Source: an uncultured Pelagibacteraceae bacterium (GTDB lineage Bacteria > Pseudomonadota > Alphaproteobacteria > Pelagibacterales > Pelagibacteraceae). Taken from it: DNA of 64,000 bases. The notes below the pieces were generated by a model. The model saw nothing but the letters and a program-made list of their open reading frames with translations. It was not told where the DNA came from and ran no database searches. Every line of letters starts with the position of its first letter. The first letter of the stretch is position 1. A program made the translations under genes and the position numbers. Shown here piece after piece: positions 1 to 64,000 of the stretch. The DNA lies in assembly GCA_902579985.1 (NCBI GenBank), contig CACHIV010000002.1, positions 62,001 through 126,000 on the forward strand, given 5' to 3'.

Positions 1-292
1 TAGCTTTCTCAATCCCCATTAAAAAAACTAATTTATTTTCGTATTCTTTTTTATCTATGCCTGCAGCTGTAAGTGCGGCAGCAGCTTGACCAAAAGCCTC
101 TACAATAAGGACACCTGGCATAACTGGATTGCCTGGAAAATGACCTTGTACAAAAAAACTATCTTTATGTACATCAACTATAGCAGTCGCAGAAAATAAT
201 TTTTTTATATTAATTAATTTTTCAATTAATAGCATAGGTTCTCTATGAGGCAATAAATTTATAATCTCTTTTTTACTTAAAGTATCTTTCAT
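1..292 (-). CDS. fabZ: 3-hydroxyacyl-ACP dehydratase FabZ, 3' end outside the window
   Basis: Dehydrates (3R)-hydroxyacyl-ACP to trans-2-enoyl-ACP in fatty-acid elongation in the cytoplasm. It is absent from the ORF track because it runs off the window, but the frame is open from the ATG at 290-292 to base 1 (about 97 codons). The translation shows the family N-terminus LPHREPMLLIEKL and the catalytic hot-dog motif GHFPGNPVMPGVLIVE, followed by EAFGQAAAAL on the central helix. The start overlaps the ompH stop as TAATG, so the two are translationally adjacent. In many alphaproteobacteria lpxD lies between ompH and fabZ; it does not here. Family assignment is secure; the C-terminus cannot be seen. 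Confidence 0.95.
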   Translation of the reverse strand, partial: MKDTLSKKEIINLLPHREPMLLIEKLINIKKLFSATAIVDVHKDSFFVQGHFPGNPVMPGVLIVEAFGQAAAALTAAGIDKKEYENKLVFLMGIEKA

Positions 293-825
293 TAATTCAC
301 TTTGATTTTTTTAATTTTTTGATCAAGAAGTTTTAAAATATCTTTTGTCACATTTAAATCAGATCTACCAATAACAATATTTTTTTGATCAATAATAAAA
401 GTTAAGTTATTTTTTTTTGAATATTCAGATAATAATACTTGTAATTCTCCTAAAATTTTTTTCATGGCATTATTTCTTTTGGTTCTTAAATCTTCTATTT
501 TTTCATTAGCTTCATTTTGAAAAGTTGCAAATTCATTATTCAAATTTATAACTTTTTTTTCATATTCTTCTTTAGATAAAATATTTTTTTGTGAATTTAC
601 TTTATCTTTTTTTAAATTTAGCGTTTTTTTCTTTTCTAAGAAACTTTTTTTATTTTTGTTGTCTAATTTATCTAATTGTTCAATTACTGATTTACCTACT
701 AAAGACTCACTCATTATTCTATCCATTTCAACAAAAGCAACTTTAGTTTCAGCTTTAATTTTAGTGTAAATTAGTGTGATAAAAAAACTAAAAATAATAA
801 CTTTAATATATTTAGTAACATTCAT
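292..825 (-). CDS. ompH: OmpH/Skp-family periplasmic chaperone
   Basis: 177 aa. Skp-like proteins hold unfolded outer-membrane proteins in the periplasm and hand them to BamA. Residues 1-25 form a signal peptide (short lysine start, hydrophobic core IIFSFFITLIY, then a KAETK cleavage region). The mature part opens with the family-typical VAFVEMDRIM and continues as a long lysine/glutamate-rich coiled coil (about residues 45-125), then a small beta portion ending FIIDQKNIVIGRSDLNVTKDI. Its position directly downstream of bamA is the conserved one. The start touches the bamA stop at base 825 and the stop touches fabZ. The sequence is fast-evolving, but architecture plus context make the call firm. 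Confidence 0.9.
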   Translation of the reverse strand: MNVTKYIKVIIFSFFITLIYTKIKAETKVAFVEMDRIMSESLVGKSVIEQLDKLDNKNKKSFLEKKKTLNLKKDKVNSQKNILSKEEYEKKVINLNNEFATFQNEANEKIEDLRTKRNNAMKKILGELQVLLSEYSKKNNLTFIIDQKNIVIGRSDLNVTKDILKLLDQKIKKIKVN

Positions 826-3068
826 TAAAATGTTGTTCCTAAATTAAACCTAAACGACTCTGTCACGTCACCACTTTGTTTTGTAATAGGTTGGGACAAT
901 GAAAAACTTAAAGGTCCAACAGGCGTAATTACATCAACTGCAACTCCTGCAGCAGATCGAATTGAATTTCCCTGGTCTACTAAGCTATCATAATCCACAT
1001 GCCAAACATTGGCTGCATCATAAAAAATAGCAAAGTCTACATTATCAAAAGATTGAAATAAAAATGGAAGAGTAAGCGCTGTATTGAACGAAGCCATATA
1101 ATTACCACCAACAAAATCTGCTCCATCTTTAGGTCCAATTTTTCCAGCTTCAAATCCTCTTAGTCTTGAAGATGGTAAAAATAATCTCTTAGATACTCTA
1201 ACATCTTCATTTGATTGAATAGAATTAACTGCCCTTGTATACAAACCAATAGCTAATACAGAGTCACCCATAATCTCGTTATATCCTGTTATTTGATAAC
1301 CATTAATTATTGAATAACTATCGGAGACAATAGGAACTTCTTGAAGGAAAGTACTTACAAATCCTTCAGAGGGTCTATAAGGAGAATTACGCTTATCATA
1401 ACTCAGAGAATAATTAAATAATGTATCAAAATACGATCCCTCTTGTTTTTTATAATTGGCAGATGCATTAGCTTCTGTAGTTAATTTTTCATGTTGTATT
1501 GAGAATGTTGGTCTAAAATATAAATTCTCATATTGTTCAAAACCAGTACCTAATTCGAATCTATTTAATGAGCTTTTATAGCCAAAATCTTGTTCTTTAT
1601 CTACGGTACTACTTTCTATTAATGTTGTTAAACTTCGATCAGAATATCTAAAATTTGGTGTTGTATATGCAAATTTTCCTTTTACAGAATCTTCGTTAAT
1701 AGATAAATTTGTATCAAGTCTTACACCTTGTCCTCTAAAATTATTTTCTTTAATACCAACCATAAATGAAGATCCCTGAGTACCATACCCGGCACCTGCA
1801 GTTATTTCTCCGGTTGGTTTTTCTTCAACGGTTAAATTAATAATCTTTAATCCTTCAGTAGAGCCTTCTTTAATTTCTGATTTAACTGATTTAAAAATAT
1901 TTTTACTTTTTAACTTATTTACAGTTTTATTATGAAGTAAAGCGTTAAAAGGATCACCTTCATCAACAATTACGTTTTGTCTGATAAAATCTTCATTAGT
2001 TATATTATTACCAAATATGTTTATGCTCTCGACATAAAATCTTTCACCTTCTTTAATATTAAAAACAAAATCAATTTTATTATCATTTATAATATTTTCA
2101 GTAACCTTAACATCAATAAATTCATAATTTTCATTTGCAGCAATTTTATCTATTTCATCTAAAATAGACTCAATACCTTTATAAGTATATGTTGATTTTT
2201 CTAATTTTTTAAAAGTTTTTCTTAATCCATCAAAATCTTTAGAATTGTAATCCACTGGCATTACTAATTGAAAAGAATTGAATATAAATTTTTTTCCTGC
2301 ATCTATTTTATAAGTTAAAGAAAAATTTTTTTCATCTAAAATTTGTGAATAAACATCTTCAACTTTAACTTGATAATAACCTTTATCTAAATAAAAATTT
2401 TTTAATAATCTTTTATCAAACTCTGTAAGTTCTTTATTTAAATATTTATTTCTTGAAATAAATTTCCAAAATTTATCCTCTTCAGATCTTATAATGCCTC
2501 GAAGTTTGCTACTTTTATATTTTTTGTCACCAATAAATTTAATCTCACTTATAACTGCTTTATCTCCCATAGATATCTCATAAATAATATTAACTGTATT
2601 ATTGGAATTTATTTTTTTTTGAACATCAACTTTTGAAAAATAATAACCAGATCTCCTTAAAACATTTGATATTTTATTTAAATCAGATTGAAGTGTAAAT
2701 TTGTTAAATGAGCTTTTTGGTTTAAGTGTGGTTTGCTCCTCAAATAATTTAATGTGTTTTTTTGCTTTAACACCATTAAAAATTATATCTTGAATAATTG
2801 GATGTTCTTTTACTTTTATATTCAACACATTATTTACGATTTCAATAGACACTTCGTCAAAAAAGTTTGAATTATATATATTTTTTAAAGCTTTATTCAA
2901 GTCACTTTGTGATAAATCAGTATCCTTTTTAAGTTGAGAAAAATTTATAATTGTTTGTTTTGAAACTCTTTCATTTCCAGTTATGTTGTACTTCGAAAAA
3001 GACTCAGCCCAGGAATTACTAGTAAAAAAAAATAAAATTGTAATAAATTTAATAAAGTTTTTAAACAT
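825..3068 (-). CDS. bamA: Outer membrane protein assembly factor BamA
   Basis: Central outer-membrane component of the BAM complex that inserts beta-barrel proteins. The ORF track gives 753 aa from 3086, but I prefer the ATG at 3066-3068 (747 aa). From there a clean signal peptide follows (MFKNFIKFITILFFFTSNSWA), whereas the six extra residues MCIRFT would sit inside the end of dxr. Five POTRA repeats occupy roughly residues 20-420, and the C-terminal half is a 16-strand barrel with the conserved loop motif RLRGFEAGKIGP and a terminal phenylalanine (NLGTTF) as in Omp85 proteins. Upstream neighbour is dxr; the usual rseP gene between them is missing. Confidence 0.95.
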   Translation of the reverse strand: MFKNFIKFITILFFFTSNSWAESFSKYNITGNERVSKQTIINFSQLKKDTDLSQSDLNKALKNIYNSNFFDEVSIEIVNNVLNIKVKEHPIIQDIIFNGVKAKKHIKLFEEQTTLKPKSSFNKFTLQSDLNKISNVLRRSGYYFSKVDVQKKINSNNTVNIIYEISMGDKAVISEIKFIGDKKYKSSKLRGIIRSEEDKFWKFISRNKYLNKELTEFDKRLLKNFYLDKGYYQVKVEDVYSQILDEKNFSLTYKIDAGKKFIFNSFQLVMPVDYNSKDFDGLRKTFKKLEKSTYTYKGIESILDEIDKIAANENYEFIDVKVTENIINDNKIDFVFNIKEGERFYVESINIFGNNITNEDFIRQNVIVDEGDPFNALLHNKTVNKLKSKNIFKSVKSEIKEGSTEGLKIINLTVEEKPTGEITAGAGYGTQGSSFMVGIKENNFRGQGVRLDTNLSINEDSVKGKFAYTTPNFRYSDRSLTTLIESSTVDKEQDFGYKSSLNRFELGTGFEQYENLYFRPTFSIQHEKLTTEANASANYKKQEGSYFDTLFNYSLSYDKRNSPYRPSEGFVSTFLQEVPIVSDSYSIINGYQITGYNEIMGDSVLAIGLYTRAVNSIQSNEDVRVSKRLFLPSSRLRGFEAGKIGPKDGADFVGGNYMASFNTALTLPFLFQSFDNVDFAIFYDAANVWHVDYDSLVDQGNSIRSAAGVAVDVITPVGPLSFSLSQPITKQSGDVTESFRFNLGTTF

Positions 3069-3076
3069 CGTGAATC

Positions 3077-4243
3077 TTATACACATAAATCATTAATTTT
3101 TAAACGTACATATTCATTGATAGATTTAATTTGTTCAATATTTACTGGTCTTTTTTGCTTATATTTTTTGAATTCTTCTCTATTAACTATTTGAAATAGA
3201 TATTTTGTTATATCTAAAAATTTAATTTTCCTTTTTAAAAATTTATCAACTAAATGATCATTTGCACTTACAATGATTGTTTCAAACAATGAATCTCTAT
3301 TTGGAAGAGAGTTAATTAACTTTATTATAGGAAATTTTTTTAAATTTACTTTTTGAAAGTCAAGATTACTTAGAATATTAAAATCGATTTTTTTAGATTT
3401 AATATTTTTTTCATAATTTGGATATAATGAATTAAAAATAGGAATTTTCATATCTGTTTCATGTGCTAAAATTTTAATTAATCCATTTGAAAATTTTATA
3501 ATTGCATGTACATATGATTTCGAGTGCACAATAATATCTAATTGTTTATATTTTAAATTAAATATTTTTTTTGCTTCAATTATTTCAAAAACTTTATTCA
3601 TCATAGTAGCAGAATCTATTGAAATTTTTTGTCCCATTGACCAATTAGGGTGTTTTAAAGCTTTTTTAGGTGTAATATTTTTAAATTGTCTAAGTGGATA
3701 TTTTCTAAAGGGACCTCCAGATGCAGTGATATATATTTTTTCTAAATTTTTATTTTTTGTATTATTTATTAAAGACCATACTGAAAAATGTTCAGAATCT
3801 ATTGGTATAAATTTTGTATTATACATTTTCAATTTTTTTTGAATTAATGGCCACCCACATATAATTGATTCTTTATTAGCAATAGCAATTTTTTTTGTAA
3901 ATTTAATAATATCAAGCGTAGGATTTAATCCATTAAATCCTGTTACAGCACTCATTGTGTAATCGATTTTTTTTTTGATAAAGATATTTTTGATGTTATC
4001 AAATTTATTATAGATATTTATTTTTTTATTCTCTAAAACTTTTTTAACATGTAAAAAAGTTTTGTAATCATTTATGATTATATTTTTTACTTTGAAAAAT
4101 TTAACTTGATTTAATAATTCCTTATAATTTGTATTTGAAGTTAATAATAATATTTCAAATTCATTTTTATTTTTTTTAAGAATATTTATCAATGATTTTC
4201 CTATAGAGCCAGTAGATCCCAGGATTGCAATTTTTTTTTTCAT
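3077..4243 (-). CDS. dxr: 1-deoxy-D-xylulose 5-phosphate reductoisomerase
   Basis: Second enzyme of the MEP isoprenoid pathway: NADPH-dependent isomerisation and reduction of DXP to MEP. 388 aa, the usual length. The N-terminus has the dinucleotide-binding loop GSTGSIG (residues 9-15). ANKESIICGWP, the catalytic-loop segment SGGPFRKYP and the metal/substrate region SIDSATMMNKVFEIIEA are all recognisable. It follows cdsA with a 4-base gap and is next to uppS, giving polyprenyl precursor and carrier-lipid genes together. Very lysine/isoleucine-rich, like its neighbours, with no sign of damage. Confidence 0.96.
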   Translation of the reverse strand: MKKKIAILGSTGSIGKSLINILKKNKNEFEILLLTSNTNYKELLNQVKFFKVKNIIINDYKTFLHVKKVLENKKINIYNKFDNIKNIFIKKKIDYTMSAVTGFNGLNPTLDIIKFTKKIAIANKESIICGWPLIQKKLKMYNTKFIPIDSEHFSVWSLINNTKNKNLEKIYITASGGPFRKYPLRQFKNITPKKALKHPNWSMGQKISIDSATMMNKVFEIIEAKKIFNLKYKQLDIIVHSKSYVHAIIKFSNGLIKILAHETDMKIPIFNSLYPNYEKNIKSKKIDFNILSNLDFQKVNLKKFPIIKLINSLPNRDSLFETIIVSANDHLVDKFLKRKIKFLDITKYLFQIVNREEFKKYKQKRPVNIEQIKSINEYVRLKINDLCV

Positions 4244-4247
4244 AATA

Positions 4248-4919
4248 TCAGTTTAGAAATTTCCATAAAATTAATCCGATAGGTACTGCTAAAAGAATAC
4301 CATCTATTCTATCAAGAATACCTCCATGTCCAGGAAGTAAATCTCCCGTATCTTTTACACTAGCTCTTCTTTTTAAATATGAAATAAATAAATCCCCTAT
4401 TTGACTAAAAAATGAAACTACAATTGAAAAAAGTGATAAAGCAATAAAATTATTATAATTTTCTGGTAATATATTATAAAATATGGGTATTAAAATTAAG
4501 GGTAAAATAAATGATCCTAAAGAACCAGAGAAAGTTTTATTTGGACTGATGTTAGTTAATTTTTTTCCTTTAAAAAATTTACCAAAAACAAACCCTCCTA
4601 AGTCAGAACAAATACAGATAAAGATTAAATAAATGATATTAAGTTTAATTTCAAATTCTGCTTGATTTAATCCTTCAAATATTAAAACGGAAAATAAAAA
4701 TAAATATAATAAACTTAATGCTTTTAGAAATATCATTAATAAATTAGAACTTATTTTTTCTCTAGCAAAAATTTTAGAAATTAAAGTATTAAATTCAATC
4801 CATGCTACTACAGTTAAAATTATTAAAGATATAATGAGAATAAATGAATAAAAAAAAGCTAATAAAAGTAAAATTAATAAAAATATTCCTGTTAAAATTC
4901 TTTTTGTTATTTCTTTCAT
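4248..4919 (-). CDS. cdsA: Phosphatidate cytidylyltransferase
   Basis: Makes CDP-diacylglycerol from phosphatidic acid and CTP at the inner membrane, the branch point for phospholipid synthesis. 223 aa, on the short side for the family. About six or more membrane helices are visible. The C-terminal signature is intact: SQIGDLFISYLKRRASVKD followed by PGHGGILDRIDG, containing the conserved acidic residues of the CdsA signature. Start overlaps the uppS stop as TAATG. Placement between uppS and dxr matches the conserved alphaproteobacterial order. Confidence 0.94.
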   Translation of the reverse strand: MKEITKRILTGIFLLILLLLAFFYSFILIISLIILTVVAWIEFNTLISKIFAREKISSNLLMIFLKALSLLYLFLFSVLIFEGLNQAEFEIKLNIIYLIFICICSDLGGFVFGKFFKGKKLTNISPNKTFSGSLGSFILPLILIPIFYNILPENYNNFIALSLFSIVVSFFSQIGDLFISYLKRRASVKDTGDLLPGHGGILDRIDGILLAVPIGLILWKFLN

Positions 4920-5596
4920 TATATATTACCAAAGTTTCTCTTTAAAATTTTAAATGTATTAAGTATTTTTTTATAGTCACTCTCATTAAAATCAGGCCAA
5001 AGCTTTTTTTCAAAAAAAATTTCCGTATAAGCTAATTGCCACAATAAAAAATTACTCAACCTTTTTGTATTACCTGTTCTAATTAGTAAGTCAGGATCTG
5101 GTATATTTTTAGTATATAAATTCTTTTCAATATTCTTTTGAGATATTTTTTTTCTTGATTTACTAATTATCTTTAATGCATTTATAATTTCATTTTTAGA
5201 TCCATAATTTAAGGCTAAATTGATTTGGAGTTTTTTATTTTTTGAGGTTTTTTTTTCTGCTAGTTTTAATAAATCTTTCAATCTTTTCGTAAGCATTTTT
5301 TTTTCACCTATGATTTTTAATTTGATACCATTTTTTTTCAATTCATCTAATTTTTTAGTTAAAAAATTTTCTAGTAAATCAAATAAAAATAATATCTCTT
5401 TTTTGGGTCTTTTCCAATTTTCAGTAGAAAAAGTATATAATGTTAAATATTTAATTTTTGATTTAAGTGTCTCTTTAATTATTGTCTCAACAGTATCTAA
5501 TCCAGCTCTGTGTCCTGCATTTCTAGATTTTTTATGTTTTAAACCCCATCTGCCATTTCCATCCATGATGATGGCAACATGATTAATTGGGTTCAT
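4919..5596 (-). CDS. uppS: Isoprenyl (undecaprenyl) diphosphate synthase
   Basis: Cis-prenyltransferase that condenses isopentenyl diphosphate onto farnesyl diphosphate to build the C55 carrier lipid for peptidoglycan and LPS. 225 aa. The catalytic motif MDGNGRWG is at residues 11-18, with the magnesium-binding aspartate at 12. HRAGLDTV and TLYTFSTENWKRP follow, and the C-terminal RTGNTKRLSNFLLWQLAYTE block binds the diphosphate. The start overlaps the frr stop by four bases (ATGA), so translational coupling is likely. Confidence 0.95.
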   Translation of the reverse strand: MNPINHVAIIMDGNGRWGLKHKKSRNAGHRAGLDTVETIIKETLKSKIKYLTLYTFSTENWKRPKKEILFLFDLLENFLTKKLDELKKNGIKLKIIGEKKMLTKRLKDLLKLAEKKTSKNKKLQINLALNYGSKNEIINALKIISKSRKKISQKNIEKNLYTKNIPDPDLLIRTGNTKRLSNFLLWQLAYTEIFFEKKLWPDFNESDYKKILNTFKILKRNFGNI

Positions 5597-6144
5597 ATAG
5601 TCATTATTTCTTTTTCTTTGTTTTCAACTTTTTGATCTATCATCTTAATATGATCATCTGTAAAGCCTTGAATAACCTTTTCAGATTTTTTTTCATCATC
5701 TTCACTAATATCTTTTTTTTTTAATAAATTTTTTAAATCTTCATTAGCTTCTCTTCTAATATTTCTTATGGAAATTTTACATTTTTCTCCCATGGATTTT
5801 ATAACTTTTTTAATTTCTGTCCTTCTTTCCTCACTAAGATCAGGAATAGGTAATCTAATAAGTTGTCCGTCAATTTGAGGATTTAGACCTAAATCAGATT
5901 TTTTAATAGCAGAGTCTATAAGTGATATATTATTTGTGTCCCATACTTGAATATTAATCATTCTAGCTTCAGGAGTTGTTATACTTGCAATTTGATTTAT
6001 AGGCATAGCTTGTCCGTAAACATCGACTTTAACTAGGTCTAACATGCTCGCATTAGCTCTTCCTGTTCTTAAAGATGATAATTCTTTAGTAAAAACTTCA
6101 ATAGTTTTACCCATTTTTTGACTATATGATTTCTCGTTAAACAT
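5593..6144 (-). CDS. frr: Ribosome recycling factor
   Basis: Splits post-termination ribosomes together with EF-G. 183 aa, the normal length. The motif SSLRTGRANASMLD near residue 25 and the C-terminal RRE-rich helix (SIRNIRREANEDLKNL) are diagnostic. It lies directly after tsf with no base between them. In most alphaproteobacteria and many other bacteria pyrH (UMP kinase) occupies this junction; here it does not. Ends in an ATGA overlap with uppS. Confidence 0.97.
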   Translation of the reverse strand: MFNEKSYSQKMGKTIEVFTKELSSLRTGRANASMLDLVKVDVYGQAMPINQIASITTPEARMINIQVWDTNNISLIDSAIKKSDLGLNPQIDGQLIRLPIPDLSEERRTEIKKVIKSMGEKCKISIRNIRREANEDLKNLLKKKDISEDDEKKSEKVIQGFTDDHIKMIDQKVENKEKEIMTI

Positions 6145-6996
6145 TTATTCACCAATTTTTAATCTATAAAAATCTTTAATCTTTAAATCAGTAATACTAA
6201 GATCTTTTATGATATCTTGCACCTTTTTTTTTGGTTCCATAACCCAAGCTTGTGATAATAAAGCATTTTCTTCTTTAAATTTATTTAATTTTCCCAGGCT
6301 AATTTTTTTTGCAATTTCAACTGTTTTGCCTGAATTTTTTAATTCTTCAGCAATAAGTTCTTCTTCTTTTTTTAAAATATTTTTATCGATTGAATTTAAA
6401 TCGAGGGCTAGAGGATTTGAAGCAGCAACATGCATAGCTAATTGCTTGCCAAATGACTCAATTGATTTTGAAGAATCTTGAGTTTCAATTGAAACAATAA
6501 CAGCTAATTTAGATAAATTATCTTTAACGACTGTATGTAAATATTTAAAATTTTTTGCACCAGAATTATTAAAAGTTTTTACTCTACCTATAGTAATTTT
6601 CTCACCCATTTTTGCGATTAAAGCAACAAGACTTTCTTCAACAGTTTGACCATTGGCCATTTTTGATTTATTTAATATTTCTAAATCAGAATTTTTTTCA
6701 TTATTTAATTCACTTAATTCTTTTGCAAATGAAACAAAATCATTATTCTTGGCAACAAAATCTGTTTCACAATTTAATTCTATAACTGAAGTTTTTTTCT
6801 GATCGCCGCTTGTCGCTACTACGCCCTCTTTTGCATCTCTAGACATCTTTTTTGAAGCTTTAGAAATTCCTTTTACTCTTAAAATTTCAATAGCTTTATC
6901 TAAATCTCCATTAGACTCTTTAATCGCTAAATTACAATCCTTAAAACCAGCACCAGTAGCTTCTCTTAATTTCTTAACTTTTTCAATATTATTCAT
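6145..6996 (-). CDS. tsf: Translation elongation factor Ts
   Basis: Nucleotide-exchange factor for EF-Tu. 283 aa. The N-terminal UBA-like domain has [16 protein letters not shown] (about residues 10-25). The family motif [15 protein letters not shown], which contacts EF-Tu, lies near residue 75, followed by the dimerisation domain with [11 protein letters not shown]. It starts one base after the rpsB stop, so rpsB-tsf are cotranscribed as in nearly all bacteria. Confidence 0.97.
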
Positions 6997-6997
6997 A

Positions 6998-7825
6998 TTA
7001 ACTTGTTTTTTTCTTTACTTTTTTTTTAAATTTTTTATCTAATTTTTCTCTATCTAATTCTTGAATAGTCTTATTTGATTTTTCTTTTGATTTAATTTTG
7101 ACATCTTTAGTTTCTAACTTTTCATCATTTTTTTCTGGAGTAGCTTTTTTAGCATTTTCAATAGTTTCTTTAATTAGATTACAATAAAGATCAATTGCTC
7201 TTCTAGCATCATCATTTCCAGGTATTGGAAAATCGATTCCATCAGGATTTGAATTACTGTCTAAAATTGCACAAATTGGTATACCTAATTTAACTGACTC
7301 TTGAACAGCTAATGATTCATAATTTGTATCAATAACAAAAACTAAATCAGGAACTTTTTTCATTTCAGCAATGCCGCCTAAAGCTCTTTCTAACTTGTCT
7401 TTTTTAACACTCATCTTTAATAATTCTTTTTTTGTAAATCCTCTGTTTTCAGCTACTAAATCGGCTTCATATTTTTTCATTTTTTTAATAGAGCCAGAAA
7501 TTGTTCCCCAATTAGTCAACATTCCGCCTAACCATCTATAATTAACAAAATATTGTCCCGTTGATTTTGCTACTTCTGCAATAGCCTCTGATGCTTGTTT
7601 CTTTGTTGATACAAAGAGAATTTTACCATTATTAGCAATAGTGCTATATATTTTTTCTAAAGCAATATTGGTTAGTTCTAATGTTTGCGTTAAATCAATA
7701 ATGTGAATTGAGTCTCTTTTGCCAAAAATATATTTCTTCATTTTTGGATTCCATCTTAAAGTCTTATGTCCTAAATGAACGCCTGCTTCTAATAATTGTT
7801 GAATAGTTAAACTTGGTATTTTCAT
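6998..7825 (-). CDS. rpsB: 30S ribosomal protein S2
   Basis: Structural protein of the small subunit. 275 aa, with the family start [19 protein letters not shown] and the segment [10 protein letters not shown]. The C-terminus (from about residue 225) is extended by a lysine/glutamate-rich tail ending [12 protein letters not shown] that is probably disordered. First gene of the operon running to fabZ. Preceded by an unusually GC-rich, structured leader (listed separately) whose 3' part overlaps the likely ribosome-binding site, consistent with S2 autoregulation. Confidence 0.97.
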
Positions 7826-7905
7826 ATTTATTCCCGGTTAAGCCACCACAGTAGTTTCCATTTAAGGACCGGAGGTATAAAACCACAAACTGTGTGCGTA
7901 TTTGT
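7826..7905 (-). promoter_or_regulatory. Candidate rpsB (S2) mRNA leader, cis-regulatory RNA
   Basis: This stretch between dnaE and rpsB is clearly more GC-rich than its surroundings. Read on the minus strand it contains a small hairpin (CACA-GTT-TGTG), a second one (GGT-TTTAT-ACC), and a distal element CCGGT (7868-7872) exactly complementary to ACCGG (7834-7838). The latter merges into the only purine-rich SD-like stretch, GGGAA, five bases before the ATG. That pairing could hide the ribosome-binding site. A cis-regulatory RNA upstream of S2 has been described in Pelagibacter and other alphaproteobacteria; I identify this by position and composition, not by a covariance-model match. Exact boundaries are uncertain. 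Confidence 0.65.
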
Positions 7906-7917
7906 TAATTTAATTGC

Positions 7918-7946
7918 TATTTACAAATAATTTGAATAACAAACAA
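7918..7946 (-). promoter_or_regulatory. Possible promoter for the rpsB-fabZ operon
   Basis: On the minus strand TTGTTT is followed after 17 bases by TAAATA, ahead of the GC-rich leader. Spacing is ideal, but the -10 box matches the sigma70 consensus at only three of six positions. In such AT-rich DNA this is weak evidence. A promoter is needed somewhere here because dnaE ends at 7954. Confidence 0.3.
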
Positions 7947-7953
7947 GTCTTTT

Positions 7954-10900
7954 TTAATGAATAATAGTAGAAATATCTTTATTTTTTAGAATATTTATTG
8001 ATTTTCTGTCAATACGTCGCTTATTTTTTAGTTTAAAGATAATATCGTTATTTTTATCTGTAATGTTAATATTGACTACTGTAGCACCTTCTTCTTTTAT
8101 CAAGTCTGAGATTAAATCAATATCTTTTGTAGATTTAAGATTGAATGAAATCTCTAAAATTGGTTTATTGAATAAATCTTTAAGAACAGTTACTTTTTGA
8201 ATATTTATTCTTTTAAATCTATTTTCATCATTTGAAATATTTTTTTTTAAAGTTAATAGAAGTGAATTGCCTTCAATTAAAATTTCTCGATTAGATTCTA
8301 AAATATCTGAAAATATAAATAATTCAAAGACACTCGTTAGATCTGTAAATTTAATTACACCATAGGAGTTACCTTTTGATGTTTTTCTCTCAGTTACTTT
8401 TAAAATCGTTGCTGCTATATTTGAACTTTTAATATTATTATCTAAAGAGAATTTAGCATAATCAATAATATTATAATCACCAAATATACTTTTAAATTGA
8501 TTTAATGGATGATCAGATATAAAAAAGCCAATCGCTTCAAATTCTTTTGATAATCTATCTTCAAATTTCCAATCTTCTGTATTAACAAATATTTCTTTAT
8601 CTTGTTTTTCATCAGATCCAAATAAATCAATTTGATTAGCTGATTTATTTTCATGAATATTTTTATTTTTTAAAATATAATTTGGGATAGAATTAAATAA
8701 TGCTTGCCTATTCTTATGAATACTATCAAATGCTCCAGCTTTAACTAATCCCTCTAATTGAAGTTTATTAATATTTTTATGATCTACTCTATTCAAAAAA
8801 TCATTAATTGATTTAAATTTTCCATTATTAACTCTTTCTTTTATCACATTAGATATAGCTTCATATCCAACATTCTTAATTCCACCTAAAGCATAATAAA
8901 AATTATCATCATCAAATTTAAAATCTGCAAAACATTTATTTATATCGGGTCTTACGATATTTATATTAATTCTTTTTAATTCCTCGTAGAATTCACTCAA
9001 TTTATTTTGATTAGATAAATCCATTGTCATTGAAGCAGCAAAAAATTCTTTTGGATAATATGTTTTTAAAAAAGCTGTTTGATAAGAAATAATTGCATAT
9101 GCTGCAGCGTGACTTTTATTAAAACCATATTCAGCAAATGGTTCTATTTTTAAAAAAATACTTGCAGCAACATCTTTAGCAATTCCATTTTTTATTGCTC
9201 CGGAAATAAAACCTTGTTTTTGTTTCTCTAGTTCTGCCCGTTTCTTTTTACCCATTGCTCTTCTTAAAATATCCGCCTCTCCAGCAGTAAAACCTGATAA
9301 TTTTTGAGCTATTTGCATCACTTGCTCTTGGTAAATAATAACTCCATAAGTAGGTTTTAAAATATCTTTTAGAAGTGGATGTAAATAATCAGGTGTTTGA
9401 CGACCATTTTTACAATCATTATAAGTCTGAATATTATTCATTGGTCCTGGTCTATAAAGTGCTACTAACGCGATAATATCTTCAATATGATTTGGTTTCA
9501 TTTGTGATAAAGCTTCACGCATACCAGAACTCTCAATTTGAAATAATCCTACAGTATTACCAGATGATAATAATTCAAAAACTTTTTGATCATCAAAATT
9601 AATATCTTCAATTTTAAAGTCTTTATCTTTTTTATTTATTAATTTTTGTGTTCTATTGATTACTGTTAAAGTTTTTAATCCTAAAAAATCAAATTTTATT
9701 AAACCTGCATTTTCTGCAGAATACATATCAAATTGAGTTGATGGTAATAATAAATCTGCTGATGCATCTTTATACAAAGGTACTGTATTGGTTAATTTTT
9801 TGTCAGCTATTACAACTCCTGCAGCATGAGTAGCAACATTTCTATTTAATCCTTCTAATTTTAGAGAAAGATCAGTTAATTTTTTTACTCTTGGATCATC
9901 ATTAACTAATTTTTGGAGTCTAGGTTCATTATTTATACACTCTATTAAACTTTGAGGTCTAGAGGGATCAAAAGGTATCATTTTAGAAATATTATCTACA
10001 AAACCATAGGAAAGTCCCAAAACTCTTCCCACATCTCTGATAACCATTCTAGCTTTTAATTTTCCAAATGTAATTATATGAGCAACGCTGTCTTTATATT
10101 TGTTAGTTAAATATTTAAAAACCAAATCTCTTTTTTCTTCACAAAAATCGATATCAAAATCAGGCATTGATATACGATCAGGATTCAAAAATCTTTCAAA
10201 AATTAAATTAAATTTAATAGGATCTACATCTGTAATAGATAAACACCAAGCAACTAATGATCCTGCTCCTGATCCTCTGCCTGGTCCAACTGGAATGTCA
10301 TTTTTTTTTGCCCATTTAATATAATCGGAAACAATCAAGAAATAACTTGGATACTTCATTTCTATTATAATTTTTAATTCATGATCTAATCGATCTTTGT
10401 ACTTTAAAAAAACTTCATTACCATCAAGATCTTTATTTTCGATTTTAAATACTTTTAAAAATTTTTCTTTTAATCCCTCCAAAGAATCTTTTTTAAGTAT
10501 TTCATCAGCACTGATACCTTTATCTGAACTAATATTAGGTAAAACTGGCTTTGAAAATTGTGGTCTAAAATTACATCTATAAGGCAGATTAAAATTATTT
10601 TTCAAAGCCTCAGGAAGATCAGAAAACAAAGTCAACATTTCTTCGTTAGACTTTAAATAATGTTGCTTGCTATATTTTGTTCTATTTTTTTCATTAATAT
10701 ATGTTTTTAATCCAATACAAGTTAAAGCATCATGTGCTTCGTGCATTTCTGATGTTAAATAAAATACTTCATTAGTGGCAATAATAGGTATTTGAAGTTT
10801 TAAAGACTGATCTAAATTAAATTTTTCAAAAGCAATCTCATTTTGATCACCATGTCTCTGTATTTCAATATAAAATCTATCTCCAAATTTTAATGATAAT

Positions 10901-11370
10901 TTTTTATATATTTTTTCTATATCTTCAAATCGGCCTTTTTCAAATAATTTTCCAAATAAACCTTGAATAGTTCCAGACAAAAGTACTATTCCATCAATAT
11001 TATTTATTATTTCTTCGATATTTAAATATGGAATAGAGAGATCATCGTTTTCTAAGTAAGATTTAGATGATAACTCAACTATACGTTTATAACCTTTACT
11101 ATTCAGTGCTATCAAAGGTAATAAACCTATGATATCTTCAAATTTAAAATAAATTTGTGTACCAATAATTGGTTGAGTTCCAATCTTTGATAAATTTTCT
11201 GAAAATTCTAATGAGCCACATAAATTAGATGTATCCGAAAGACCTAAACAACTTATTCTATTATCCTTGCAAAAATCTTTTAAATCTTGAATTTTAATTG
11301 CTCCTTCGCAAATTGAATATTGTGTATGAATTTTAATATGATTAAAATTTCGATTATTTAATTCTGCCAT
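7954..11370 (-). CDS. dnaE: DNA polymerase III subunit alpha
   Basis: Replicative polymerase catalytic subunit. 1138 aa, typical of DnaE1. An N-terminal PHP domain begins at IKIHTQYS (residues 12-19). The palm contains GPGRGSGAGSLVAW and the catalytic aspartates in MPDFDIDF near residue 400. Also visible are the region ATHAAGVVIADK, ALYRPGPM, the AEYGFNKSHAAAYA block, and an OB-fold C-terminal region. It overlaps the end of lolD by 17 bases, so it appears to be the last gene of the long unit that begins with nuoA. Confidence 0.97.
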   Translation of the reverse strand: MAELNNRNFNHIKIHTQYSICEGAIKIQDLKDFCKDNRISCLGLSDTSNLCGSLEFSENLSKIGTQPIIGTQIYFKFEDIIGLLPLIALNSKGYKRIVELSSKSYLENDDLSIPYLNIEEIINNIDGIVLLSGTIQGLFGKLFEKGRFEDIEKIYKKLSLKFGDRFYIEIQRHGDQNEIAFEKFNLDQSLKLQIPIIATNEVFYLTSEMHEAHDALTCIGLKTYINEKNRTKYSKQHYLKSNEEMLTLFSDLPEALKNNFNLPYRCNFRPQFSKPVLPNISSDKGISADEILKKDSLEGLKEKFLKVFKIENKDLDGNEVFLKYKDRLDHELKIIIEMKYPSYFLIVSDYIKWAKKNDIPVGPGRGSGAGSLVAWCLSITDVDPIKFNLIFERFLNPDRISMPDFDIDFCEEKRDLVFKYLTNKYKDSVAHIITFGKLKARMVIRDVGRVLGLSYGFVDNISKMIPFDPSRPQSLIECINNEPRLQKLVNDDPRVKKLTDLSLKLEGLNRNVATHAAGVVIADKKLTNTVPLYKDASADLLLPSTQFDMYSAENAGLIKFDFLGLKTLTVINRTQKLINKKDKDFKIEDINFDDQKVFELLSSGNTVGLFQIESSGMREALSQMKPNHIEDIIALVALYRPGPMNNIQTYNDCKNGRQTPDYLHPLLKDILKPTYGVIIYQEQVMQIAQKLSGFTAGEADILRRAMGKKKRAELEKQKQGFISGAIKNGIAKDVAASIFLKIEPFAEYGFNKSHAAAYAIISYQTAFLKTYYPKEFFAASMTMDLSNQNKLSEFYEELKRININIVRPDINKCFADFKFDDDNFYYALGGIKNVGYEAISNVIKERVNNGKFKSINDFLNRVDHKNINKLQLEGLVKAGAFDSIHKNRQALFNSIPNYILKNKNIHENKSANQIDLFGSDEKQDKEIFVNTEDWKFEDRLSKEFEAIGFFISDHPLNQFKSIFGDYNIIDYAKFSLDNNIKSSNIAATILKVTERKTSKGNSYGVIKFTDLTSVFELFIFSDILESNREILIEGNSLLLTLKKNISNDENRFKRINIQKVTVLKDLFNKPILEISFNLKSTKDIDLISDLIKEEGATVVNINITDKNNDIIFKLKNKRRIDRKSINILKNKDISTIIH

Positions 11371-12040
11371 GAATGGTTTTTATATTACCATCAATCATTT
11401 CTAATTTGCAATCAGCCATATTAGCAAAAAATCTATTATGAGTTGCATAAATTATTAATCTATTTTTTGTCTTTAGATTTCTTAATACTTTAAAAACTTC
11501 TTTGGCTGTCGATTGATCTAAACTACCAGTAGGTTCGTCAGCTAACAAAATGTCTGGTTCATTTACCAAAGCTCGTGCTATTGCAATTCTTTGCATTTCA
11601 CCACCTGATAATTCAGACGGATAATGACCTTCTCTAGAAGAAAGTCCCATTTTATTTATTATTATCTTAGCTTTTTCTATCGATTTATTTTTATTATCAT
11701 TTAAAGCTAAACTTGAAAGATAAACATTTTCTAAAGCTGTAAAATCGGGCAATAAATTATTTTGTTGATAAACTATTCCAATTTTCTTAGATCGAATTTT
11801 ATCATTTATAGATGTATTAGAAAAATTTATTTCCTTATTATCAATTAATAATAAGCCCTTTGAAGGTTTATCAATCATAGACAATATATTTAATAAAGTA
11901 GATTTTCCAGATCCTGAAGGACCCATTAATGAATAAACCTTTCCTCTTAAAAAAGAATAGTTTATTTTTTTTAATACTGGAATTTTCTTATCATTTAAAA
12001 AAGTTTTAGATATGTTTTTAAGAGAAATTAAACTATTCAT
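11354..12040 (-). CDS. lolD: Lipoprotein-release ABC transporter ATPase LolD
   Basis: ATPase that powers release of outer-membrane lipoproteins from the inner membrane to LolA. 228 aa. Walker A GPSGSGKST at residues 40-48, ABC signature LSGGEMQ, Walker B ILLADEPTG, and a switch histidine in YATHN. The gene overlaps the preceding permease by 8 bases, giving the lolC-lolD pairing seen in alphaproteobacteria. MacB-type ATPases are close relatives, but the neighbour is a LolC/E permease, which favours Lol. Confidence 0.92.
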   Translation of the reverse strand: MNSLISLKNISKTFLNDKKIPVLKKINYSFLRGKVYSLMGPSGSGKSTLLNILSMIDKPSKGLLLIDNKEINFSNTSINDKIRSKKIGIVYQQNNLLPDFTALENVYLSSLALNDNKNKSIEKAKIIINKMGLSSREGHYPSELSGGEMQRIAIARALVNEPDILLADEPTGSLDQSTAKEVFKVLRNLKTKNRLIIYATHNRFFANMADCKLEMIDGNIKTIHGRIK

Positions 12041-13262
12041 ATTTTAATCCTTTTACTGGATCTAATTTTGCAGCTTTCAGGGCAGGAAAAATTGATACAA
12101 TAATCGTTATAAATATAGAACTTAATGAAATTATTAAAATTGATATTGGATTAATTTCTGATGGCATTGTGCTTAAAAAATATATTTCTTCAGGAAATAA
12201 ACTGATATTAAATATTGTGCTTAAAAATTGACGTAAATTTTCTACATACATTGAAAAAGTTATTCCTAAAAAAATTCCAAAAATAGTAGCAGATGCTCCG
12301 ATAATTGTTCCAACTAAAAAAAATATTTTAACAATGGATTTATTTAAAACACCGATTGATTTCAGAATAGCAATTTCACGTGTTTTGTTTTTTACTAATA
12401 TAGTTAATCCTGAGATAATATTAAATGCAGCAACAATAATGATTAGTGATAAAATTATAAACATTACATTTCTCTCAACTTTTAAAGCTAAAAATAAAGA
12501 ACTATTCATATCTGACCAACTATATACAAATTCATCTGGAAAAACTTTCTGAACAGTCTTTTTTTGACTTTCAATGTTTTGTGGATTTTTGAGGTAAATT
12601 TCCAAATTTCTGTCTTTATCATCTAAATTAAAAAATTCTTCTAAGGTTTCTAAATTAATAAAAGCAATGTTATTATCAAAATCAACTAAGCCACTTTCAA
12701 AAAGAGATAAGACAGTAAAAGTTTTTTGCTTTGGAAGATTGCCAATTATTGTTTCTACTCCTTGAGATGACATTATTGTAATATTATCTCCTATTTTAAG
12801 ATCTAGATTAAAGCCAAGCTCTTTTCCTATTGATATAAAATTTTTAGATAAATTATCTTTATTGCCTAAAAAATTTTTTTTATTTATTTCTAGATTTGAA
12901 AAATCTTTACTTAAATATCCTCTTAAAACTATTCCTTTAGTAATATCTTTCCTAACTAAAATTGCCTCTCCAGAATTACTTAAGACTAAATTCTTTGAAA
13001 TCAAATTAAGTTTTTTTAATTTAAAATCATCAATATTAATTTTATTTTCATATGGCTGAACTGTAATATGAGAATTGAAACCAACAATTTTATTAATTAA
13101 TTCTGATCTAAATCCATTCATAACTGACATCACTACAATTAAGACTGCAACTCCAAGACTTATTCCAATGAATGAAAAAATTGAAATAATATTTAAAAAA
13201 CCATCTTTTTTTCTGGCTTTTAAAAATCTTAATGTAATTTCTTTTTCTAATGTAGAAATCAA
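12033..13262 (-). CDS. lolC: Lipoprotein-release ABC transporter permease LolC/LolE
   Basis: Inner-membrane permease that extracts lipoproteins for transfer to LolA. 409 aa with the family topology: one N-terminal helix (SFIGISLGVAVLIVVMSVMNGF), a large periplasmic domain (about residues 50-260), then three C-terminal helices. The FtsX-like motif KTREIAILKSIG is present. Only one permease gene is seen with lolD, so the protein probably acts as a homodimer rather than the LolC/LolE pair of enterics. It overlaps proS by 4 bases. Confidence 0.92.
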   Translation of the reverse strand: MISTLEKEITLRFLKARKKDGFLNIISIFSFIGISLGVAVLIVVMSVMNGFRSELINKIVGFNSHITVQPYENKINIDDFKLKKLNLISKNLVLSNSGEAILVRKDITKGIVLRGYLSKDFSNLEINKKNFLGNKDNLSKNFISIGKELGFNLDLKIGDNITIMSSQGVETIIGNLPKQKTFTVLSLFESGLVDFDNNIAFINLETLEEFFNLDDKDRNLEIYLKNPQNIESQKKTVQKVFPDEFVYSWSDMNSSLFLALKVERNVMFIILSLIIIVAAFNIISGLTILVKNKTREIAILKSIGVLNKSIVKIFFLVGTIIGASATIFGIFLGITFSMYVENLRQFLSTIFNISLFPEEIYFLSTMPSEINPISILIISLSSIFITIIVSIFPALKAAKLDPVKGLKYE

Positions 13263-14593
13263 TTTTTTACTTTTTCTTTTTTTATAATATTAACAATTTC
13301 TTTTAATTTAAGTTTTTGTGAATCTTTTCCTACTTCTTTGAATTCTAATAAATCACCATCTGTTTGTTTACCAATAATAATTTGATAAGGTGCTCCAATT
13401 AAATTCATTTTTTTTATTTTTGAAGAAAAATTTTCATCAGTATCCTCTATTATCGTCTCAATATTATTTTTTTCCAATTCCAAATTAATATTATTTGCTT
13501 TATTTAATGCTGAAGAGTCATTTTTATTTATCATTGGAATTATTGAAATATCATATGGAGCAACTGAAATTGGCCATTTCATAATTTCATTTTTTTCATC
13601 ATATTTTGCTTCTATGATAGCGCCAACTAGTCTAGATACACCTATTCCATAAGAACCCATTTTTACATAATCTTTTTTTCCACCAGGTAAATCTACTGAT
13701 GCTTCCATTGATTTAGAGTACTTATCACCAAAATAAAATATATGTCCGACTTCAATGCCTTTTGTTTTTATTTGGTTTTTTTCTGAAACTTTTTTTTCAA
13801 ATTCTTGTTTATCAAATTTTTCATCTGTAACAGAATAAAATTGCTCATATTTTTTTCTAAGGTTATCTAAAGAATTTTTTTCTAATTCTGTTCCGTCACT
13901 GTTTAAATCAAAAATTCTTTTATCTGCATAAATTTTACTTTCCCCTGTCTCAGCTAGAATAACAAATTCATGCGAAAGATTTCCACCAATAGGGCCTGTA
14001 TCTGCAGCCATTGGTATAGCTGTAAGATTCAATCTTTTAAAAGTTTTTAAATAAGATAAAAAAAATTTATTATAAGAAAATAAAGCTTCTTCATCATTAA
14101 TATCAAACGAATAGGCATCTTTCATATAAAACTCTCTACATCTCATTATTCCAAACCTTGGTCTTATCTCATCTCTAAATTTCCATTGTATGTGATATAA
14201 AAGTTGTGGTAGAGATTTATAAGATTTAATTGATGATCTAAATATATCTGTTACAAGCTCTTCGTTAGTCGGACCATAAAGCATCTCTCTATTTTGACGA
14301 TCTTTAATTCTTAACATCTCTTCCCCATAATCCTCATAACGTCCACTTTCTTTCCAAATATCACTTGATTGAATTGTCGGCATTAAAATTTCTTGAGCAC
14401 CAATTTTATTTTGTTCTTCTCTAACAATTTTTTCAATTTTTTTCATAATTTTAAAGCCTAAAGGTAACCAAGAATAAATTCCTGCTGAAGATTGTTTAAT
14501 CATTCCTACTCTAAGCATTAATTGATGAGATTTAATTTTAGCTTCAGAAGGAATATTTTTTAAAATTGGGATAAAAGATTTTGAAATATACAT
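13259..14593 (-). CDS. proS: Prolyl-tRNA synthetase, short form without editing insert
   Basis: Charges tRNA-Pro. 444 aa, about 130 residues shorter than the E. coli enzyme because the INS editing domain is absent, as is usual in alphaproteobacteria. Class II motifs are present: motif 2 region WKFRDEIRPRFGIMRCREFYMKDAYSFD and motif 3 MGSYGIGVSRLVGAI. An anticodon-binding domain with PYQIIIG is at the C-terminus. Lies between rnj and lolC. Proofreading of mischarged Ala-tRNA-Pro would need a trans-acting factor not seen in this window. Confidence 0.95.
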   Translation of the reverse strand: MYISKSFIPILKNIPSEAKIKSHQLMLRVGMIKQSSAGIYSWLPLGFKIMKKIEKIVREEQNKIGAQEILMPTIQSSDIWKESGRYEDYGEEMLRIKDRQNREMLYGPTNEELVTDIFRSSIKSYKSLPQLLYHIQWKFRDEIRPRFGIMRCREFYMKDAYSFDINDEEALFSYNKFFLSYLKTFKRLNLTAIPMAADTGPIGGNLSHEFVILAETGESKIYADKRIFDLNSDGTELEKNSLDNLRKKYEQFYSVTDEKFDKQEFEKKVSEKNQIKTKGIEVGHIFYFGDKYSKSMEASVDLPGGKKDYVKMGSYGIGVSRLVGAIIEAKYDEKNEIMKWPISVAPYDISIIPMINKNDSSALNKANNINLELEKNNIETIIEDTDENFSSKIKKMNLIGAPYQIIIGKQTDGDLLEFKEVGKDSQKLKLKEIVNIIKKEKVKN

Positions 14594-14615
14594 TTACTAA
14601 TTAAATTTCTTAAAT

Positions 14616-16271
14616 TTAAATTTGCACTAAATTGATATTTGTAAAAGGTTTTTTTCCTGTCATTTCTTTAGTATATCTTCTACATACAATTTTTAAAGCA
14701 TCAATTAAGTTATGCTCTTGCTTTCTATTTAATAACGAAAATGTCCTAGTAGTTTTTTCAATTGTTTCCTCTAAACCATAAATAAATTCCTCCTCATCAA
14801 TAACTGGAATACCTCTTATTGTTAATATTGGTGTTTTGTGAATTTTACCTTTAGATGTGATTAAAATTGTAACTTCTATATAGCCGTTTGTACTCAAATT
14901 TTTTCTATCTTTTACAGATTGAGAATCTTCTTCAACACTTATATTTCCATCTAAATAAAGCCGTCCGTTTGGAGCTTTATCAAAAATATGTGGTTTGCCA
15001 GGAGATAATTTAACAATATCTCCATTCTCTACTTGCACAGGATTAGGAACGTTCATTTCTTTTGCAAAATTAATATGCTCTATCATATGTCTATGTTCTC
15101 CATGAACGGGTATTATACATTCTGGTTTTATCCAACTATACATTTCTTTTAGATCTTCTCTATTAGGATGACCAGAAACATGAACAAACTCACTATCTTC
15201 AGATATTACTTCAATACCGTTTTTAATAAGTTGGTTATGCAATTTATATAATTTTCTTTCATTCCCTGGGATAATTTTAGAAGAAAAAATTACGGCATCA
15301 CCATTTTCAATCAATACGTCAGGATGATTATAGTTAGAAATTCTCGTCAGAGCCCCCATTGGTTCTCCTTGACTGCCTGTACATAAATAAACTATTTTTT
15401 CTCTAGAAATGTTTTTTGCTTCTCTAGGATCTACTGGTTCAATGACATTTTTTAAATATCCACATTGTCTGGCAGCTTTAAATATTTTATGCATTGATCT
15501 TCCAACTAAAGAAATTTGTCTTCCATTTTTTTCAGCACAATAAAAAGCGGTCTCCATACGAGCTACATTTGATGCAAAAGATGTAATTATAATTCTTTTT
15601 TTTAAACTGCTCATAATATTTAACATACTTTTTCTTACATCTAATTCTGAACCAGATTTACCCATACTAAAAACATTAGTTGAATCACAAATCATAGCAA
15701 GAACTCCTTCATTACCAATTTCTTTCAATCTATCAGAATTCATTTTTGCCCCAGTTAACGGTTCTGCATCTATCTTCCAATCTCCAGTATGTAAAATTAT
15801 TCCAGCTGGTGTTTCTATTCTAAGACCATTAGGCTCTAAAATTGAATGTGTTAAGGTTATATATTCAATTTTAAATGGGTCTAAACTAACAGTACCATTT
15901 AATTCAACTATCTTTAGATAATCTGAGATATCGATATGTTTTTCTCTAAATTTTTCTTTTATTAATATTGCTGTAAAGGGAGTTGCAAATATTTTACATT
16001 TTAATTGAGGCCAAAGGTGTGCAATTGCCCCTATATGATCTTCATGAGCATGAGTCAAAATGATTCCTAGAAGATTTTCTTTTTTATTAACAATAAATCC
16101 TGGATCTGGATAAATTAGATCAATACCTGGTAAAGTATCGTCAGCAAAAGTAACTCCAATATCAACCATTATCCATTTATGTTCGCCTGGTTTTCCGTAA
16201 GCAAACAAATTCATGTTCATACCAATTTCACCGGAACCCCCTAAAGGGCAAAATAATAATTCATCTTTCAT
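14616..16271 (-). CDS. rnj: Ribonuclease J
   Basis: Metallo-beta-lactamase/beta-CASP ribonuclease with endo- and 5'-3' exonuclease activity in RNA processing. 551 aa. The zinc-binding HAHEDH motif is at residues 74-79, with further ligands in LTHSILEPNGL and LHTGDWKID. The beta-CASP part has GSQGEPMGAL and the histidine motif VHVSGHPNRED, followed by PVHGEHRHM. It follows coaX with a 2-base gap. The coaX-rnj pairing after the nuo cluster is common in alphaproteobacteria. Confidence 0.95.
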   Translation of the reverse strand: MKDELLFCPLGGSGEIGMNMNLFAYGKPGEHKWIMVDIGVTFADDTLPGIDLIYPDPGFIVNKKENLLGIILTHAHEDHIGAIAHLWPQLKCKIFATPFTAILIKEKFREKHIDISDYLKIVELNGTVSLDPFKIEYITLTHSILEPNGLRIETPAGIILHTGDWKIDAEPLTGAKMNSDRLKEIGNEGVLAMICDSTNVFSMGKSGSELDVRKSMLNIMSSLKKRIIITSFASNVARMETAFYCAEKNGRQISLVGRSMHKIFKAARQCGYLKNVIEPVDPREAKNISREKIVYLCTGSQGEPMGALTRISNYNHPDVLIENGDAVIFSSKIIPGNERKLYKLHNQLIKNGIEVISEDSEFVHVSGHPNREDLKEMYSWIKPECIIPVHGEHRHMIEHINFAKEMNVPNPVQVENGDIVKLSPGKPHIFDKAPNGRLYLDGNISVEEDSQSVKDRKNLSTNGYIEVTILITSKGKIHKTPILTIRGIPVIDEEEFIYGLEETIEKTTRTFSLLNRKQEHNLIDALKIVCRRYTKEMTGKKPFTNINLVQI

Positions 16272-16273
16272 AT

Positions 16274-17020
16274 TTATTTAATTAAAACAGCAGCTTTTAT
16301 TAGACCTTTAATAGTAATATCTTTATTTAAAGTAACTTTTGAGTTTATTGATTTTTTAAATAAATTTGAAAATCCTCCTGTTATTATAATTTTAAAGGAC
16401 TTTCGAGTTTCTTTCTTAATTAAATAAATTATATTGTCAATTAAACCTGTATAACCCCAAAAAAAACCAGATCTTACAGCACTATGAGTATTCAGGCCAA
16501 TGATTTTATTTGTTTTTTTTAAATTAATATTAGGAATCAGAGTAGCTTTATTGACCAATGTATTAAGTGACAATTTTACTCCTGGAGCTATAACGCCTCC
16601 ATGGTAGGAATTTTTTATTAAAACATCAAATGTTGTTGCTGTACCAAAATCGAGAATTATATAATTATCTTTATTATTTAGAATGCCTATCGCATTAGCT
16701 AATCTATCTGAACCAATTTGTTTATAATTTACTTTAATATTAATTAATTTTTTAATTTTGAGAGTTTTAAGTTCATAACATTTAATTTTATATTTTTTTA
16801 ATAAAAAACTTTTAATCATTTTATATGATTTTGGTACAACACTGCAGAATAAACACTTTTTAATATTCATGTTATTTAACTTAAAGCTTTTTAAAGAATT
16901 TTTAAGTAAGGAATTACTAATTTTTTTTGTACTTAAATTAATTTTTTTAATTATCTTTTTATTAGAATTAACTAAACAAATTTTAGTTTCTGTATTACCT
17001 ATATCCCCAACAATAATCAT
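16274..17020 (-). CDS. coaX: Type III pantothenate kinase
   Basis: First step of coenzyme A synthesis, phosphorylation of pantothenate. 248 aa, ASKHA-fold. Phosphate-binding GDIGNTETK is at residues 5-13. GSDRLANAIG and the catalytic-region ILDFGTATTFDVL follow, then GGVIAPGVKLSLNTL. The start overlaps the birA stop by four bases (ATGA). Adjacency to birA is conserved widely, so cotranscription is expected. Confidence 0.93.
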   Translation of the reverse strand: MIIVGDIGNTETKICLVNSNKKIIKKINLSTKKISNSLLKNSLKSFKLNNMNIKKCLFCSVVPKSYKMIKSFLLKKYKIKCYELKTLKIKKLINIKVNYKQIGSDRLANAIGILNNKDNYIILDFGTATTFDVLIKNSYHGGVIAPGVKLSLNTLVNKATLIPNINLKKTNKIIGLNTHSAVRSGFFWGYTGLIDNIIYLIKKETRKSFKIIITGGFSNLFKKSINSKVTLNKDITIKGLIKAAVLIK

Positions 17021-17577
17021 ATAAATTTACTTATATTTTTTATATTAAATCTAATTAGGATTGGAATAAATTTTTCATATATTTTTTTAAGATTAGAAGC
17101 AGCATTATTGTTAGAAATCTTTATATTTGTTAAATCTAAAAGATTAGTAGTTGGATAATTTGAAATCTTTGGACTCTTAATTAAATTAATTCCTATACCA
17201 ACAATAATAAATTTTTGATCCGAAAAATATAATATTTCCTGTAATATACCTGAAATCTTTTTTTTTTTAATCAATAAATCGTTAGGGTTCTTAATTAAAA
17301 TTTTTCCTTTATAATACTTTGATAATAATTTTTTAACTAATAAGCAATTAATTTTTGTCAATTTACTTAACGATATCTTAATTTTATTTATTGGAAAAAA
17401 AATGCTAACAAACAAATTGCCTTTATAAGAAGCCCATTTTTTTCCGTATCTACCTCTACCTTTTTTTTGTTTTTCCGCAATTATTATTCCTGATTTATTT
17501 TTTGTGTTCTTAATAATCTTAATAGCTAAATCATTAGTACTATTTATAGTTTTAAAATTAAATTTTTTTAACTTCAT
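17017..17577 (-). CDS. birA: Biotin-[acetyl-CoA-carboxylase] ligase, minimal form
   Basis: Attaches biotin to the BCCP subunit of acetyl-CoA carboxylase. 186 aa, clearly shorter than most BirA proteins. There is no N-terminal HTH domain, and the C-terminal SH3-like domain is also essentially missing. The biotinyl-AMP loop is intact (GRGRYGKKW, residues 40-48), as is IVGIGINL. The usual KWPNDL motif reads KNPNDLL, with tryptophan replaced by asparagine. Tight overlaps with nuoN and coaX argue that the short length is real and not a recent frameshift. Ligase activity is inferred. Confidence 0.85.
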   Translation of the reverse strand: MKLKKFNFKTINSTNDLAIKIIKNTKNKSGIIIAEKQKKGRGRYGKKWASYKGNLFVSIFFPINKIKISLSKLTKINCLLVKKLLSKYYKGKILIKNPNDLLIKKKKISGILQEILYFSDQKFIIVGIGINLIKSPKISNYPTTNLLDLTNIKISNNNAASNLKKIYEKFIPILIRFNIKNISKFI

Positions 17578-18992
17578 TAAATGATGTTAATTCTTGATAC
17601 TATTTCTACTAATTTACTGGGGAAAATAAAATATAAAAGAATTAATAATGTTGAAAAAGTAAGAGACAATTTTAACGAGATACTATGGTCAGTATCATAT
17701 TTTTCTTTTTCCTGGTCAAAATACATAACCTTAATTATTCTTAAATAATAAAAAGATGCAATAACTGTTGAAAGTAATCCAACAATTGCTAAAAAATACA
17801 TAGATTCTTCTATGACTGATTTAAATACATAAAACTTTGCAAAAAATCCAGCAAGTGGAGGAATTCCTGCTAATGAAAAAAGTATAAATAATAATGATAT
17901 AGATAAAATAGGATGGTTCTTAGAAATTCCTGATAAGTCATTAATTGTTTCAAAGTACTGATCATTTCTTTTCATCATTAATAAACAAGTAAATAAACCT
18001 AAATTCATAACAATATAAATTGAAATATAAACTATAGAACTTTGTATTCCTTCATTATTACCAACTGCTAAACCTGCCAAAGTATAACCTATATGACTAA
18101 TCGAACTATAGGCTACTAATCTTTTTAGATTTTTCTGTCCAATAGCAGCAACAGCCCCAAATATCATTGAAGCTATCGAAATAAAAATGATAATTGTTTG
18201 CCACTGATCTATTAAATTAATGAAGGGAACATATAAAAATCTAATGAAAACTGTTAATGCAGCAACTTTTGGTACTATAGAAAAAAATAATGTCACTGAT
18301 GTGGGTGATCCCTCATATACATCTGGTGCCCACATATGAAAAGGAACTGCAGATATTTTAAATGCTAATCCCACTAAAATAAAAACTATTCCAAAAGTTA
18401 GAGTATAATTATCAGGATTAATTGAATCACTTATTATATTAAAATTTGTTGATCCAGAAAATCCATAAATTAAAGAACAGCCATAAAGTAATAATCCTGA
18501 AGAGAGTGCGCTTAATACAAAATATTTAACTCCTGACTCTGATGATTTTAATTCTTCTCTATTAAAAGAGGCAAGCACATATAAAGCTAATGATTGCAAT
18601 TCAAGTCCTATATAAAAGACCATAAGATCATTAGAACTTATCATCACCATCATTCCTAAAATAGAACAAAGTATCAAAATTGGATACTCTATTAAAAAAA
18701 TTTTATATAATTTTAAATATTTTCTCGATATAGATAAAACAATTGATCCCGCTAAAATTGTTAAAATCTTCATGAATGATGAAAGATTATCAATTATATA
18801 ACTACCATTAAATAAAGTGGTGTTTAAATCCAAAGGATTATTTAATATTAAAATTCCTGTGATTAATAAAAATCCCATGGAAAGATAATGAACTAAACTA
18901 GAACTTTTTTTTTTAAAAACACCTAAAACTAATAAAAACATTATCGTAAGTGAGATAAAAATTTCAGGTAAAATAAAATTTAGATTATTCAT
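17577..18992 (-). CDS. nuoN: NADH-quinone oxidoreductase subunit N
   Basis: Antiporter-like proton-pumping membrane subunit of complex I. 471 aa with about 14 transmembrane helices. The conserved lysine-bearing segments GLAFKISAVPFHMWAPDVYEG and KRLVAYSSISHIGY are present, as is AGIPPLAGFFAKFYVF. Overlaps nuoM by 8 bases at its start and birA by one base at its end. Last nuo gene in the cluster. Confidence 0.96.
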   Translation of the reverse strand: MNNLNFILPEIFISLTIMFLLVLGVFKKKSSSLVHYLSMGFLLITGILILNNPLDLNTTLFNGSYIIDNLSSFMKILTILAGSIVLSISRKYLKLYKIFLIEYPILILCSILGMMVMISSNDLMVFYIGLELQSLALYVLASFNREELKSSESGVKYFVLSALSSGLLLYGCSLIYGFSGSTNFNIISDSINPDNYTLTFGIVFILVGLAFKISAVPFHMWAPDVYEGSPTSVTLFFSIVPKVAALTVFIRFLYVPFINLIDQWQTIIIFISIASMIFGAVAAIGQKNLKRLVAYSSISHIGYTLAGLAVGNNEGIQSSIVYISIYIVMNLGLFTCLLMMKRNDQYFETINDLSGISKNHPILSISLLFILFSLAGIPPLAGFFAKFYVFKSVIEESMYFLAIVGLLSTVIASFYYLRIIKVMYFDQEKEKYDTDHSISLKLSLTFSTLLILLYFIFPSKLVEIVSRINII

Positions 18993-20484
18993 TTTTTTGA
19001 ACCTCTGGCATATACATGCTTAGGTTAGATTCGTACATATCAATTAAATTATTTACTGATATTTCAATTGTATTACTCAAAAGCTCAGGATAAAAACCTA
19101 AAAATAACACTGGAAAAGCCAAACTCCATAAAATAAATTTTTCTGAGTTGTTTAAATCTTTTATCTTTAAGAGATTATTGTTTATTAATTTTCCAAAAAT
19201 TACTCTTCTATACAACCAAAGCATATATGCTGCTCCTAAAATTACTCCTAAGCTTGCTATAACAGCTACTAGAAAATTATCTTTAAAAGCACCTAATAAT
19301 ACCAAAAATTCTCCTATAAAACCTGTGGTTCCGGGCAATCCTAAAGCTGCTAAAGTAAATACCATAAACAAAATTGAATATTTCGGCATTACTGAAACAA
19401 GACCGCCATAAGTAATAATTAATCTCGAATGCATACGATCATATAAAACTCCTACACAAAAAAACAGTGCGGCAGAAACAAAACCATGACTTATCATCTG
19501 TATTATACTTCCCTCTATTCCTTGTTGGGTATTTGTAAAAATGCCTAAAGTTACATAACCCATATGAGCAACTGATGAATATGCTATTAATTTCTTCATA
19601 TCATCTTGCATTAAAGCCACTAAGGAAGTGTAAATGATTGCAATCAAACTCAATATATAAATTAAAGGAGTAAATACTTCTGAAGCAAGAGGAAACAGAC
19701 CAATAGAAAAACGAATAAAACCATAACCAGCCATTTTTAATAAAATTGCAGCTAAAAGAACTGATCCTGCCGTAGGCGCTTCTACATGAGCATCAGGCAA
19801 CCAAGTATGAACAGGCCACATAGGAGTTTTTACTGCAAATGAACTAAAAAAAGCTAACCACAATAAATTTTGATATTTAGAATTAATACCAAGATCATAA
19901 AGTTGTTCTACATCTGTCGTACCTGAAATCCAATAAATTGAAATTATTGCAACCAGCATTAAAACAGATCCGAGCAAAGTGTATAAAAAAAATTTAAATG
20001 CAGAATAAACTCTTCTTGAGCCTCCCCAAATACCAATAATTAAAAACATTGGGATTAATCCAGCTTCAAAAAATAAATAAAAAACTACTAAATCAAGCGA
20101 ACAAAAAACACCAATCATTAAACTTTCCATTATTAAAATAGCAATAAGAAAATCTCTTAATCGGTTTTTTATTATGTTGTTAACTGAGATTATACAAAGA
20201 GGAGTTATAAAAGTTGTTAAAATAATAAATAAAATTGAAATTCCATCTATACCAACCTTATAATTTATAAATCCTATTAACCATTCTCTATCTTCAATAA
20301 ATTGAAAATTTGATATTGTTGGATCAAATAAAAACCATAAATAAATAGATACAAAAAAATTAACAGAAGAAGTAAATAAAGCTACATATTTTCCAGTATT
20401 AGACTCTTTATCTTTTGAAAATAATAAAAATAAAGCACCTATAGTTGGAAGAAGAATTAAAGATGATAAAATTGGAAAATCCAT
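18985..20484 (-). CDS. nuoM: NADH-quinone oxidoreductase subunit M
   Basis: Proton-pumping antiporter-like subunit of complex I. 499 aa and about 14 helices. Diagnostic segments are FAVKTPMWPVHTWLPDAHVEAPTAGSV and KKLIAYSSVAHMGYV, which carry the pumping lysines/histidines, and LGLPGTTGFIGEFLVL. Its start shares base 20484 with the nuoL stop. Confidence 0.97.
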   Translation of the reverse strand: MDFPILSSLILLPTIGALFLLFSKDKESNTGKYVALFTSSVNFFVSIYLWFLFDPTISNFQFIEDREWLIGFINYKVGIDGISILFIILTTFITPLCIISVNNIIKNRLRDFLIAILIMESLMIGVFCSLDLVVFYLFFEAGLIPMFLIIGIWGGSRRVYSAFKFFLYTLLGSVLMLVAIISIYWISGTTDVEQLYDLGINSKYQNLLWLAFFSSFAVKTPMWPVHTWLPDAHVEAPTAGSVLLAAILLKMAGYGFIRFSIGLFPLASEVFTPLIYILSLIAIIYTSLVALMQDDMKKLIAYSSVAHMGYVTLGIFTNTQQGIEGSIIQMISHGFVSAALFFCVGVLYDRMHSRLIITYGGLVSVMPKYSILFMVFTLAALGLPGTTGFIGEFLVLLGAFKDNFLVAVIASLGVILGAAYMLWLYRRVIFGKLINNNLLKIKDLNNSEKFILWSLAFPVLFLGFYPELLSNTIEISVNNLIDMYESNLSMYMPEVQKNE

Positions 20485-22397
20485 TAATTTATAATTAAAA
20501 AAGTTAATAACGCAGAAAAACCAATCAATATCATAAATGCATATTGATAAATAAATCCAGTTTGAAATTTACTAGCTTTTAATGAAAGATTTTTAAATAA
20601 CGCAGAAACTCCATCTGGACCAAATCTATCAATGATTTTAACATCGACTATTTTCCAAAAGAAAATTCCAATTTTCTTCGAGGACTGAATAAATAAAAAA
20701 TTATACAGTTCGTCAAAATACCATTTATTAATTAAAAAATTATATAAAGGTTTATTTGATTTGATAATTCCTTCGGGTATATTTTTATTTTTAACAAATA
20801 AATAAAAAGTTAATGGTATTGAGATAATAACAAGTATTGGTGTTATCAATATAAACCATAATGGTGGATGTTCATTGCTTAATGGTTTTAAAAATTTTAT
20901 AGATTCAGCCCAGAAATAGTTTTCACTACTATGGCCAATAAATAAATCTTTAAATAAATACCCTGAAAAAACAGCTCCTATTGATAAAATTATTAATGGT
21001 ATAATCATTACCATTGATGACTCATGAATGTCATTAATTTTAATTTTTGTATTGCTGAACGATCCATGAAAAGTTTTAAAAATCAATCTCCAAGAATAAA
21101 TAGAAGTTAAAAAAGCTGTTAAAATTCCAACTCCAGCTGCATAATATCCTGTAGTATTATCTCTAAGATAAGCAAATTCTATTATTGCATCTTTAGAATA
21201 ATAACCTGAAAGAAAAGGAAATCCTGTTAAAGCAAGAGTTCCAATTATCATTAAAATCCAGGTGTAAGGTAATTTTTTATAAACAGCTCCCATTTTATCA
21301 ATATTTTGTTCATCTTTAAAAGAATGAATAACTGATCCTGAGCCTAAAAAAAGTAATGCTTTAAAAAAAGCATGAGTAAATAAATGAAACATAGCAACAT
21401 TGTAAGCTCCTACACCTGCTGCGAAAAACATATAGCCTAATTGACTACAGGTTGAATAAGCAATTATTTTTTTTATATCAGTTTGAACTAAAGCAACAGT
21501 TGCTGCAAAAAAGGCTGTAGTCATACCTACAATTGTAATAATATTAAGAGTTAATTGAGAATATTCAAAAATAGGTGAACATCTAACTACCAAGAATACT
21601 CCAGCAGTAACCATTGTCGCTGCATGTATTAATGCAGAGACTGGGGTTGGACCTTCCATGGCATCAGGTAACCAAGTATGTAATAAAATTTGAGCTGATT
21701 TACCCATTGCACCAATAAATAAAAGAATACATATGAGATCAATTACTTTTATATTTATACCAAGAAATATTAATTCTTTACCAACAATTTCTGGAGTCTG
21801 TTGGAAGACTTCAGAATAATTTACTGTACCAAATAAATAAAAAATTAAAAAAATACCTAATGCAAACCCAAAATCTCCCACTCTATTAACTATAAAAGCT
21901 TTAATAGCTGCTGCGTTTGCCTTATCTTTTTTAAACCAAAAACCAATTAAAAAATATGAACAAAGACCAACACCTTCCCAACCAAAAAATAATTGAAGAA
22001 AATTGTCTGAAGTAATTAGTGTTAACATGGCAAAAGTAAAAAGAGAAAGATAAGCCATAAATCTTGGTTTATGTGGATCATGTGACATATAACCAATTGA
22101 ATAAATATGAACCAGAGCAGAAACTAATGTCACTACTACCAACATTACAGAAGACAAAGGATCAATCTTTATAGACCAATTTACATCTAAATTTCCTGAA
22201 TTTATCCAAGTAGCAATAACTAAATTATTTTCATATTGATTTACAATAACTTCATAAAATATAAATAAAGATATTATTGCTGAAATTGAAACAAATAGAG
22301 AAGTTAATATTTCTGAAGTTCTATCTCCAATATATTTACCAAAAAAACCTGAAATAATAGATGCTATTAATGGAAGAAATAATAATGCAATTTCCAT
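20484..22397 (-). CDS. nuoL: NADH-quinone oxidoreductase subunit L
   Basis: Distal proton-pumping subunit of complex I. 637 aa. Shows FFGWEGVGLCSYFLIGFWF, GKSAQILLHTWLPDAMEGPTP and KKIIAYSTCSQLGYM, plus the long C-terminal part (from about residue 480) containing the piston-like amphipathic helix found only in NuoL. Two bases separate it from nuoK. Confidence 0.97.
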   Translation of the reverse strand: MEIALLFLPLIASIISGFFGKYIGDRTSEILTSLFVSISAIISLFIFYEVIVNQYENNLVIATWINSGNLDVNWSIKIDPLSSVMLVVVTLVSALVHIYSIGYMSHDPHKPRFMAYLSLFTFAMLTLITSDNFLQLFFGWEGVGLCSYFLIGFWFKKDKANAAAIKAFIVNRVGDFGFALGIFLIFYLFGTVNYSEVFQQTPEIVGKELIFLGINIKVIDLICILLFIGAMGKSAQILLHTWLPDAMEGPTPVSALIHAATMVTAGVFLVVRCSPIFEYSQLTLNIITIVGMTTAFFAATVALVQTDIKKIIAYSTCSQLGYMFFAAGVGAYNVAMFHLFTHAFFKALLFLGSGSVIHSFKDEQNIDKMGAVYKKLPYTWILMIIGTLALTGFPFLSGYYSKDAIIEFAYLRDNTTGYYAAGVGILTAFLTSIYSWRLIFKTFHGSFSNTKIKINDIHESSMVMIIPLIILSIGAVFSGYLFKDLFIGHSSENYFWAESIKFLKPLSNEHPPLWFILITPILVIISIPLTFYLFVKNKNIPEGIIKSNKPLYNFLINKWYFDELYNFLFIQSSKKIGIFFWKIVDVKIIDRFGPDGVSALFKNLSLKASKFQTGFIYQYAFMILIGFSALLTFLIIN

Positions 22398-22398
22398 A

Positions 22399-22710
22399 TC
22401 ATCCTTTTAATTTATTTATCTCCTCAACTCTAATAGTTGATGAATTTCTATAATAAACAACTATGATTGCTAAACCAATTGCTGCTTCGGCGGCGGCAAC
22501 TGTCAATATAAAAAGAGTAAATATTTGTCCCGATATGTCATTCAAAAAAATTGAAAATGCTACTAGATTTATATTAACTGATAATAGAATAAGCTCTATG
22601 CTCATTAATATAACGATAATATTTTTTCTATTCAAAAAAATACCTATAACCCCAATAGTGAATATTATAACCCCTAAAGTTAAGTAATGACTTAAACTTA
22701 TATCAATCAT
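22399..22710 (-). CDS. nuoK: NADH-quinone oxidoreductase subunit K
   Basis: Small membrane subunit of complex I, 103 aa, three helices. The conserved glutamates sit in [13 protein letters not shown] and [12 protein letters not shown], both part of the proton pathway. Overlaps the end of nuoJ by 8 bases. Confidence 0.96.
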
Positions 22711-23335
22711 CTAATATCACTCCTTTATTGCTTTCGACTTGGGTTATTTCAACACCATCAGCTTTTTCTCTTGATATTTGTTTGAAATAAAATTGTCTTT
22801 TTATCCCAGATCTTTGCTTAAAAGTAAGAACAATAGCTCCTACCATCGCAACTAATAAAATCATACCACTTAATTGAAAAACATGAATATAATCAGTGTA
22901 TAAAACGTATCCTATCGAGTGAGTGTTGCTAATATTATTATCAAAATTTAAAACCATTGCCGTGTCAATATCTGGTTTATACTTCCACCCTCCAATTACA
23001 ATAATTAATTCAAAAAATATAATCACGCTAACAATTAAACCAACCGGTATATGTTTTGAACTTTCTCTAGAAGAAAACCATTGACTTTTTTGTTGTGACA
23101 CATTTAGCATCATTACAACAAATAAAAAGAGGACAGCAACTGCTCCAACATAAACAATTAACATAATCATTCCTAGAAATTCTGCTCCTATCATTATGAA
23201 CAAACAAGAAATACTTATGAAATCTAAAATCAAAAAAAAAACTGAATGTACAGTATTTTTAGAAACCGTTACCATTATTGCAGAAATAATTGCAATAAAT
23301 GAAAAAGTATAAAAAAAAATTGCGTGAGCTAGCAT
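22703..23335 (-). CDS. nuoJ: NADH-quinone oxidoreductase subunit J
   Basis: Membrane subunit of complex I, 210 aa, five helices. [25 protein letters not shown] is the family signature around the third helix, which contains a functional pi-bulge. The hydrophilic C-terminus (about 40 residues) is variable across the family. Two bases after nuoI. Confidence 0.95.
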
Positions 23336-23337
23336 AA

Positions 23338-23823
23338 TTATCTATATGGGTTATCTGCTTTAATATTAGCTGCTAGAACATTTTCCCATCTATCTCCATT
23401 GTCTAACAGTTTTTCTTTATTATAATAAAGTTCCTCTCTAGTTTCTGTTGAAAATTCAAAATTTGGCCCCTGAACAATAGCATCCACTGGACAAGACTCT
23501 TCACAAAGCCCGCAATAAATACATTTCATCATATCTATATCATACCTTGTGGTTTTTCTACTCCCATCCTCTCTTTCTGTTGACTCTATTGTTATTGCTT
23601 GAGCAGGACAAACCGCTTCACATAGTTTACACGCAATACATCTTTCTTCTCCATTAGGATATCTTCTTAAAGCATGTTCACCACGAAATCTTGGGCTTAT
23701 CTTGCCCTTTTCAAATGGATAATTAATTGTTTTTTTTGATTTAAATAATTCTTTTAATGCAATTTTAAGCCCAACAACGAAATCTAGCATAAAAATAGTT
23801 TTAAGAATTCTGGATATTTTCAT
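23338..23823 (-). CDS. nuoI: NADH-quinone oxidoreductase subunit I
   Basis: Peripheral-arm subunit that carries the two [4Fe-4S] clusters N6a and N6b near the quinone site. 161 aa. Both 8Fe-ferredoxin motifs are complete: [12 protein letters not shown] and [12 protein letters not shown]. The preceding [17 protein letters not shown] segment is also typical. Two bases after nuoH. Confidence 0.97.
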
Positions 23824-23825
23824 AA

Positions 23826-24824
23826 TTAATTAACAGGTAATAAGTTGTAATAAAACAAATAACTAGACGTTAGAATAACCCACACTAATGAGAAAGGTAA
23901 AAATATTTTCCAGCCTAATCTCATTAACTGATCGTACCTATATCTCGGCACAATAGCTTTTACCAAAGCAAATAATATAAAAAGAAGCAAAATTTTAAAT
24001 ATTAACCAAACAGCTCCGGGTATTAAATTAAATGGATAAGTTTCAATTGGTGATAACCATCCACCTAAAAAAAGTATAGAACCCATTGCACACATAAGTA
24101 ATATATTTGCATACTCGCCTAGCCAGAACATAGCGTACATCATTCCAGAGTATTCTGTTTGATAACCTGCAACTAATTCAGCTTCAGCTTCTGGTAAGTC
24201 AAATGGTGGACGATTTGTCTCTGCTAGAGCTGATATAAAAAAAATCACAAACATTGGAAATAAAGGAATAACAAACCATATATTTTTTTGAGCTATCACA
24301 ATATCATTTAAATTTAAAGATCCTACACAAAGCAAAACGTTTATTATAATTACTCCAATTGAAACTTCATAAGATACCATTTGAGCCGCAGATCTGATTG
24401 CACCCAAAAAAGGATATTTCGAATTAGATGCCCAACCACCCATAATTATTCCATAAACACCTAGGGAAGATACAGCAAATAAGTAAAGTATACCTACATT
24501 TATGTCAGCTATTACTTGAGTAGCACTAAATGGAATAACTGCCCATGATACTAAAGCTAATGTCATAGTAACTATTGGAGCAAGAATAAAAATTACCTTA
24601 TTTGAACTTGATGGAATTATTATTTCTTTAAATATGTATTTAAAAGCATCTGCTAAAGATTGAAGTAACCCAAAGGGACCAACTACATTTGGACCTTGTC
24701 TTTTTTGAACAAATGCCCAAATTCTTCGATCAAGCCAAACAATCATTGCCACAGAAACTAATACTGGAATTAGTAAAAAAAGTATTTTATATGTTTCTAA
24801 AAAAAATATACTCAAATATTCCAT
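23826..24824 (-). CDS. nuoH: NADH-quinone oxidoreductase subunit H
   Basis: Membrane subunit forming the quinone-access channel. 332 aa, about eight helices. [23 protein letters not shown] near the N-terminus and the quinone-site loop [28 protein letters not shown] are diagnostic. Follows nuoG with a 3-base gap. Confidence 0.97.
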
Positions 24825-24827
24825 TTT

Positions 24828-26870
24828 TTATCCTTCCGTACCTGTAGATTGAAAATCAATTTTTGAACTTTTACATTCAAACATTGTTTTAGATGCTCTA
24901 GCAATAACATTAGAATAATAATAATCACAAAAATCTACATTTAAAATTTCCTTTTTAAAATTTAAATCATTAATGTGAGAAAAATTTTTTGAATTATTTT
25001 TCTCTATAAATAAATTTATTTGATTTAATAGACTGCTATCTAATTCGTCTTTATCATTAAATAATTTTCTATGATTCATAATTTCAGCGATTTCATTTAT
25101 TATTTGCCAATCTTCTTTTGCCTCACCTGGAGGGTATGAAGCCTTATAAGCTTTCTGCAGTTTCCCCTCTAAATTAGTGTAATATCCATTTTGTTCAGTA
25201 TATGCAGCTCCCGGAAGTATAATATCAGCAATTTCAGCTCCTTTGTCACCATGACTTCCTTGATATATTATAAATTCATTATGCTTTTTAAAGTTAAGAT
25301 TATCTTGACCTAATAAATATACAATCTCAAATTTATGATTTTCTAAATTTTTCAAGATTTCATTTGAACCATTTTCTGTTTTATAGATTCCTAAATCAAG
25401 ACTTCCTACTGAAGAGGCTTGGTCAGAAATTATGTTTAATGGATTCCATTCGTTAGATATTTTTTCTTTTTTTATTAAGAAAGACTTAAGAGACTCAAAA
25501 ATAAATTTTGCTGAATTAGATTTAAATACTGACTGTCCTAATATAATCATTGGTTTCTTTGCTTTTATTATTAAATTTGATATTTCATGATTATCATTAA
25601 TTATATCTTTAATATTTTCTATATCACCATTTAATGATTCATAAGGATAAGTTAAATTTCCAACATCGTTCAAAGAAATTATATTCATTTTATTTTTTAA
25701 ATAAGCCTTTCTAATACGAGCATTTAAAATTGTAGCTTCGAACCTCGGATTACTGCCAATCAATAAAATAAAATCTGAATCTTCTATTCCATTGATTGAT
25801 GAGTTGAATAAATAATTTTCTCTTTTCTCAGGATTTAAATATGTATGATCACTTCTTGACTCTATATTTTGAGAATCTAAAGTTTTGTTAAAAAATTCTT
25901 TAAATATGTAGAGAGACTCCATATTTGTTAAATCTCCTGTTATTCCACAGATTTTCTCTTTATCAGTATTTTTTAACTTAGATTTTATAATTTCATAAAC
26001 TTCATTCCACGAAGCCTTTTCAAACTTTTTATTATATTTTATATATGGTGTATCTAAGCGCTGGTTCAACAAACCATCACAAGCATATCTTGTTTTGTCA
26101 GAAATCCATTCTTCATTAATATCTTCATTTACTCTGGGCAAAACCCTCTTTACTTCCCACCCATAAGTATCTACTCTTATATTTGATCCTATCGCATCCA
26201 TTACATCAATAGTTTCTGTTTTTTTTAACTCCCAAGGCCTTGCTTCAAATACGTAAGGTTTAGAAGTTAAAGCACCGACAGGGCACAAATCAACAACATT
26301 TGCAGATAGTTCAGATTGCATGGACTGTTCTAGATAAGTTGTTATTTGCATATCTTCTCCTCTGCCTATTGCTCCAAGTTCAGGTACTCCAGCTACTTCA
26401 GTTGCAAATCTAATACATCTTGTACAATGTATACATCTTGTCATTTGGGTTTTAATTAGTGGGCCCATATTTTTTTCTGGAACGTTTCTTTTATTTTCTT
26501 TGTATCTAGATTTATCAATGCCGTAAAACATTGATTGATCTTGTAGATCACATTCGCCTCCTTGATCACACACTGGGCAGTCAAGTGGATGGTTGGCTAA
26601 TAAAAATTCCATTACCCCTTTTCTTGCTTTTTCAACAAATTTAGTATTTGTTTTAATATTCATTCCTTCAATTACAGGCATAGCACAAGATGCAACTGGT
26701 TTTGGTGATTTTTCTATTTCTACCAAACACATTCTACAATTTCCTGCTATAGATAATTTTTCATGATAACAAAATCTTGGAATTTCAACTCCAGCTTTTT
26801 CACAAGCTTGAAGTACAGTTAGTCCCTCTTCAACTTCGATTTCTGTGTCATTTACTTTTAATTTAAGCAT
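24828..26870 (-). CDS. nuoG: NADH-quinone oxidoreductase subunit G
   Basis: Largest peripheral-arm subunit of complex I, 680 aa. The N-terminal ferredoxin domain binds [2Fe-2S] ([15 protein letters not shown]). It is followed by the His-ligated cluster region [14 protein letters not shown] and the [4Fe-4S] ligands in [13 protein letters not shown]. The rest is a molybdopterin-oxidoreductase-like domain without cofactor function. The C-terminal half is more divergent and shorter than in E. coli, resembling mitochondrial NDUFS1. Overlaps nuoF by 8 bases. Confidence 0.96.
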
Positions 26871-28194
26871 CTTTTTTTTCTAATAAGTGTTGATCTACTA
26901 AATAAGGAATTCTTTTATCATTTTCAAAGGTTGGATTAAAATTATTTCTTTTTTCAATTTCTTTTCTAAAATGTCTTAATAATCCTTGAACTGGCCAAGA
27001 TGAACCTTCTCCAAAAGCACAAATTGTATGTCCGGCAATTTGATTAGTAACATCACTCAACATATCTAATTCATCTCTCGAGGCTTCGCCTTTTACCATT
27101 CGTTCTAAAATTCTCCACATCCATCCCGAACCCTCTCTACATGGTGTACACTGACCACAACTTTCATGTTTGTAAAACCTAGCAATTCTAGCCATACATT
27201 TGATTATGTCTTGATCTTTATTGATTACAATCACCCCTGCAGTTCCTAATCCACTTTTTTCATTAGATAATGAGTCAAAATCCATTCTAAGTGTTTCACA
27301 AATTTTTTTTGGTATTAAAGGCATTGAAGAACCACCTGGTATAACAGCTTGTAAATTATCCCATCCACCAATTACTCCTCCAGCATGAACTTCAATTAAT
27401 TCTTTTAAAGGTATGCTCATTTCTTCTTCAACATTACAAGGGTTTTTTACATTTCCAGATATACAAAATATTTTAGTACCTGTATTTTTTGCTTTACCTA
27501 ATTTAGTAAACCATTTTCCTCCTCTTCTTAAAATAGTAGGGACAACTGCTATTGTTTCAACATTGTTAATTATCGTTGGACACCCATATAATCCTATTAA
27601 TGCTGGAAAAGGTGGTTTTAATCTAGGCTGACCTTTTCTACCCTCTATACTTTCAAGTAATGCCGTTTCTTCTCCACATATATAAGCACCAGCACCATAG
27701 TGAATATAAATATCTAAATCCCATCCACTATCACAAGAATTTTTTCCAATTAAATTTTTTTCATAAGCTTCATCTATCGCAGCTTGAAGCATTTCTCCCT
27801 CATTAAAATACTCTCCTCTAATATAAATATAACAAATATGTGCTTGAACTGCATATGCTGCTATAAGGCATCCTTCAATTAGTTTATGAGGTTCAAATCT
27901 TAATATATCTCTATCCTTACATGTACCTGGTTCAGACTCATCTGCATTAATGACTAAATAGTGAGGTCTCGAACCTAATTCTTTAGGAGCAAAAGACCAT
28001 TTTAAACCTGTTGGAAAACCAGCACCACCTCTACCTCTAAGTTCTGATAATTTAATTTCATTGATTATCCATTCTCTACCTTTTTTAATTAAATCTTTAG
28101 TTCCAAACCAATCACCTCTTTTTTTTGAAGACTCAACATCTGAACTCTTATCATTATATAAATTCTGAAATATTCTATCTTCGTCTTTAAGCAT
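26863..28194 (-). CDS. nuoF: NADH-quinone oxidoreductase subunit F
   Basis: NADH- and FMN-binding subunit. 443 aa. The NADH-loop motif [17 protein letters not shown], the FMN-binding [19 protein letters not shown] and the N3 cluster motif [15 protein letters not shown] are all intact. Overlaps nuoE by 8 bases and nuoG by 8 bases. Confidence 0.97.
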
Positions 28195-28795
28195 TTTTTA
28201 AATCCATTAGTGTTTTTCTATTATTTTCAGGTTCATTATTTATTCGTCCTCTATAAGATCCCGGTTTAGGTTTATTTCCAGATAAAATTTCTTCTAAAAT
28301 CTTTAAAGCTTTTTCTTTATCTAAATCTTCGTAATAATCATCGTTAATTTGCATCATAGGAGCATTAACACATGCTCCTAAACATTCTACTTCCATCCAA
28401 GAACAAGTTTTATCTTTGGAAAGTTGATTTTCTTCTTCAGAAATTTTTTCTTTACAAGCTTCAACAATTTTATATGCACCTCTAATCATGCATGGAGTAG
28501 TAGTGCAAACTTGAATAAAATATTTACCAACTGGTGCTAGATTATACATCGAATAAAAAGTTGCGACCTCATAAACCTTTATGTAAGGCATTTTTAAAAA
28601 ATTTGCTATGTACTTCATTGCAGCTAAGGGTATCCAATTATCATTTTGTTTTTGTGCAATATAAAGTAAAGCCATAACAGCACTCTGTTGTTTATCATTA
28701 GGATATTTTTTAATAATTAATTTTGCAGCTTCCAATGAATTTGAATTAAATTCAAATTTTTTTGGTTGATCTTTAAAAGGTCTTCTTAAGCTCAT
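28187..28795 (-). CDS. nuoE: NADH-quinone oxidoreductase subunit E
   Basis: Thioredoxin-fold subunit with the [2Fe-2S] cluster N1a. 202 aa. Ligands lie in [10 protein letters not shown] and [13 protein letters not shown]. The C-terminal 30 residues ([16 protein letters not shown]) form a flexible tail. The start overlaps the nuoD stop by four bases. Confidence 0.96.
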
Positions 28796-29967
28796 CTGTC
28801 TACTTCTCCAAATACAATATCTAAAGAACCTAGTACTGCTGGAACATCAGCTAACATGTGTCCTTTAATTAAATAATCCATTGCTTGTAAATGAGAAAAA
28901 CCTGGAGCTCTTATCTTACACTTGTAAGGTTTACTAGATCCATCTGAAATCAAGTAAACACCAAATTCACCTTTAGGAGCTTCAACAGAAGTATAAATCT
29001 CATCTTTGGGTACACGATATCCCTCAGTAAATAATTTAAAATGATGAATTAAAGCCTCCATAGATTGTTTAATATCCTTTTTTTTTGGAGGACTTATTTT
29101 TCCATCGTTTGATTTAATAGGTCCTCTAGTCATTTTTGATAAGCATTGTTTTATTATAGATACACTCTCTCTCATCTCTTCAATTCGACATAAATATCTA
29201 TCATAACAATCTCCATTTTTTCCAACAGGAATCTTAAATTCAAGTTGTTCATAACAATCATAAGGTTGTGTTTTTCTTAAATCCCAAGCTATACCTGAGC
29301 CTCTAATCATTACTCCACTAAATGAATAATCTAATGCATCTTGTTTGCTAACAATTCCAATATCAACGTTTCTTTGTTTAAAAATTCTATTGTCAGTTAA
29401 TAATGTTTCAAGATCATCAATTATTTTTGGGAAAGTTTGACAAAATTTTGCTATGTCTTCCTCTAAACCTCTTGGTAAATCTTGATGAACGCCTCCAGCT
29501 CTAAAATAATTTGCATGTAATCTTGAACCTGAGGCCCTTTCATAAAATGTCATTAACGTTTCTCTTTCCTCAAAACCCCAAAGTGATGGAGTTAATGCAC
29601 CTACATCTAAAGCTTGGGTAGTGACATTTAAAATATGACTAAGTATTCTTCCTATTTCACAGAACATAACTCTTATAAATTGCGCTCGGATTGGAACATC
29701 AATTTTTAAAATTTTTTCAATAGCAAGAGCAAAAGCATGCTCTTGATTCATAGGTGCAACATAATCGAGTCTGTCAAAATATGGTACTGCTTGCATATAG
29801 GTTTTATTTTCAATTAATTTTTCTGTTCCTCTATGAAGTAATCCAATATGAGGATCTGCTTTTTCAATTACTTCACCATCTAGTTCTAAAATCAACCTTA
29901 ATACACCATGAGCTGCAGGATGTTGAGGTCCAAAATTAAGATTTAATGTTTTAGTTTTTTTTGTCAT
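28792..29967 (-). CDS. nuoD: NADH-quinone oxidoreductase subunit D
   Basis: Quinone-site subunit of the peripheral arm, 49-kDa family. I place the start at 29965-29967 (MTKKTKTLN, 391 aa) rather than the track's 30054. The family begins a few residues before [16 protein letters not shown], and the extra 29 residues would overlap nuoC by over 100 bases. The quinone-site histidine lies in that first motif. [13 protein letters not shown] and the C-terminal DIVFGEVDR are typical. NuoC and NuoD are separate proteins here, as in other alphaproteobacteria. Confidence 0.95.
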
Positions 29968-30586
29968 TATCTTTAATAGATTGTTCTGAACTTTTATCTT
30001 TAAAAGATTGTTCTTTGATATACTGAGTTCCTTCCCATGGACTTTCATAATCAAAATTTCTATAATTTTGTTCTAATTTAACTGGTTCGTTGATTACTTT
30101 TTTTTGATCTTCGCTATATCTGACTTCTGTATGTCCTGTTAGTGGAAAATCTTTTCTTAATGGATATCCTTCAAAACCATAATCAGTTAAGATTCTTCTT
30201 AAATCAGGATGATCTTTAAATTTAACACCATACATATCAAATACTTCTCGTTCCATCCAATTTGCTGAAGGATATATAGACGTTAAGGAAGGAATTACTT
30301 CTTTTTCGTTTATTAAATAACTTAATATTATACGCTGATTAAACTCGTGACTTAAAAATAAATAAACAATTTTAAAACGTTTATTATTTTCTGGATAATC
30401 TACTACTGTAATATCTATTAACTGTCTAAATTTAGTATTTTCATTACTTTTAATAAATAATGAAACATCAATTAAATCCTCATGATCAATATATAAATAA
30501 AGTTGATTATGTTTTATTTCAGATTTTTTAATTTTAGTAGTAAGTTCAGAATTAATTTTCTTTTCAAGATCATTTAGGTCTATCAT
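29951..30586 (-). CDS. nuoC: NADH-quinone oxidoreductase subunit C
   Basis: 30-kDa subunit of the peripheral arm. 211 aa. The signature ERE(V/A)xDMxG appears as [23 protein letters not shown], followed by [24 protein letters not shown] charged lysine/aspartate-rich tail ends the protein and overlaps nuoD by 17 bases when nuoD starts at 29967. Confidence 0.96.
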
Positions 30587-30591
30587 GTCAG

Positions 30592-31113
30592 TTATCTATT
30601 AAAAGATCCTTTATTTCTAATTTTTTTCTGAAGTTGTAAAATACCATATAACAAAGCTTCAGCTGAAGGAGGACAGCCTGGAACGTAAATATCAACAGGT
30701 ACAATCTTATCACAGCCTCGTACAACGGAATATGAATAATGATAATAACCACCGCCATTCGCACAGCTACCCATTGAAATTACATATCTTGGTTCTGGCA
30801 TTTGATCATAAACTTTTCTTAAAGCTGGAGCCATTTTATTTGTCAAAGTACCTGCAACTATCATTACGTCAGATTGTCTGGGTGAACCTCGTGGTGCTGC
30901 ACCAAATCTCTCTAGGTCATATCTTGGCATTGCAGTTTGCATCATTTCTACTGCACAACATGCCAAACCAAAAGTCATCCAATGTAATGAACCTGCTCTT
31001 GACCAGTTTATAAGATTTTCTAGAGATGTTGTTATAAATCCATTCTTACCAAAATCCTCAGAAAGTTTTTTAAATTCCTCTGGTATTTGTTTATTTTTGT
31101 CACTTAAATTCAT
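30592..31113 (-). CDS. nuoB: NADH-quinone oxidoreductase subunit B
   Basis: Subunit carrying the terminal [4Fe-4S] cluster N2 that reduces quinone. 173 aa. The tandem cysteines are in [10 protein letters not shown]; further ligands lie in [15 protein letters not shown] and the C-terminal [13 protein letters not shown]. Sits 5 bases before nuoC. Confidence 0.97.
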
Positions 31114-31123
31114 ATTTTAAATT

Positions 31124-31534
31124 CTATTCCCAGTCTAGAGCACCTTTTTTCCACTCATAAACAAAACCTACTGTTAATATAAATAGAAAAATCATCATTG
31201 AAGAAAAACCTAATAAACCTATATTTCCTAAAGAGATTGCCCAAGGAAAAAGAAAGGCTATTTCTAGATCAAAAATTATAAATAAAATAGCTACTAAATA
31301 AAATCTTACATCAAACTCTGTTCTAGAATCTTCAAAAGGTTCGAATCCACATTCATAAGCAGATAGTTTTTCAGGATCAGGTTGATTTGGCGAAAGTATA
31401 AGATTAATAACAATAAATGCACAGCTTATACCTAAGGCGATTATTAAAAATATAATAATTGGCAGATAATCTTTTAAAAATTCAGAAAGCATGGAACCTA
31501 TATAGCAATTTATATCATACTTTGAAGTGCTCAT
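31124..31534 (-). CDS. nuoA: NADH-quinone oxidoreductase subunit A
   Basis: Small membrane subunit of complex I with three helices and the family motif [15 protein letters not shown]. The track start gives 136 aa; a second in-frame ATG at 31492 ([11 protein letters not shown]) would give 122 aa and fits the usual family N-terminus better, so the start is unsettled. First gene of the nuo operon, about 43 bases after tRNA-Asp on the same strand. I see no strong separate promoter in that gap, so nuo may share transcription with the tRNAs. Confidence 0.94.
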
Positions 31535-31577
31535 AAGTCACATTTTGAGTAATATTCACTTAAAAATTAAGGAAAAG

Positions 31578-31654
31578 TGGCGGGAGTGAAGGGACTCGAA
31601 CCCTCGACCTATCGCGTGACAGGCGATCGCTCTAACCAACTGAGCTACACCCCC
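31578..31654 (-). tRNA. tRNA-Asp (anticodon GTC)
   Basis: Read on the minus strand, the gene has acceptor GGGGGTG pairing with CACTCCC, a D-arm beginning GCTCAGTTGGTTAGAGC, anticodon loop CTGTCAC with anticodon GTC, and the T-loop GGTTCGAGTC. The 3' CCA is encoded. 77 nt. Confidence 0.97.
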
Positions 31655-31669
31655 ACTTAGATTAAATTT

Positions 31670-31745
31670 TGGTGGGCAGTAAAGGACTCGAACCTTTGAC
31701 CCCCTCGGTGTAAACGAGATGCTCTACCAACTGAGCTAACCGCCC
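31670..31745 (-). tRNA. tRNA-Val (anticodon TAC)
   Basis: On the minus strand, acceptor GGGCGGT pairs with ACTGCCC, the D-arm is GCTCAGTTGGTAGAGC, the anticodon loop is TTTACAC with anticodon TAC, and the T-arm GGTTCGAGTCC is canonical. The 3' CCA is encoded. 76 nt, 15 bases upstream of tRNA-Asp, so the two probably form one transcript. Confidence 0.97.
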
Positions 31746-31764
31746 CTTAACCAAAACAATGTGT

Positions 31765-31792
31765 TTTATATCTTTTAGTTAGATAACGTCAA
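31765..31792 (-). promoter_or_regulatory. Promoter of the tRNA-Val/tRNA-Asp (and possibly nuo) unit
   Basis: On the minus strand TTGACG (31787-31792) is followed after 16 bases by TATAAA (31765-31770), 20 bases before the mature tRNA-Val 5' end. Both boxes match the sigma70 consensus at five of six positions. The stretch 31535-31862 otherwise holds only the two tRNAs. Confidence 0.7.
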
Positions 31793-31862
31793 GATTTATA
31801 AAATGTTAAAAATGGCTAAAAAATACTCTTTAAGGATAAGGTATAAAATTTGGATAATTAAT

Positions 31863-33209
31863 CTAATTTTCTGATTTACTTATCATAATGATTTCAGCAT
31901 GATCAGCTACATCATCTCCAATATCAGTTAAAAGTACAATGTTACCATTATCTAATGATATTATATCTCTTATTCTCTTATCTATTATTATATTTTCCAA
32001 ATAAAGTATTGAATTATTTTCATAGTCGTAAACAAATCGTGCTAACTTTTTAGCTGCAAGAGACGAAACAATTAAGTTTTTTTTCCATTTATCGAAATAT
32101 TCATTTTCATAAACAATTAAATTAGATGCTCCAAAAGTATCTCCCCAGGAAAATATCGGCTTTGTATAATTATCATGTGTATTATTAGTTTCATCAACTG
32201 GCCATACTCTTTTACTTTTATTATTACTTTTTTGTAAATCTTTAGAATAAGCATTATAAGAATTATAATTTGTTCCATAAGTTGCATAGGGCCAACCATA
32301 ATTCTTATCTTTTTTAATCAAGTTAATTTCGTCTCCTCCTCTTGGTCCATGTTCTGAAGAAAAAATATTTTTATCTTTATCAATATAAAGCCCTTGTGGA
32401 TTTCTATGTCCAAAACTAAAAACTTCGTGTTGTTTATTATTAATATTAATTTTAATAATTTTTCCGTAATCATTGTTTAAATCTTGACTCAACATTGGAC
32501 CATTAACCCCATCAGCATAAAAATCTCCAATCGAAAGCAAAACATTATCTTCATTAAATTTAATGATTCTTCCTCCAGAAGATGCAGCAGCAAATTTAGT
32601 TTTTTTTGTTAAATCAATTTTTAAACACATTTCTGATGAAAAAATTTTTTTCCATTTTGAGATTTTAAAAATATCCTCATTAACAATTTCGGTTAGATAT
32701 ACAGACATATTATAACAATCTTTAATTTCCTCGTAATATAGCGAACTAATTATCAAAACTTTATTTTCAAAAGTTTTAAATTCTTCAATTAATACATCTT
32801 TGACACCAAAAAATTTCCAAGCTTTTTCTCCTATTATTACTTTATTTTTATTTACAAACTTATCTTTATTATTATTAATTTTTTTTATAGGTAAATTAGT
32901 AAAGCTATATTGATCTTTTTTATTTTTTTGAAATAAATAAAAATCTAAATCTCCAGAAATATAATAAATTTTTTCACCTATTTTTTCTATACCTCCATAC
33001 TTCGAATAAACAGGGATTTTAAACTTTTTTAAATTTAATGAATAATATGCTGTATTAATAACTTTTTCTATTTTTTGATCTGTTTTTTCATTTTTAATTT
33101 GATCTTTAAGTTTTTGGACTTTATCTGAATTTTCAAAAGTCCAAAGAAGTGTTATTAAAATTGTAATAAACCAGATAAAAAATAAAATAAGATTTTTTTT
33201 ATTAAACAT
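31863..33209 (-). CDS. PQQ-dependent sugar dehydrogenase-like protein (GSDH family)
   Basis: 448 aa. An N-terminal helix (LILFFIWFITILITLLWTF, residues 7-25) would anchor it in the inner membrane with the catalytic domain in the periplasm. The rest is a six-bladed propeller of the soluble glucose/sorbosone dehydrogenase type, with the hallmark FSFGHRNPQGLYID and SSEHGPRGGDEINLI segments, YGWPYATYG and a C-terminal VSSLAAKKL. These hold the catalytic histidine and PQQ/calcium ligands in characterised relatives. Substrate unknown; an aldose oxidation role is inference. No pqq biosynthesis gene lies in the window. Confidence 0.82.
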   Translation of the reverse strand: MFNKKNLILFFIWFITILITLLWTFENSDKVQKLKDQIKNEKTDQKIEKVINTAYYSLNLKKFKIPVYSKYGGIEKIGEKIYYISGDLDFYLFQKNKKDQYSFTNLPIKKINNNKDKFVNKNKVIIGEKAWKFFGVKDVLIEEFKTFENKVLIISSLYYEEIKDCYNMSVYLTEIVNEDIFKISKWKKIFSSEMCLKIDLTKKTKFAAASSGGRIIKFNEDNVLLSIGDFYADGVNGPMLSQDLNNDYGKIIKININNKQHEVFSFGHRNPQGLYIDKDKNIFSSEHGPRGGDEINLIKKDKNYGWPYATYGTNYNSYNAYSKDLQKSNNKSKRVWPVDETNNTHDNYTKPIFSWGDTFGASNLIVYENEYFDKWKKNLIVSSLAAKKLARFVYDYENNSILYLENIIIDKRIRDIISLDNGNIVLLTDIGDDVADHAEIIMISKSEN

Positions 33210-33232
33210 ATTTTAATCTTCCAATTATTTAA

Positions 33233-33637
33233 TTAAAAATTAGATAAAGCTATTTTTAAGTACTCTTTATTAAGTTTACAATCCTTATATCCTTGTTTGA
33301 CAATATTTAAATAATGTTCTGTAGGAAAAGTAAATACTGTTTTTTTTGTCATTGTATATGTCATTACTTTTTTTCCATAATAAGTAAAATAATATTTTTT
33401 ATACAAAATAGGAAAATCCTCATAAATGTCTAATTTTTTTTCATCACTTTTTGAAATTTCAAATAATGCACCTGGTACAATAGAATTTTTTTTTGACTCT
33501 ATATCTGCCGCTCTATATTTGCTTCTGAATGTAAGTTTAAATCCTTTTAAATTAATTTTTTTTATGAAAATACTATCTTTACACCTTCTTTTCATTTGGA
33601 AATGATTAAGATTGCTACCATATGCAAAATAAAGCAT
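33233..33637 (-). CDS. Gamma-glutamylcyclotransferase-like protein
   Basis: 134 aa, AIG2/GGCT fold. The substrate-binding motif YGSNL is at residues 6-10 of the protein, and the candidate catalytic glutamate lies in LDIYEDFP (residue 73), preceded by PGALFEI. Family members release 5-oxoproline from gamma-glutamyl compounds, so a part in glutathione or gamma-glutamyl-amine turnover is plausible but unproven. Starts one base before the end of the preceding CinA-like gene. Confidence 0.8.
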   Translation of the reverse strand: MLYFAYGSNLNHFQMKRRCKDSIFIKKINLKGFKLTFRSKYRAADIESKKNSIVPGALFEISKSDEKKLDIYEDFPILYKKYYFTYYGKKVMTYTMTKKTVFTFPTEHYLNIVKQGYKDCKLNKEYLKIALSNF

Positions 33638-34387
33638 TTAACGATCTACAATTTCTATCTTTTTTTTATTAACAAATTGTAAAATTTGATAACTACAATC
33701 ATTAATTTTAGATTGATTTTCTGCTCGAAGAACAATTGAAACTCCAAGTTTTCCAGCATGAAAAAAAGGATAACTACCTATTTCGACATCTTTATTTTGA
33801 TCTTGGACTTTAGATAATGAGTCTGCAATTTCACTTTCAACCGTTCTCAAACTTATTGTGTAACTTAAAATTGGTTGACCTCCAACTATTTTATTTTTCA
33901 AGCCACCTAACATTGATTTTAATATTGAAGGAACTCCAGGTAGACAAAATACATTTTGAATACTAAATCCTGGAGCGCCGCTCGTCGGATTTAAAATTAA
34001 TTCTGCATTCTCTGGCATCCAAACCATCCGTTGCCTTCCTTCATTGAATTCACCTGGTTTATAATAATTTTCTAAAATTTTATATGCCTCCTTATGAATC
34101 TCATATTTAATATTAAAAGCTTTAGATACAGACTGAGCAGTAATATCGTCATGAGTTGGTCCTATACCACCAGTTGTAAAAACATAATCATTTATTTTTC
34201 TTAAAGTATTTAAAGTATTAACTATTATTTTTTCTACATCTGGGACAATTCTTACTTCATTAACTTTTACACCAATTGAATTTAACCAGATTGCTAATGT
34301 ACTTGTGTTAGTATCTTGAGTTCGGCCTGAAAGTATTTCATTTCCAATAATTAATATCGCGGCATTTACTTTTGTTTTTTTATCCAT
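33638..34387 (-). CDS. CinA N-terminal-type (MoaB/MoCF fold) protein
   Basis: 249 aa, a single molybdopterin-binding-fold domain. Motifs are AAILIIGNEILSGRTQDTN near the N-terminus, FTTGGIGPTHDDIT and FCLPGVPSILKSML. The C-terminal nicotinamide-nucleotide amidase domain of full-length CinA is absent. Related stand-alone proteins are annotated as competence/damage-inducible or ADP-ribose pyrophosphatase-like; the function here is unknown. Divergent from sfsA with only 20 bases between the start codons. Confidence 0.8.
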   Translation of the reverse strand: MDKKTKVNAAILIIGNEILSGRTQDTNTSTLAIWLNSIGVKVNEVRIVPDVEKIIVNTLNTLRKINDYVFTTGGIGPTHDDITAQSVSKAFNIKYEIHKEAYKILENYYKPGEFNEGRQRMVWMPENAELILNPTSGAPGFSIQNVFCLPGVPSILKSMLGGLKNKIVGGQPILSYTISLRTVESEIADSLSKVQDQNKDVEIGSYPFFHAGKLGVSIVLRAENQSKINDCSYQILQFVNKKKIEIVDR

Positions 34388-34401
34388 TTTATATGTATAA
34401 T
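34372..34401 (+). promoter_or_regulatory. Probable sfsA promoter giving a leaderless transcript
   Basis: TTGTTT (34372-34377), 18 bases, then a perfect TATAAT (34396-34401). Transcription would start about seven bases later, at or next to the ATG at 34408. There is no SD sequence in the six bases available. The -35 box lies inside the first codons of the divergent gene. Confidence 0.55.
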
Positions 34402-34407
34402 TTGAAT

Positions 34408-35106
34408 ATGGAATTTACCAAGTCTTTAATAAAAGGCAAATTAATCAAAAGATATAAACGTTTTTTTGTTGATGTTAAGTTATATAACCAAATTGTTATA
34501 GCTCATTGTCCAAATACAGGTTCAATGAAAGGTCTTCTAGATAAAAACAATGATGTTTATCTGCTTAAAAATGATGATCCTAAAAGAAAGTTAAAATATA
34601 GTCTAGAAATAATAAAAGCTAAAAAAAATCTTGTAGGTGTAAATACTCATTTAGCTAACAAAATTGTTAATCATGGTTTATCAAACAATTTAATAGAAGA
34701 ACTAAAGAATAGCACCTCAATTAAATCAGAGGTTTTTTATAATAAAAAAACTAGATTTGATTTTTTAATTGAAAAAGATGATAAAAGAAGTTTTATTGAA
34801 GTAAAGAATGTTACGCTTTTTAGAGAGGATAAAACTGCTGAATTTCCTGATGCAATTACAAATAGAGGATCAAAACACTTACTTACTCTTATTGATGCCA
34901 TAAAAAAAGGTTATAAAAGTTATCTATTATATTTAGTTCAAGTTCAAAATATGCAAAATTTTAAAATAGCTAAAGATATAGATAATGAATATTATAAAAA
35001 TTATTTATCTGCTAAAAAAGCAGGTGTTAATTTTTTAGCTTATAGGTGTAAAATAAGTCTGAAAAAAATAGTAATAGATAAAAAACTTAAAATTATAGAT
35101 GACTGA
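34408..35106 (+). CDS. sfsA: SfsA family DNA-binding/nuclease-like protein
   Basis: 232 aa from the preferred ATG at 34408 (MEFTKSLIKGKLIKRYKRF). The track's 34372 start adds 12 residues that overlap the divergent gene and do not resemble the family. Recognisable blocks are the OB-fold start, HCPNTGSMKGLL, KTRFDFLIE, SFIEVKNVTL and FPDAITNRGSKHL; the last two hold the acidic/lysine residues of a nuclease-like fold. SfsA was named for sugar-fermentation stimulation in E. coli; its biochemical role is poorly defined. Overlaps map by 8 bases and heads the purine operon. Confidence 0.9.
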   Translation: MEFTKSLIKGKLIKRYKRFFVDVKLYNQIVIAHCPNTGSMKGLLDKNNDVYLLKNDDPKRKLKYSLEIIKAKKNLVGVNTHLANKIVNHGLSNNLIEELKNSTSIKSEVFYNKKTRFDFLIEKDDKRSFIEVKNVTLFREDKTAEFPDAITNRGSKHLLTLIDAIKKGYKSYLLYLVQVQNMQNFKIAKDIDNEYYKNYLSAKKAGVNFLAYRCKISLKKIVIDKKLKIIDD

Positions 35107-35872
35107 CTATTCTGAAAAATTTGAAAAAATGCGGATTGCAGGCAAACTTGCAGCGCAAACTCTAGATATGCTATCTGAAAATATTAAAGAAGGCATTTCT
35201 ACAAATTATATTGATAAACTAGGTTATGAATTTATACGTGATCATGGCGGCTACTCTGCTCCATTATATTATAGAGGATTCAAAAAATCTTTATGTACTT
35301 CACTTAATCATGTTGTTTGTCATGGTATACCTTCGAAAGATCGAATTTTACAGGAAGGTGATGCAGTAAATGTAGATGTAACTACTATTGTTGATAAGCA
35401 TTATGGCGATACTAGCAGAATGTTTTGTATTGGTAAAACTCCAGTTAAATTAAATAATTTAATTGATGCTACTTACGAATCTATGATGAGAGCGATCAAA
35501 ATTTTAAAACCTGGGGTTAAACTTGGAGATATTGGATATGAAATTCAAACTTACATAGAAAAAAAAGGCTTTTCAGTTGTAAGAGACTTTTGTGGTCATG
35601 GCATAAGTACTAAATTTCATGAACCACCAAATATATTACATTATGGAGATAAAAATACTGGTATTGAATTAAAATCTGGAATGACTTTTACAATAGAACC
35701 AATGATTAATTCAGGTAAATATGAAGTAAAAATGCTTAATGACGGCTGGACTGCAGTTACTAAAGATAAATCTTTGTCTGCACAATTTGAACATACTTTA
35801 GGAATTACTGAAAATGGTTATGAAATCTTTACAGAATCTGTTAAAGGTTATTCTAAGCCTCCTTATTTATAA
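35099..35872 (+). CDS. map: Methionine aminopeptidase, type I
   Basis: Removes the initiator methionine from nascent proteins. 257 aa. The five metal ligands can be assigned: aspartates in VNVDVT and YGDTSR, histidine in GHGISTKFHEPP, and glutamates in FTIEPMI and QFEHT. HVVCHGIP is the substrate-pocket histidine region. Type I by length and lack of an insert. Lies between sfsA and purB on the same strand with 3 bases to purB. Confidence 0.96.
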   Translation: MTDYSEKFEKMRIAGKLAAQTLDMLSENIKEGISTNYIDKLGYEFIRDHGGYSAPLYYRGFKKSLCTSLNHVVCHGIPSKDRILQEGDAVNVDVTTIVDKHYGDTSRMFCIGKTPVKLNNLIDATYESMMRAIKILKPGVKLGDIGYEIQTYIEKKGFSVVRDFCGHGISTKFHEPPNILHYGDKNTGIELKSGMTFTIEPMINSGKYEVKMLNDGWTAVTKDKSLSAQFEHTLGITENGYEIFTESVKGYSKPPYL

Positions 35873-35875
35873 TTA

Positions 35876-37168
35876 ATGATTAAAAGATACTCTAGAAAAC
35901 AACTTACAGATATTTGGTCAGAAGAAAATAAATACAAAATTTGGCTAGATGTTGAAATTGCTGCAGCACAAGCAATGGAAAAGCTTGGTCAAATACCAAA
36001 AGGTGTTTCATCTATTGTTAGAAAAAAAACTAAAATAAATGTCAAAAGAATTCAGCAAATAGAAAGTAAAGTTAAACATGATGTAATTGCTTTTTTAACC
36101 TCTGTAACAGAAAAAGCTGGAATTAAAGCAAGATACCTTCACCAAGGTATGACTTCATCAGATGTGTTAGATACAAGTTTTAATATTCAATTAATTCAAT
36201 CAGGCAATATAATTCTTAAAGACTTAGATCAAATTTTAAAAGTACTTAAAAAACAAGCAAAAAAATATAAATTCACCCCATGTATAGGGAGAAGCCATGG
36301 TATCCATGCAGAGCCAATTACCTTTGGATTAAAATTAGCTTCATTCTACGAAGAATTTAAAAGAAATAAAAAAAGATTAAAAGATGCAATTGATGAAGTT
36401 TCTACTTGTGCGATTTCAGGTGCAGTTGGAACTTTTGCAAATATCAATCCTAATGTTGAAAAATATGTTGCAAAAAAACTTAATTTAAAAGTTGAACCAA
36501 TTTCAACTCAAGTTATTCCAAGAGATCGACATGCTTTCTATTTTTCTATACTAGGTATTATAGCAGGCTCGATTGAGAGAGTAGCAATAGAAATTAGGCA
36601 TTTACAACGAACTGAAGTTTATGAATTACAAGAATATTTTTCAAAAAATCAAAAGGGTTCTTCTGCAATGCCACATAAAAAAAACCCAATATTGAGTGAA
36701 AATTTAACTGGTCTTGCAAGAATGGTTAGAAGCTCTGTCACTCCTGCCTTAGAAAATATAGCCTTATGGCATGAAAGAGATATTTCTCATTCAAGTGTTG
36801 AAAGAAATATAGGGCCAGATGCAAATATAACCTTAGATTTTGCATTAGTAAGATTAGCTAATATTTTGGATAATATGATTGTTCACCCAAAAAAAATGTT
36901 AGACAATTTAAATATTACCAAAGGATTGATTTTTTCACAGGAATTAATGCTTGAACTTACAAAAACTGGTTTAAGTAGAGAAAAAGCCTATAAGATGGTT
37001 CAAAATTATGCAAAAAAATGTTTTGCTGAAAACCTAGATTTATTTAATGTCATTCAGTCTGATAAATACATAATAAATAATATTTCTCCAAAACAATTAA
37101 GATCTATTTTTAGTTATTCAAAGCATTTCAAAAATGTAAACTTAATTTTTAGAAGAGTATTTAAATAA
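35876..37168 (+). CDS. purB: Adenylosuccinate lyase
   Basis: Two purine steps: SAICAR to AICAR plus fumarate, and adenylosuccinate to AMP plus fumarate. 430 aa. The signature loop [13 protein letters not shown], with the catalytic serine, is intact. [14 protein letters not shown] and [10 protein letters not shown] carry the active-site residues. One base overlap with purC. Confidence 0.96.
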
Positions 37169-37950
37169 TGAAAAAAGGTAAAAAAATTTATGAAGGTAAA
37201 GCTAAGATTATTTATGCTACTACAGATAAAAATTTAGCTATTCAATACTTTAAAGATGATGCAACAGCATTTAATAATCAGAAGAAAACAACTATTGAAG
37301 GTAAAGGAGTTCTAAACAATAGAATTTCGGAGTATATTCTTTCAAACCTGTCTCAAATCGGAATTAAAAATCATTTAGTAAAACGACTAAATATGAGGGA
37401 ACAAGTAATCAAATTAGTTGAGATTATCCCTATAGAATTTATTATTAGAAATGTTGCAACAGGTTCTATAACTAAGAGATTAGGGATTGAAGATGGTACT
37501 GTGCTTAAAGAACCTTTGATTGAATATTGTTTAAAAGATGATGCGCTCGGAGATCCATTGATTTCTGAGGAACATATTAATGCATTTGAGTGGGCTAATA
37601 AAAAAGAAATTGAAAAAATTAAAAAAATTATTTTAAGAATTAATGATTTTATGATTGGAATGTTTAGAGGGATTAATATTAAACTAATTGATTTCAAATT
37701 AGAATTTGGAAGATTAAAAGTTAATGGTAAAAATGAAATTATACTTGCTGATGAAATAAGTCCAGATACTTGTAGGTTATGGGACTCCATGACTGACAAA
37801 AAACTTGATAAAGATAGGTTTAGAAAAGATCTTGGAGATTTGATTCCTGCCTATACAGAGGTTGCAAAAAGACTAGGAATACTTCATGAACAATCAAATA
37901 TTAGTGCTGTGAATGTTACTAAATTAAGTTCAATAAAAAAAAGAAAATAA
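37168..37950 (+). CDS. purC: Phosphoribosylaminoimidazole-succinocarboxamide synthase
   Basis: Joins CAIR and aspartate with ATP to SAICAR. 260 aa. Starts [18 protein letters not shown], the ATP-binding start of SAICAR synthetase; [18 protein letters not shown] and [14 protein letters not shown] are the family signatures. Just upstream of purS-purQ-purL. A 27-residue lysine-rich C-terminal tail is slightly longer than in E. coli. Confidence 0.96.
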
Positions 37951-37951
37951 T

Positions 37952-38194
37952 ATGAAAATTTCTGTAATAATTACTCTTAAGAAAGATGTTTTAGATCCAC
38001 AAGGTAAAGTTATTCAGCAAACTTTAGATGGAATGGGATTTGATAATATTAATGAAGTGAGACAAGGAAAATATTTTGAGATAAATATGAATGAAAAAGA
38101 TAAAAAAATAGCTGAAAAAAAAATAGAAGATATGTGTAAGAAACTTTTAGCTAATCTAGTAATTGAAAATTACAGAATTATTGATGTACAATAA
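37952..38194 (+). CDS. purS: FGAM synthase subunit PurS
   Basis: Small structural subunit of the three-part FGAM synthase (PurS-PurQ-small PurL), thought to help ammonia transfer. 80 aa. Typical segments are VLDPQGKVIQQTLDGMGF and VRQGKYFEI. One base after purC, 3 bases before purQ. Confidence 0.95.
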   Translation: MKISVIITLKKDVLDPQGKVIQQTLDGMGFDNINEVRQGKYFEINMNEKDKKIAEKKIEDMCKKLLANLVIENYRIIDVQ

Positions 38195-38197
38195 TTA

Positions 38198-38881
38198 ATG
38201 AAGTCATCTGTAATTACATTCCCTGGATCCAATTGTGATAGAGATATGGATGTAGCTCTAAAGAAATTTGGTTTTAAAAATAAAATGGTTTGGCATAACG
38301 ATTCTGAAATTCCAAAAAGCGATTTAGTGGTCTTACCTGGTGGTTTTTCTTATGGTGATTATTTACGATGTGGGAGTATGGCATCTAAATCAAAAATAAT
38401 GAAATCTGTTATTAATTTTGCAAATTCTGGTGGAATGTTAATGGGAATTTGTAATGGATTTCAAATTTTAGTGGAAACAGGTTTAGTTCCTGGAGTTTTA
38501 TTAAGAAATAAATACTTAGAATTTATTTGTAAAAACGTATTTGTTAAAATTAATAATAAAAAAAATACTTACTTCAAAAATATTAATAATAAAGTGTTCG
38601 AACTTCATATTGCACATAATGAAGGGAACTATTTCTGCACAAAAGATCAATTAAAAGAAATTGAAAATAATGAACAAATTGCAATTAAATACTGTGATAA
38701 AAATGGTAAAATAGAAGAAGAATTTAATCCAAATGGATCGATTAAAAATATTGCCGGTATATTTAATAAAGAAAAAAATGTTCTTGGAATGATGCCTCAC
38801 CCCGAGAGAATGATTGACTCTTCACTATCAGGAGAAGATGGATCTCTATTTTTTAATAATTTGATTAATAATCTTAAATAA
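38198..38881 (+). CDS. purQ: FGAM synthase glutaminase subunit PurQ
   Basis: Class I glutamine amidotransferase that supplies ammonia to PurL. 227 aa. Nucleophile cysteine at residue 85 in [10 protein letters not shown]; the catalytic His-Glu pair is in MMPHPERM near the C-terminus. [12 protein letters not shown] marks the PurQ subfamily. One base overlap with purL. Confidence 0.96.
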
Positions 38882-41070
38882 TGGTAAACGAACAAATAGC
38901 TATAGATCACGGTCTTAAAAAGGAAGAATATGAAAAAATTTGTGAACTTCTTAAACGAACACCAAATATTACTGAGCTGGGAATTTTTTCAGCGATGTGG
39001 AATGAACACTGTTCATATAAATCATCAAGACTTCATTTAAAAAAACTTCCGACTAAAGGAAAACAAGTTATTCAAGGACCTGGCGAAAATGCAGGCGTTG
39101 TTGATATTGGTGATAACGACGCAATTGTATTTAAAATTGAAAGTCATAACCATCCATCCTTTATAGAACCTTACCAAGGTGCCGCGACAGGAGTCGGTGG
39201 TATAATGAGGGATGTTTTCACAATGGGAGCAAGACCAATTGCTAACTTAAATTCCATTCATTTTGGATCTCCACAACATAAAAAAACTAAAAATTTACTT
39301 AGAGGTGTTGTTCACGGTATCGGTGGCTATGGTAATTGCATGGGTGTTCCTACCATAGCTGGTCAAACAAATTTCGATAGTTCTTATAATGGAAATATTT
39401 TAGTTAACGCGATGACACTAGGATTAGTTAAAAAAGATAAGATTTTTTACTCAAAAGCAGCAGGATTAAATAAACCAGTAATTTATGTTGGATCTAAAAC
39501 AGGGAGAGATGGAATTCATGGTGCCAGCATGGCTTCAGCTAGTTTTGATGAAAAAATTGAGGAAAAAAAACCTACTGTTCAAGTTGGAGATCCATTTACA
39601 GAAAAATTATTGCTTGAAGCTTGTTTAGAATTGATGGCTGGAGACTCTATTATTGCTATTCAAGATATGGGTGCTGCAGGACTTACGTCTTCAAGTATCG
39701 AAATGGCATCAAAAGGAAATCTTGGAATTGAAATCAATTTAAATAAAGTGCCATGCAGAGAGTCAAAGATGACTCCTTATGAAATTATGCTTTCTGAAAG
39801 CCAGGAAAGAATGTTAATAGTTCTAGAGAATGGTAAAGAAGAACATGCTAAAAAAATATTTGATAAATGGAATTTAGATTTTGCTGTAATTGGCAAAACA
39901 ACTAAATCTAAAAAAATTGAACTTTACTTTAATGATAAACAGGTAGCAAATATTCCTGTTAATACTTTGGTGGAAAACTCACCAATGTATGATCGTAAAT
40001 GGAAAAAAGCAAAACTTCCAAAAAAAAATAAAATTAAGAAAGAAGATCTTAAAAATTTAAAGATTATAGATGTATTAAAGAAAATATTATCTAATCCAAA
40101 TGTATGCAGTAAAGAATGGATTTGGCAACAATATGATCATACAGTTATGGGTGACACTATACAAAAACCAGGTGGTGATTCTGGTGTTGTTAGGGTTCAT
40201 GGGACCAATAAAGCAGTTGCTGCTTCAGTAGACTCGTCTGCAGTATATTGTTGGGCTCATCCATTAACAGGTGGAAAACAAGTTGTTTGTGAAAGTTTTA
40301 GAAACTTAATTTCTGTAGGTGCAAAACCAATAGCTATTACAAATTGTTTAAACTTTGGTAGCCCTGAAAATGAGGAAAACATGGGCGAGTTTGTTGAATG
40401 TGTTCAAGGAATTGGTGAAGCAGCAGAATATTTAAAATTTCCTGTAGTCTCAGGAAATGTATCTTTTTATAATCAAACAAAAGAAGAGGGTATTAAACCT
40501 ACCCCATCTATTGGAGGTGTTGGCTTAATTAAAGATTATGAAAAGATGATTACAATGGATTTTAAAGGAGTTAATAATATTGTTTTAATTATAGGTAAGA
40601 CTGAAGGTCATATTGATCAAAGCTTGTTTGCAAGAAACATCTTGGATAAAAAAAATGGACCTCCCCCTGAAATAAATCTTTTCAATGAAAAAAATAATGG
40701 TGAAACTTTATTAAAATTAATTGATAAAAACTATGTTAAAAGTGCTCATGACGTTTCATTAGGTGGACTAATTACTGCATTAAGTAAAATGTGTATTAAA
40801 GGAAAAAAAGGATTAACACTTAAAAAACCAAGTTATTTAACTAATCAGTTTGAATACTTCTTTAGTGAAGATCAAGGTAGATACATTATAGAAATTGAGA
40901 ATAAAAATCTGAAAAATGTAATAGAAATTCTTGATAAAAACTCAGTTCATTATGATGAAATTGGGATAGTGAATGAAAAAAAGCTTATAATTGATGATAA
41001 GTCAAAAGTATCAATTGACGATTTGATTAAAACAAATAATTATTGGTTAAATAACTACATGAGTAAATAA
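38881..41070 (+). CDS. purL: FGAM synthase subunit PurL (small form)
   Basis: ATP-dependent conversion of FGAR to FGAM. 729 aa, the small form that works with separate PurS and PurQ, and the three genes are contiguous. Motifs are [12 protein letters not shown] near residue 40, [39 protein letters not shown] and [10 protein letters not shown]. Shares its last base with the bolA start. Confidence 0.97.
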
Positions 41071-41300
41071 TGGCAATGGATTTGAAAGAAATTGAGAAAT
41101 TTATTAAAGAGGCTATGCCTGATGCCTCTATTGAGATTCAAGATTTAGCTGGAGATGGGAATCATTATTCTGCAACAGTTGCATCCTCACAATTTGTAGG
41201 TAAAAGCAAAATAGAACAACATAAAATGGTTTATAATTCTCTAAAAGGTAGAATGGGTAATGAGCTACATGCTTTAGCAATTAAAACGAAGGAATTATAA
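41070..41300 (+). CDS. bolA: BolA-family protein
   Basis: 76 aa. BolA-like proteins bind monothiol glutaredoxins and act in iron-sulfur trafficking or iron sensing. The class II KH-like fold is seen, with GDGNHYSATVASSQFVGKS (cluster-ligand loop) and the invariant histidine in IEQHKMVYNSL. The purL-bolA-grxD order is a common alphaproteobacterial arrangement. Both junctions share one base, indicating coupled translation. Confidence 0.92.
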   Translation: MAMDLKEIEKFIKEAMPDASIEIQDLAGDGNHYSATVASSQFVGKSKIEQHKMVYNSLKGRMGNELHALAIKTKEL

Positions 41301-41632
41301 TGGATGATCAAACAAAAAATACAATTCAAAATCATATAGATAATAACGAAGTCTGTTTATTTATGAAAGGAACTCCAGATGCACCACAATGCGGTTTCTC
41401 AATGGCAGTTACAAATATTCTTAAAATTCTAGAAGTTGATTTTAAAGGCGTCAATGTATTGGAAAATCAATCAATGAGAGAAGGTATAAAAGTTTTTAGT
41501 GATTGGCCTACAATTCCACAACTATATATTAAAAAAGAATTTGTAGGAGGATGTGATATCGTAAAAGAAATGTACGAAAATGGTGAACTTAAAAAAGTTT
41601 TCGAGAATAAAGGAATAAATTTTAAAAAATAA
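41300..41632 (+). CDS. grxD: Monothiol glutaredoxin Grx4/GrxD
   Basis: 110 aa. Monothiol active site CGFS at residues 31-34, preceded by the glutathione-binding KGTPDAPQ. WPTIPQLYIKKEFVGGCDIVKEM is typical of the Grx4/Grx5 class that carries [2Fe-2S] clusters with BolA. Ends 4 bases from the stop of the convergent rpsD. Confidence 0.95.
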   Translation: MDDQTKNTIQNHIDNNEVCLFMKGTPDAPQCGFSMAVTNILKILEVDFKGVNVLENQSMREGIKVFSDWPTIPQLYIKKEFVGGCDIVKEMYENGELKKVFENKGINFKK

Positions 41633-41636
41633 TTGA

Positions 41637-42254
41637 TTATCTAGAATAATACTCAATAACTAAATTTGGCTCCATGACGACTGGGTACGGAACTTCTTCA
41701 AATTTTGGTATTCTTACAAACTTAATTTTTTTATTCTTTTCGTCTAACTGAATATATTCTGGAGTCTCTCTTTCTTTGTTAGCAAGAGCAATGTCAATAA
41801 ATGCTAAGTTTTTAGATTTATCTCTAATTTCAATTGTATCATCTTCTTTAACTATAGAACTAGCGATATTAACTTTTTTTCCATTAACTTTTACATGTCC
41901 ATGATTAATTAATTGTCTGGCAGAAAAAATTGTAGTTGAAAACCTGGCTCTATAAACTACTGCATCAAGTCTCCTCTCAAGTAATCCGATTAAATTTTCG
42001 CCTGTATCACCTTTTTGCATTGCTGCTTTTTTATAAATATTTCTAAATTGTCTTTCGTTAATATTCCCATAATAACCTTTTAATTTTTGTTTAGCTTGTA
42101 ATTGAACTCCATAATCTGAGGGTTTTCCTTGCCGAGATTGACCGTGTTGACCAGGTCCATAGGCTCTTGTGTTAAATGGACTTTTAGGTCTTCCCCATAA
42201 GTTTATTTTTAACCTTCTATCTATTTTATGTTTAGAGCTTATTCTTTTTGTCAT
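41637..42254 (-). CDS. rpsD: 30S ribosomal protein S4
   Basis: 205 aa. Primary 16S-binding protein of the 30S subunit. The N-terminal zinc-free domain is followed by the S4 RNA-binding domain with [33 protein letters not shown]. Monocistronic by layout: a strong promoter lies just upstream and a convergent gene just downstream, as often seen for rpsD in alphaproteobacteria. Confidence 0.97.
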
Positions 42255-42266
42255 TTAATTAAAGGG

Positions 42267-42294
42267 TTTATAGACTTACTCATTATTTTGTCAA
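42267..42294 (-). promoter_or_regulatory. rpsD promoter
   Basis: On the minus strand a perfect -35 TTGACA (42289-42294), 16-base spacer and -10 TATAAA (42267-42272), 12 bases before the ATG. The -35 box ends two bases from the stop of the upstream gene, so the promoter fills the whole 41-base gap. Transcripts would have an untranslated leader of only about five bases. Confidence 0.75.
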
Positions 42295-42295
42295 T

Positions 42296-43009
42296 CTACC
42301 TTTTTTTTGCAAGATTAGCAAATACACTTGATAATATGCGAGTTTCTTTTTCTGATAATTCCATTTTATAAAAAATACTTCTCAAATTTTCTAACATTAT
42401 TGGTTTTTTTTCTAATGGTTTAAAAAAATTTCTATTTTCTAAATGTTTAATACATAAATTTGTCATTGATTGAATATTTTTTTTAGATGCTAGTTTAACT
42501 TTTTGAGATTTTTCATATTTAGATTTTTTTAATTTTATTAAACTAGAAACAACTTGAGCCACTATAATTACACTATGAGATAAATTTATTGATTTAAAAT
42601 TAGGATTAGTAGGTATTTGCATAGTGTAATTAGCATAAATTATTTCATTATTAGAAAGTCCTGATGATTCTGCACCAAAAATAAAAGAAATTTTTTTACT
42701 GAAATCTAATTTAGGTAAATCATTTAAGTTTATATGTTTAATGTTTTTGTTACGAAATCTTGAAGATGTAGCAATTAAGATGTCAGTATTTTTTATAGCT
42801 AACTCTAAATTATTGTATACTTTACAATTCTTTATAATTTCTTTTGCTCCAACTGATGTTGCAAAAATCTTATCATTTGGAAATAAAGGTTTAGGACTAA
42901 TTACAGATAATTTATTAAAATTGAAATTTTTAATTGCTCGAGCAGATGCTCCTATATTTTCAGATAGCTGAGGTTTGTGAAGAATAAATGAAATATTATT
43001 TTTACTCAT
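42296..43009 (-). CDS. trmJ: SpoU-class RNA 2'-O-methyltransferase, TrmJ-like
   Basis: 237 aa. Trefoil-knot methyltransferase with all three SPOUT motifs: NIGASARAIKNF, FGAESSGLSNNE and MQIPTNPNFKSINLSHSVIIVAQ. TrmJ methylates the ribose at tRNA position 32. The C-terminal helical region (from about 165) fits TrmJ, but exact substrate specificity cannot be read from sequence. Four bases after the DUF1989 gene. Confidence 0.85.
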   Translation of the reverse strand: MSKNNISFILHKPQLSENIGASARAIKNFNFNKLSVISPKPLFPNDKIFATSVGAKEIIKNCKVYNNLELAIKNTDILIATSSRFRNKNIKHINLNDLPKLDFSKKISFIFGAESSGLSNNEIIYANYTMQIPTNPNFKSINLSHSVIIVAQVVSSLIKLKKSKYEKSQKVKLASKKNIQSMTNLCIKHLENRNFFKPLEKKPIMLENLRSIFYKMELSEKETRILSSVFANLAKKR

Positions 43010-43013
43010 TAAT

Positions 43014-43877
43014 TTAATTTAATCCATGGTTTCTGTTATATGAAGAGGTACTAGAAAATTTGACTCCTTTTAAATATTTTTGATTTACATTCCATACTGA
43101 AACTTTTAATGGAAAACATTTTGCAACATCAGAAGAATGTTCAGAACCACAATCACCGCCAGGACATGCTGATAAAACACCTAATAAATCTGTTTCAGCA
43201 AAAAATTCAAGGTAATCTCCAGGTCTAACTGGACTTGACTTCATGAAATATTGTTTTGTTTTATTAGTAAAACCAGTTAACATAAAAACATTTAATACAT
43301 CATGAACCATTTTTTCTGCCTCGTTAATATTTAAATTTTTTTCTTTAACTAGCGCTCTAGTTAAATTTGAGTGACAACAATAATGATAATCTTTATTTGA
43401 AATTAATTTTGAAGTATATGGATCACATCGAGTTCCTATAACATCATGAACTGAACCACCGTCTTTATCATAACCATACCAATCTAAAGTATCCCAAGTT
43501 ATAGTTGCTAAAGACCTTAAATATGGAAAACAACTAAACATTTTATCTCCAACTGAAATATGAGTACCATAAAGTGCTCTGGTTTTTCCTGAATAAAATT
43601 TTTCATCTAGATTATTTGCTTGAAATAAATTTAAGTCTCCTACCTGTGGGCCCTCAATACTTTCTATCCGAAAAAAATTACCTGTTTTTACATAAAATGT
43701 TCTTGCGTCTCTAGGAGGAACTATAATTTCATCTATTTTCTCTAAACACTCTCTTGCTTTATGAAGAATTCTTAGGTTTTTATCTTCTATCTTATTATTT
43801 GGATAACATACAACGGGTTTTGCTCTTAATCGGTCTTGTGAATCTTTTGGTTTTTTTGAAAATTTTTTAACTTTCAT
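43014..43877 (-). CDS. DUF1989 (urea carboxylase-associated) family protein
   Basis: 287 aa. The domain core runs from VKTGNFFRIESIEGPQVGDLNLF to CPGGDCGSEHSSDVAKCF, with the conserved TRALYGTHISVGDKMFS and the metal-candidate cluster SVHDVIGTRCDPY and YHYCCHSNLTRAL. Members are found beside urea carboxylase or as stand-alone proteins; the biochemical role is not established. Here there is no urea gene nearby, and it is packed between cimA and trmJ with gaps of 0 and 4 bases, suggesting a link to central or amino-acid metabolism. Confidence 0.82.
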   Translation of the reverse strand: MKVKKFSKKPKDSQDRLRAKPVVCYPNNKIEDKNLRILHKARECLEKIDEIIVPPRDARTFYVKTGNFFRIESIEGPQVGDLNLFQANNLDEKFYSGKTRALYGTHISVGDKMFSCFPYLRSLATITWDTLDWYGYDKDGGSVHDVIGTRCDPYTSKLISNKDYHYCCHSNLTRALVKEKNLNINEAEKMVHDVLNVFMLTGFTNKTKQYFMKSSPVRPGDYLEFFAETDLLGVLSACPGGDCGSEHSSDVAKCFPLKVSVWNVNQKYLKGVKFSSTSSYNRNHGLN

Positions 43878-45479
43878 CTATTTGCTTGCAGGAGCATTAT
43901 CTTTAAAAAGTTTATAATCCAAACTATCTACCAGAGCCTTAAAAGAAGCTTCAATTATGTTTGTCGATACACCTATTGTAAACCAATTTTTTCCTTTTGA
44001 GTCAGTGCTTTCAATTGAAACTCTAGTAACTGCCTCAGTTCCAGTATTAAGGATTCTAACTTTGTAATCTACAAGCTTAAGATCTTTTAAAAATTTTGAA
44101 TATTTAGCTAAACGATCTACATTATTTCTTATAGCATTGTCTAAAGCATTGACAGGTCCATTACCTTCTCCTTCACAAATTATTTTTTCTCCGTCCACTT
44201 CCAAATGCGCTTTTGCAGAGGAAATAATATTTCCAGAGGAATTTTTTTTAACTGTAACATCGTATTCTTTAATCAAAATGTATCTAGGTATTTCACTCAT
44301 AATTCTTCTAGCCAACAATTCAAATGATGCATCAGCACCATCGTAACTATAACCTATGAATTCTCTGTCTTTAACCTCATCTAAAAGTTTTATAATTTTT
44401 GGATCATTTTCCTTAATATTAATTCCAATAGTTTTTAATCTAGATAATATATTCGACTTGCCAGCTTGATCAGAAACTACAATATTTCTAACATTGCCAA
44501 CTTCCTCAGGGTTTATATGTTCATAGGTTTTTGGGTCTTTTTGAACAGCTGAAACATGTAGTCCTCCTTTATGTGAAAATGCTGCAGCCCCTACATAAGG
44601 TAAATGTTTATTTGGTTTTCTATTTAATATTTCATCTAAAAGTCTAGAGCACTGGGTTAAGTTTTTAATATTATCTTCTTTGATATTCATTTCAAAGTTT
44701 TCTAAAAAATCTCTTTTTAAGTAAAATGTAGGTATTAAAGACATAAGATTTGCATTACCACATCTCTCACCTAATCCGTTAATTGTTCCTTGAATTTGTC
44801 TAACTCCAGTTAATACAGCAGCAAGAGTATTTGATACAGCATTTCCTGTATCATTATGCGCATGTATTCCCAAATTTTTTCCTGGAACTACCTTTGTAAC
44901 TTCAGAAACAATTTTTGATACCTCATGGGGTAGAGTTCCACCGTTTGTATCGCACAATACTACCCATCTAGCTCCATTATCATAAGCAGCTTTAAGACAG
45001 GACAATGCATATTTAGGATTAGCTTTGTAGCCATCAAAAAAATGTTCAGCATCAAACATAAATTCTTTTTTTTCTTTAACAAATAACTTCGTGCTTTCGA
45101 CAATGTTTTCCAAGTTCTCTTCATTGGAAATACCTAAAGCAACATCAACATGAAAATCCCAGGACTTTCCGACAATACATATCGCTTTTGTATTGCTATT
45201 TAAAAGGGCGGATAAACCTGGATCATTATTAGCACTTCTACCTATTTTTTTTGTCATCCCAAAAGCGGTTAGAATTGAGTTTTTGCAAGTAATTTTTTTT
45301 TGAAAAAATTCTGTATCAGTTGGATTTGCTCCTGGCCAGCCACCTTCTATATAGTCAACACCTAGATTATCTAACGCTTCAGTTATTTTTAATTTATCAT
45401 CAATAGAAAAATCTACCCCTTGTGTTTGAGCGCCATCTCTTAATGTTGTGTCAAATATATATAATTTTTCTTTACTCAT
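43878..45479 (-). CDS. cimA: (R)-citramalate synthase
   Basis: Condenses pyruvate and acetyl-CoA to citramalate, the threonine-independent route to 2-oxobutyrate for isoleucine. I use the ATG at 45479 (MSKEKLYIFDTTLRDG, 533 aa): it forms an ATGA overlap with cysS, unlike the track's start at 45491. Motifs are DTTLRDGAQTQGVDFS, the metal-binding GIHAHNDTGNAVSNTLA and the C-terminal LeuA dimer domain (from about 400). The plain homologue 2-isopropylmalate synthase is excluded mainly by GAQTQGVDF and the IEGGWPGANPTD block typical of CimA. Confidence 0.93.
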   Translation of the reverse strand: MSKEKLYIFDTTLRDGAQTQGVDFSIDDKLKITEALDNLGVDYIEGGWPGANPTDTEFFQKKITCKNSILTAFGMTKKIGRSANNDPGLSALLNSNTKAICIVGKSWDFHVDVALGISNEENLENIVESTKLFVKEKKEFMFDAEHFFDGYKANPKYALSCLKAAYDNGARWVVLCDTNGGTLPHEVSKIVSEVTKVVPGKNLGIHAHNDTGNAVSNTLAAVLTGVRQIQGTINGLGERCGNANLMSLIPTFYLKRDFLENFEMNIKEDNIKNLTQCSRLLDEILNRKPNKHLPYVGAAAFSHKGGLHVSAVQKDPKTYEHINPEEVGNVRNIVVSDQAGKSNILSRLKTIGINIKENDPKIIKLLDEVKDREFIGYSYDGADASFELLARRIMSEIPRYILIKEYDVTVKKNSSGNIISSAKAHLEVDGEKIICEGEGNGPVNALDNAIRNNVDRLAKYSKFLKDLKLVDYKVRILNTGTEAVTRVSIESTDSKGKNWFTIGVSTNIIEASFKALVDSLDYKLFKDNAPASK

Positions 45480-46837
45480 TTTATTTTCCAAGTCGTTTTA
45501 CCATCTTTATCTTCTATTAAAACACCTTTGTTAATTAATTCGTCTCTAATTTTATCTGAAAGTTTATAATCTTTATTTTTTCTTGCCTTATCTCTTTCCT
45601 CAATTTTTAATAATATTTCTTTTTCAGAAATATTCGATTTTTCTTTTTTAAAATTTAACCACTTATCTTTTGAGTCTGTCAATAAGCCAATAAAATTACA
45701 TGCTGTAGTAAAAATTTGTTTATCTTTAACACTACCATTATATGCTTTGTCATATAATTTATGAATATTAGCAATATAACCAGGCGTATTTAAATCTTCA
45801 TAAAGTGGACTGAGAGAATCTTCTGGTATTAAAACTTTTTTATTTACTTCAACATGGCATTCATACCACTTATTTAAAATTTTTTGACAATCATTAATTA
45901 ACTTATCATTCCAATCTAATGGTTGTTTATAATGTGAACTTATTAAAGCAAGTCTTAACACCTGGCCATTAATTTTTTTTTTAAAATCATTTATTTTTAA
46001 AATATTTCCCTGAGATTTTGCCATTTTCTCATTTGAGATAGTAATAAAACCATTATGAACCCAATAATTAGCAAATTTATCAGTATCATTTGCACATCTT
46101 GATTGAGCTATTTCATTTTCGTGATGAGGAAATATTAAATCTCTTCCTCCTCCATGTATATCAAACTTTATACCAAGATATTTTTTTGACATTACTGAAC
46201 ATTCTAAATGCCATCCTGGTCTTCCTTTCCCCCATGGGGACTCCCAAGATGGTTCATTATTTTTAGAAGGCTTCCATAAAACAAAATCTTCGGGATTTTT
46301 TTTATTTTCTGATATTTCAACTCTTGAACCAGCAATCAATTCTTCTAAATTTTTATTTGAAAGTTTTCCATAATCTTTAAATTTTTTTACTTCAAAATAA
46401 ACATGATTTTTATTTACATAAGCATATTTTTTTTTTATTAAATCTTCAGCCATCTTGACCATAAGAGAAATATGTTCTGTAGCCTTTGGTTCTTTGTTAG
46501 GTTTATCACACTTCAAATAATCACAATCGCTATGATAATTTATTGTGACTTTTTTAGTTAATTCCTCTATGGAAATTTTTTTTTCATTAGATGATTGAAT
46601 AATTTTATCATCAACGTCAGTAATATTTCTTATATAACTAACCGACTTATTTCCATACTTGCATTTTAAAACTTTAAACAAAATATCAAAAACTACTAAA
46701 GGTCTAGCATTACCAATATGTGGATCGTCATAAACGGTAGGTCCACAAACGTACATGCCAACATTATTTTCATCTATTGGAATAAATTTTTCTTTTTTGT
46801 TGCCTAGGCTATTTGTTAAAAAAATATCTTTATTCAT
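45476..46837 (-). CDS. cysS: Cysteinyl-tRNA synthetase
   Basis: 453 aa class I synthetase. The HIGH motif appears as DPHIGNARPLV and KMSKS as EKMAKSQGN. Zinc ligands are the cysteine in MYVCGPTVYD, the cysteine in WHLECSVMS and the HHENE motif. Upstream gap to nadE is 44 bases. Confidence 0.97.
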   Translation of the reverse strand: MNKDIFLTNSLGNKKEKFIPIDENNVGMYVCGPTVYDDPHIGNARPLVVFDILFKVLKCKYGNKSVSYIRNITDVDDKIIQSSNEKKISIEELTKKVTINYHSDCDYLKCDKPNKEPKATEHISLMVKMAEDLIKKKYAYVNKNHVYFEVKKFKDYGKLSNKNLEELIAGSRVEISENKKNPEDFVLWKPSKNNEPSWESPWGKGRPGWHLECSVMSKKYLGIKFDIHGGGRDLIFPHHENEIAQSRCANDTDKFANYWVHNGFITISNEKMAKSQGNILKINDFKKKINGQVLRLALISSHYKQPLDWNDKLINDCQKILNKWYECHVEVNKKVLIPEDSLSPLYEDLNTPGYIANIHKLYDKAYNGSVKDKQIFTTACNFIGLLTDSKDKWLNFKKEKSNISEKEILLKIEERDKARKNKDYKLSDKIRDELINKGVLIEDKDGKTTWKIK

Positions 46838-46881
46838 TTTATAGAAATATACTTTAATTTTAGATTTGTGAATCTAATTGA

Positions 46882-47619
46882 TTAGTTGGGAATCTTACAA
46901 ACTGGAATTGGATCCATTTTATGTAAGTTTAATTTTCGAATTTTTTCGTATTTTTCTCTATTTTTTGAATTAGGGTTTTTCATAGCTTCCTCTAAATCAT
47001 TATATTGAAGACCTAACTGACCTGTATCAGTTCTTCCATCGTCCCACAATCCATCAGTAGGTTCTGCTTTAATAATTTCATTTAATATTTTCAATTCTTT
47101 TCCAAGTTCCCAAACTTCAGTCTTATTACAATCTGCTATCGGTGAAATATCAACTCCACCATCGCCATATTTTGTATAAAAACCAACCCCAAAATCTTCT
47201 ACTTTATTTCCAGTACCTACAACAATTCCTTTATTTGCAGCTGCTACTTGATATAAAGTCGTCATTCTTAATCTAGCTCTTGAATTTGCTAAACCATGAT
47301 CATTGCTAAAATCTGATAAAGCAACTTTAAAAGAGTCAAATAAATTATCTAATTTAATAGTATGGGCTTCAACATTATTAAAATTTTTTAACAACCATTC
47401 TTGATGTTTTAAACTTAAATCATGTTGTGATTGAATTTGATTAATAGGCATAGATAAAACAATTGTTTTTAAGCCAGTCATTGCACTTAAAGTGCTTGAT
47501 ACAGATGAATCAATCCCACCTGAAATACCAATCACTAAAGATTGTGCTTTATTAGGCATAGAATTAACATAATCTAAAATCCAATTCTTAATAAATTCAA
47601 CTTTTTTTCTGACTTCCAT
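46882..47619 (-). CDS. nadE: NAD+ synthetase, ammonia-dependent
   Basis: Last step of NAD synthesis: amidation of deamido-NAD with ATP. 245 aa, consisting only of the synthetase domain; there is no N-terminal glutaminase domain, so ammonia is the likely nitrogen source. The PP-loop SGGIDSSVSS is at residues 33-42. GTGNKVEDFGVGFYTKYGDGGVDISPIADC and AEPTDGLWDDGRTD are family-typical. Confidence 0.95.
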   Translation of the reverse strand: MEVRKKVEFIKNWILDYVNSMPNKAQSLVIGISGGIDSSVSSTLSAMTGLKTIVLSMPINQIQSQHDLSLKHQEWLLKNFNNVEAHTIKLDNLFDSFKVALSDFSNDHGLANSRARLRMTTLYQVAAANKGIVVGTGNKVEDFGVGFYTKYGDGGVDISPIADCNKTEVWELGKELKILNEIIKAEPTDGLWDDGRTDTGQLGLQYNDLEEAMKNPNSKNREKYEKIRKLNLHKMDPIPVCKIPN

Positions 47620-47656
47620 AAGTTAATTATACGATAAAGGTTTTATTTTATAAAGC

Positions 47657-49042
47657 TTAAGATACTGCCCTAATGCCGCTTCTTGCATAAGAAGAATTTT
47701 TTTTAATTTCATCAGAAATTAAAAATGCAAGTTCCAAAGCTTGATTTGCATTTAATCTTGGGTCACAATGTGTACGATATCTACTAGATAAATCTTTATC
47801 AGAAATTTTTTGGGTACCTCCAGTACATTCAGTGACATTTTGTCCTGTCATTTCAATGTGTAAACCACCTGCATACGATCCCTCACTTTGATGGACAGCA
47901 AATACATTTTTTACTTCCTTTAAAACATTATTAAAAGGTCTAGTTTTAAATCCAGTTGTAGATTTAATTGTATTACCATGCATTGGATCACATGACCAAA
48001 TTACATTTAACCCTTCCTTTTTTATTGCTCTTATTAATTTTGGTAAAAATTTACTAACATTTTCATGACCGAATCTCGAAATTAAAGTTATTTTCCCTTT
48101 TTCATTATTTGGATTTAATACATTACAAATTTTAACAATTTCATCAGGTTTTGAAGTTGGTCCACATTTTATCCCAATTGGATTTTCTATTCCTCTACAA
48201 AATTCAACATGACCACCATCTATTTGTCTTGTTCTGTCTCCTATCCAAACAAAATGTGCAGATGTATCGTGATATTCTCCAGTAGTAGAGTCAATTCTTG
48301 TCATACTTTCTTCAAATGGAAGCAGTAAAGCTTCGTGTGAAGTCCAAAAATTTACTGTCTTTAATCTTCTATTAAAATCTGAATTTATACCACATGCATC
48401 CATAAAAGCTAAAGCATCAGCAATTTTATCTTCTAATTCTTTAAATTTTTTTGCCTGTGGACTTTTTTTAATATATCCTAGATTCCATAAGTGAACTTTT
48501 TTTAAGTCTGCAAAACCTCCATGACAAAAAGCTCTTATTAAATTTAAAGTAGAAGCAGATTGAGAATAAGCTTTGAACAATCTTTTTGGATCAGGTCTTC
48601 TAGCTTTGCTAGTAAATTCTATTGCATTAATATTGTCTCCAAGATAACTTGGAAGTTCAATATCACCTTGTTTTTCTGTAGGCGCACTTCTGGGTTTTGA
48701 AAATTGTCCAGCAATTCTTCCAAGTTTAACAACAGGCAAAGATGCTGAATAAGTTAAAACTAATGACATTTGCAACATAACTTTAAAATAATCTCTAATA
48801 TTATCTGGATTAAATTCTGCAAAACTTTCAGCACAATCACCTCCTTGCAACAGAAAAGCTTTACCATCAACAACGTCAGCAAGTTGTTTTTTAAGATGTG
48901 TAGTTTCACCAGCAAACACTAAAGGAGGAAAATTTTTTATTTTATTAAGAACCATATTTAGTTCTTTTTCATCCTCATAAGTCGGCACGTGTTTTATTGG
49001 ATAATTTCTCCAACTATTTATTTTCCATTTCTTCATATTCAA
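47657..49042 (-). CDS. aroG: 3-deoxy-7-phosphoheptulonate synthase, class II
   Basis: First step of the shikimate pathway, from PEP and erythrose-4-phosphate. 461 aa, the plant-like class II type. Recognised by PPLVFAGE, LLQGGDCAESF, KLGRIAGQFSKPRS, GIKCGPTSKPDE, the metal histidine in WSCDPMHGNTI and YRTHCDPRLNANQALELAF. The start could also be the second methionine. Lies between glmS and nadE, all in the same direction. Confidence 0.96.
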   Translation of the reverse strand: MNMKKWKINSWRNYPIKHVPTYEDEKELNMVLNKIKNFPPLVFAGETTHLKKQLADVVDGKAFLLQGGDCAESFAEFNPDNIRDYFKVMLQMSLVLTYSASLPVVKLGRIAGQFSKPRSAPTEKQGDIELPSYLGDNINAIEFTSKARRPDPKRLFKAYSQSASTLNLIRAFCHGGFADLKKVHLWNLGYIKKSPQAKKFKELEDKIADALAFMDACGINSDFNRRLKTVNFWTSHEALLLPFEESMTRIDSTTGEYHDTSAHFVWIGDRTRQIDGGHVEFCRGIENPIGIKCGPTSKPDEIVKICNVLNPNNEKGKITLISRFGHENVSKFLPKLIRAIKKEGLNVIWSCDPMHGNTIKSTTGFKTRPFNNVLKEVKNVFAVHQSEGSYAGGLHIEMTGQNVTECTGGTQKISDKDLSSRYRTHCDPRLNANQALELAFLISDEIKKNSSYARSGIRAVS

Positions 49043-49071
49043 CCTAAGAGTGTTCTATCAAAGATTATTAA

Positions 49072-50892
49072 TTATTCAACAGTAACTGATTTAGCTAAAT
49101 TTCTTGGCTTATCTATGTCATGCCCTTTTTTTAGAGCAGAATAATATGCTAATTTTTGAAGCGGTATCGTAGTTAAAAAAGGAAATAAATCTTCATCAGT
49201 AGTTTCTATTTCTATTTTCTCCCAAATATTTTCTGAATAAATTTCTTCATCACTTTTATTAGTTATTAAAAGAACTTTAGCTCCTCTCGCAATTACCTCT
49301 TGCATATTTGATATAGTTTTTTTGTAATATTCATCTCTTGGAGCTATGACTACAACCGGCATACCATCTTCAATTAAAGCTAAAGGTCCATGTTTCATTT
49401 CCCCAGCAGGATATCCCTCTGCATGAATATAAGCTAATTCTTTTAGTTTTAGAGCTCCCTCTAATGCTATTGGAAAAGAATACCCTCTTCCTAAAAACAT
49501 GGCTCCTTTGGCTTCTGTAAAAGAATTACAAATTGATTGTATCTGATTTTCAGTTAACAACGATTTACTAACTAATTTAGATAGATTAAATAAATTCTTT
49601 ATTTTTAGATTATATATTTTTTTATTTAAATCTTTTTTAATATAAGCAATTTTTAAACATAAAATATAAAGTACTAACATTTGGCCTAAAAAAGCTTTTG
49701 TAGATGCAACACCTATTTCTGGTCCACAATGTATAGGAAGAACAAATTTAGAATCTCTTGCAATTGAGCTTTCAACAACATTAACTATACTGCATGTTTT
49801 CATTTTATTTTTATTACATAAATCAAGTGCAGCGTATGTATCTGCTGTTTCACCCGATTGAGAGATAAAAATATATAAACAATCTTTTTTAAATCTATTT
49901 TTTCTATATCGAAATTCTGAAGCTATATCTACTTCTACGTCTAATGAAGTTAATTTTTCAAACCAGTACTTTGCTATCAGGCATGAGTGGTAAGCTGTAC
50001 CACATCCAATTAATTTAATTGATGAAATTTCGTTTTTTTTCCATGGGAAATTTAAAATATTTATCTCATTATTAATCTTGTCTATATATTCATTCACACA
50101 ATTTTTTATTGTTATAGGCTGTTCTTCAATCTCCTTAGCCATAAAATGTTTAAAGTCTCCTTTTTCATAATTTTGCTCACTTGAAGATAATTTTAAAACT
50201 TTTTTATTAATTTTTTTTCCGTTTGAATTAAAAAAATCTACTTCATCTTTTTTAATGATACAGAAATCTCCATCGTCTAGATATGAAATTTTATTAGTCA
50301 TAGATTTTAAAGCATATGAGTCAGATCCTAAATAATTTTCATTAGGTCCATATCCAACAGCTAATGGTGAGCCTCTTCTTGCTCCAACTATTAAATTTGG
50401 TTGATCCTTGAAAATTATTCCTAATGCAAAACTACCTTGAAGTTTTTTTAACATTTTAAGAATTGAGTCTTTTAAATTATTTTCTTTTAAATATTCAGTA
50501 ACTAAATGAACTATCACCTCAGTATCAGTTTGTGATTTAAATTTATGTCCCTTTTCAACTAAAAATTTTTTTAAAATCGTTGAATTTTCTATTATTCCAT
50601 TATGAACAACAGAAACAGTTTCGGATGAGTGAGGGTGAGCATTAATTGTACTTGGTATACCATGAGTTGCCCATCTAACATGCCCTATTCCAACATTTCC
50701 AAATAAATTAATTTTTGCAACATTCTTTTCTAAACTATCTACTCTACCCTCACATTTAACTTCATTAATTTTTCCATTAGCTAAAGTAGCTATACCTGCA
50801 GAATCATAGCCTCTATACTCTAATTTTCTTAGAGAGTTTATTATTGCTAAAGAAACTGATTTGTTACTAGTGATACCTATAATTCCACACAT
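49072..50892 (-). CDS. glmS: Glutamine-fructose-6-phosphate aminotransferase
   Basis: Makes glucosamine-6-phosphate for peptidoglycan and LPS. 606 aa. N-terminal Ntn glutaminase with nucleophile Cys2 (MCGIIGI) and GHVRWATHG. Two SIS domains follow, with LIGCGTAYHSCL, SQSGETADTYAAL and the C-terminal DKPRNLAKSVTVE. Its start shares one base with the upstream acetyltransferase gene, which acts two steps later. Confidence 0.97.
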   Translation of the reverse strand: MCGIIGITSNKSVSLAIINSLRKLEYRGYDSAGIATLANGKINEVKCEGRVDSLEKNVAKINLFGNVGIGHVRWATHGIPSTINAHPHSSETVSVVHNGIIENSTILKKFLVEKGHKFKSQTDTEVIVHLVTEYLKENNLKDSILKMLKKLQGSFALGIIFKDQPNLIVGARRGSPLAVGYGPNENYLGSDSYALKSMTNKISYLDDGDFCIIKKDEVDFFNSNGKKINKKVLKLSSSEQNYEKGDFKHFMAKEIEEQPITIKNCVNEYIDKINNEINILNFPWKKNEISSIKLIGCGTAYHSCLIAKYWFEKLTSLDVEVDIASEFRYRKNRFKKDCLYIFISQSGETADTYAALDLCNKNKMKTCSIVNVVESSIARDSKFVLPIHCGPEIGVASTKAFLGQMLVLYILCLKIAYIKKDLNKKIYNLKIKNLFNLSKLVSKSLLTENQIQSICNSFTEAKGAMFLGRGYSFPIALEGALKLKELAYIHAEGYPAGEMKHGPLALIEDGMPVVVIAPRDEYYKKTISNMQEVIARGAKVLLITNKSDEEIYSENIWEKIEIETTDEDLFPFLTTIPLQKLAYYSALKKGHDIDKPRNLAKSVTVE

Positions 50893-51515
50893 TATTTTTT
50901 TTTTCTTTTATAATTTTTTATTTCAGTTTGTAAACTTCTTGTTAAAGCTAAAGATTTTTTCTTAACATTTTTTGTTATTACTGAACCTGCACCTACTACA
51001 GAGTCTTGTTCTAATGTTATTGGTGCAACTAAAGATGAATTAGATCCAATAAATACATTATCTTTAATCTTAGTTTTATTTTTTTTAACACCATCATAAT
51101 TACAGGTAATTGTGCCTGCTCCAATATTTACTGATTTACCAATACTAGTGTCACCAATATACGTCAGATGATTTACTTTAGATTTTTTTCCAATAAAACT
51201 TTTTTTAATTTCAACAAAATTACCTACTTTGGAACCTTCTTTTAAGATTGTACCAGGTCTTATTCTGGCATATGGACCTATATGAACTTTGTTTTCTACT
51301 TTACAATTTTCAAGATGAGAAAAAGACTTTATTGTAACGTTATTTCCAATTTTCACCTTAGACCCAATAACTACATATGGTTCAATGATTACATTTTTTC
51401 CAATCTTTGTATCTTTTGAAAAAAAAATAGTCTCTGGTGCAATCATTTTTGCTCCAGATTTTAAAAATTTATTTCTAAGTTTACTTTGTAATTTTTGTAA
51501 ATTTAAATGTTTCAT
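50892..51515 (-). CDS. Stand-alone GlmU-type acetyltransferase domain (left-handed beta-helix)
   Basis: 207 aa. Matches the C-terminal half of GlmU, the glucosamine-1-phosphate acetyltransferase, including the linker-like start and hexapeptide repeats from about residue 35. GlmU-specific blocks are GPYARIRPGT, VGNFVEIKKS, SKVNHLTYIGD and NIGAGTITCNYDG. The N-terminal uridylyltransferase domain (normally about 230 residues) is wholly absent, and the gap to the divergent gene cannot hold it. Gene overlap with glmS supports a role in UDP-GlcNAc synthesis. A separate nucleotidyltransferase would be needed elsewhere. Could be a split GlmU rather than a degraded one, as motifs are intact. Confidence 0.85.
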   Translation of the reverse strand: MKHLNLQKLQSKLRNKFLKSGAKMIAPETIFFSKDTKIGKNVIIEPYVVIGSKVKIGNNVTIKSFSHLENCKVENKVHIGPYARIRPGTILKEGSKVGNFVEIKKSFIGKKSKVNHLTYIGDTSIGKSVNIGAGTITCNYDGVKKNKTKIKDNVFIGSNSSLVAPITLEQDSVVGAGSVITKNVKKKSLALTRSLQTEIKNYKRKKK

Positions 51516-51586
51516 CTAGGAAATTCTTTATATTAAGTATATATCTTTCTTAATTCACAAAATATTTCTTAAAAATACTTTTGATT

Positions 51587-52270
51587 ATGAAACAAAAATA
51601 TACAATTCTTTTTGATTTAGATGGTACTTTAGTAGATACAGCACCTGATTTAATGCATGCTCATAATCATGTAATGAAAAAATTTGGATATCCAACAAAA
51701 TCGACTGCAGAAATTAGAAATTTGGTAGGTCAAGGAGCCGGAGCAATGCTAGGGAGATCTATATGGGGTCAGGCTAAAAAAGAATTTGGAAAAGTTCAAG
51801 ATGAAAAGACCAAAAAAGAAATGATTAAAGATTTTGTTGACTTTTATGGAAAAAATATTGTTAACGAAAGTACTCTTATTAATGGGGTAAAAGAATTCTT
51901 ACTTTGGGCTAGACAAAAAAAAATATCAATGGCAGTTTGCACAAATAAGCAGGAACATTTAGCAATCGATCTTCTAAAAAAAATTGGTATTTATGACTTT
52001 TTTGAATTTATTGCTGGGCATAATACATTTGATTATTGTAAACCAGATCCAAGACATCTAACTTCAGTAATTGAAATATTAAATGGCGACCTTAAAAAAA
52101 CTTTGATGATTGGTGATAGTGAAACAGATGCAAATGCAGCAAAAAATGCTGGCATTCCACTTATTTTATTAGAAGATGGTTATACTGAAAAAAAAACTAG
52201 CCAAATATATCATAATCACCTAATAAAAGACTTCATAGGTATTGAAAAAATTGTATTAAAATATCTTTAA
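51587..52270 (+). CDS. gph: HAD-family phosphatase, phosphoglycolate phosphatase-like
   Basis: 227 aa from the ATG at 51587 (MKQKYTILFDLDGTLVD). The track start at 51581 is a TTG two codons earlier with no SD support. HAD motif I DLDGTLVD has the nucleophile aspartate at residue 10 and acid/base aspartate at 12. Motif II lies in VCTNKQ, motif III in CKPDPRH and motif IV in MIGDSETDANAA. The helical cap is of the Gph type. Phosphoglycolate is the usual substrate, but HAD substrate calls are uncertain. Confidence 0.85.
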   Translation: MKQKYTILFDLDGTLVDTAPDLMHAHNHVMKKFGYPTKSTAEIRNLVGQGAGAMLGRSIWGQAKKEFGKVQDEKTKKEMIKDFVDFYGKNIVNESTLINGVKEFLLWARQKKISMAVCTNKQEHLAIDLLKKIGIYDFFEFIAGHNTFDYCKPDPRHLTSVIEILNGDLKKTLMIGDSETDANAAKNAGIPLILLEDGYTEKKTSQIYHNHLIKDFIGIEKIVLKYL

Positions 52271-52324
52271 GATTGATTATTTTTTTTTAACTATTAAAAA
52301 CAATTTCGTAAGTTAGGAGTTATT

Positions 52325-53827
52325 TTGATAGTACATAAAATAAAAGTTTACCCATCTAAAATTCATTTGCCCAAAAAAAAACAACTTGCTTGGAAAATTG
52401 CAGAAATTGCAAGCGACAATGCAAAATTAAATGATGATGCGATAGAAATGACAATTAATAGAATTATTGATAATGCATCAGTTGCTATTGCATCCTTAAA
52501 CAGAAGACCTGTTATTTCTTCTAGAGAAATGGCTTTAAAACATCCTAGAAAAAATGGTGCTACATTGTTTGGTATTAGTAATAAATTAAAATTTGATTGT
52601 GAATGGGCAGCTTGGTCAAATGGAACTGCAGTTAGAGAACTTGATTTCCATGATACTTTTTTAGCAGCAGATTACAGTCATCCAGGAGATAATATTCCTC
52701 CATTATTAAGTGTTGCTCAACAAAATAAAAAAAGTGGTTTAGATCTCTTAAGAGGAATAATTACTGCTTATGAAGTTCAAGTAAATTTAGTTAAGGGTAT
52801 TTGTTTACATAAACATAAAGTTGATCACATAGCTCATCTAGGACCAAGTGTTGCTGCAGGACTTGGAGCAATGTTAAGATTAAATACTGAAACAATTTAT
52901 CAAGCAGTTCAACAAGCTTTACATACAACAATTTCTACAAGACAATCTAGAAAAGGAGAAATTTCAAGTTGGAAAGCCTACGCTCCTGCTCACGCAGGAA
53001 AACTTGCAATAGAAGCTGTAGACAGAGTAATGCGAGGTGAAGGAGCTCCTAGCCCAATTTATGAAGGTGAAGATAGTGTAATAGCAAGAATTTTAGATGG
53101 AAAAAAAGCCTTATATAAAGTTCCTTTACCAAAAAAAGGTCAAACTAAAAAAGCAATACTTGAAACTTACACTAAGGAGTACTCTGCAGAATATCAATCT
53201 CAAGCATTAATTGACTTGGCTAAAAAACTTAAAAAGAAAATACGAAATCTAAATCAAATTAAAAAAATTGATATTTTTACAAGTCATCATACTCATTATG
53301 TTATTGGTACAGGGGCAAATGATCCCCAAAAAATGGATCCTAACGCTAGTAGGGAAACATTAGATCATTCAATAATGTACATATTTGCTGTAGCACTGGA
53401 AGATGGAAGCTGGCATCATATAAGATCTTATTCAAAAGCAAGAGCTAAAAGAAAAAATACTATTAAAATTTGGAGATCAATTAAAACTCATGAAGATAAA
53501 AAATGGACAAGAAGATATCATAATCCAAATCCAAAAAAAAAATCTTTTGGTGCTAAAGTAGTTATAACACTTAAAAACGGTAAAAAAATTATTGAACAAC
53601 AAGACAGAGCCGATGCTCATCCATACGGTTCAAGACCTTTTAAAAGACAAAATTATATTAACAAGTTTTTAACTTTGACTGAAAATATTTTAAATAAAAA
53701 AGAAACTAATAGATTTTTAAAAATAGTACAAAGTCTTAAAAAATTAAAACCTGGACAACTAGATAAATTAAATATTGAAGTAAAAAAAAGTAAACTTAAG
53801 AGAAATTTTAAAAAAGGGATTTTTTAA
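52325..53827 (+). CDS. prpD: 2-methylcitrate dehydratase PrpD
   Basis: Dehydrates 2-methylcitrate to 2-methylaconitate in propionyl-CoA oxidation. 500 aa, full length. Recognised by [55 protein letters not shown] and [14 protein letters not shown]. The start is a TTG: an AGGAG at 52315-52319 stands five bases upstream of it, and no ATG or GTG is near the family N-terminus. First gene of prpD-prpB-prpC. It shares its last base with the prpB start. Confidence 0.93.
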
Positions 53828-54723
53828 TGCATTTTGTAGAAAAAGAACCATTTCAAAAAAGAAAAGATTTTTCAGAAAAATTAAAATTAAATAAAATTTT
53901 AAGAGTTCCAGGTGCATATAATCCTCTAACAGCTAAATTAATAGAAGAAATAGGTTACGATGCTGTTTATGTTTCAGGAGGTGTAATGGCTAATGATCTT
54001 GGTTTTCCAGATATTGGGTTAACAACATTGCAAGATGTAAGTACAAGATCATATTTAATTTCTAGAGTGACAAATCTACCAACAATTGTTGATATAGACA
54101 CTGGTTTTAAATCTTGCAAAGAAACCATTGAAACTTTTGAAGAATTTGGAATTTCAGCTGTACACATAGAAGATCAAATTGAAAAAAAAAGATGCGGACA
54201 TTTAGATAATAAAGAATTAATAACTACAGATACTATGGTAAAAAAAATTAAAGAATGTGTATCAGCTAAAAAAGATGAAAATTTTAAAATTATTGCAAGA
54301 TCTGATGCTAGAAGTGTTGAAGGAATTGATAAAATGATTGAAAGATGTAAAGCCTATATAGATGCAGGAGCTGAAATAATCTTTCCAGAGGCATTAAAAG
54401 ATGAAAAAGATTTTGAAAAAGTAAGAAAAGAACTTTCATGCTACTTGCTCGCGAACATGACAGAATTTGGTAAATCACAATTATTCAACTATAAAGAATT
54501 AGAAAAATTTGGTTACAATATTGTCATTTATCCAGTAACAACACAAAGATTAGCAATGAAAAATGTAGAAGATGGATTAAGAGACATTTATGCAAATGGA
54601 CACCAAAATAATATAATAGATAAAATGCAAACTAGAAAGAGATTGTATGAACTTGTAGACTACGAAAAATACAATAGTTTGGATGAAAAAATCTATAACT
54701 TTGATACTGAAGGACATGAATAA
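53827..54723 (+). CDS. prpB: 2-methylisocitrate lyase PrpB
   Basis: Cleaves 2-methylisocitrate to pyruvate and succinate. 298 aa, the length of PrpB and far shorter than isocitrate lyase. The catalytic motif reads KKRCGHLDNKE; KRCGH is the methylisocitrate-lyase form, in contrast to KKCGH in the isocitrate lyase at the end of this window. Substrate loops RVPGAYNPLTAKL, VDIDTGF and ARSDARSVEG are present. Starts at the last base of prpD and ends at the first base of prpC. Confidence 0.93.
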   Translation: MHFVEKEPFQKRKDFSEKLKLNKILRVPGAYNPLTAKLIEEIGYDAVYVSGGVMANDLGFPDIGLTTLQDVSTRSYLISRVTNLPTIVDIDTGFKSCKETIETFEEFGISAVHIEDQIEKKRCGHLDNKELITTDTMVKKIKECVSAKKDENFKIIARSDARSVEGIDKMIERCKAYIDAGAEIIFPEALKDEKDFEKVRKELSCYLLANMTEFGKSQLFNYKELEKFGYNIVIYPVTTQRLAMKNVEDGLRDIYANGHQNNIIDKMQTRKRLYELVDYEKYNSLDEKIYNFDTEGHE

Positions 54724-55847
54724 TGAGTGATGAAATTAAAAAAGGATTACTAGGTATAGTTGTTGATGAAACTGAAGTTTCAAAAGTAATGCCAGAAATT
54801 AATTCTCTTACTTATAGGGGTTATGCTGCGCAAGATCTTTGTGAATACTGTAGATTCGAAGAAGTTGCATATTTAATCCTCAATAAAGATCTACCTAATA
54901 CTATTCAGTTAAGAAAATTTGAAAAAGAAGAAAAAAATAATAGAGATTTATCTAAAGAACTTTATTCAATAATTAAACGAATGCCAAAAAAGTCTCATCC
55001 AATGGATGTAGCAAGAACTGCAGTTAGTATAATGGGTCTGGAAGATAAAGAAACAGCTGACTCTTCCCCAGAGGCAAATATGAGAAAAGCTATAAGAATT
55101 TTAGCTAAAACGCCAACAGCTCTTGCAGCATTTTATAGACTAAGAAAAGGAAAAAAAATAATTAAGCCTAAAAAAAAATTAAATATTGCAGAGAATTTTT
55201 TTTATATGTGTTTTGGAAAAGTACCTCAAAAAGAAATTGTAAAAGCTTTTGATGTTTCCTTAATTTTATATGCTGAACATAGTTTTAATGTATCAACATT
55301 TACAGCAAGAACTATTACAAGTAGTTTGTCTGATATTCATGGAGCTATTACAGGTGCAATATCAAGTTTAAAAGGTCCACTTCATGGTGGTGCCAATGAA
55401 GAAGTAATGCATATGATGAACAAAATCAAAACACCTAATAATGCTTTCAAATGGATTAATAATGCTTTAGATAAAAAAGAAGTTGTTATGGGTTTTGGTC
55501 ACAGGGTTTATAAATCTGGCGACTCTAGAGTTCCTACTATGAAAAAATATTTTGCAAAAGTTGCTAAAATTAAAAAAGATAAAAAATTTGAAAAAATTTA
55601 TGAAATTGTGGAAAAAGTAATGATAGAAAGAAAAAATATACATCCAAATGTAGACTATCCTACTGGACCTACTTATCATTTAATGGGTTTTGATACTGAC
55701 TTTTTTACACCAATTTTTGTTATTTCAAGGATTACTGGATGGTCAGCACATATATTTGAACAACATGCAGCAAACAAATTAATTAGACCTCTTGCTAGTT
55801 ACAAAGGGAACCAGCACAGAAAAGTTGTTCCACTTAATCAAAGATAG
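54723..55847 (+). CDS. prpC: 2-methylcitrate synthase PrpC (citrate synthase family)
   Basis: 374 aa. Condenses propionyl-CoA with oxaloacetate; context with prpD and prpB is the main reason for the methylcitrate rather than citrate assignment. Starts KKGLLGIVVDETEVSKV and includes YRGYAAQDL, the catalytic histidines in AEHSFNVSTFTAR and MGFGHRVYK, and a C-terminal SAHIFEQHAANKLIRP with the conserved aspartate earlier. The final codons (LNQR) form one arm of the inverted repeat at 55831-55867. Confidence 0.92.
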   Translation: MSDEIKKGLLGIVVDETEVSKVMPEINSLTYRGYAAQDLCEYCRFEEVAYLILNKDLPNTIQLRKFEKEEKNNRDLSKELYSIIKRMPKKSHPMDVARTAVSIMGLEDKETADSSPEANMRKAIRILAKTPTALAAFYRLRKGKKIIKPKKKLNIAENFFYMCFGKVPQKEIVKAFDVSLILYAEHSFNVSTFTARTITSSLSDIHGAITGAISSLKGPLHGGANEEVMHMMNKIKTPNNAFKWINNALDKKEVVMGFGHRVYKSGDSRVPTMKKYFAKVAKIKKDKKFEKIYEIVEKVMIERKNIHPNVDYPTGPTYHLMGFDTDFFTPIFVISRITGWSAHIFEQHAANKLIRPLASYKGNQHRKVVPLNQR

Positions 55848-55867
55848 TTTTTATAATTGATTAAGTG
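55831..55867. terminator. Perfect inverted repeat across the prpC / dioxygenase convergent stops
   Basis: CACTTAATCAA (55831-55841) and TTGATTAAGTG (55857-55867) are perfect reverse complements, 11 bp with a 15-base loop. Each arm encodes Leu-Asn-Gln at the C-terminus of one of the two converging genes, and the two stop codons lie in the loop. It could act as a bidirectional terminator or mRNA 3'-end stabiliser. There is no strong U-tract after the stem on either strand, so the terminator role is inferred. Confidence 0.5.
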
Positions 55868-56543
55868 TAAGACCTTTTAAGTTGGCTGGAACTGCTATAT
55901 CCATCATTTTAGGATTTGCTAAATTTAAATTATCCATAATTTCAGCATATTGTTCTTTTGAACTTACTTGAAGTCGTGGATTATTATTTTTTTCATTTTC
56001 AATTGTTGAATATTTTTTTCCATTATAATCATGAGCTGGATAAACCAAGGTTTTATTGGGTAACTTTAATAATTTATTAAACAATGACTCATAGGCATCA
56101 TATGAATTTCCATTTTGAAAATCCGTTCTACCAGTTCCATTTATTAAAAGAGTATCACCTGTAAAAACTCTATCATTCATTAAATAACTATAGGAACAAT
56201 CAGTATGACCAGGAGTATAAATTGCACTTAACTCAATACTTTCAATCTTAATTTTTTCGTTATCTTTTATTTTCAAATCAATCACTTCAGATTTAGATTT
56301 TTCGCCCATAATTCTGGTGCATTTTGTTCTTTTGTTTAATTCATTTAAACCCGTTATATGATCTGCGTGAATGTGGGTATCTATAACTTTAACCAATTTT
56401 AATTCTAAATTTTTTAAAACTTTTATATATTCTTCTGTATGTTCTAATACAGGATCAATTATTAAAGCCTCCCTACCTTTGCCACTAGATATAATGTAAG
56501 TATAGGTTGAAGATTTAGTATCGAATAATTGTTCAAATATCAT
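55851..56543 (-). CDS. Persulfide dioxygenase-like MBL-fold protein (ETHE1 type)
   Basis: 230 aa. Metallo-beta-lactamase fold with THIHADHITG at residues 56-65 (histidine ligands), GHTDCSYSYLM, the aspartate ligand in VFTGDTLLINGTGRTDFQNG and the histidine in YPAHDYNGK. GRTDFQNG and PRLQ are marks of the ETHE1/Blh persulfide dioxygenase group rather than glyoxalase II. It would oxidise glutathione persulfide to sulfite, using one iron. Divergent from the peroxiredoxin gene, sharing an 86-base regulatory gap. Confidence 0.87.
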   Translation of the reverse strand: MIFEQLFDTKSSTYTYIISSGKGREALIIDPVLEHTEEYIKVLKNLELKLVKVIDTHIHADHITGLNELNKRTKCTRIMGEKSKSEVIDLKIKDNEKIKIESIELSAIYTPGHTDCSYSYLMNDRVFTGDTLLINGTGRTDFQNGNSYDAYESLFNKLLKLPNKTLVYPAHDYNGKKYSTIENEKNNNPRLQVSSKEQYAEIMDNLNLANPKMMDIAVPANLKGLTLNQL

Positions 56544-56568
56544 TGTTAATATTTAATATTATAAAAAA

Positions 56569-56597
56569 TTGCATAGCAAATCAATCTTGAATATAAT
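56569..56597 (+). promoter_or_regulatory. Peroxiredoxin promoter
   Basis: TTGCAT (56569-56574), 17-base spacer and a perfect TATAAT (56592-56597). A strong SD AAGGAG (56618-56623) lies six bases before the ATG. The match quality is the best in the window and suggests high expression. On the other strand a TATAAT also occurs in front of the divergent gene, but without a convincing -35. Confidence 0.75.
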
Positions 56598-56629
56598 CAT
56601 TCTAAAAAACAAATCTAAAGGAGAATTAA

Positions 56630-57292
56630 ATGACTTTAAAAATAAATAGTGTTGCTCCAGATTTCAAAGCTAAAACACAATTAGGAGACATATCGTTTCA
56701 CGATTGGCTTGGAGACAGTTGGGGTGTTTTATTTTCACACCCAAAAGATTTTACACCAGTTTGTACAACTGAACTTGGAGCTTTAGCTAAAATGAAACCA
56801 GAGTTTGATAAAAGAAATGTAAAAGTAATGGGTTTAAGTGTAGATCCAGTTGATGATCATGTAAAATGGATAAATGATATAACAGATGTATGTGGTATGA
56901 AACCTGAATATCCTATTGTTGCAGATGAAAAGTTAGAAGTGGCTAAACTCTACAATATGCTTGAAGCAGATGCAGGTGTAACCTCGGGTGGTAGAACTGC
57001 TGTAGACAACGAAACTGTAAGAACGGTTTATGTAATAAGGCCAGATAAAAGAATCGGTTTATTTTTAACATATCCTATGACAACTGGTAGAAACTTTCAT
57101 GAAATCTTAAGAGCTATAGACTCTATGCAAAGAACTATTAAGCATAAGATTGCTACTCCAGCTGATTGGAAGCCTGGGGAAAAAGTAATTATTGTTCCTA
57201 AAGTAACTAACGACGAAGCAAAAAAGATATATCCAGATGGTTGGGAAACAATAAAACCTTATTTACGTAAAGTTCCAGATCCACAAAAATAG
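56630..57292 (+). CDS. 1-Cys peroxiredoxin (Prx6 type)
   Basis: 220 aa. Reduces hydrogen peroxide and organic peroxides. The peroxidatic cysteine is Cys45 in PKDFTPVCTTELG. The long C-terminal domain with YPMTTGRNFHEILRAIDSMQ and the WKPGEKVIIVP motif places it in the Prx6/AhpC2 group. One other cysteine (in DVCGMKP) is not in the classic resolving position. Own strong promoter and SD; followed by hairpins that probably terminate its transcript. Confidence 0.94.
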   Translation: MTLKINSVAPDFKAKTQLGDISFHDWLGDSWGVLFSHPKDFTPVCTTELGALAKMKPEFDKRNVKVMGLSVDPVDDHVKWINDITDVCGMKPEYPIVADEKLEVAKLYNMLEADAGVTSGGRTAVDNETVRTVYVIRPDKRIGLFLTYPMTTGRNFHEILRAIDSMQRTIKHKIATPADWKPGEKVIIVPKVTNDEAKKIYPDGWETIKPYLRKVPDPQK

Positions 57293-57316
57293 ATTTGGAC
57301 AAAAAATTATACTAAC

Positions 57317-57359
57317 AATCTCAGCTTTGGAAAAAAATTTTCCACGTAAGTCTGAGATT
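57317..57359 (+). terminator. Nested hairpin downstream of the peroxiredoxin gene
   Basis: Outer stem AATCTCAG (57317-57324) with CTGAGATT (57352-57359). Inside it is a second perfect stem GGAAAA-AAA-TTTTCC (57329-57343). The outer stem is followed by TTTGGTTTT, a broken T-tract. Likely terminator for the plus-strand gene; it also lies downstream of the convergent thioredoxin gene. Confidence 0.6.
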
Positions 57360-57373
57360 TTTGGTTTTAAATC

Positions 57374-57395
57374 AAATTTATCTGAGAATAAATTT
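57374..57395. terminator. AT-only hairpin between peroxiredoxin and thioredoxin genes
   Basis: AAATTTAT-CTGAGA-ATAAATTT is a perfect 8-bp stem with a six-base loop, followed on the plus strand by two more T. The loop CTGAGA repeats the sequence in the right arm of the preceding hairpin. Weak stem thermodynamically; a backup terminator is one reading. Confidence 0.4.
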
Positions 57396-57412
57396 TTACT
57401 TAAGTGCTAGTT

Positions 57413-57781
57413 TCAAATTGAAGATTTAATAGCTTTATAAATTGCGTCTCTACTTATTTCACCAATACTTCTATAAACTTCCACATTATCTTTAAAAATT
57501 AATAGTGTAGTTTGATATTGTACATTTAATAAATTAGAAATTTCTTTATTTGTTATATCGAATGTAAAGTATTCAATATTATCAAATTCATTTTTAGCTT
57601 TATTTAAAGCTTTCATTTGGCTTGCACAAGATGAACAATATTTAATCCAAGAACTTACTACTACAACCTTTCCATCTGATTGGGCTTTAGTGAACAACTC
57701 TTGATTAAAATTTGTTTTTTTGTCAATAGCATTTGCGCTAAAAGTGAATACAAAAAAGATAAATATTAAAATTTTTTTCAT
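57413..57781 (-). CDS. Periplasmic thioredoxin-like protein
   Basis: 122 aa. Signal peptide MKKILIFIFFVFTFSANA (residues 1-18), then a thioredoxin fold with the redox motif CSSC at residues 49-52 preceded by SSWIKY. It resembles the DsbD C-terminal domain and related thiol:disulfide interchange proteins. A downstream cis-proline position is not clearly conserved (NVQYQTTLLIF has threonine). Likely reductive or assembly function in the periplasm; exact partner unknown. Last gene of the fbp-azl transcription unit, six bases after azlD. Confidence 0.78.
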   Translation of the reverse strand: MKKILIFIFFVFTFSANAIDKKTNFNQELFTKAQSDGKVVVVSSWIKYCSSCASQMKALNKAKNEFDNIEYFTFDITNKEISNLLNVQYQTTLLIFKDNVEVYRSIGEISRDAIYKAIKSSI

Positions 57782-57787
57782 AAAATC

Positions 57788-58102
57788 TTATACAACAAAT
57801 ATTAAAAACCAATAAGAAGCTAATCCGGAAAAAATTGTCGCAAGAATACTTCTACTAAAAATTCCAACTCCCATAGCGATCATTGCTGCTAAAATTTTAG
57901 GATTATTCTCTAAGTGAATTAGCTCATCATTTTCTAGAAATATTGCTGGAAATATAATAGCTGGAAAAATTGCAGAAGGCACATAAGATAAAACTTCTCT
58001 TATCTTGTCATTAAACATTTCTTTTTTAAGTATAGCAATCATTGAAAACCTTGTTAAAAAAGTTATCAATCCACAATAAATAATTAAAGCCCAATCACTC
58101 AT
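57788..58102 (-). CDS. azlD: AzlD-family membrane protein
   Basis: 104 aa, about four helices. AzlD is the small partner of AzlC in branched-chain amino-acid export. Recognised by the start WALIIYCGLITFLTRFSMIA, LSYVPSAIFPAIIFPAIF and its place right after azlC. Overlaps azlC by four bases. Confidence 0.88.
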   Translation of the reverse strand: MSDWALIIYCGLITFLTRFSMIAILKKEMFNDKIREVLSYVPSAIFPAIIFPAIFLENDELIHLENNPKILAAMIAMGVGIFSRSILATIFSGLASYWFLIFVV

Positions 58103-58788
58103 TTTTTTATTATTTTTGTTAAAATTATTGCTATTAATAATCCTGTTAAAGCAGCTACTATTACATAAGCTTTATAGGGAATATAATTATATCCAAATGT
58201 AGATACTAAACCTGAGGTTATAATTACAATCACATTTATTATTTTTCTAAAGTCATTAACTAATAATGCTAAAAAAGTTAAAGGAACAGCAAAACTTAAC
58301 CCAAGTTTTTCTGGAATTGCTGATCCTAAAATAATTCCTAAAAAAGTTGTAGTTTGCCAAATTACCCAACAAGTAACTCCTCCACCAATTAAATGGTAAT
58401 ATTTATTCTTATGATTATTTTTCTTAAAATATTCATTTGATCTTGCAAAAGCTTGGTCAATTAAAAAATATGAAATAATAATTTTCCAAAATAATTTTAA
58501 ATCTGAAACATGTTCGGAGACTACTGCGCCATAAAGTAAATGCCTTGAGTTCACCGCTCCAACCGAGCTTATTATTACCAAAGATGAAGCCCCACCAGAA
58601 AATAACTGTAAAAGAACTATTTGAGATGCTCCACCAAAAATTATTAGTGACATTCCCATGGTTGCTAATGGACTAAAACCAATATCAATTGCTAAAATAC
58701 CAAATATTAAACCAAAAGGAACTACTGGTATCATTAATGGGCTCACATCAATGAGGCCTTTTAAAAAAATTTTAAAATTAGTTTTCAT
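58099..58788 (-). CDS. azlC: AzlC-family branched-chain amino-acid exporter subunit
   Basis: 229 aa, six or more helices. Motifs are PFGLIFGILAIDIGFSPL, GGASQIVLLQL and VNSRHLLYG, typical of AzlC/YgaZ. With AzlD it would form a branched-chain amino-acid (or related) exporter. Follows the iron ABC ATPase by 18 bases; functional link to iron is not obvious. Substrate is inference from family. Confidence 0.9.
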   Translation of the reverse strand: MKTNFKIFLKGLIDVSPLMIPVVPFGLIFGILAIDIGFSPLATMGMSLIIFGGASQIVLLQLFSGGASSLVIISSVGAVNSRHLLYGAVVSEHVSDLKLFWKIIISYFLIDQAFARSNEYFKKNNHKNKYYHLIGGGVTCWVIWQTTTFLGIILGSAIPEKLGLSFAVPLTFLALLVNDFRKIINVIVIITSGLVSTFGYNYIPYKAYVIVAALTGLLIAIILTKIIKK

Positions 58789-58806
58789 TTTTTGAAAAGC
58801 TTTTTA

Positions 58807-59868
58807 TTAAAAGCAAACTATATGATCAATATGAATTGGTCTTTTTATCCCAAATTTTTCATCTACTTCATGTTGGTGAATATGATGAGAATGCACAAAT
58901 ACTGGAATTAAAGTATTGCTAGGTGTTTTAAGAGTATATATAAAATTAGTACCTCTAAATTTTCTATCTACTACTTCTAACTTAAGATTACTTTTATCAT
59001 CATGTTCTAAATCTTCAGGTTGAAGTAATAACTGGACATTTGCACCCTTTGGATATTTTTTTATAAAATTTCCTTCAATCTTTCCTAGATCCCAATTTTC
59101 TAAGGTGTTTTCACTTGTTACTTTAGCAGGAATCAATATTCCTCTATTTAAAAAATTAACAACCTCAACAGAGTTTGGAAAATGGTAAACTTTATATGGA
59201 TCATCAAATTGTTTAAGTTCCTGATCTAAAATTATTCCACATTTTGAACCTAAATAAAATGCTTCATAAGAATCATGAGTAACAATTATTGTAGAAATTT
59301 TTAATTTATTTAATATTTTCTTTAACCTTACTTGTATCTCTTCCTTAAAACTTTGATCTACGTTTGATAATGGTTCGTCTAATAATAAAAGATCAGGCTG
59401 AGTAATTAAAGATCTTGCAAGAGAAGCTCTTTGAGCTTCACCAGCACTAATTTGATGAGGGTATTTATTCAATATTTGAAAGATATCTAATAAATCTACT
59501 ATTTCTTTTAATGTTATTTTTTTTTCATTTCTACCTTTGTTTCTCTCTGCTCCTAATAATATATTTTTTTCAACGGTGTAGTGTGGAAATAAACTGTTAT
59601 CTTGAAATGCAAGAGATATATTTCTATTTTCAGGACTAACATTGGTTTTTTTTGAAGATAAAGTTTTACCTTTTAGTTCTATTGAACCATTATTTATTTT
59701 TTCTAAACCTGCAATTGTTCTTAATATTGTAGTTTTTCCAATACCTGATGGACCTAGAAGACAAATAACGTCACCCTCATTTTTGATAGAAAAAGATACA
59801 TTCTTAACTTTAGTTTTGCCTCCAATATTAAAATCGACATTTTTTACTTCAAAAAAATTTTTAGTCAT
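58807..59868 (-). CDS. fbpC: Iron(III) ABC transporter ATP-binding protein
   Basis: 353 aa. Walker A GPSGIGKTT near residue 38, Walker B LLLLDEPLSNVD. The ABC signature is ISAGEAQRAS, with SAGEA instead of the common SGGQ. H-loop VTHDSYEA. The C-terminal TOBE-like domain (from about 240) is typical of FbpC/PotA-type ATPases. Overlaps fbpB by 8 bases and belongs to the fbpA-fbpB-fbpC unit. Confidence 0.9.
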   Translation of the reverse strand: MTKNFFEVKNVDFNIGGKTKVKNVSFSIKNEGDVICLLGPSGIGKTTILRTIAGLEKINNGSIELKGKTLSSKKTNVSPENRNISLAFQDNSLFPHYTVEKNILLGAERNKGRNEKKITLKEIVDLLDIFQILNKYPHQISAGEAQRASLARSLITQPDLLLLDEPLSNVDQSFKEEIQVRLKKILNKLKISTIIVTHDSYEAFYLGSKCGIILDQELKQFDDPYKVYHFPNSVEVVNFLNRGILIPAKVTSENTLENWDLGKIEGNFIKKYPKGANVQLLLQPEDLEHDDKSNLKLEVVDRKFRGTNFIYTLKTPSNTLIPVFVHSHHIHQHEVDEKFGIKRPIHIDHIVCF

Positions 59869-61486
59869 TTGTTTCCCTTAAAATATATTTTGAAGTGATT
59901 ATAATAAAGAAACTTGCGATTAAAATTAAAAATAATGAAGGAACAGCAGCAGCTTCTAATAGATCTTCTGACGCTGAAATATAGGCTGTAGTAGCAAAAG
60001 TCTCAAAATTAAAAGGTCTTAAAATTAAAGTTATAGGTAGTTCTCTTATAATCTCCAATGAAATCAAAATTACGATGAATAAAAGAGAATTTCTTAAAAA
60101 TGGAATATGAATATTCATGAATGTCTTTTTTTTAGAATATCCAAGTAGATAAGCACTTTCATCAACTGAAATATTTATTTTTTCATATCCAGATTTTATT
60201 CCATTAAAAGCTAAAGAATAAAATCTTATAAAGTAAACTAAAACCAAACCTAGAATTGAACCGATAAATATTTTTTTTATAGATAAAAAGCCAAACAATT
60301 TAATTATATTTTCATCAAACCAAGCAATAAAAGTAATAAAAGCAATAGCTAATATTACTCCAGGTATAGCATATCCAGAGATTGATAAAGTAGAAAAAAT
60401 ATTCAAAATAGTATTATTTGAAACTCTATTTCCATAATTAGATATCAAAGAAAATATTATCAAAACTAAACTCGATAAACTAACCAAATAAATTGTATTT
60501 ATAAAAAGTTCGATAATTTGTAAATCTAATAAATTTTCAGGAAATTTAATTGTCCAATATAACATTTGCATTAGTGGAAATAAAAAACTCATAAAAAAAA
60601 TAAAAGAACAAAATATAAATGCAAAAAAAGATTTTTTTCCAGAAAGTTTAATTTTTTCTTTTTGTTTAAATCCACTTCTAGTATTAAAATGATATTTTGC
60701 TTTTTTTCTAGATAAGTTTTCTAATATAAATAATGTAAATATAAATAATAACAAAAAAAAAGATATTCGATTAGCAAAAGCTAAATCATCAAAAGTTATC
60801 CAAGAGTTATAAATGCCAGTCGTAAGGGTGTTAATAGAGAAAAAATCAACAGCGCCAAATTCGGCTAAAGTTTCCATTGCTACTAAGGACAAACCAGCAA
60901 CAATTGCAGGACGTGCAGCAGGTAATATAATTTTATAAAAAGATTTAAATTTTGAAAAGCCTAGATTTTTTCCTAAATCAATTAAATTTTGTGATTGATA
61001 TAAAAATGATGCTCTAGCAAGAATATATACATATGCAAACAAAGAAAAAGTAATTGATGTTATAGCCCCAAACATATCATCAAACTTTGGAATATTTTGG
61101 TTATAATTTCCATCTCCAAATAAATTTTTTAGTATAGTGTAAGCGGTTCCATAGTTTTCAAAAAAAGCTGTCAATGAATATGCGTATATATAAGGTGGTA
61201 CCGCAAAAGATAAAATCAAAGCCCATTTAAAAAAATCACTACAAGGAAATTTAAAAAAAGATACTAAGTATGCTGATCCAGTGCCTAATATAAATGTAAA
61301 TAATAATACACTTAACAACAAAACTAGTGAATTTAAAATATACTCAACCAAGAAAGTATTTTTTAAAATTTCATAATAGTTAGATGTATTTTCAAAAAAA
61401 CTTGTAAAAACTGTCACTATTGGAATAGATACAAATATAGAAATTATAAGTGACAAAAAAAACCAAACATTTAAATTTTTAAACAT
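59861..61486 (-). CDS. fbpB: Iron(III) ABC transporter permease
   Basis: 541 aa, a fused double permease with about twelve helices. Each half carries an EAA-like loop: the first reads LGFSKFKSFYKIILPAARPAI, the second LGYSKKKTFMNIHIPFLRNS. This is the FbpB/SfuB layout for ferric-ion import. Forty bases separate it from the small upstream ORF. Confidence 0.92.
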   Translation of the reverse strand: MFKNLNVWFFLSLIISIFVSIPIVTVFTSFFENTSNYYEILKNTFLVEYILNSLVLLLSVLLFTFILGTGSAYLVSFFKFPCSDFFKWALILSFAVPPYIYAYSLTAFFENYGTAYTILKNLFGDGNYNQNIPKFDDMFGAITSITFSLFAYVYILARASFLYQSQNLIDLGKNLGFSKFKSFYKIILPAARPAIVAGLSLVAMETLAEFGAVDFFSINTLTTGIYNSWITFDDLAFANRISFFLLLFIFTLFILENLSRKKAKYHFNTRSGFKQKEKIKLSGKKSFFAFIFCSFIFFMSFLFPLMQMLYWTIKFPENLLDLQIIELFINTIYLVSLSSLVLIIFSLISNYGNRVSNNTILNIFSTLSISGYAIPGVILAIAFITFIAWFDENIIKLFGFLSIKKIFIGSILGLVLVYFIRFYSLAFNGIKSGYEKINISVDESAYLLGYSKKKTFMNIHIPFLRNSLLFIVILISLEIIRELPITLILRPFNFETFATTAYISASEDLLEAAAVPSLFLILIASFFIIITSKYILRETND

Positions 61487-61526
61487 GTTGGGGATTTATA
61501 TATTAATATATCTTTTAAAAATAGAT

Positions 61527-61712
61527 TTACTCTTTACCATTAAGGTATTCTAGGCATTTTTCAGGCATAGTTTGTTCATATGGATCATTATCAGATCCCT
61601 CATTATTTATACCTGGCTCTTCCCACCATTTTTCAATAATTCCATCATTAATCACTGCCATATATCTCCAGCTTCTATTACCAAATCCCTTATTTTCTTT
61701 CAAAATCAACAT
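61527..61712 (-). pseudogene. Peroxiredoxin C-terminal fragment (Prx5-like remnant or small protein)
   Basis: 61 aa. The sequence LKENKGFGNRSWRYMAVINDG followed by VIEKWW-like IIEKWWEEPG and DPYEQTMPEKCLEYL resembles the C-terminal third of Prx5-type peroxiredoxins. The thioredoxin-fold front half with the peroxidatic cysteine is missing, and a stop lies four codons upstream of the ATG. The reading frame itself is intact. Sits between fbpA (19-base gap) and fbpB in an iron-regulated operon. Either a decaying remnant or a retained short protein; no function is claimed. Confidence 0.6.
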
Positions 61713-61731
61713 TAAATAAATTCTTTTTCAT

Positions 61732-62760
61732 TTACTTCCAACCAGCAGCAGTCATTACTTCTAATGCATCTGCCTGTTTAGCTCCATAACTAGAAACTTT
61801 TGTTTTAAGATCTTGTTTAAAATCTAATCCAATATTGTTTACTACTAATGGATTTGCTGAAACACCTGAAATCATCGGAAATTCAAATGTATTATTAACA
61901 AAATGTTCTTGAGATTCTTTTGTTAATAAAAATTCAACAAGTTTAATTGCATTTGCTTTATTAGGAGCACCTTTTACTAAAGCAGCACAACTGATATTCA
62001 TGTGTGTTCCTCTATCATTTTGATTTGGAAAGAATGCTTTAACTTTTTTAGCTGCTTCTTGTTGTTCAGCACCTTTTTTACCAGACAACATTAATGCTAA
62101 ATAGTAAGTATTAGCTACAGCAATATCAGCTTCTCCAGCTGCAACTGCCATAATCTGTGCTCTATCGTTACCTTTTGGTGTTCTTGCCATATTTGCAACA
62201 ACTCCTTTGGCCCATTCAGCTGTAGCTTTTTTTCCATTATTCTTTACTAATGAAGCTACTAAAGATTTGTTATAAATATTGCTTGATTTTCTAATTACTA
62301 ATCTGCCTTTCCATTTTGGATCTGCTAAACTTTCATAAGTCAAACCTGATAATTCAGCGCCACTAACTCTTTCTGGTGCATAATAAACTATCCTTGCTCT
62401 TTTAGCGATACCTGTCCAATGTGAAGTTCTAAAATTTGGCGTAACAGCTGCTTTAATAGCAGCAGATGTTAAACCGCCTTGAGTCATTCCTTTTGCTTTA
62501 AATGCTCCGCATCTTCCAGCATCAGCTGTGATATAAAGATCTGCAGACGAGTCTGCTCCTTCTTTAATCATTCTTTTTTCAAGAGCTCCTGCTTTACCAT
62601 TAATAAGATTTACTTTAATTCCAGTTTTATTTGTAAACTTACTATAAAGCTCAGCATCAGCTTTATAATGTCTTGCATTAAAAACATTAACTTCATTTGC
62701 GACTGCAAAAACAGACGTTAATAAAGCCATAATTAATGCTAAAATTGATATTTTTTTCAT
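61732..62760 (-). CDS. fbpA: Iron(III) ABC transporter substrate-binding protein
   Basis: 342 aa periplasmic protein. Signal peptide of about 21 residues (ISILALIMALLTSVFAVA). The ferric-binding family N-terminus NVFNARHYKADAELYSKF and the C-terminal iron-site tyrosines in VANTYYLALM are visible. With fbpB and fbpC it imports ferric iron across the inner membrane. First gene after the Fur-like boxes. SD-like AAGG shortly before the ATG. This protein is less AT-biased in amino-acid use (many alanines/glycines) than its neighbours, consistent with high expression. Confidence 0.94.
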   Translation of the reverse strand: MKKISILALIMALLTSVFAVANEVNVFNARHYKADAELYSKFTNKTGIKVNLINGKAGALEKRMIKEGADSSADLYITADAGRCGAFKAKGMTQGGLTSAAIKAAVTPNFRTSHWTGIAKRARIVYYAPERVSGAELSGLTYESLADPKWKGRLVIRKSSNIYNKSLVASLVKNNGKKATAEWAKGVVANMARTPKGNDRAQIMAVAAGEADIAVANTYYLALMLSGKKGAEQQEAAKKVKAFFPNQNDRGTHMNISCAALVKGAPNKANAIKLVEFLLTKESQEHFVNNTFEFPMISGVSANPLVVNNIGLDFKQDLKTKVSSYGAKQADALEVMTAAGWK

Positions 62761-62776
62761 TTCTACCTTTTTGTTA

Positions 62777-62821
62777 ATTGTATTTGAGAATGATAACTAT
62801 TCTCAATGAGAATGATTATCA
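62777..62821 (-). promoter_or_regulatory. fbpA promoter with tandem Fur-type boxes
   Basis: Two adjacent 15-mers resemble the 7-1-7 Fur repeat TGATAATnATTATCA. TGAGAATGATTATCA (62807-62821) differs at one position; TGATAACTATTCTCA (62791-62805) differs at two. Together they form a long imperfect palindrome. A promoter on the minus strand, TTGAGA (62801-62806), 18 bases, TACAAT (62777-62782), overlaps the boxes, so a bound repressor would block it. Fur-type iron repression is inferred from the sequence. Confidence 0.75.
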
Positions 62822-62869
62822 ATTGCAACATATGTCGCACCTAGTTTGGGCTTTAAAATAAATAAATGC

Positions 62870-63163
62870 TTACGCTAAAATAAGTATAAGTAAATGACTC
62901 AAAAAAGACATGAATACTGTAAAACCGACAAAAAAATTACAATACATTAAAGAAACAGTTCTATTTCTAATCCTTCTCATTCTAACAAAAGGCTTATCAT
63001 CAAGATCAGAAATATCTCTTTTGCCGACAACCTTATAATCATAAGTCCAACGCCAAATTGAATCACCGAAACGTTCATCTGTGTTATTATAATATACTAT
63101 CCAAGCAACAATATATTGATGAAGTAGATAAAGTATAATTAAAAGTAAAATACTTATAATCAT
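62870..63163 (-). CDS. Hypothetical two-helix membrane protein
   Basis: 97 aa, not recognised. A hydrophobic helix at residues 2-24 (ISILLLIILYLLHQYIVAW) and another at about 72-96 bracket a polar middle with many aromatic and charged residues (NNTDERFGDSIWRWTYDYK, then RMRRIRNRT). The positive-rich segment before helix 2 favours that loop being cytoplasmic. No enzyme motif. Lies between aceA and the Fur-controlled iron operon, on the same strand. Confidence 0.65.
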   Translation of the reverse strand: MIISILLLIILYLLHQYIVAWIVYYNNTDERFGDSIWRWTYDYKVVGKRDISDLDDKPFVRMRRIRNRTVSLMYCNFFVGFTVFMSFLSHLLILILA

Positions 63164-63218
63164 GATTATATTAAATCATATTTATAAGGTGTAATCAAAT
63201 TATAATAAATTATTTTTA

Positions 63219-64000
63219 CTAAAATTGTTCAGACTCGGTTGAGCCTTTCATTGCAGTTGTAGAACTTTTTCCACTACTTATAGTATTTGAAACTGCATCA
63301 AAATAAGAAGTACCAACTTCTCTTTGATGTTTTACACTTGTGTATCCATCTTTCTCCCGGGCAAATTCTAATTCTTGAATTTTTGAGTACGCAGCCATGC
63401 CTTCATTTTTATATTTTTTAGCTAGTTCAAAAACTGCAATATTTTGTGTATGAAAACCTGCTAGAGTAATAAATTGAAACTTATAACCCATTTCACTAAT
63501 TTTTTTCTGAAATGTGGCTATTTCAGAATCTGATAAATGTTTTTTCCAATTAAAAGAAGGAGAACAATTGTATGCAAGTAATTTTCCTGGAAATTTTTTA
63601 TGTATCGCATCTGCAAACTTTTTTGCTTCTTCTAAATTAGGTGATGCAGTTTCACACCAAATTAAATCTGAATACGTAGCATAAGCTAAACCCCTGGAAA
63701 TTGCTTGATCAATTCCATGTTTAACATAGTAAAAACCTTCTGGAGACCTCTCTCCAGTTAAAAATGATTTATCATTTTCATCATGATCATTAGTTATTAA
63801 CTTTGCTGCATTTGCGTCTGTTCTCGCAAGAATAATTAATGGCACATTGGCAATATCAGCTGCTAATCTTGCAGCTTTTAAATTTTTGATCATAGTGCTA
63901 GTTGGAACTAAAACTTTGCCACCCATGTGACCACATTTTTTTTCACTAGCTAATTGATCTTCAAAATGAACTCCGGCTGCTCCAGCTTTGATAAATTTTT
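63219..64000 (-). CDS. aceA: Isocitrate lyase, 5' end outside the window
   Basis: Cleaves isocitrate to glyoxylate and succinate in the glyoxylate shunt. The ORF track starts at an internal methionine (63926), but the frame continues to base 64000 and encodes [20 protein letters not shown], with the catalytic KKCGH motif. The C-terminal part has [43 protein letters not shown] and the terminal GSTESEQF typical of the family. About 260 C-terminal codons are in the window. Confidence 0.97.

Follow-up and report, generated by a model that had tools for sequence, protein, structure and literature searches.

Autogenous control of the rpsB-tsf operon, which encodes ribosomal protein S2, is best known in Escherichia coli, where S2 in excess represses translation of the operon through its 5′ leader (PMC10931766). 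Effective repression by S2 requires S1 (PMC10931766; PMC2704228), and the operator is reported to lie upstream of the Shine–Dalgarno (SD) sequence and the start codon and to include neither (PMC10931766). Pseudoknots at or beside the initiation site are described for the leaders of E. coli rpsO (protein S15) and the alpha operon (protein S4), which are likewise subject to feedback by an encoded protein (PMC10931766); S15 and S4 are, however, proteins unrelated to S2, and these repressors trap the ribosome in E. coli. A leader of another lineage, the rpsB motif, was described in 2009 (Meyer et al.) in ‘Candidatus Pelagibacter ubique’, between dnaE and rpsB. According to that paper (PMC2704228), it contains a pseudoknot of five pairs, formed by the junction J2-3 with the 3′ extension that follows helix P1, and helices P2 and P3 of the ‘Cand. 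P. ubique’ copy are very short, at 3 and 2 bp. A literature search for more recent work on the alphaproteobacterial motif yielded none, and likewise no demonstration of its regulation by S2 in alphaproteobacteria and no report of S2 binding to an alphaproteobacterial or SAR11 leader. The copy analyzed here belongs to an uncultured member of the Pelagibacteraceae and lies in a stretch of 64 000 nucleotides, referred to as the window.

Identity of the leader

In the window, rpsB is encoded on the minus strand, 128 nt after the end of dnaE (position 7954), and is followed on the same strand by tsf, then by frr and more genes (the names dnaE, tsf and frr come from a reading of the translations). 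A preliminary description, made from the sequence alone, had noticed a GC-rich island before rpsB, and the composition agrees: positions 7834–7898 have 47.7% G+C against 27.7% for the whole window, a richness matched by only 0.7% of its 65-nt segments. That description had also recognized an rpsB leader and had proposed a covariance-model search as a check. A Rfam scan of positions 7600–8100 returned family RF01815 (‘rpsB’) over its full length (model positions 1–132 of 132; E 6.4e-5), with the rpsB ATG directly downstream. The identification is thereby upheld, with the proviso that the score of 33.5 bits lies under the curated gathering cut-off of 40 bits, which is a database threshold and not a structural feature. 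The family's attributes of structure and gene context are present, namely a location before rpsB or tsf (here rpsB directly, then tsf), a long stem P1 closing the junction (9 bp with a bulged A), a 5-bp pseudoknot linking J2-3 to the 3′ extension, and P2 and P3 hairpins that are variable and possibly very short (3 and 2 bp). Compared with the motif described in PMC2704228, the leader is alike in gene, organism group, P1/P2/P3 layout, five-pair pseudoknot and shortness of P2 and P3; it represents the rpsB motif in its SAR11 form. The elements are listed in Table 1.

Table 1. Features of the rpsB leader region in the window (positions of the window; cells paired refer to the alignment of 59 leaders)
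Feature	Positions	Strand	Description	Evidence or remark
Promoter-like pair	7918–7946	minus	TTGTTT (7946–7941) and TGTAAATA (7925–7918)	conservation
rpsB leader RNA	7826–7898	minus		RF01815 match covers 7817–7898
P1, 5′ strand	7889–7898	minus	CGCACACAGU, CGC(A)CACAGU, one bulged A	two-sided compensated changes, RNAalifold
P2 mini-hairpin	7874–7884	minus	GGU-UUUAU-ACC, 3 bp	84.5% of cells paired
Pseudoknot, 5′ strand	7868–7872	minus	CCGGU, P2–P3 junction	J2-3 of PMC2704228
P3 mini-hairpin	7857–7867	minus	2 bp, CC 7866–7867 with GG 7858–7859	81.5% of cells paired
P1, 3′ strand	7844–7852	minus	ACUGUGGUG	compensated changes, RNAalifold
Pseudoknot, 3′ strand	7834–7838	minus	ACCGG, 8 nt before ATG	conservation, compensated changes
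rpsB	6998–7825	minus	ribosomal protein S2, 275 aa	start ATG 7825–7823

Default Rfam scanning missed the leader because its score falls under the gathering cut-off, and the same holds for all sampled SAR11 copies: none of 197 Pelagibacteraceae genomes reaches 40 bits, while matches below the cut-off were found in 123 of the 197 (fast filters). Since none passes although the motif was discovered in SAR11, we read the low score as a limit of the cut-off and not of membership. As a consequence, the leader is unannotated in every SAR11 genome sampled. For a second family of the Pelagibacterales, RF01815 matches were obtained in 4 of 49 sampled genomes even at relaxed E-values, while each of the 16 rpsB loci read has an intact leader. 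The only matches in the window at curated Rfam cut-offs are two adjacent tRNA genes (31581–31745, minus strand). The leader of the same operon in E. coli, t44 (RF00127), for which autogenous repression by S2 has been shown (PMC10931766), was considered and rejected as an identity, the source genome having no covariance-model match to it at E values up to 10.

Fold and conservation of the pseudoknot

The preliminary description placed CCGGT and its complement ACCGG exactly, and proposed that they pair, possibly as a pseudoknot. The pairing is not new, because CCGGU/ACCGG is the pseudoknot published from Pelagibacter in 2009 (PMC2704228); the motif and its pseudoknot are thus already known. The two small hairpins noted with it exist as P2 and P3, but they were mislocated; they flank CCGGT within P1, the main stem, which was absent from that description. 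With the pseudoknot open, P3 can be extended by a U7868–A7857 pair.

Taken alone, the single sequence is weak evidence, because 3.8% of dinucleotide shuffles give a comparable pair of GC-rich complementary pentamers with the 3′ strand at most 12 nt from the ATG; the case for pairing is made by conservation. A first set of leaders, comprising 79 rpsB loci gathered through S2 protein similarity plus the window (80 SAR11 leaders), was blind to the leader because the genes were chosen by their protein. The pentamers are fully complementary in all 80, and two of these leaders (L041 and L064) carry CCUGU/ACAGG, a compensated change. As a check for bias, rpsB upstream regions were added from a further 40 genomes of the same family, some 30 of which lacked a quick RF01815 match, and 16 from the second family (mostly without a match); with one exception, all of them retain CCGGU/ACCGG. 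Complementary pentamers are found in 135 of 136 Pelagibacterales leaders, which are not all independent since some genomes are counted in both sets; the sole exception, L225, loses one pair. Outside the order, the compensated pair CUGGU/ACCAG is present in L164–L166, and a shifted UCCGA/UCGGA pair is one possible reading of L173. Altogether, two SAR11 genomes and three or four other alphaproteobacteria carry compensated changes.

Across 59 aligned leaders, the structure including the pseudoknot is paired in 92.8% of cells, against 31–50% when slid by one to three columns. P1 was predicted independently by RNAalifold and shows two-sided compensated changes at six of its nine pairs. The pseudoknot is paired in 96.9% of cells, with compensated changes at one of its five pairs; the few failures are mostly alignment shifts. 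Within SAR11 the compensation affects only this one pair, in two similar leaders, the other pairs being near-invariant. Comparative evidence thus supports CCGGT/ACCGG as a conserved pseudoknot with compensated changes. The preliminary description had looked to an alignment of SAR11 upstream regions for compensatory changes in the pentamers, which were found, and to uncompensated loss of complementarity in relatives as counter-evidence, which amounts to one pair in L225. Two additional pairings were rejected: a sixth pseudoknot pair (U–G/A beside CCGGU), frequently missing in the alignment, and a rival CUCC/GGAG helix that would join the junction to the end of P1, for which GGAG is GGUG in most SAR11 leaders and the junction letters vary independently.

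Transcription start

A promoter-like pair precedes the leader between dnaE and rpsB. A TTG is found 45–66 nt upstream of P1 (mostly 48–50) in 54 of 79 SAR11 leaders versus ~6% of shuffles, and in many of them GTAAAT/TAAATA follows 16–17 nt after the TTG. The pair (TTGttt, 16–17 nt, tGTAAATa) is positionally fixed in SAR11 but weak relative to the E. coli consensus; because of these weak hexamers, a generic promoter scan called nothing convincing. From its position, transcription is predicted to start upstream of P1. A start downstream of CCGGT, which had been named as an argument against the pairing, is thus not indicated as far as the sequence tells.

Loss of the SD sequence and position of the pseudoknot

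It was initially proposed that the pairing occludes an SD-like GGGAA before the ATG. This part does not stand: GGGAA was rejected as an SD because it has no match to the 16S tail of the source genome (GGATTACCTCCTTTCT), and the longest anti-SD match in the rpsB initiation region, GGTG, lies 18 nt from the ATG and within P1. Literal masking of an SD is not supported for SAR11 at large either, since no SD match stands at a working distance before rpsB. In the window, SD use is low overall (anti-SD matches of at least 5 nt in 10 of 61 ORFs versus 2.7 expected from shuffles, the estimate covering only the window's ORFs of at least 100 aa). Given this low use and a pseudoknot strand at the position of an SD, the proposal is better phrased as a pseudoknot sitting on an initiation site without SD.

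The comparison with other alphaproteobacteria, represented by 65 leaders drawn from RF01815 matches and thus standing for motif-bearing leaders, makes this arrangement clear. Their usual layout is AACCGG-aaAAGGAG-n-ATG, with the end of ACCGG 9–23 nt (median 17) before the ATG and, in 60 of 65, an intervening SD match of 4 nt or longer. In Pelagibacterales leaders with standard pentamers (n = 132), ACCGG ends 3–10 nt (median 8) before the ATG and such a match is present in only three. Thus, whereas most alphaproteobacterial copies have an SD after the pseudoknot, here the SD is gone and, as spacing and SD counts indicate, the pseudoknot strand occupies its position. Genus g9 of the family (e.g. 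L002 and L030) keeps AAAGGA after the pseudoknot strand, and its leader looks to us like an intermediate; in genus g5 and in the second family the strand reads ACCGGAG, a GGAG core overlapping the pseudoknot. In L160 and L162, from small-genome alphaproteobacteria, P2 is absent or nearly so (GCUAACCGGUCC...) and a full AAGGAGG SD is kept, contrasting with SAR11. Relative to the 2009 description (PMC2704228), the compact SD-less arrangement across the Pelagibacterales appears to be a modest new detail. That the Pelagibacterales leader was compacted until the pseudoknot 3′ strand replaced the lost SD, with opening and closing of the pseudoknot rather than SD exposure directly gating 30S access to the start codon, is a tentative proposal that we consider possible but doubtful.

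A further element, ACCUCC close to CCGGU, matches the anti-SD core exactly, as the preliminary description stated, but of the 59 aligned relatives only 28 have it, the others having CCCCC, CUACC, UGUCC and other sequences; it was rejected as an anti-SD mimic. Half of it, the ACC, serves as the 3′ strand in P2.

Proposed mechanism and alternative readings

We favor, with a probability of roughly 0.7, the reading that this SAR11 rpsB-motif leader lowers translation of rpsB and tsf through a pseudoknot stabilized by S2. The rpsB mRNA would start upstream of P1 and fold into P1 capped by two tiny hairpins, whose junction CCGGU would form the pseudoknot by pairing with the ACCGG immediately ahead of the start codon. 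When in excess over free 30S subunits, S2, probably together with S1, would bind the fold and stabilize the pseudoknot; since its 3′ strand lies 8 nt before the AUG, the pseudoknot once stabilized would be in competition with 30S loading, so that less S2 and less of the product of the following tsf would be translated. The fold is observed, as are its conservation and compensated changes, its position and its gene context; to these, the reading adds by inference that S2 binds and that the off state is the one with the pseudoknot formed. The suggestion that the CCGGT/ACCGG pairing is a switch controlled by S2 is accordingly retained as putative, and plausible.

The main competitor reverses the sign of the pseudoknot, making it an activating platform that places the 30S subunit at the AUG without an SD, with S2 repressing by displacement of the ribosome or through an upstream contact. 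SAR11 rpsB must yield an abundant ribosomal protein although no SD match stands at a working distance from its start, the interval from pseudoknot to AUG keeps within a narrow 3–10 nt, and pseudoknots can be high-affinity targets of S1 (reviewed in PMC10931766). The E. coli operator, reported to exclude SD and AUG (PMC10931766), also suggests that steric occlusion may not be the mode of the family. On the other hand, other alphaproteobacteria retain the same pseudoknot plus a separate SD, so that it is not a dedicated SD replacement, and most genes of the window lack an SD too, so that its absence needs no special platform. We regard an activating platform as unlikely.

Two other readings question the pairing itself. 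The CCGG-containing strands could be conserved single-stranded sites of protein contact with incidental complementarity, a view to which their near-invariance lends itself, since CCGG is self-complementary and invariance alone is therefore no proof of pairing. The compensated replacements of G–C by U–A in L041/L064 and of C–G by U–A in L164–L166, the shifted pair readable in L173 and the loss of a single pair in L225 only make this very improbable. No more credit goes to the nested lowest-energy fold, in which GGUU of the P2 region pairs with AACC before the AUG, as the functional or an alternative state. Although more stable for the window sequence (−16.5 kcal/mol versus −13.7 for P1, P2 and P3 without pseudoknot), it does not exceed shuffles in stability (z −0.08), is conserved in 73% of cells versus 92.8% for the pseudoknot fold, has an outer helix paired in 49% and shows far weaker covariation; it was rejected as the functional structure for its poor conservation.

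Implications

The 2009 prediction of a pseudoknot, made in one of the ocean's most abundant organisms, is now confirmed by compensated changes and by a much larger number of genomes. Its placement in SAR11 on the initiation site, with the SD lost, sets it apart from the E. coli S2 operator, which is reported to exclude SD and start codon, and makes for a sharp and testable difference between the two. If the pseudoknot strand did replace the SD, S2 would control initiation through a switch that needs no SD and is peculiar to the streamlined genomes of SAR11.
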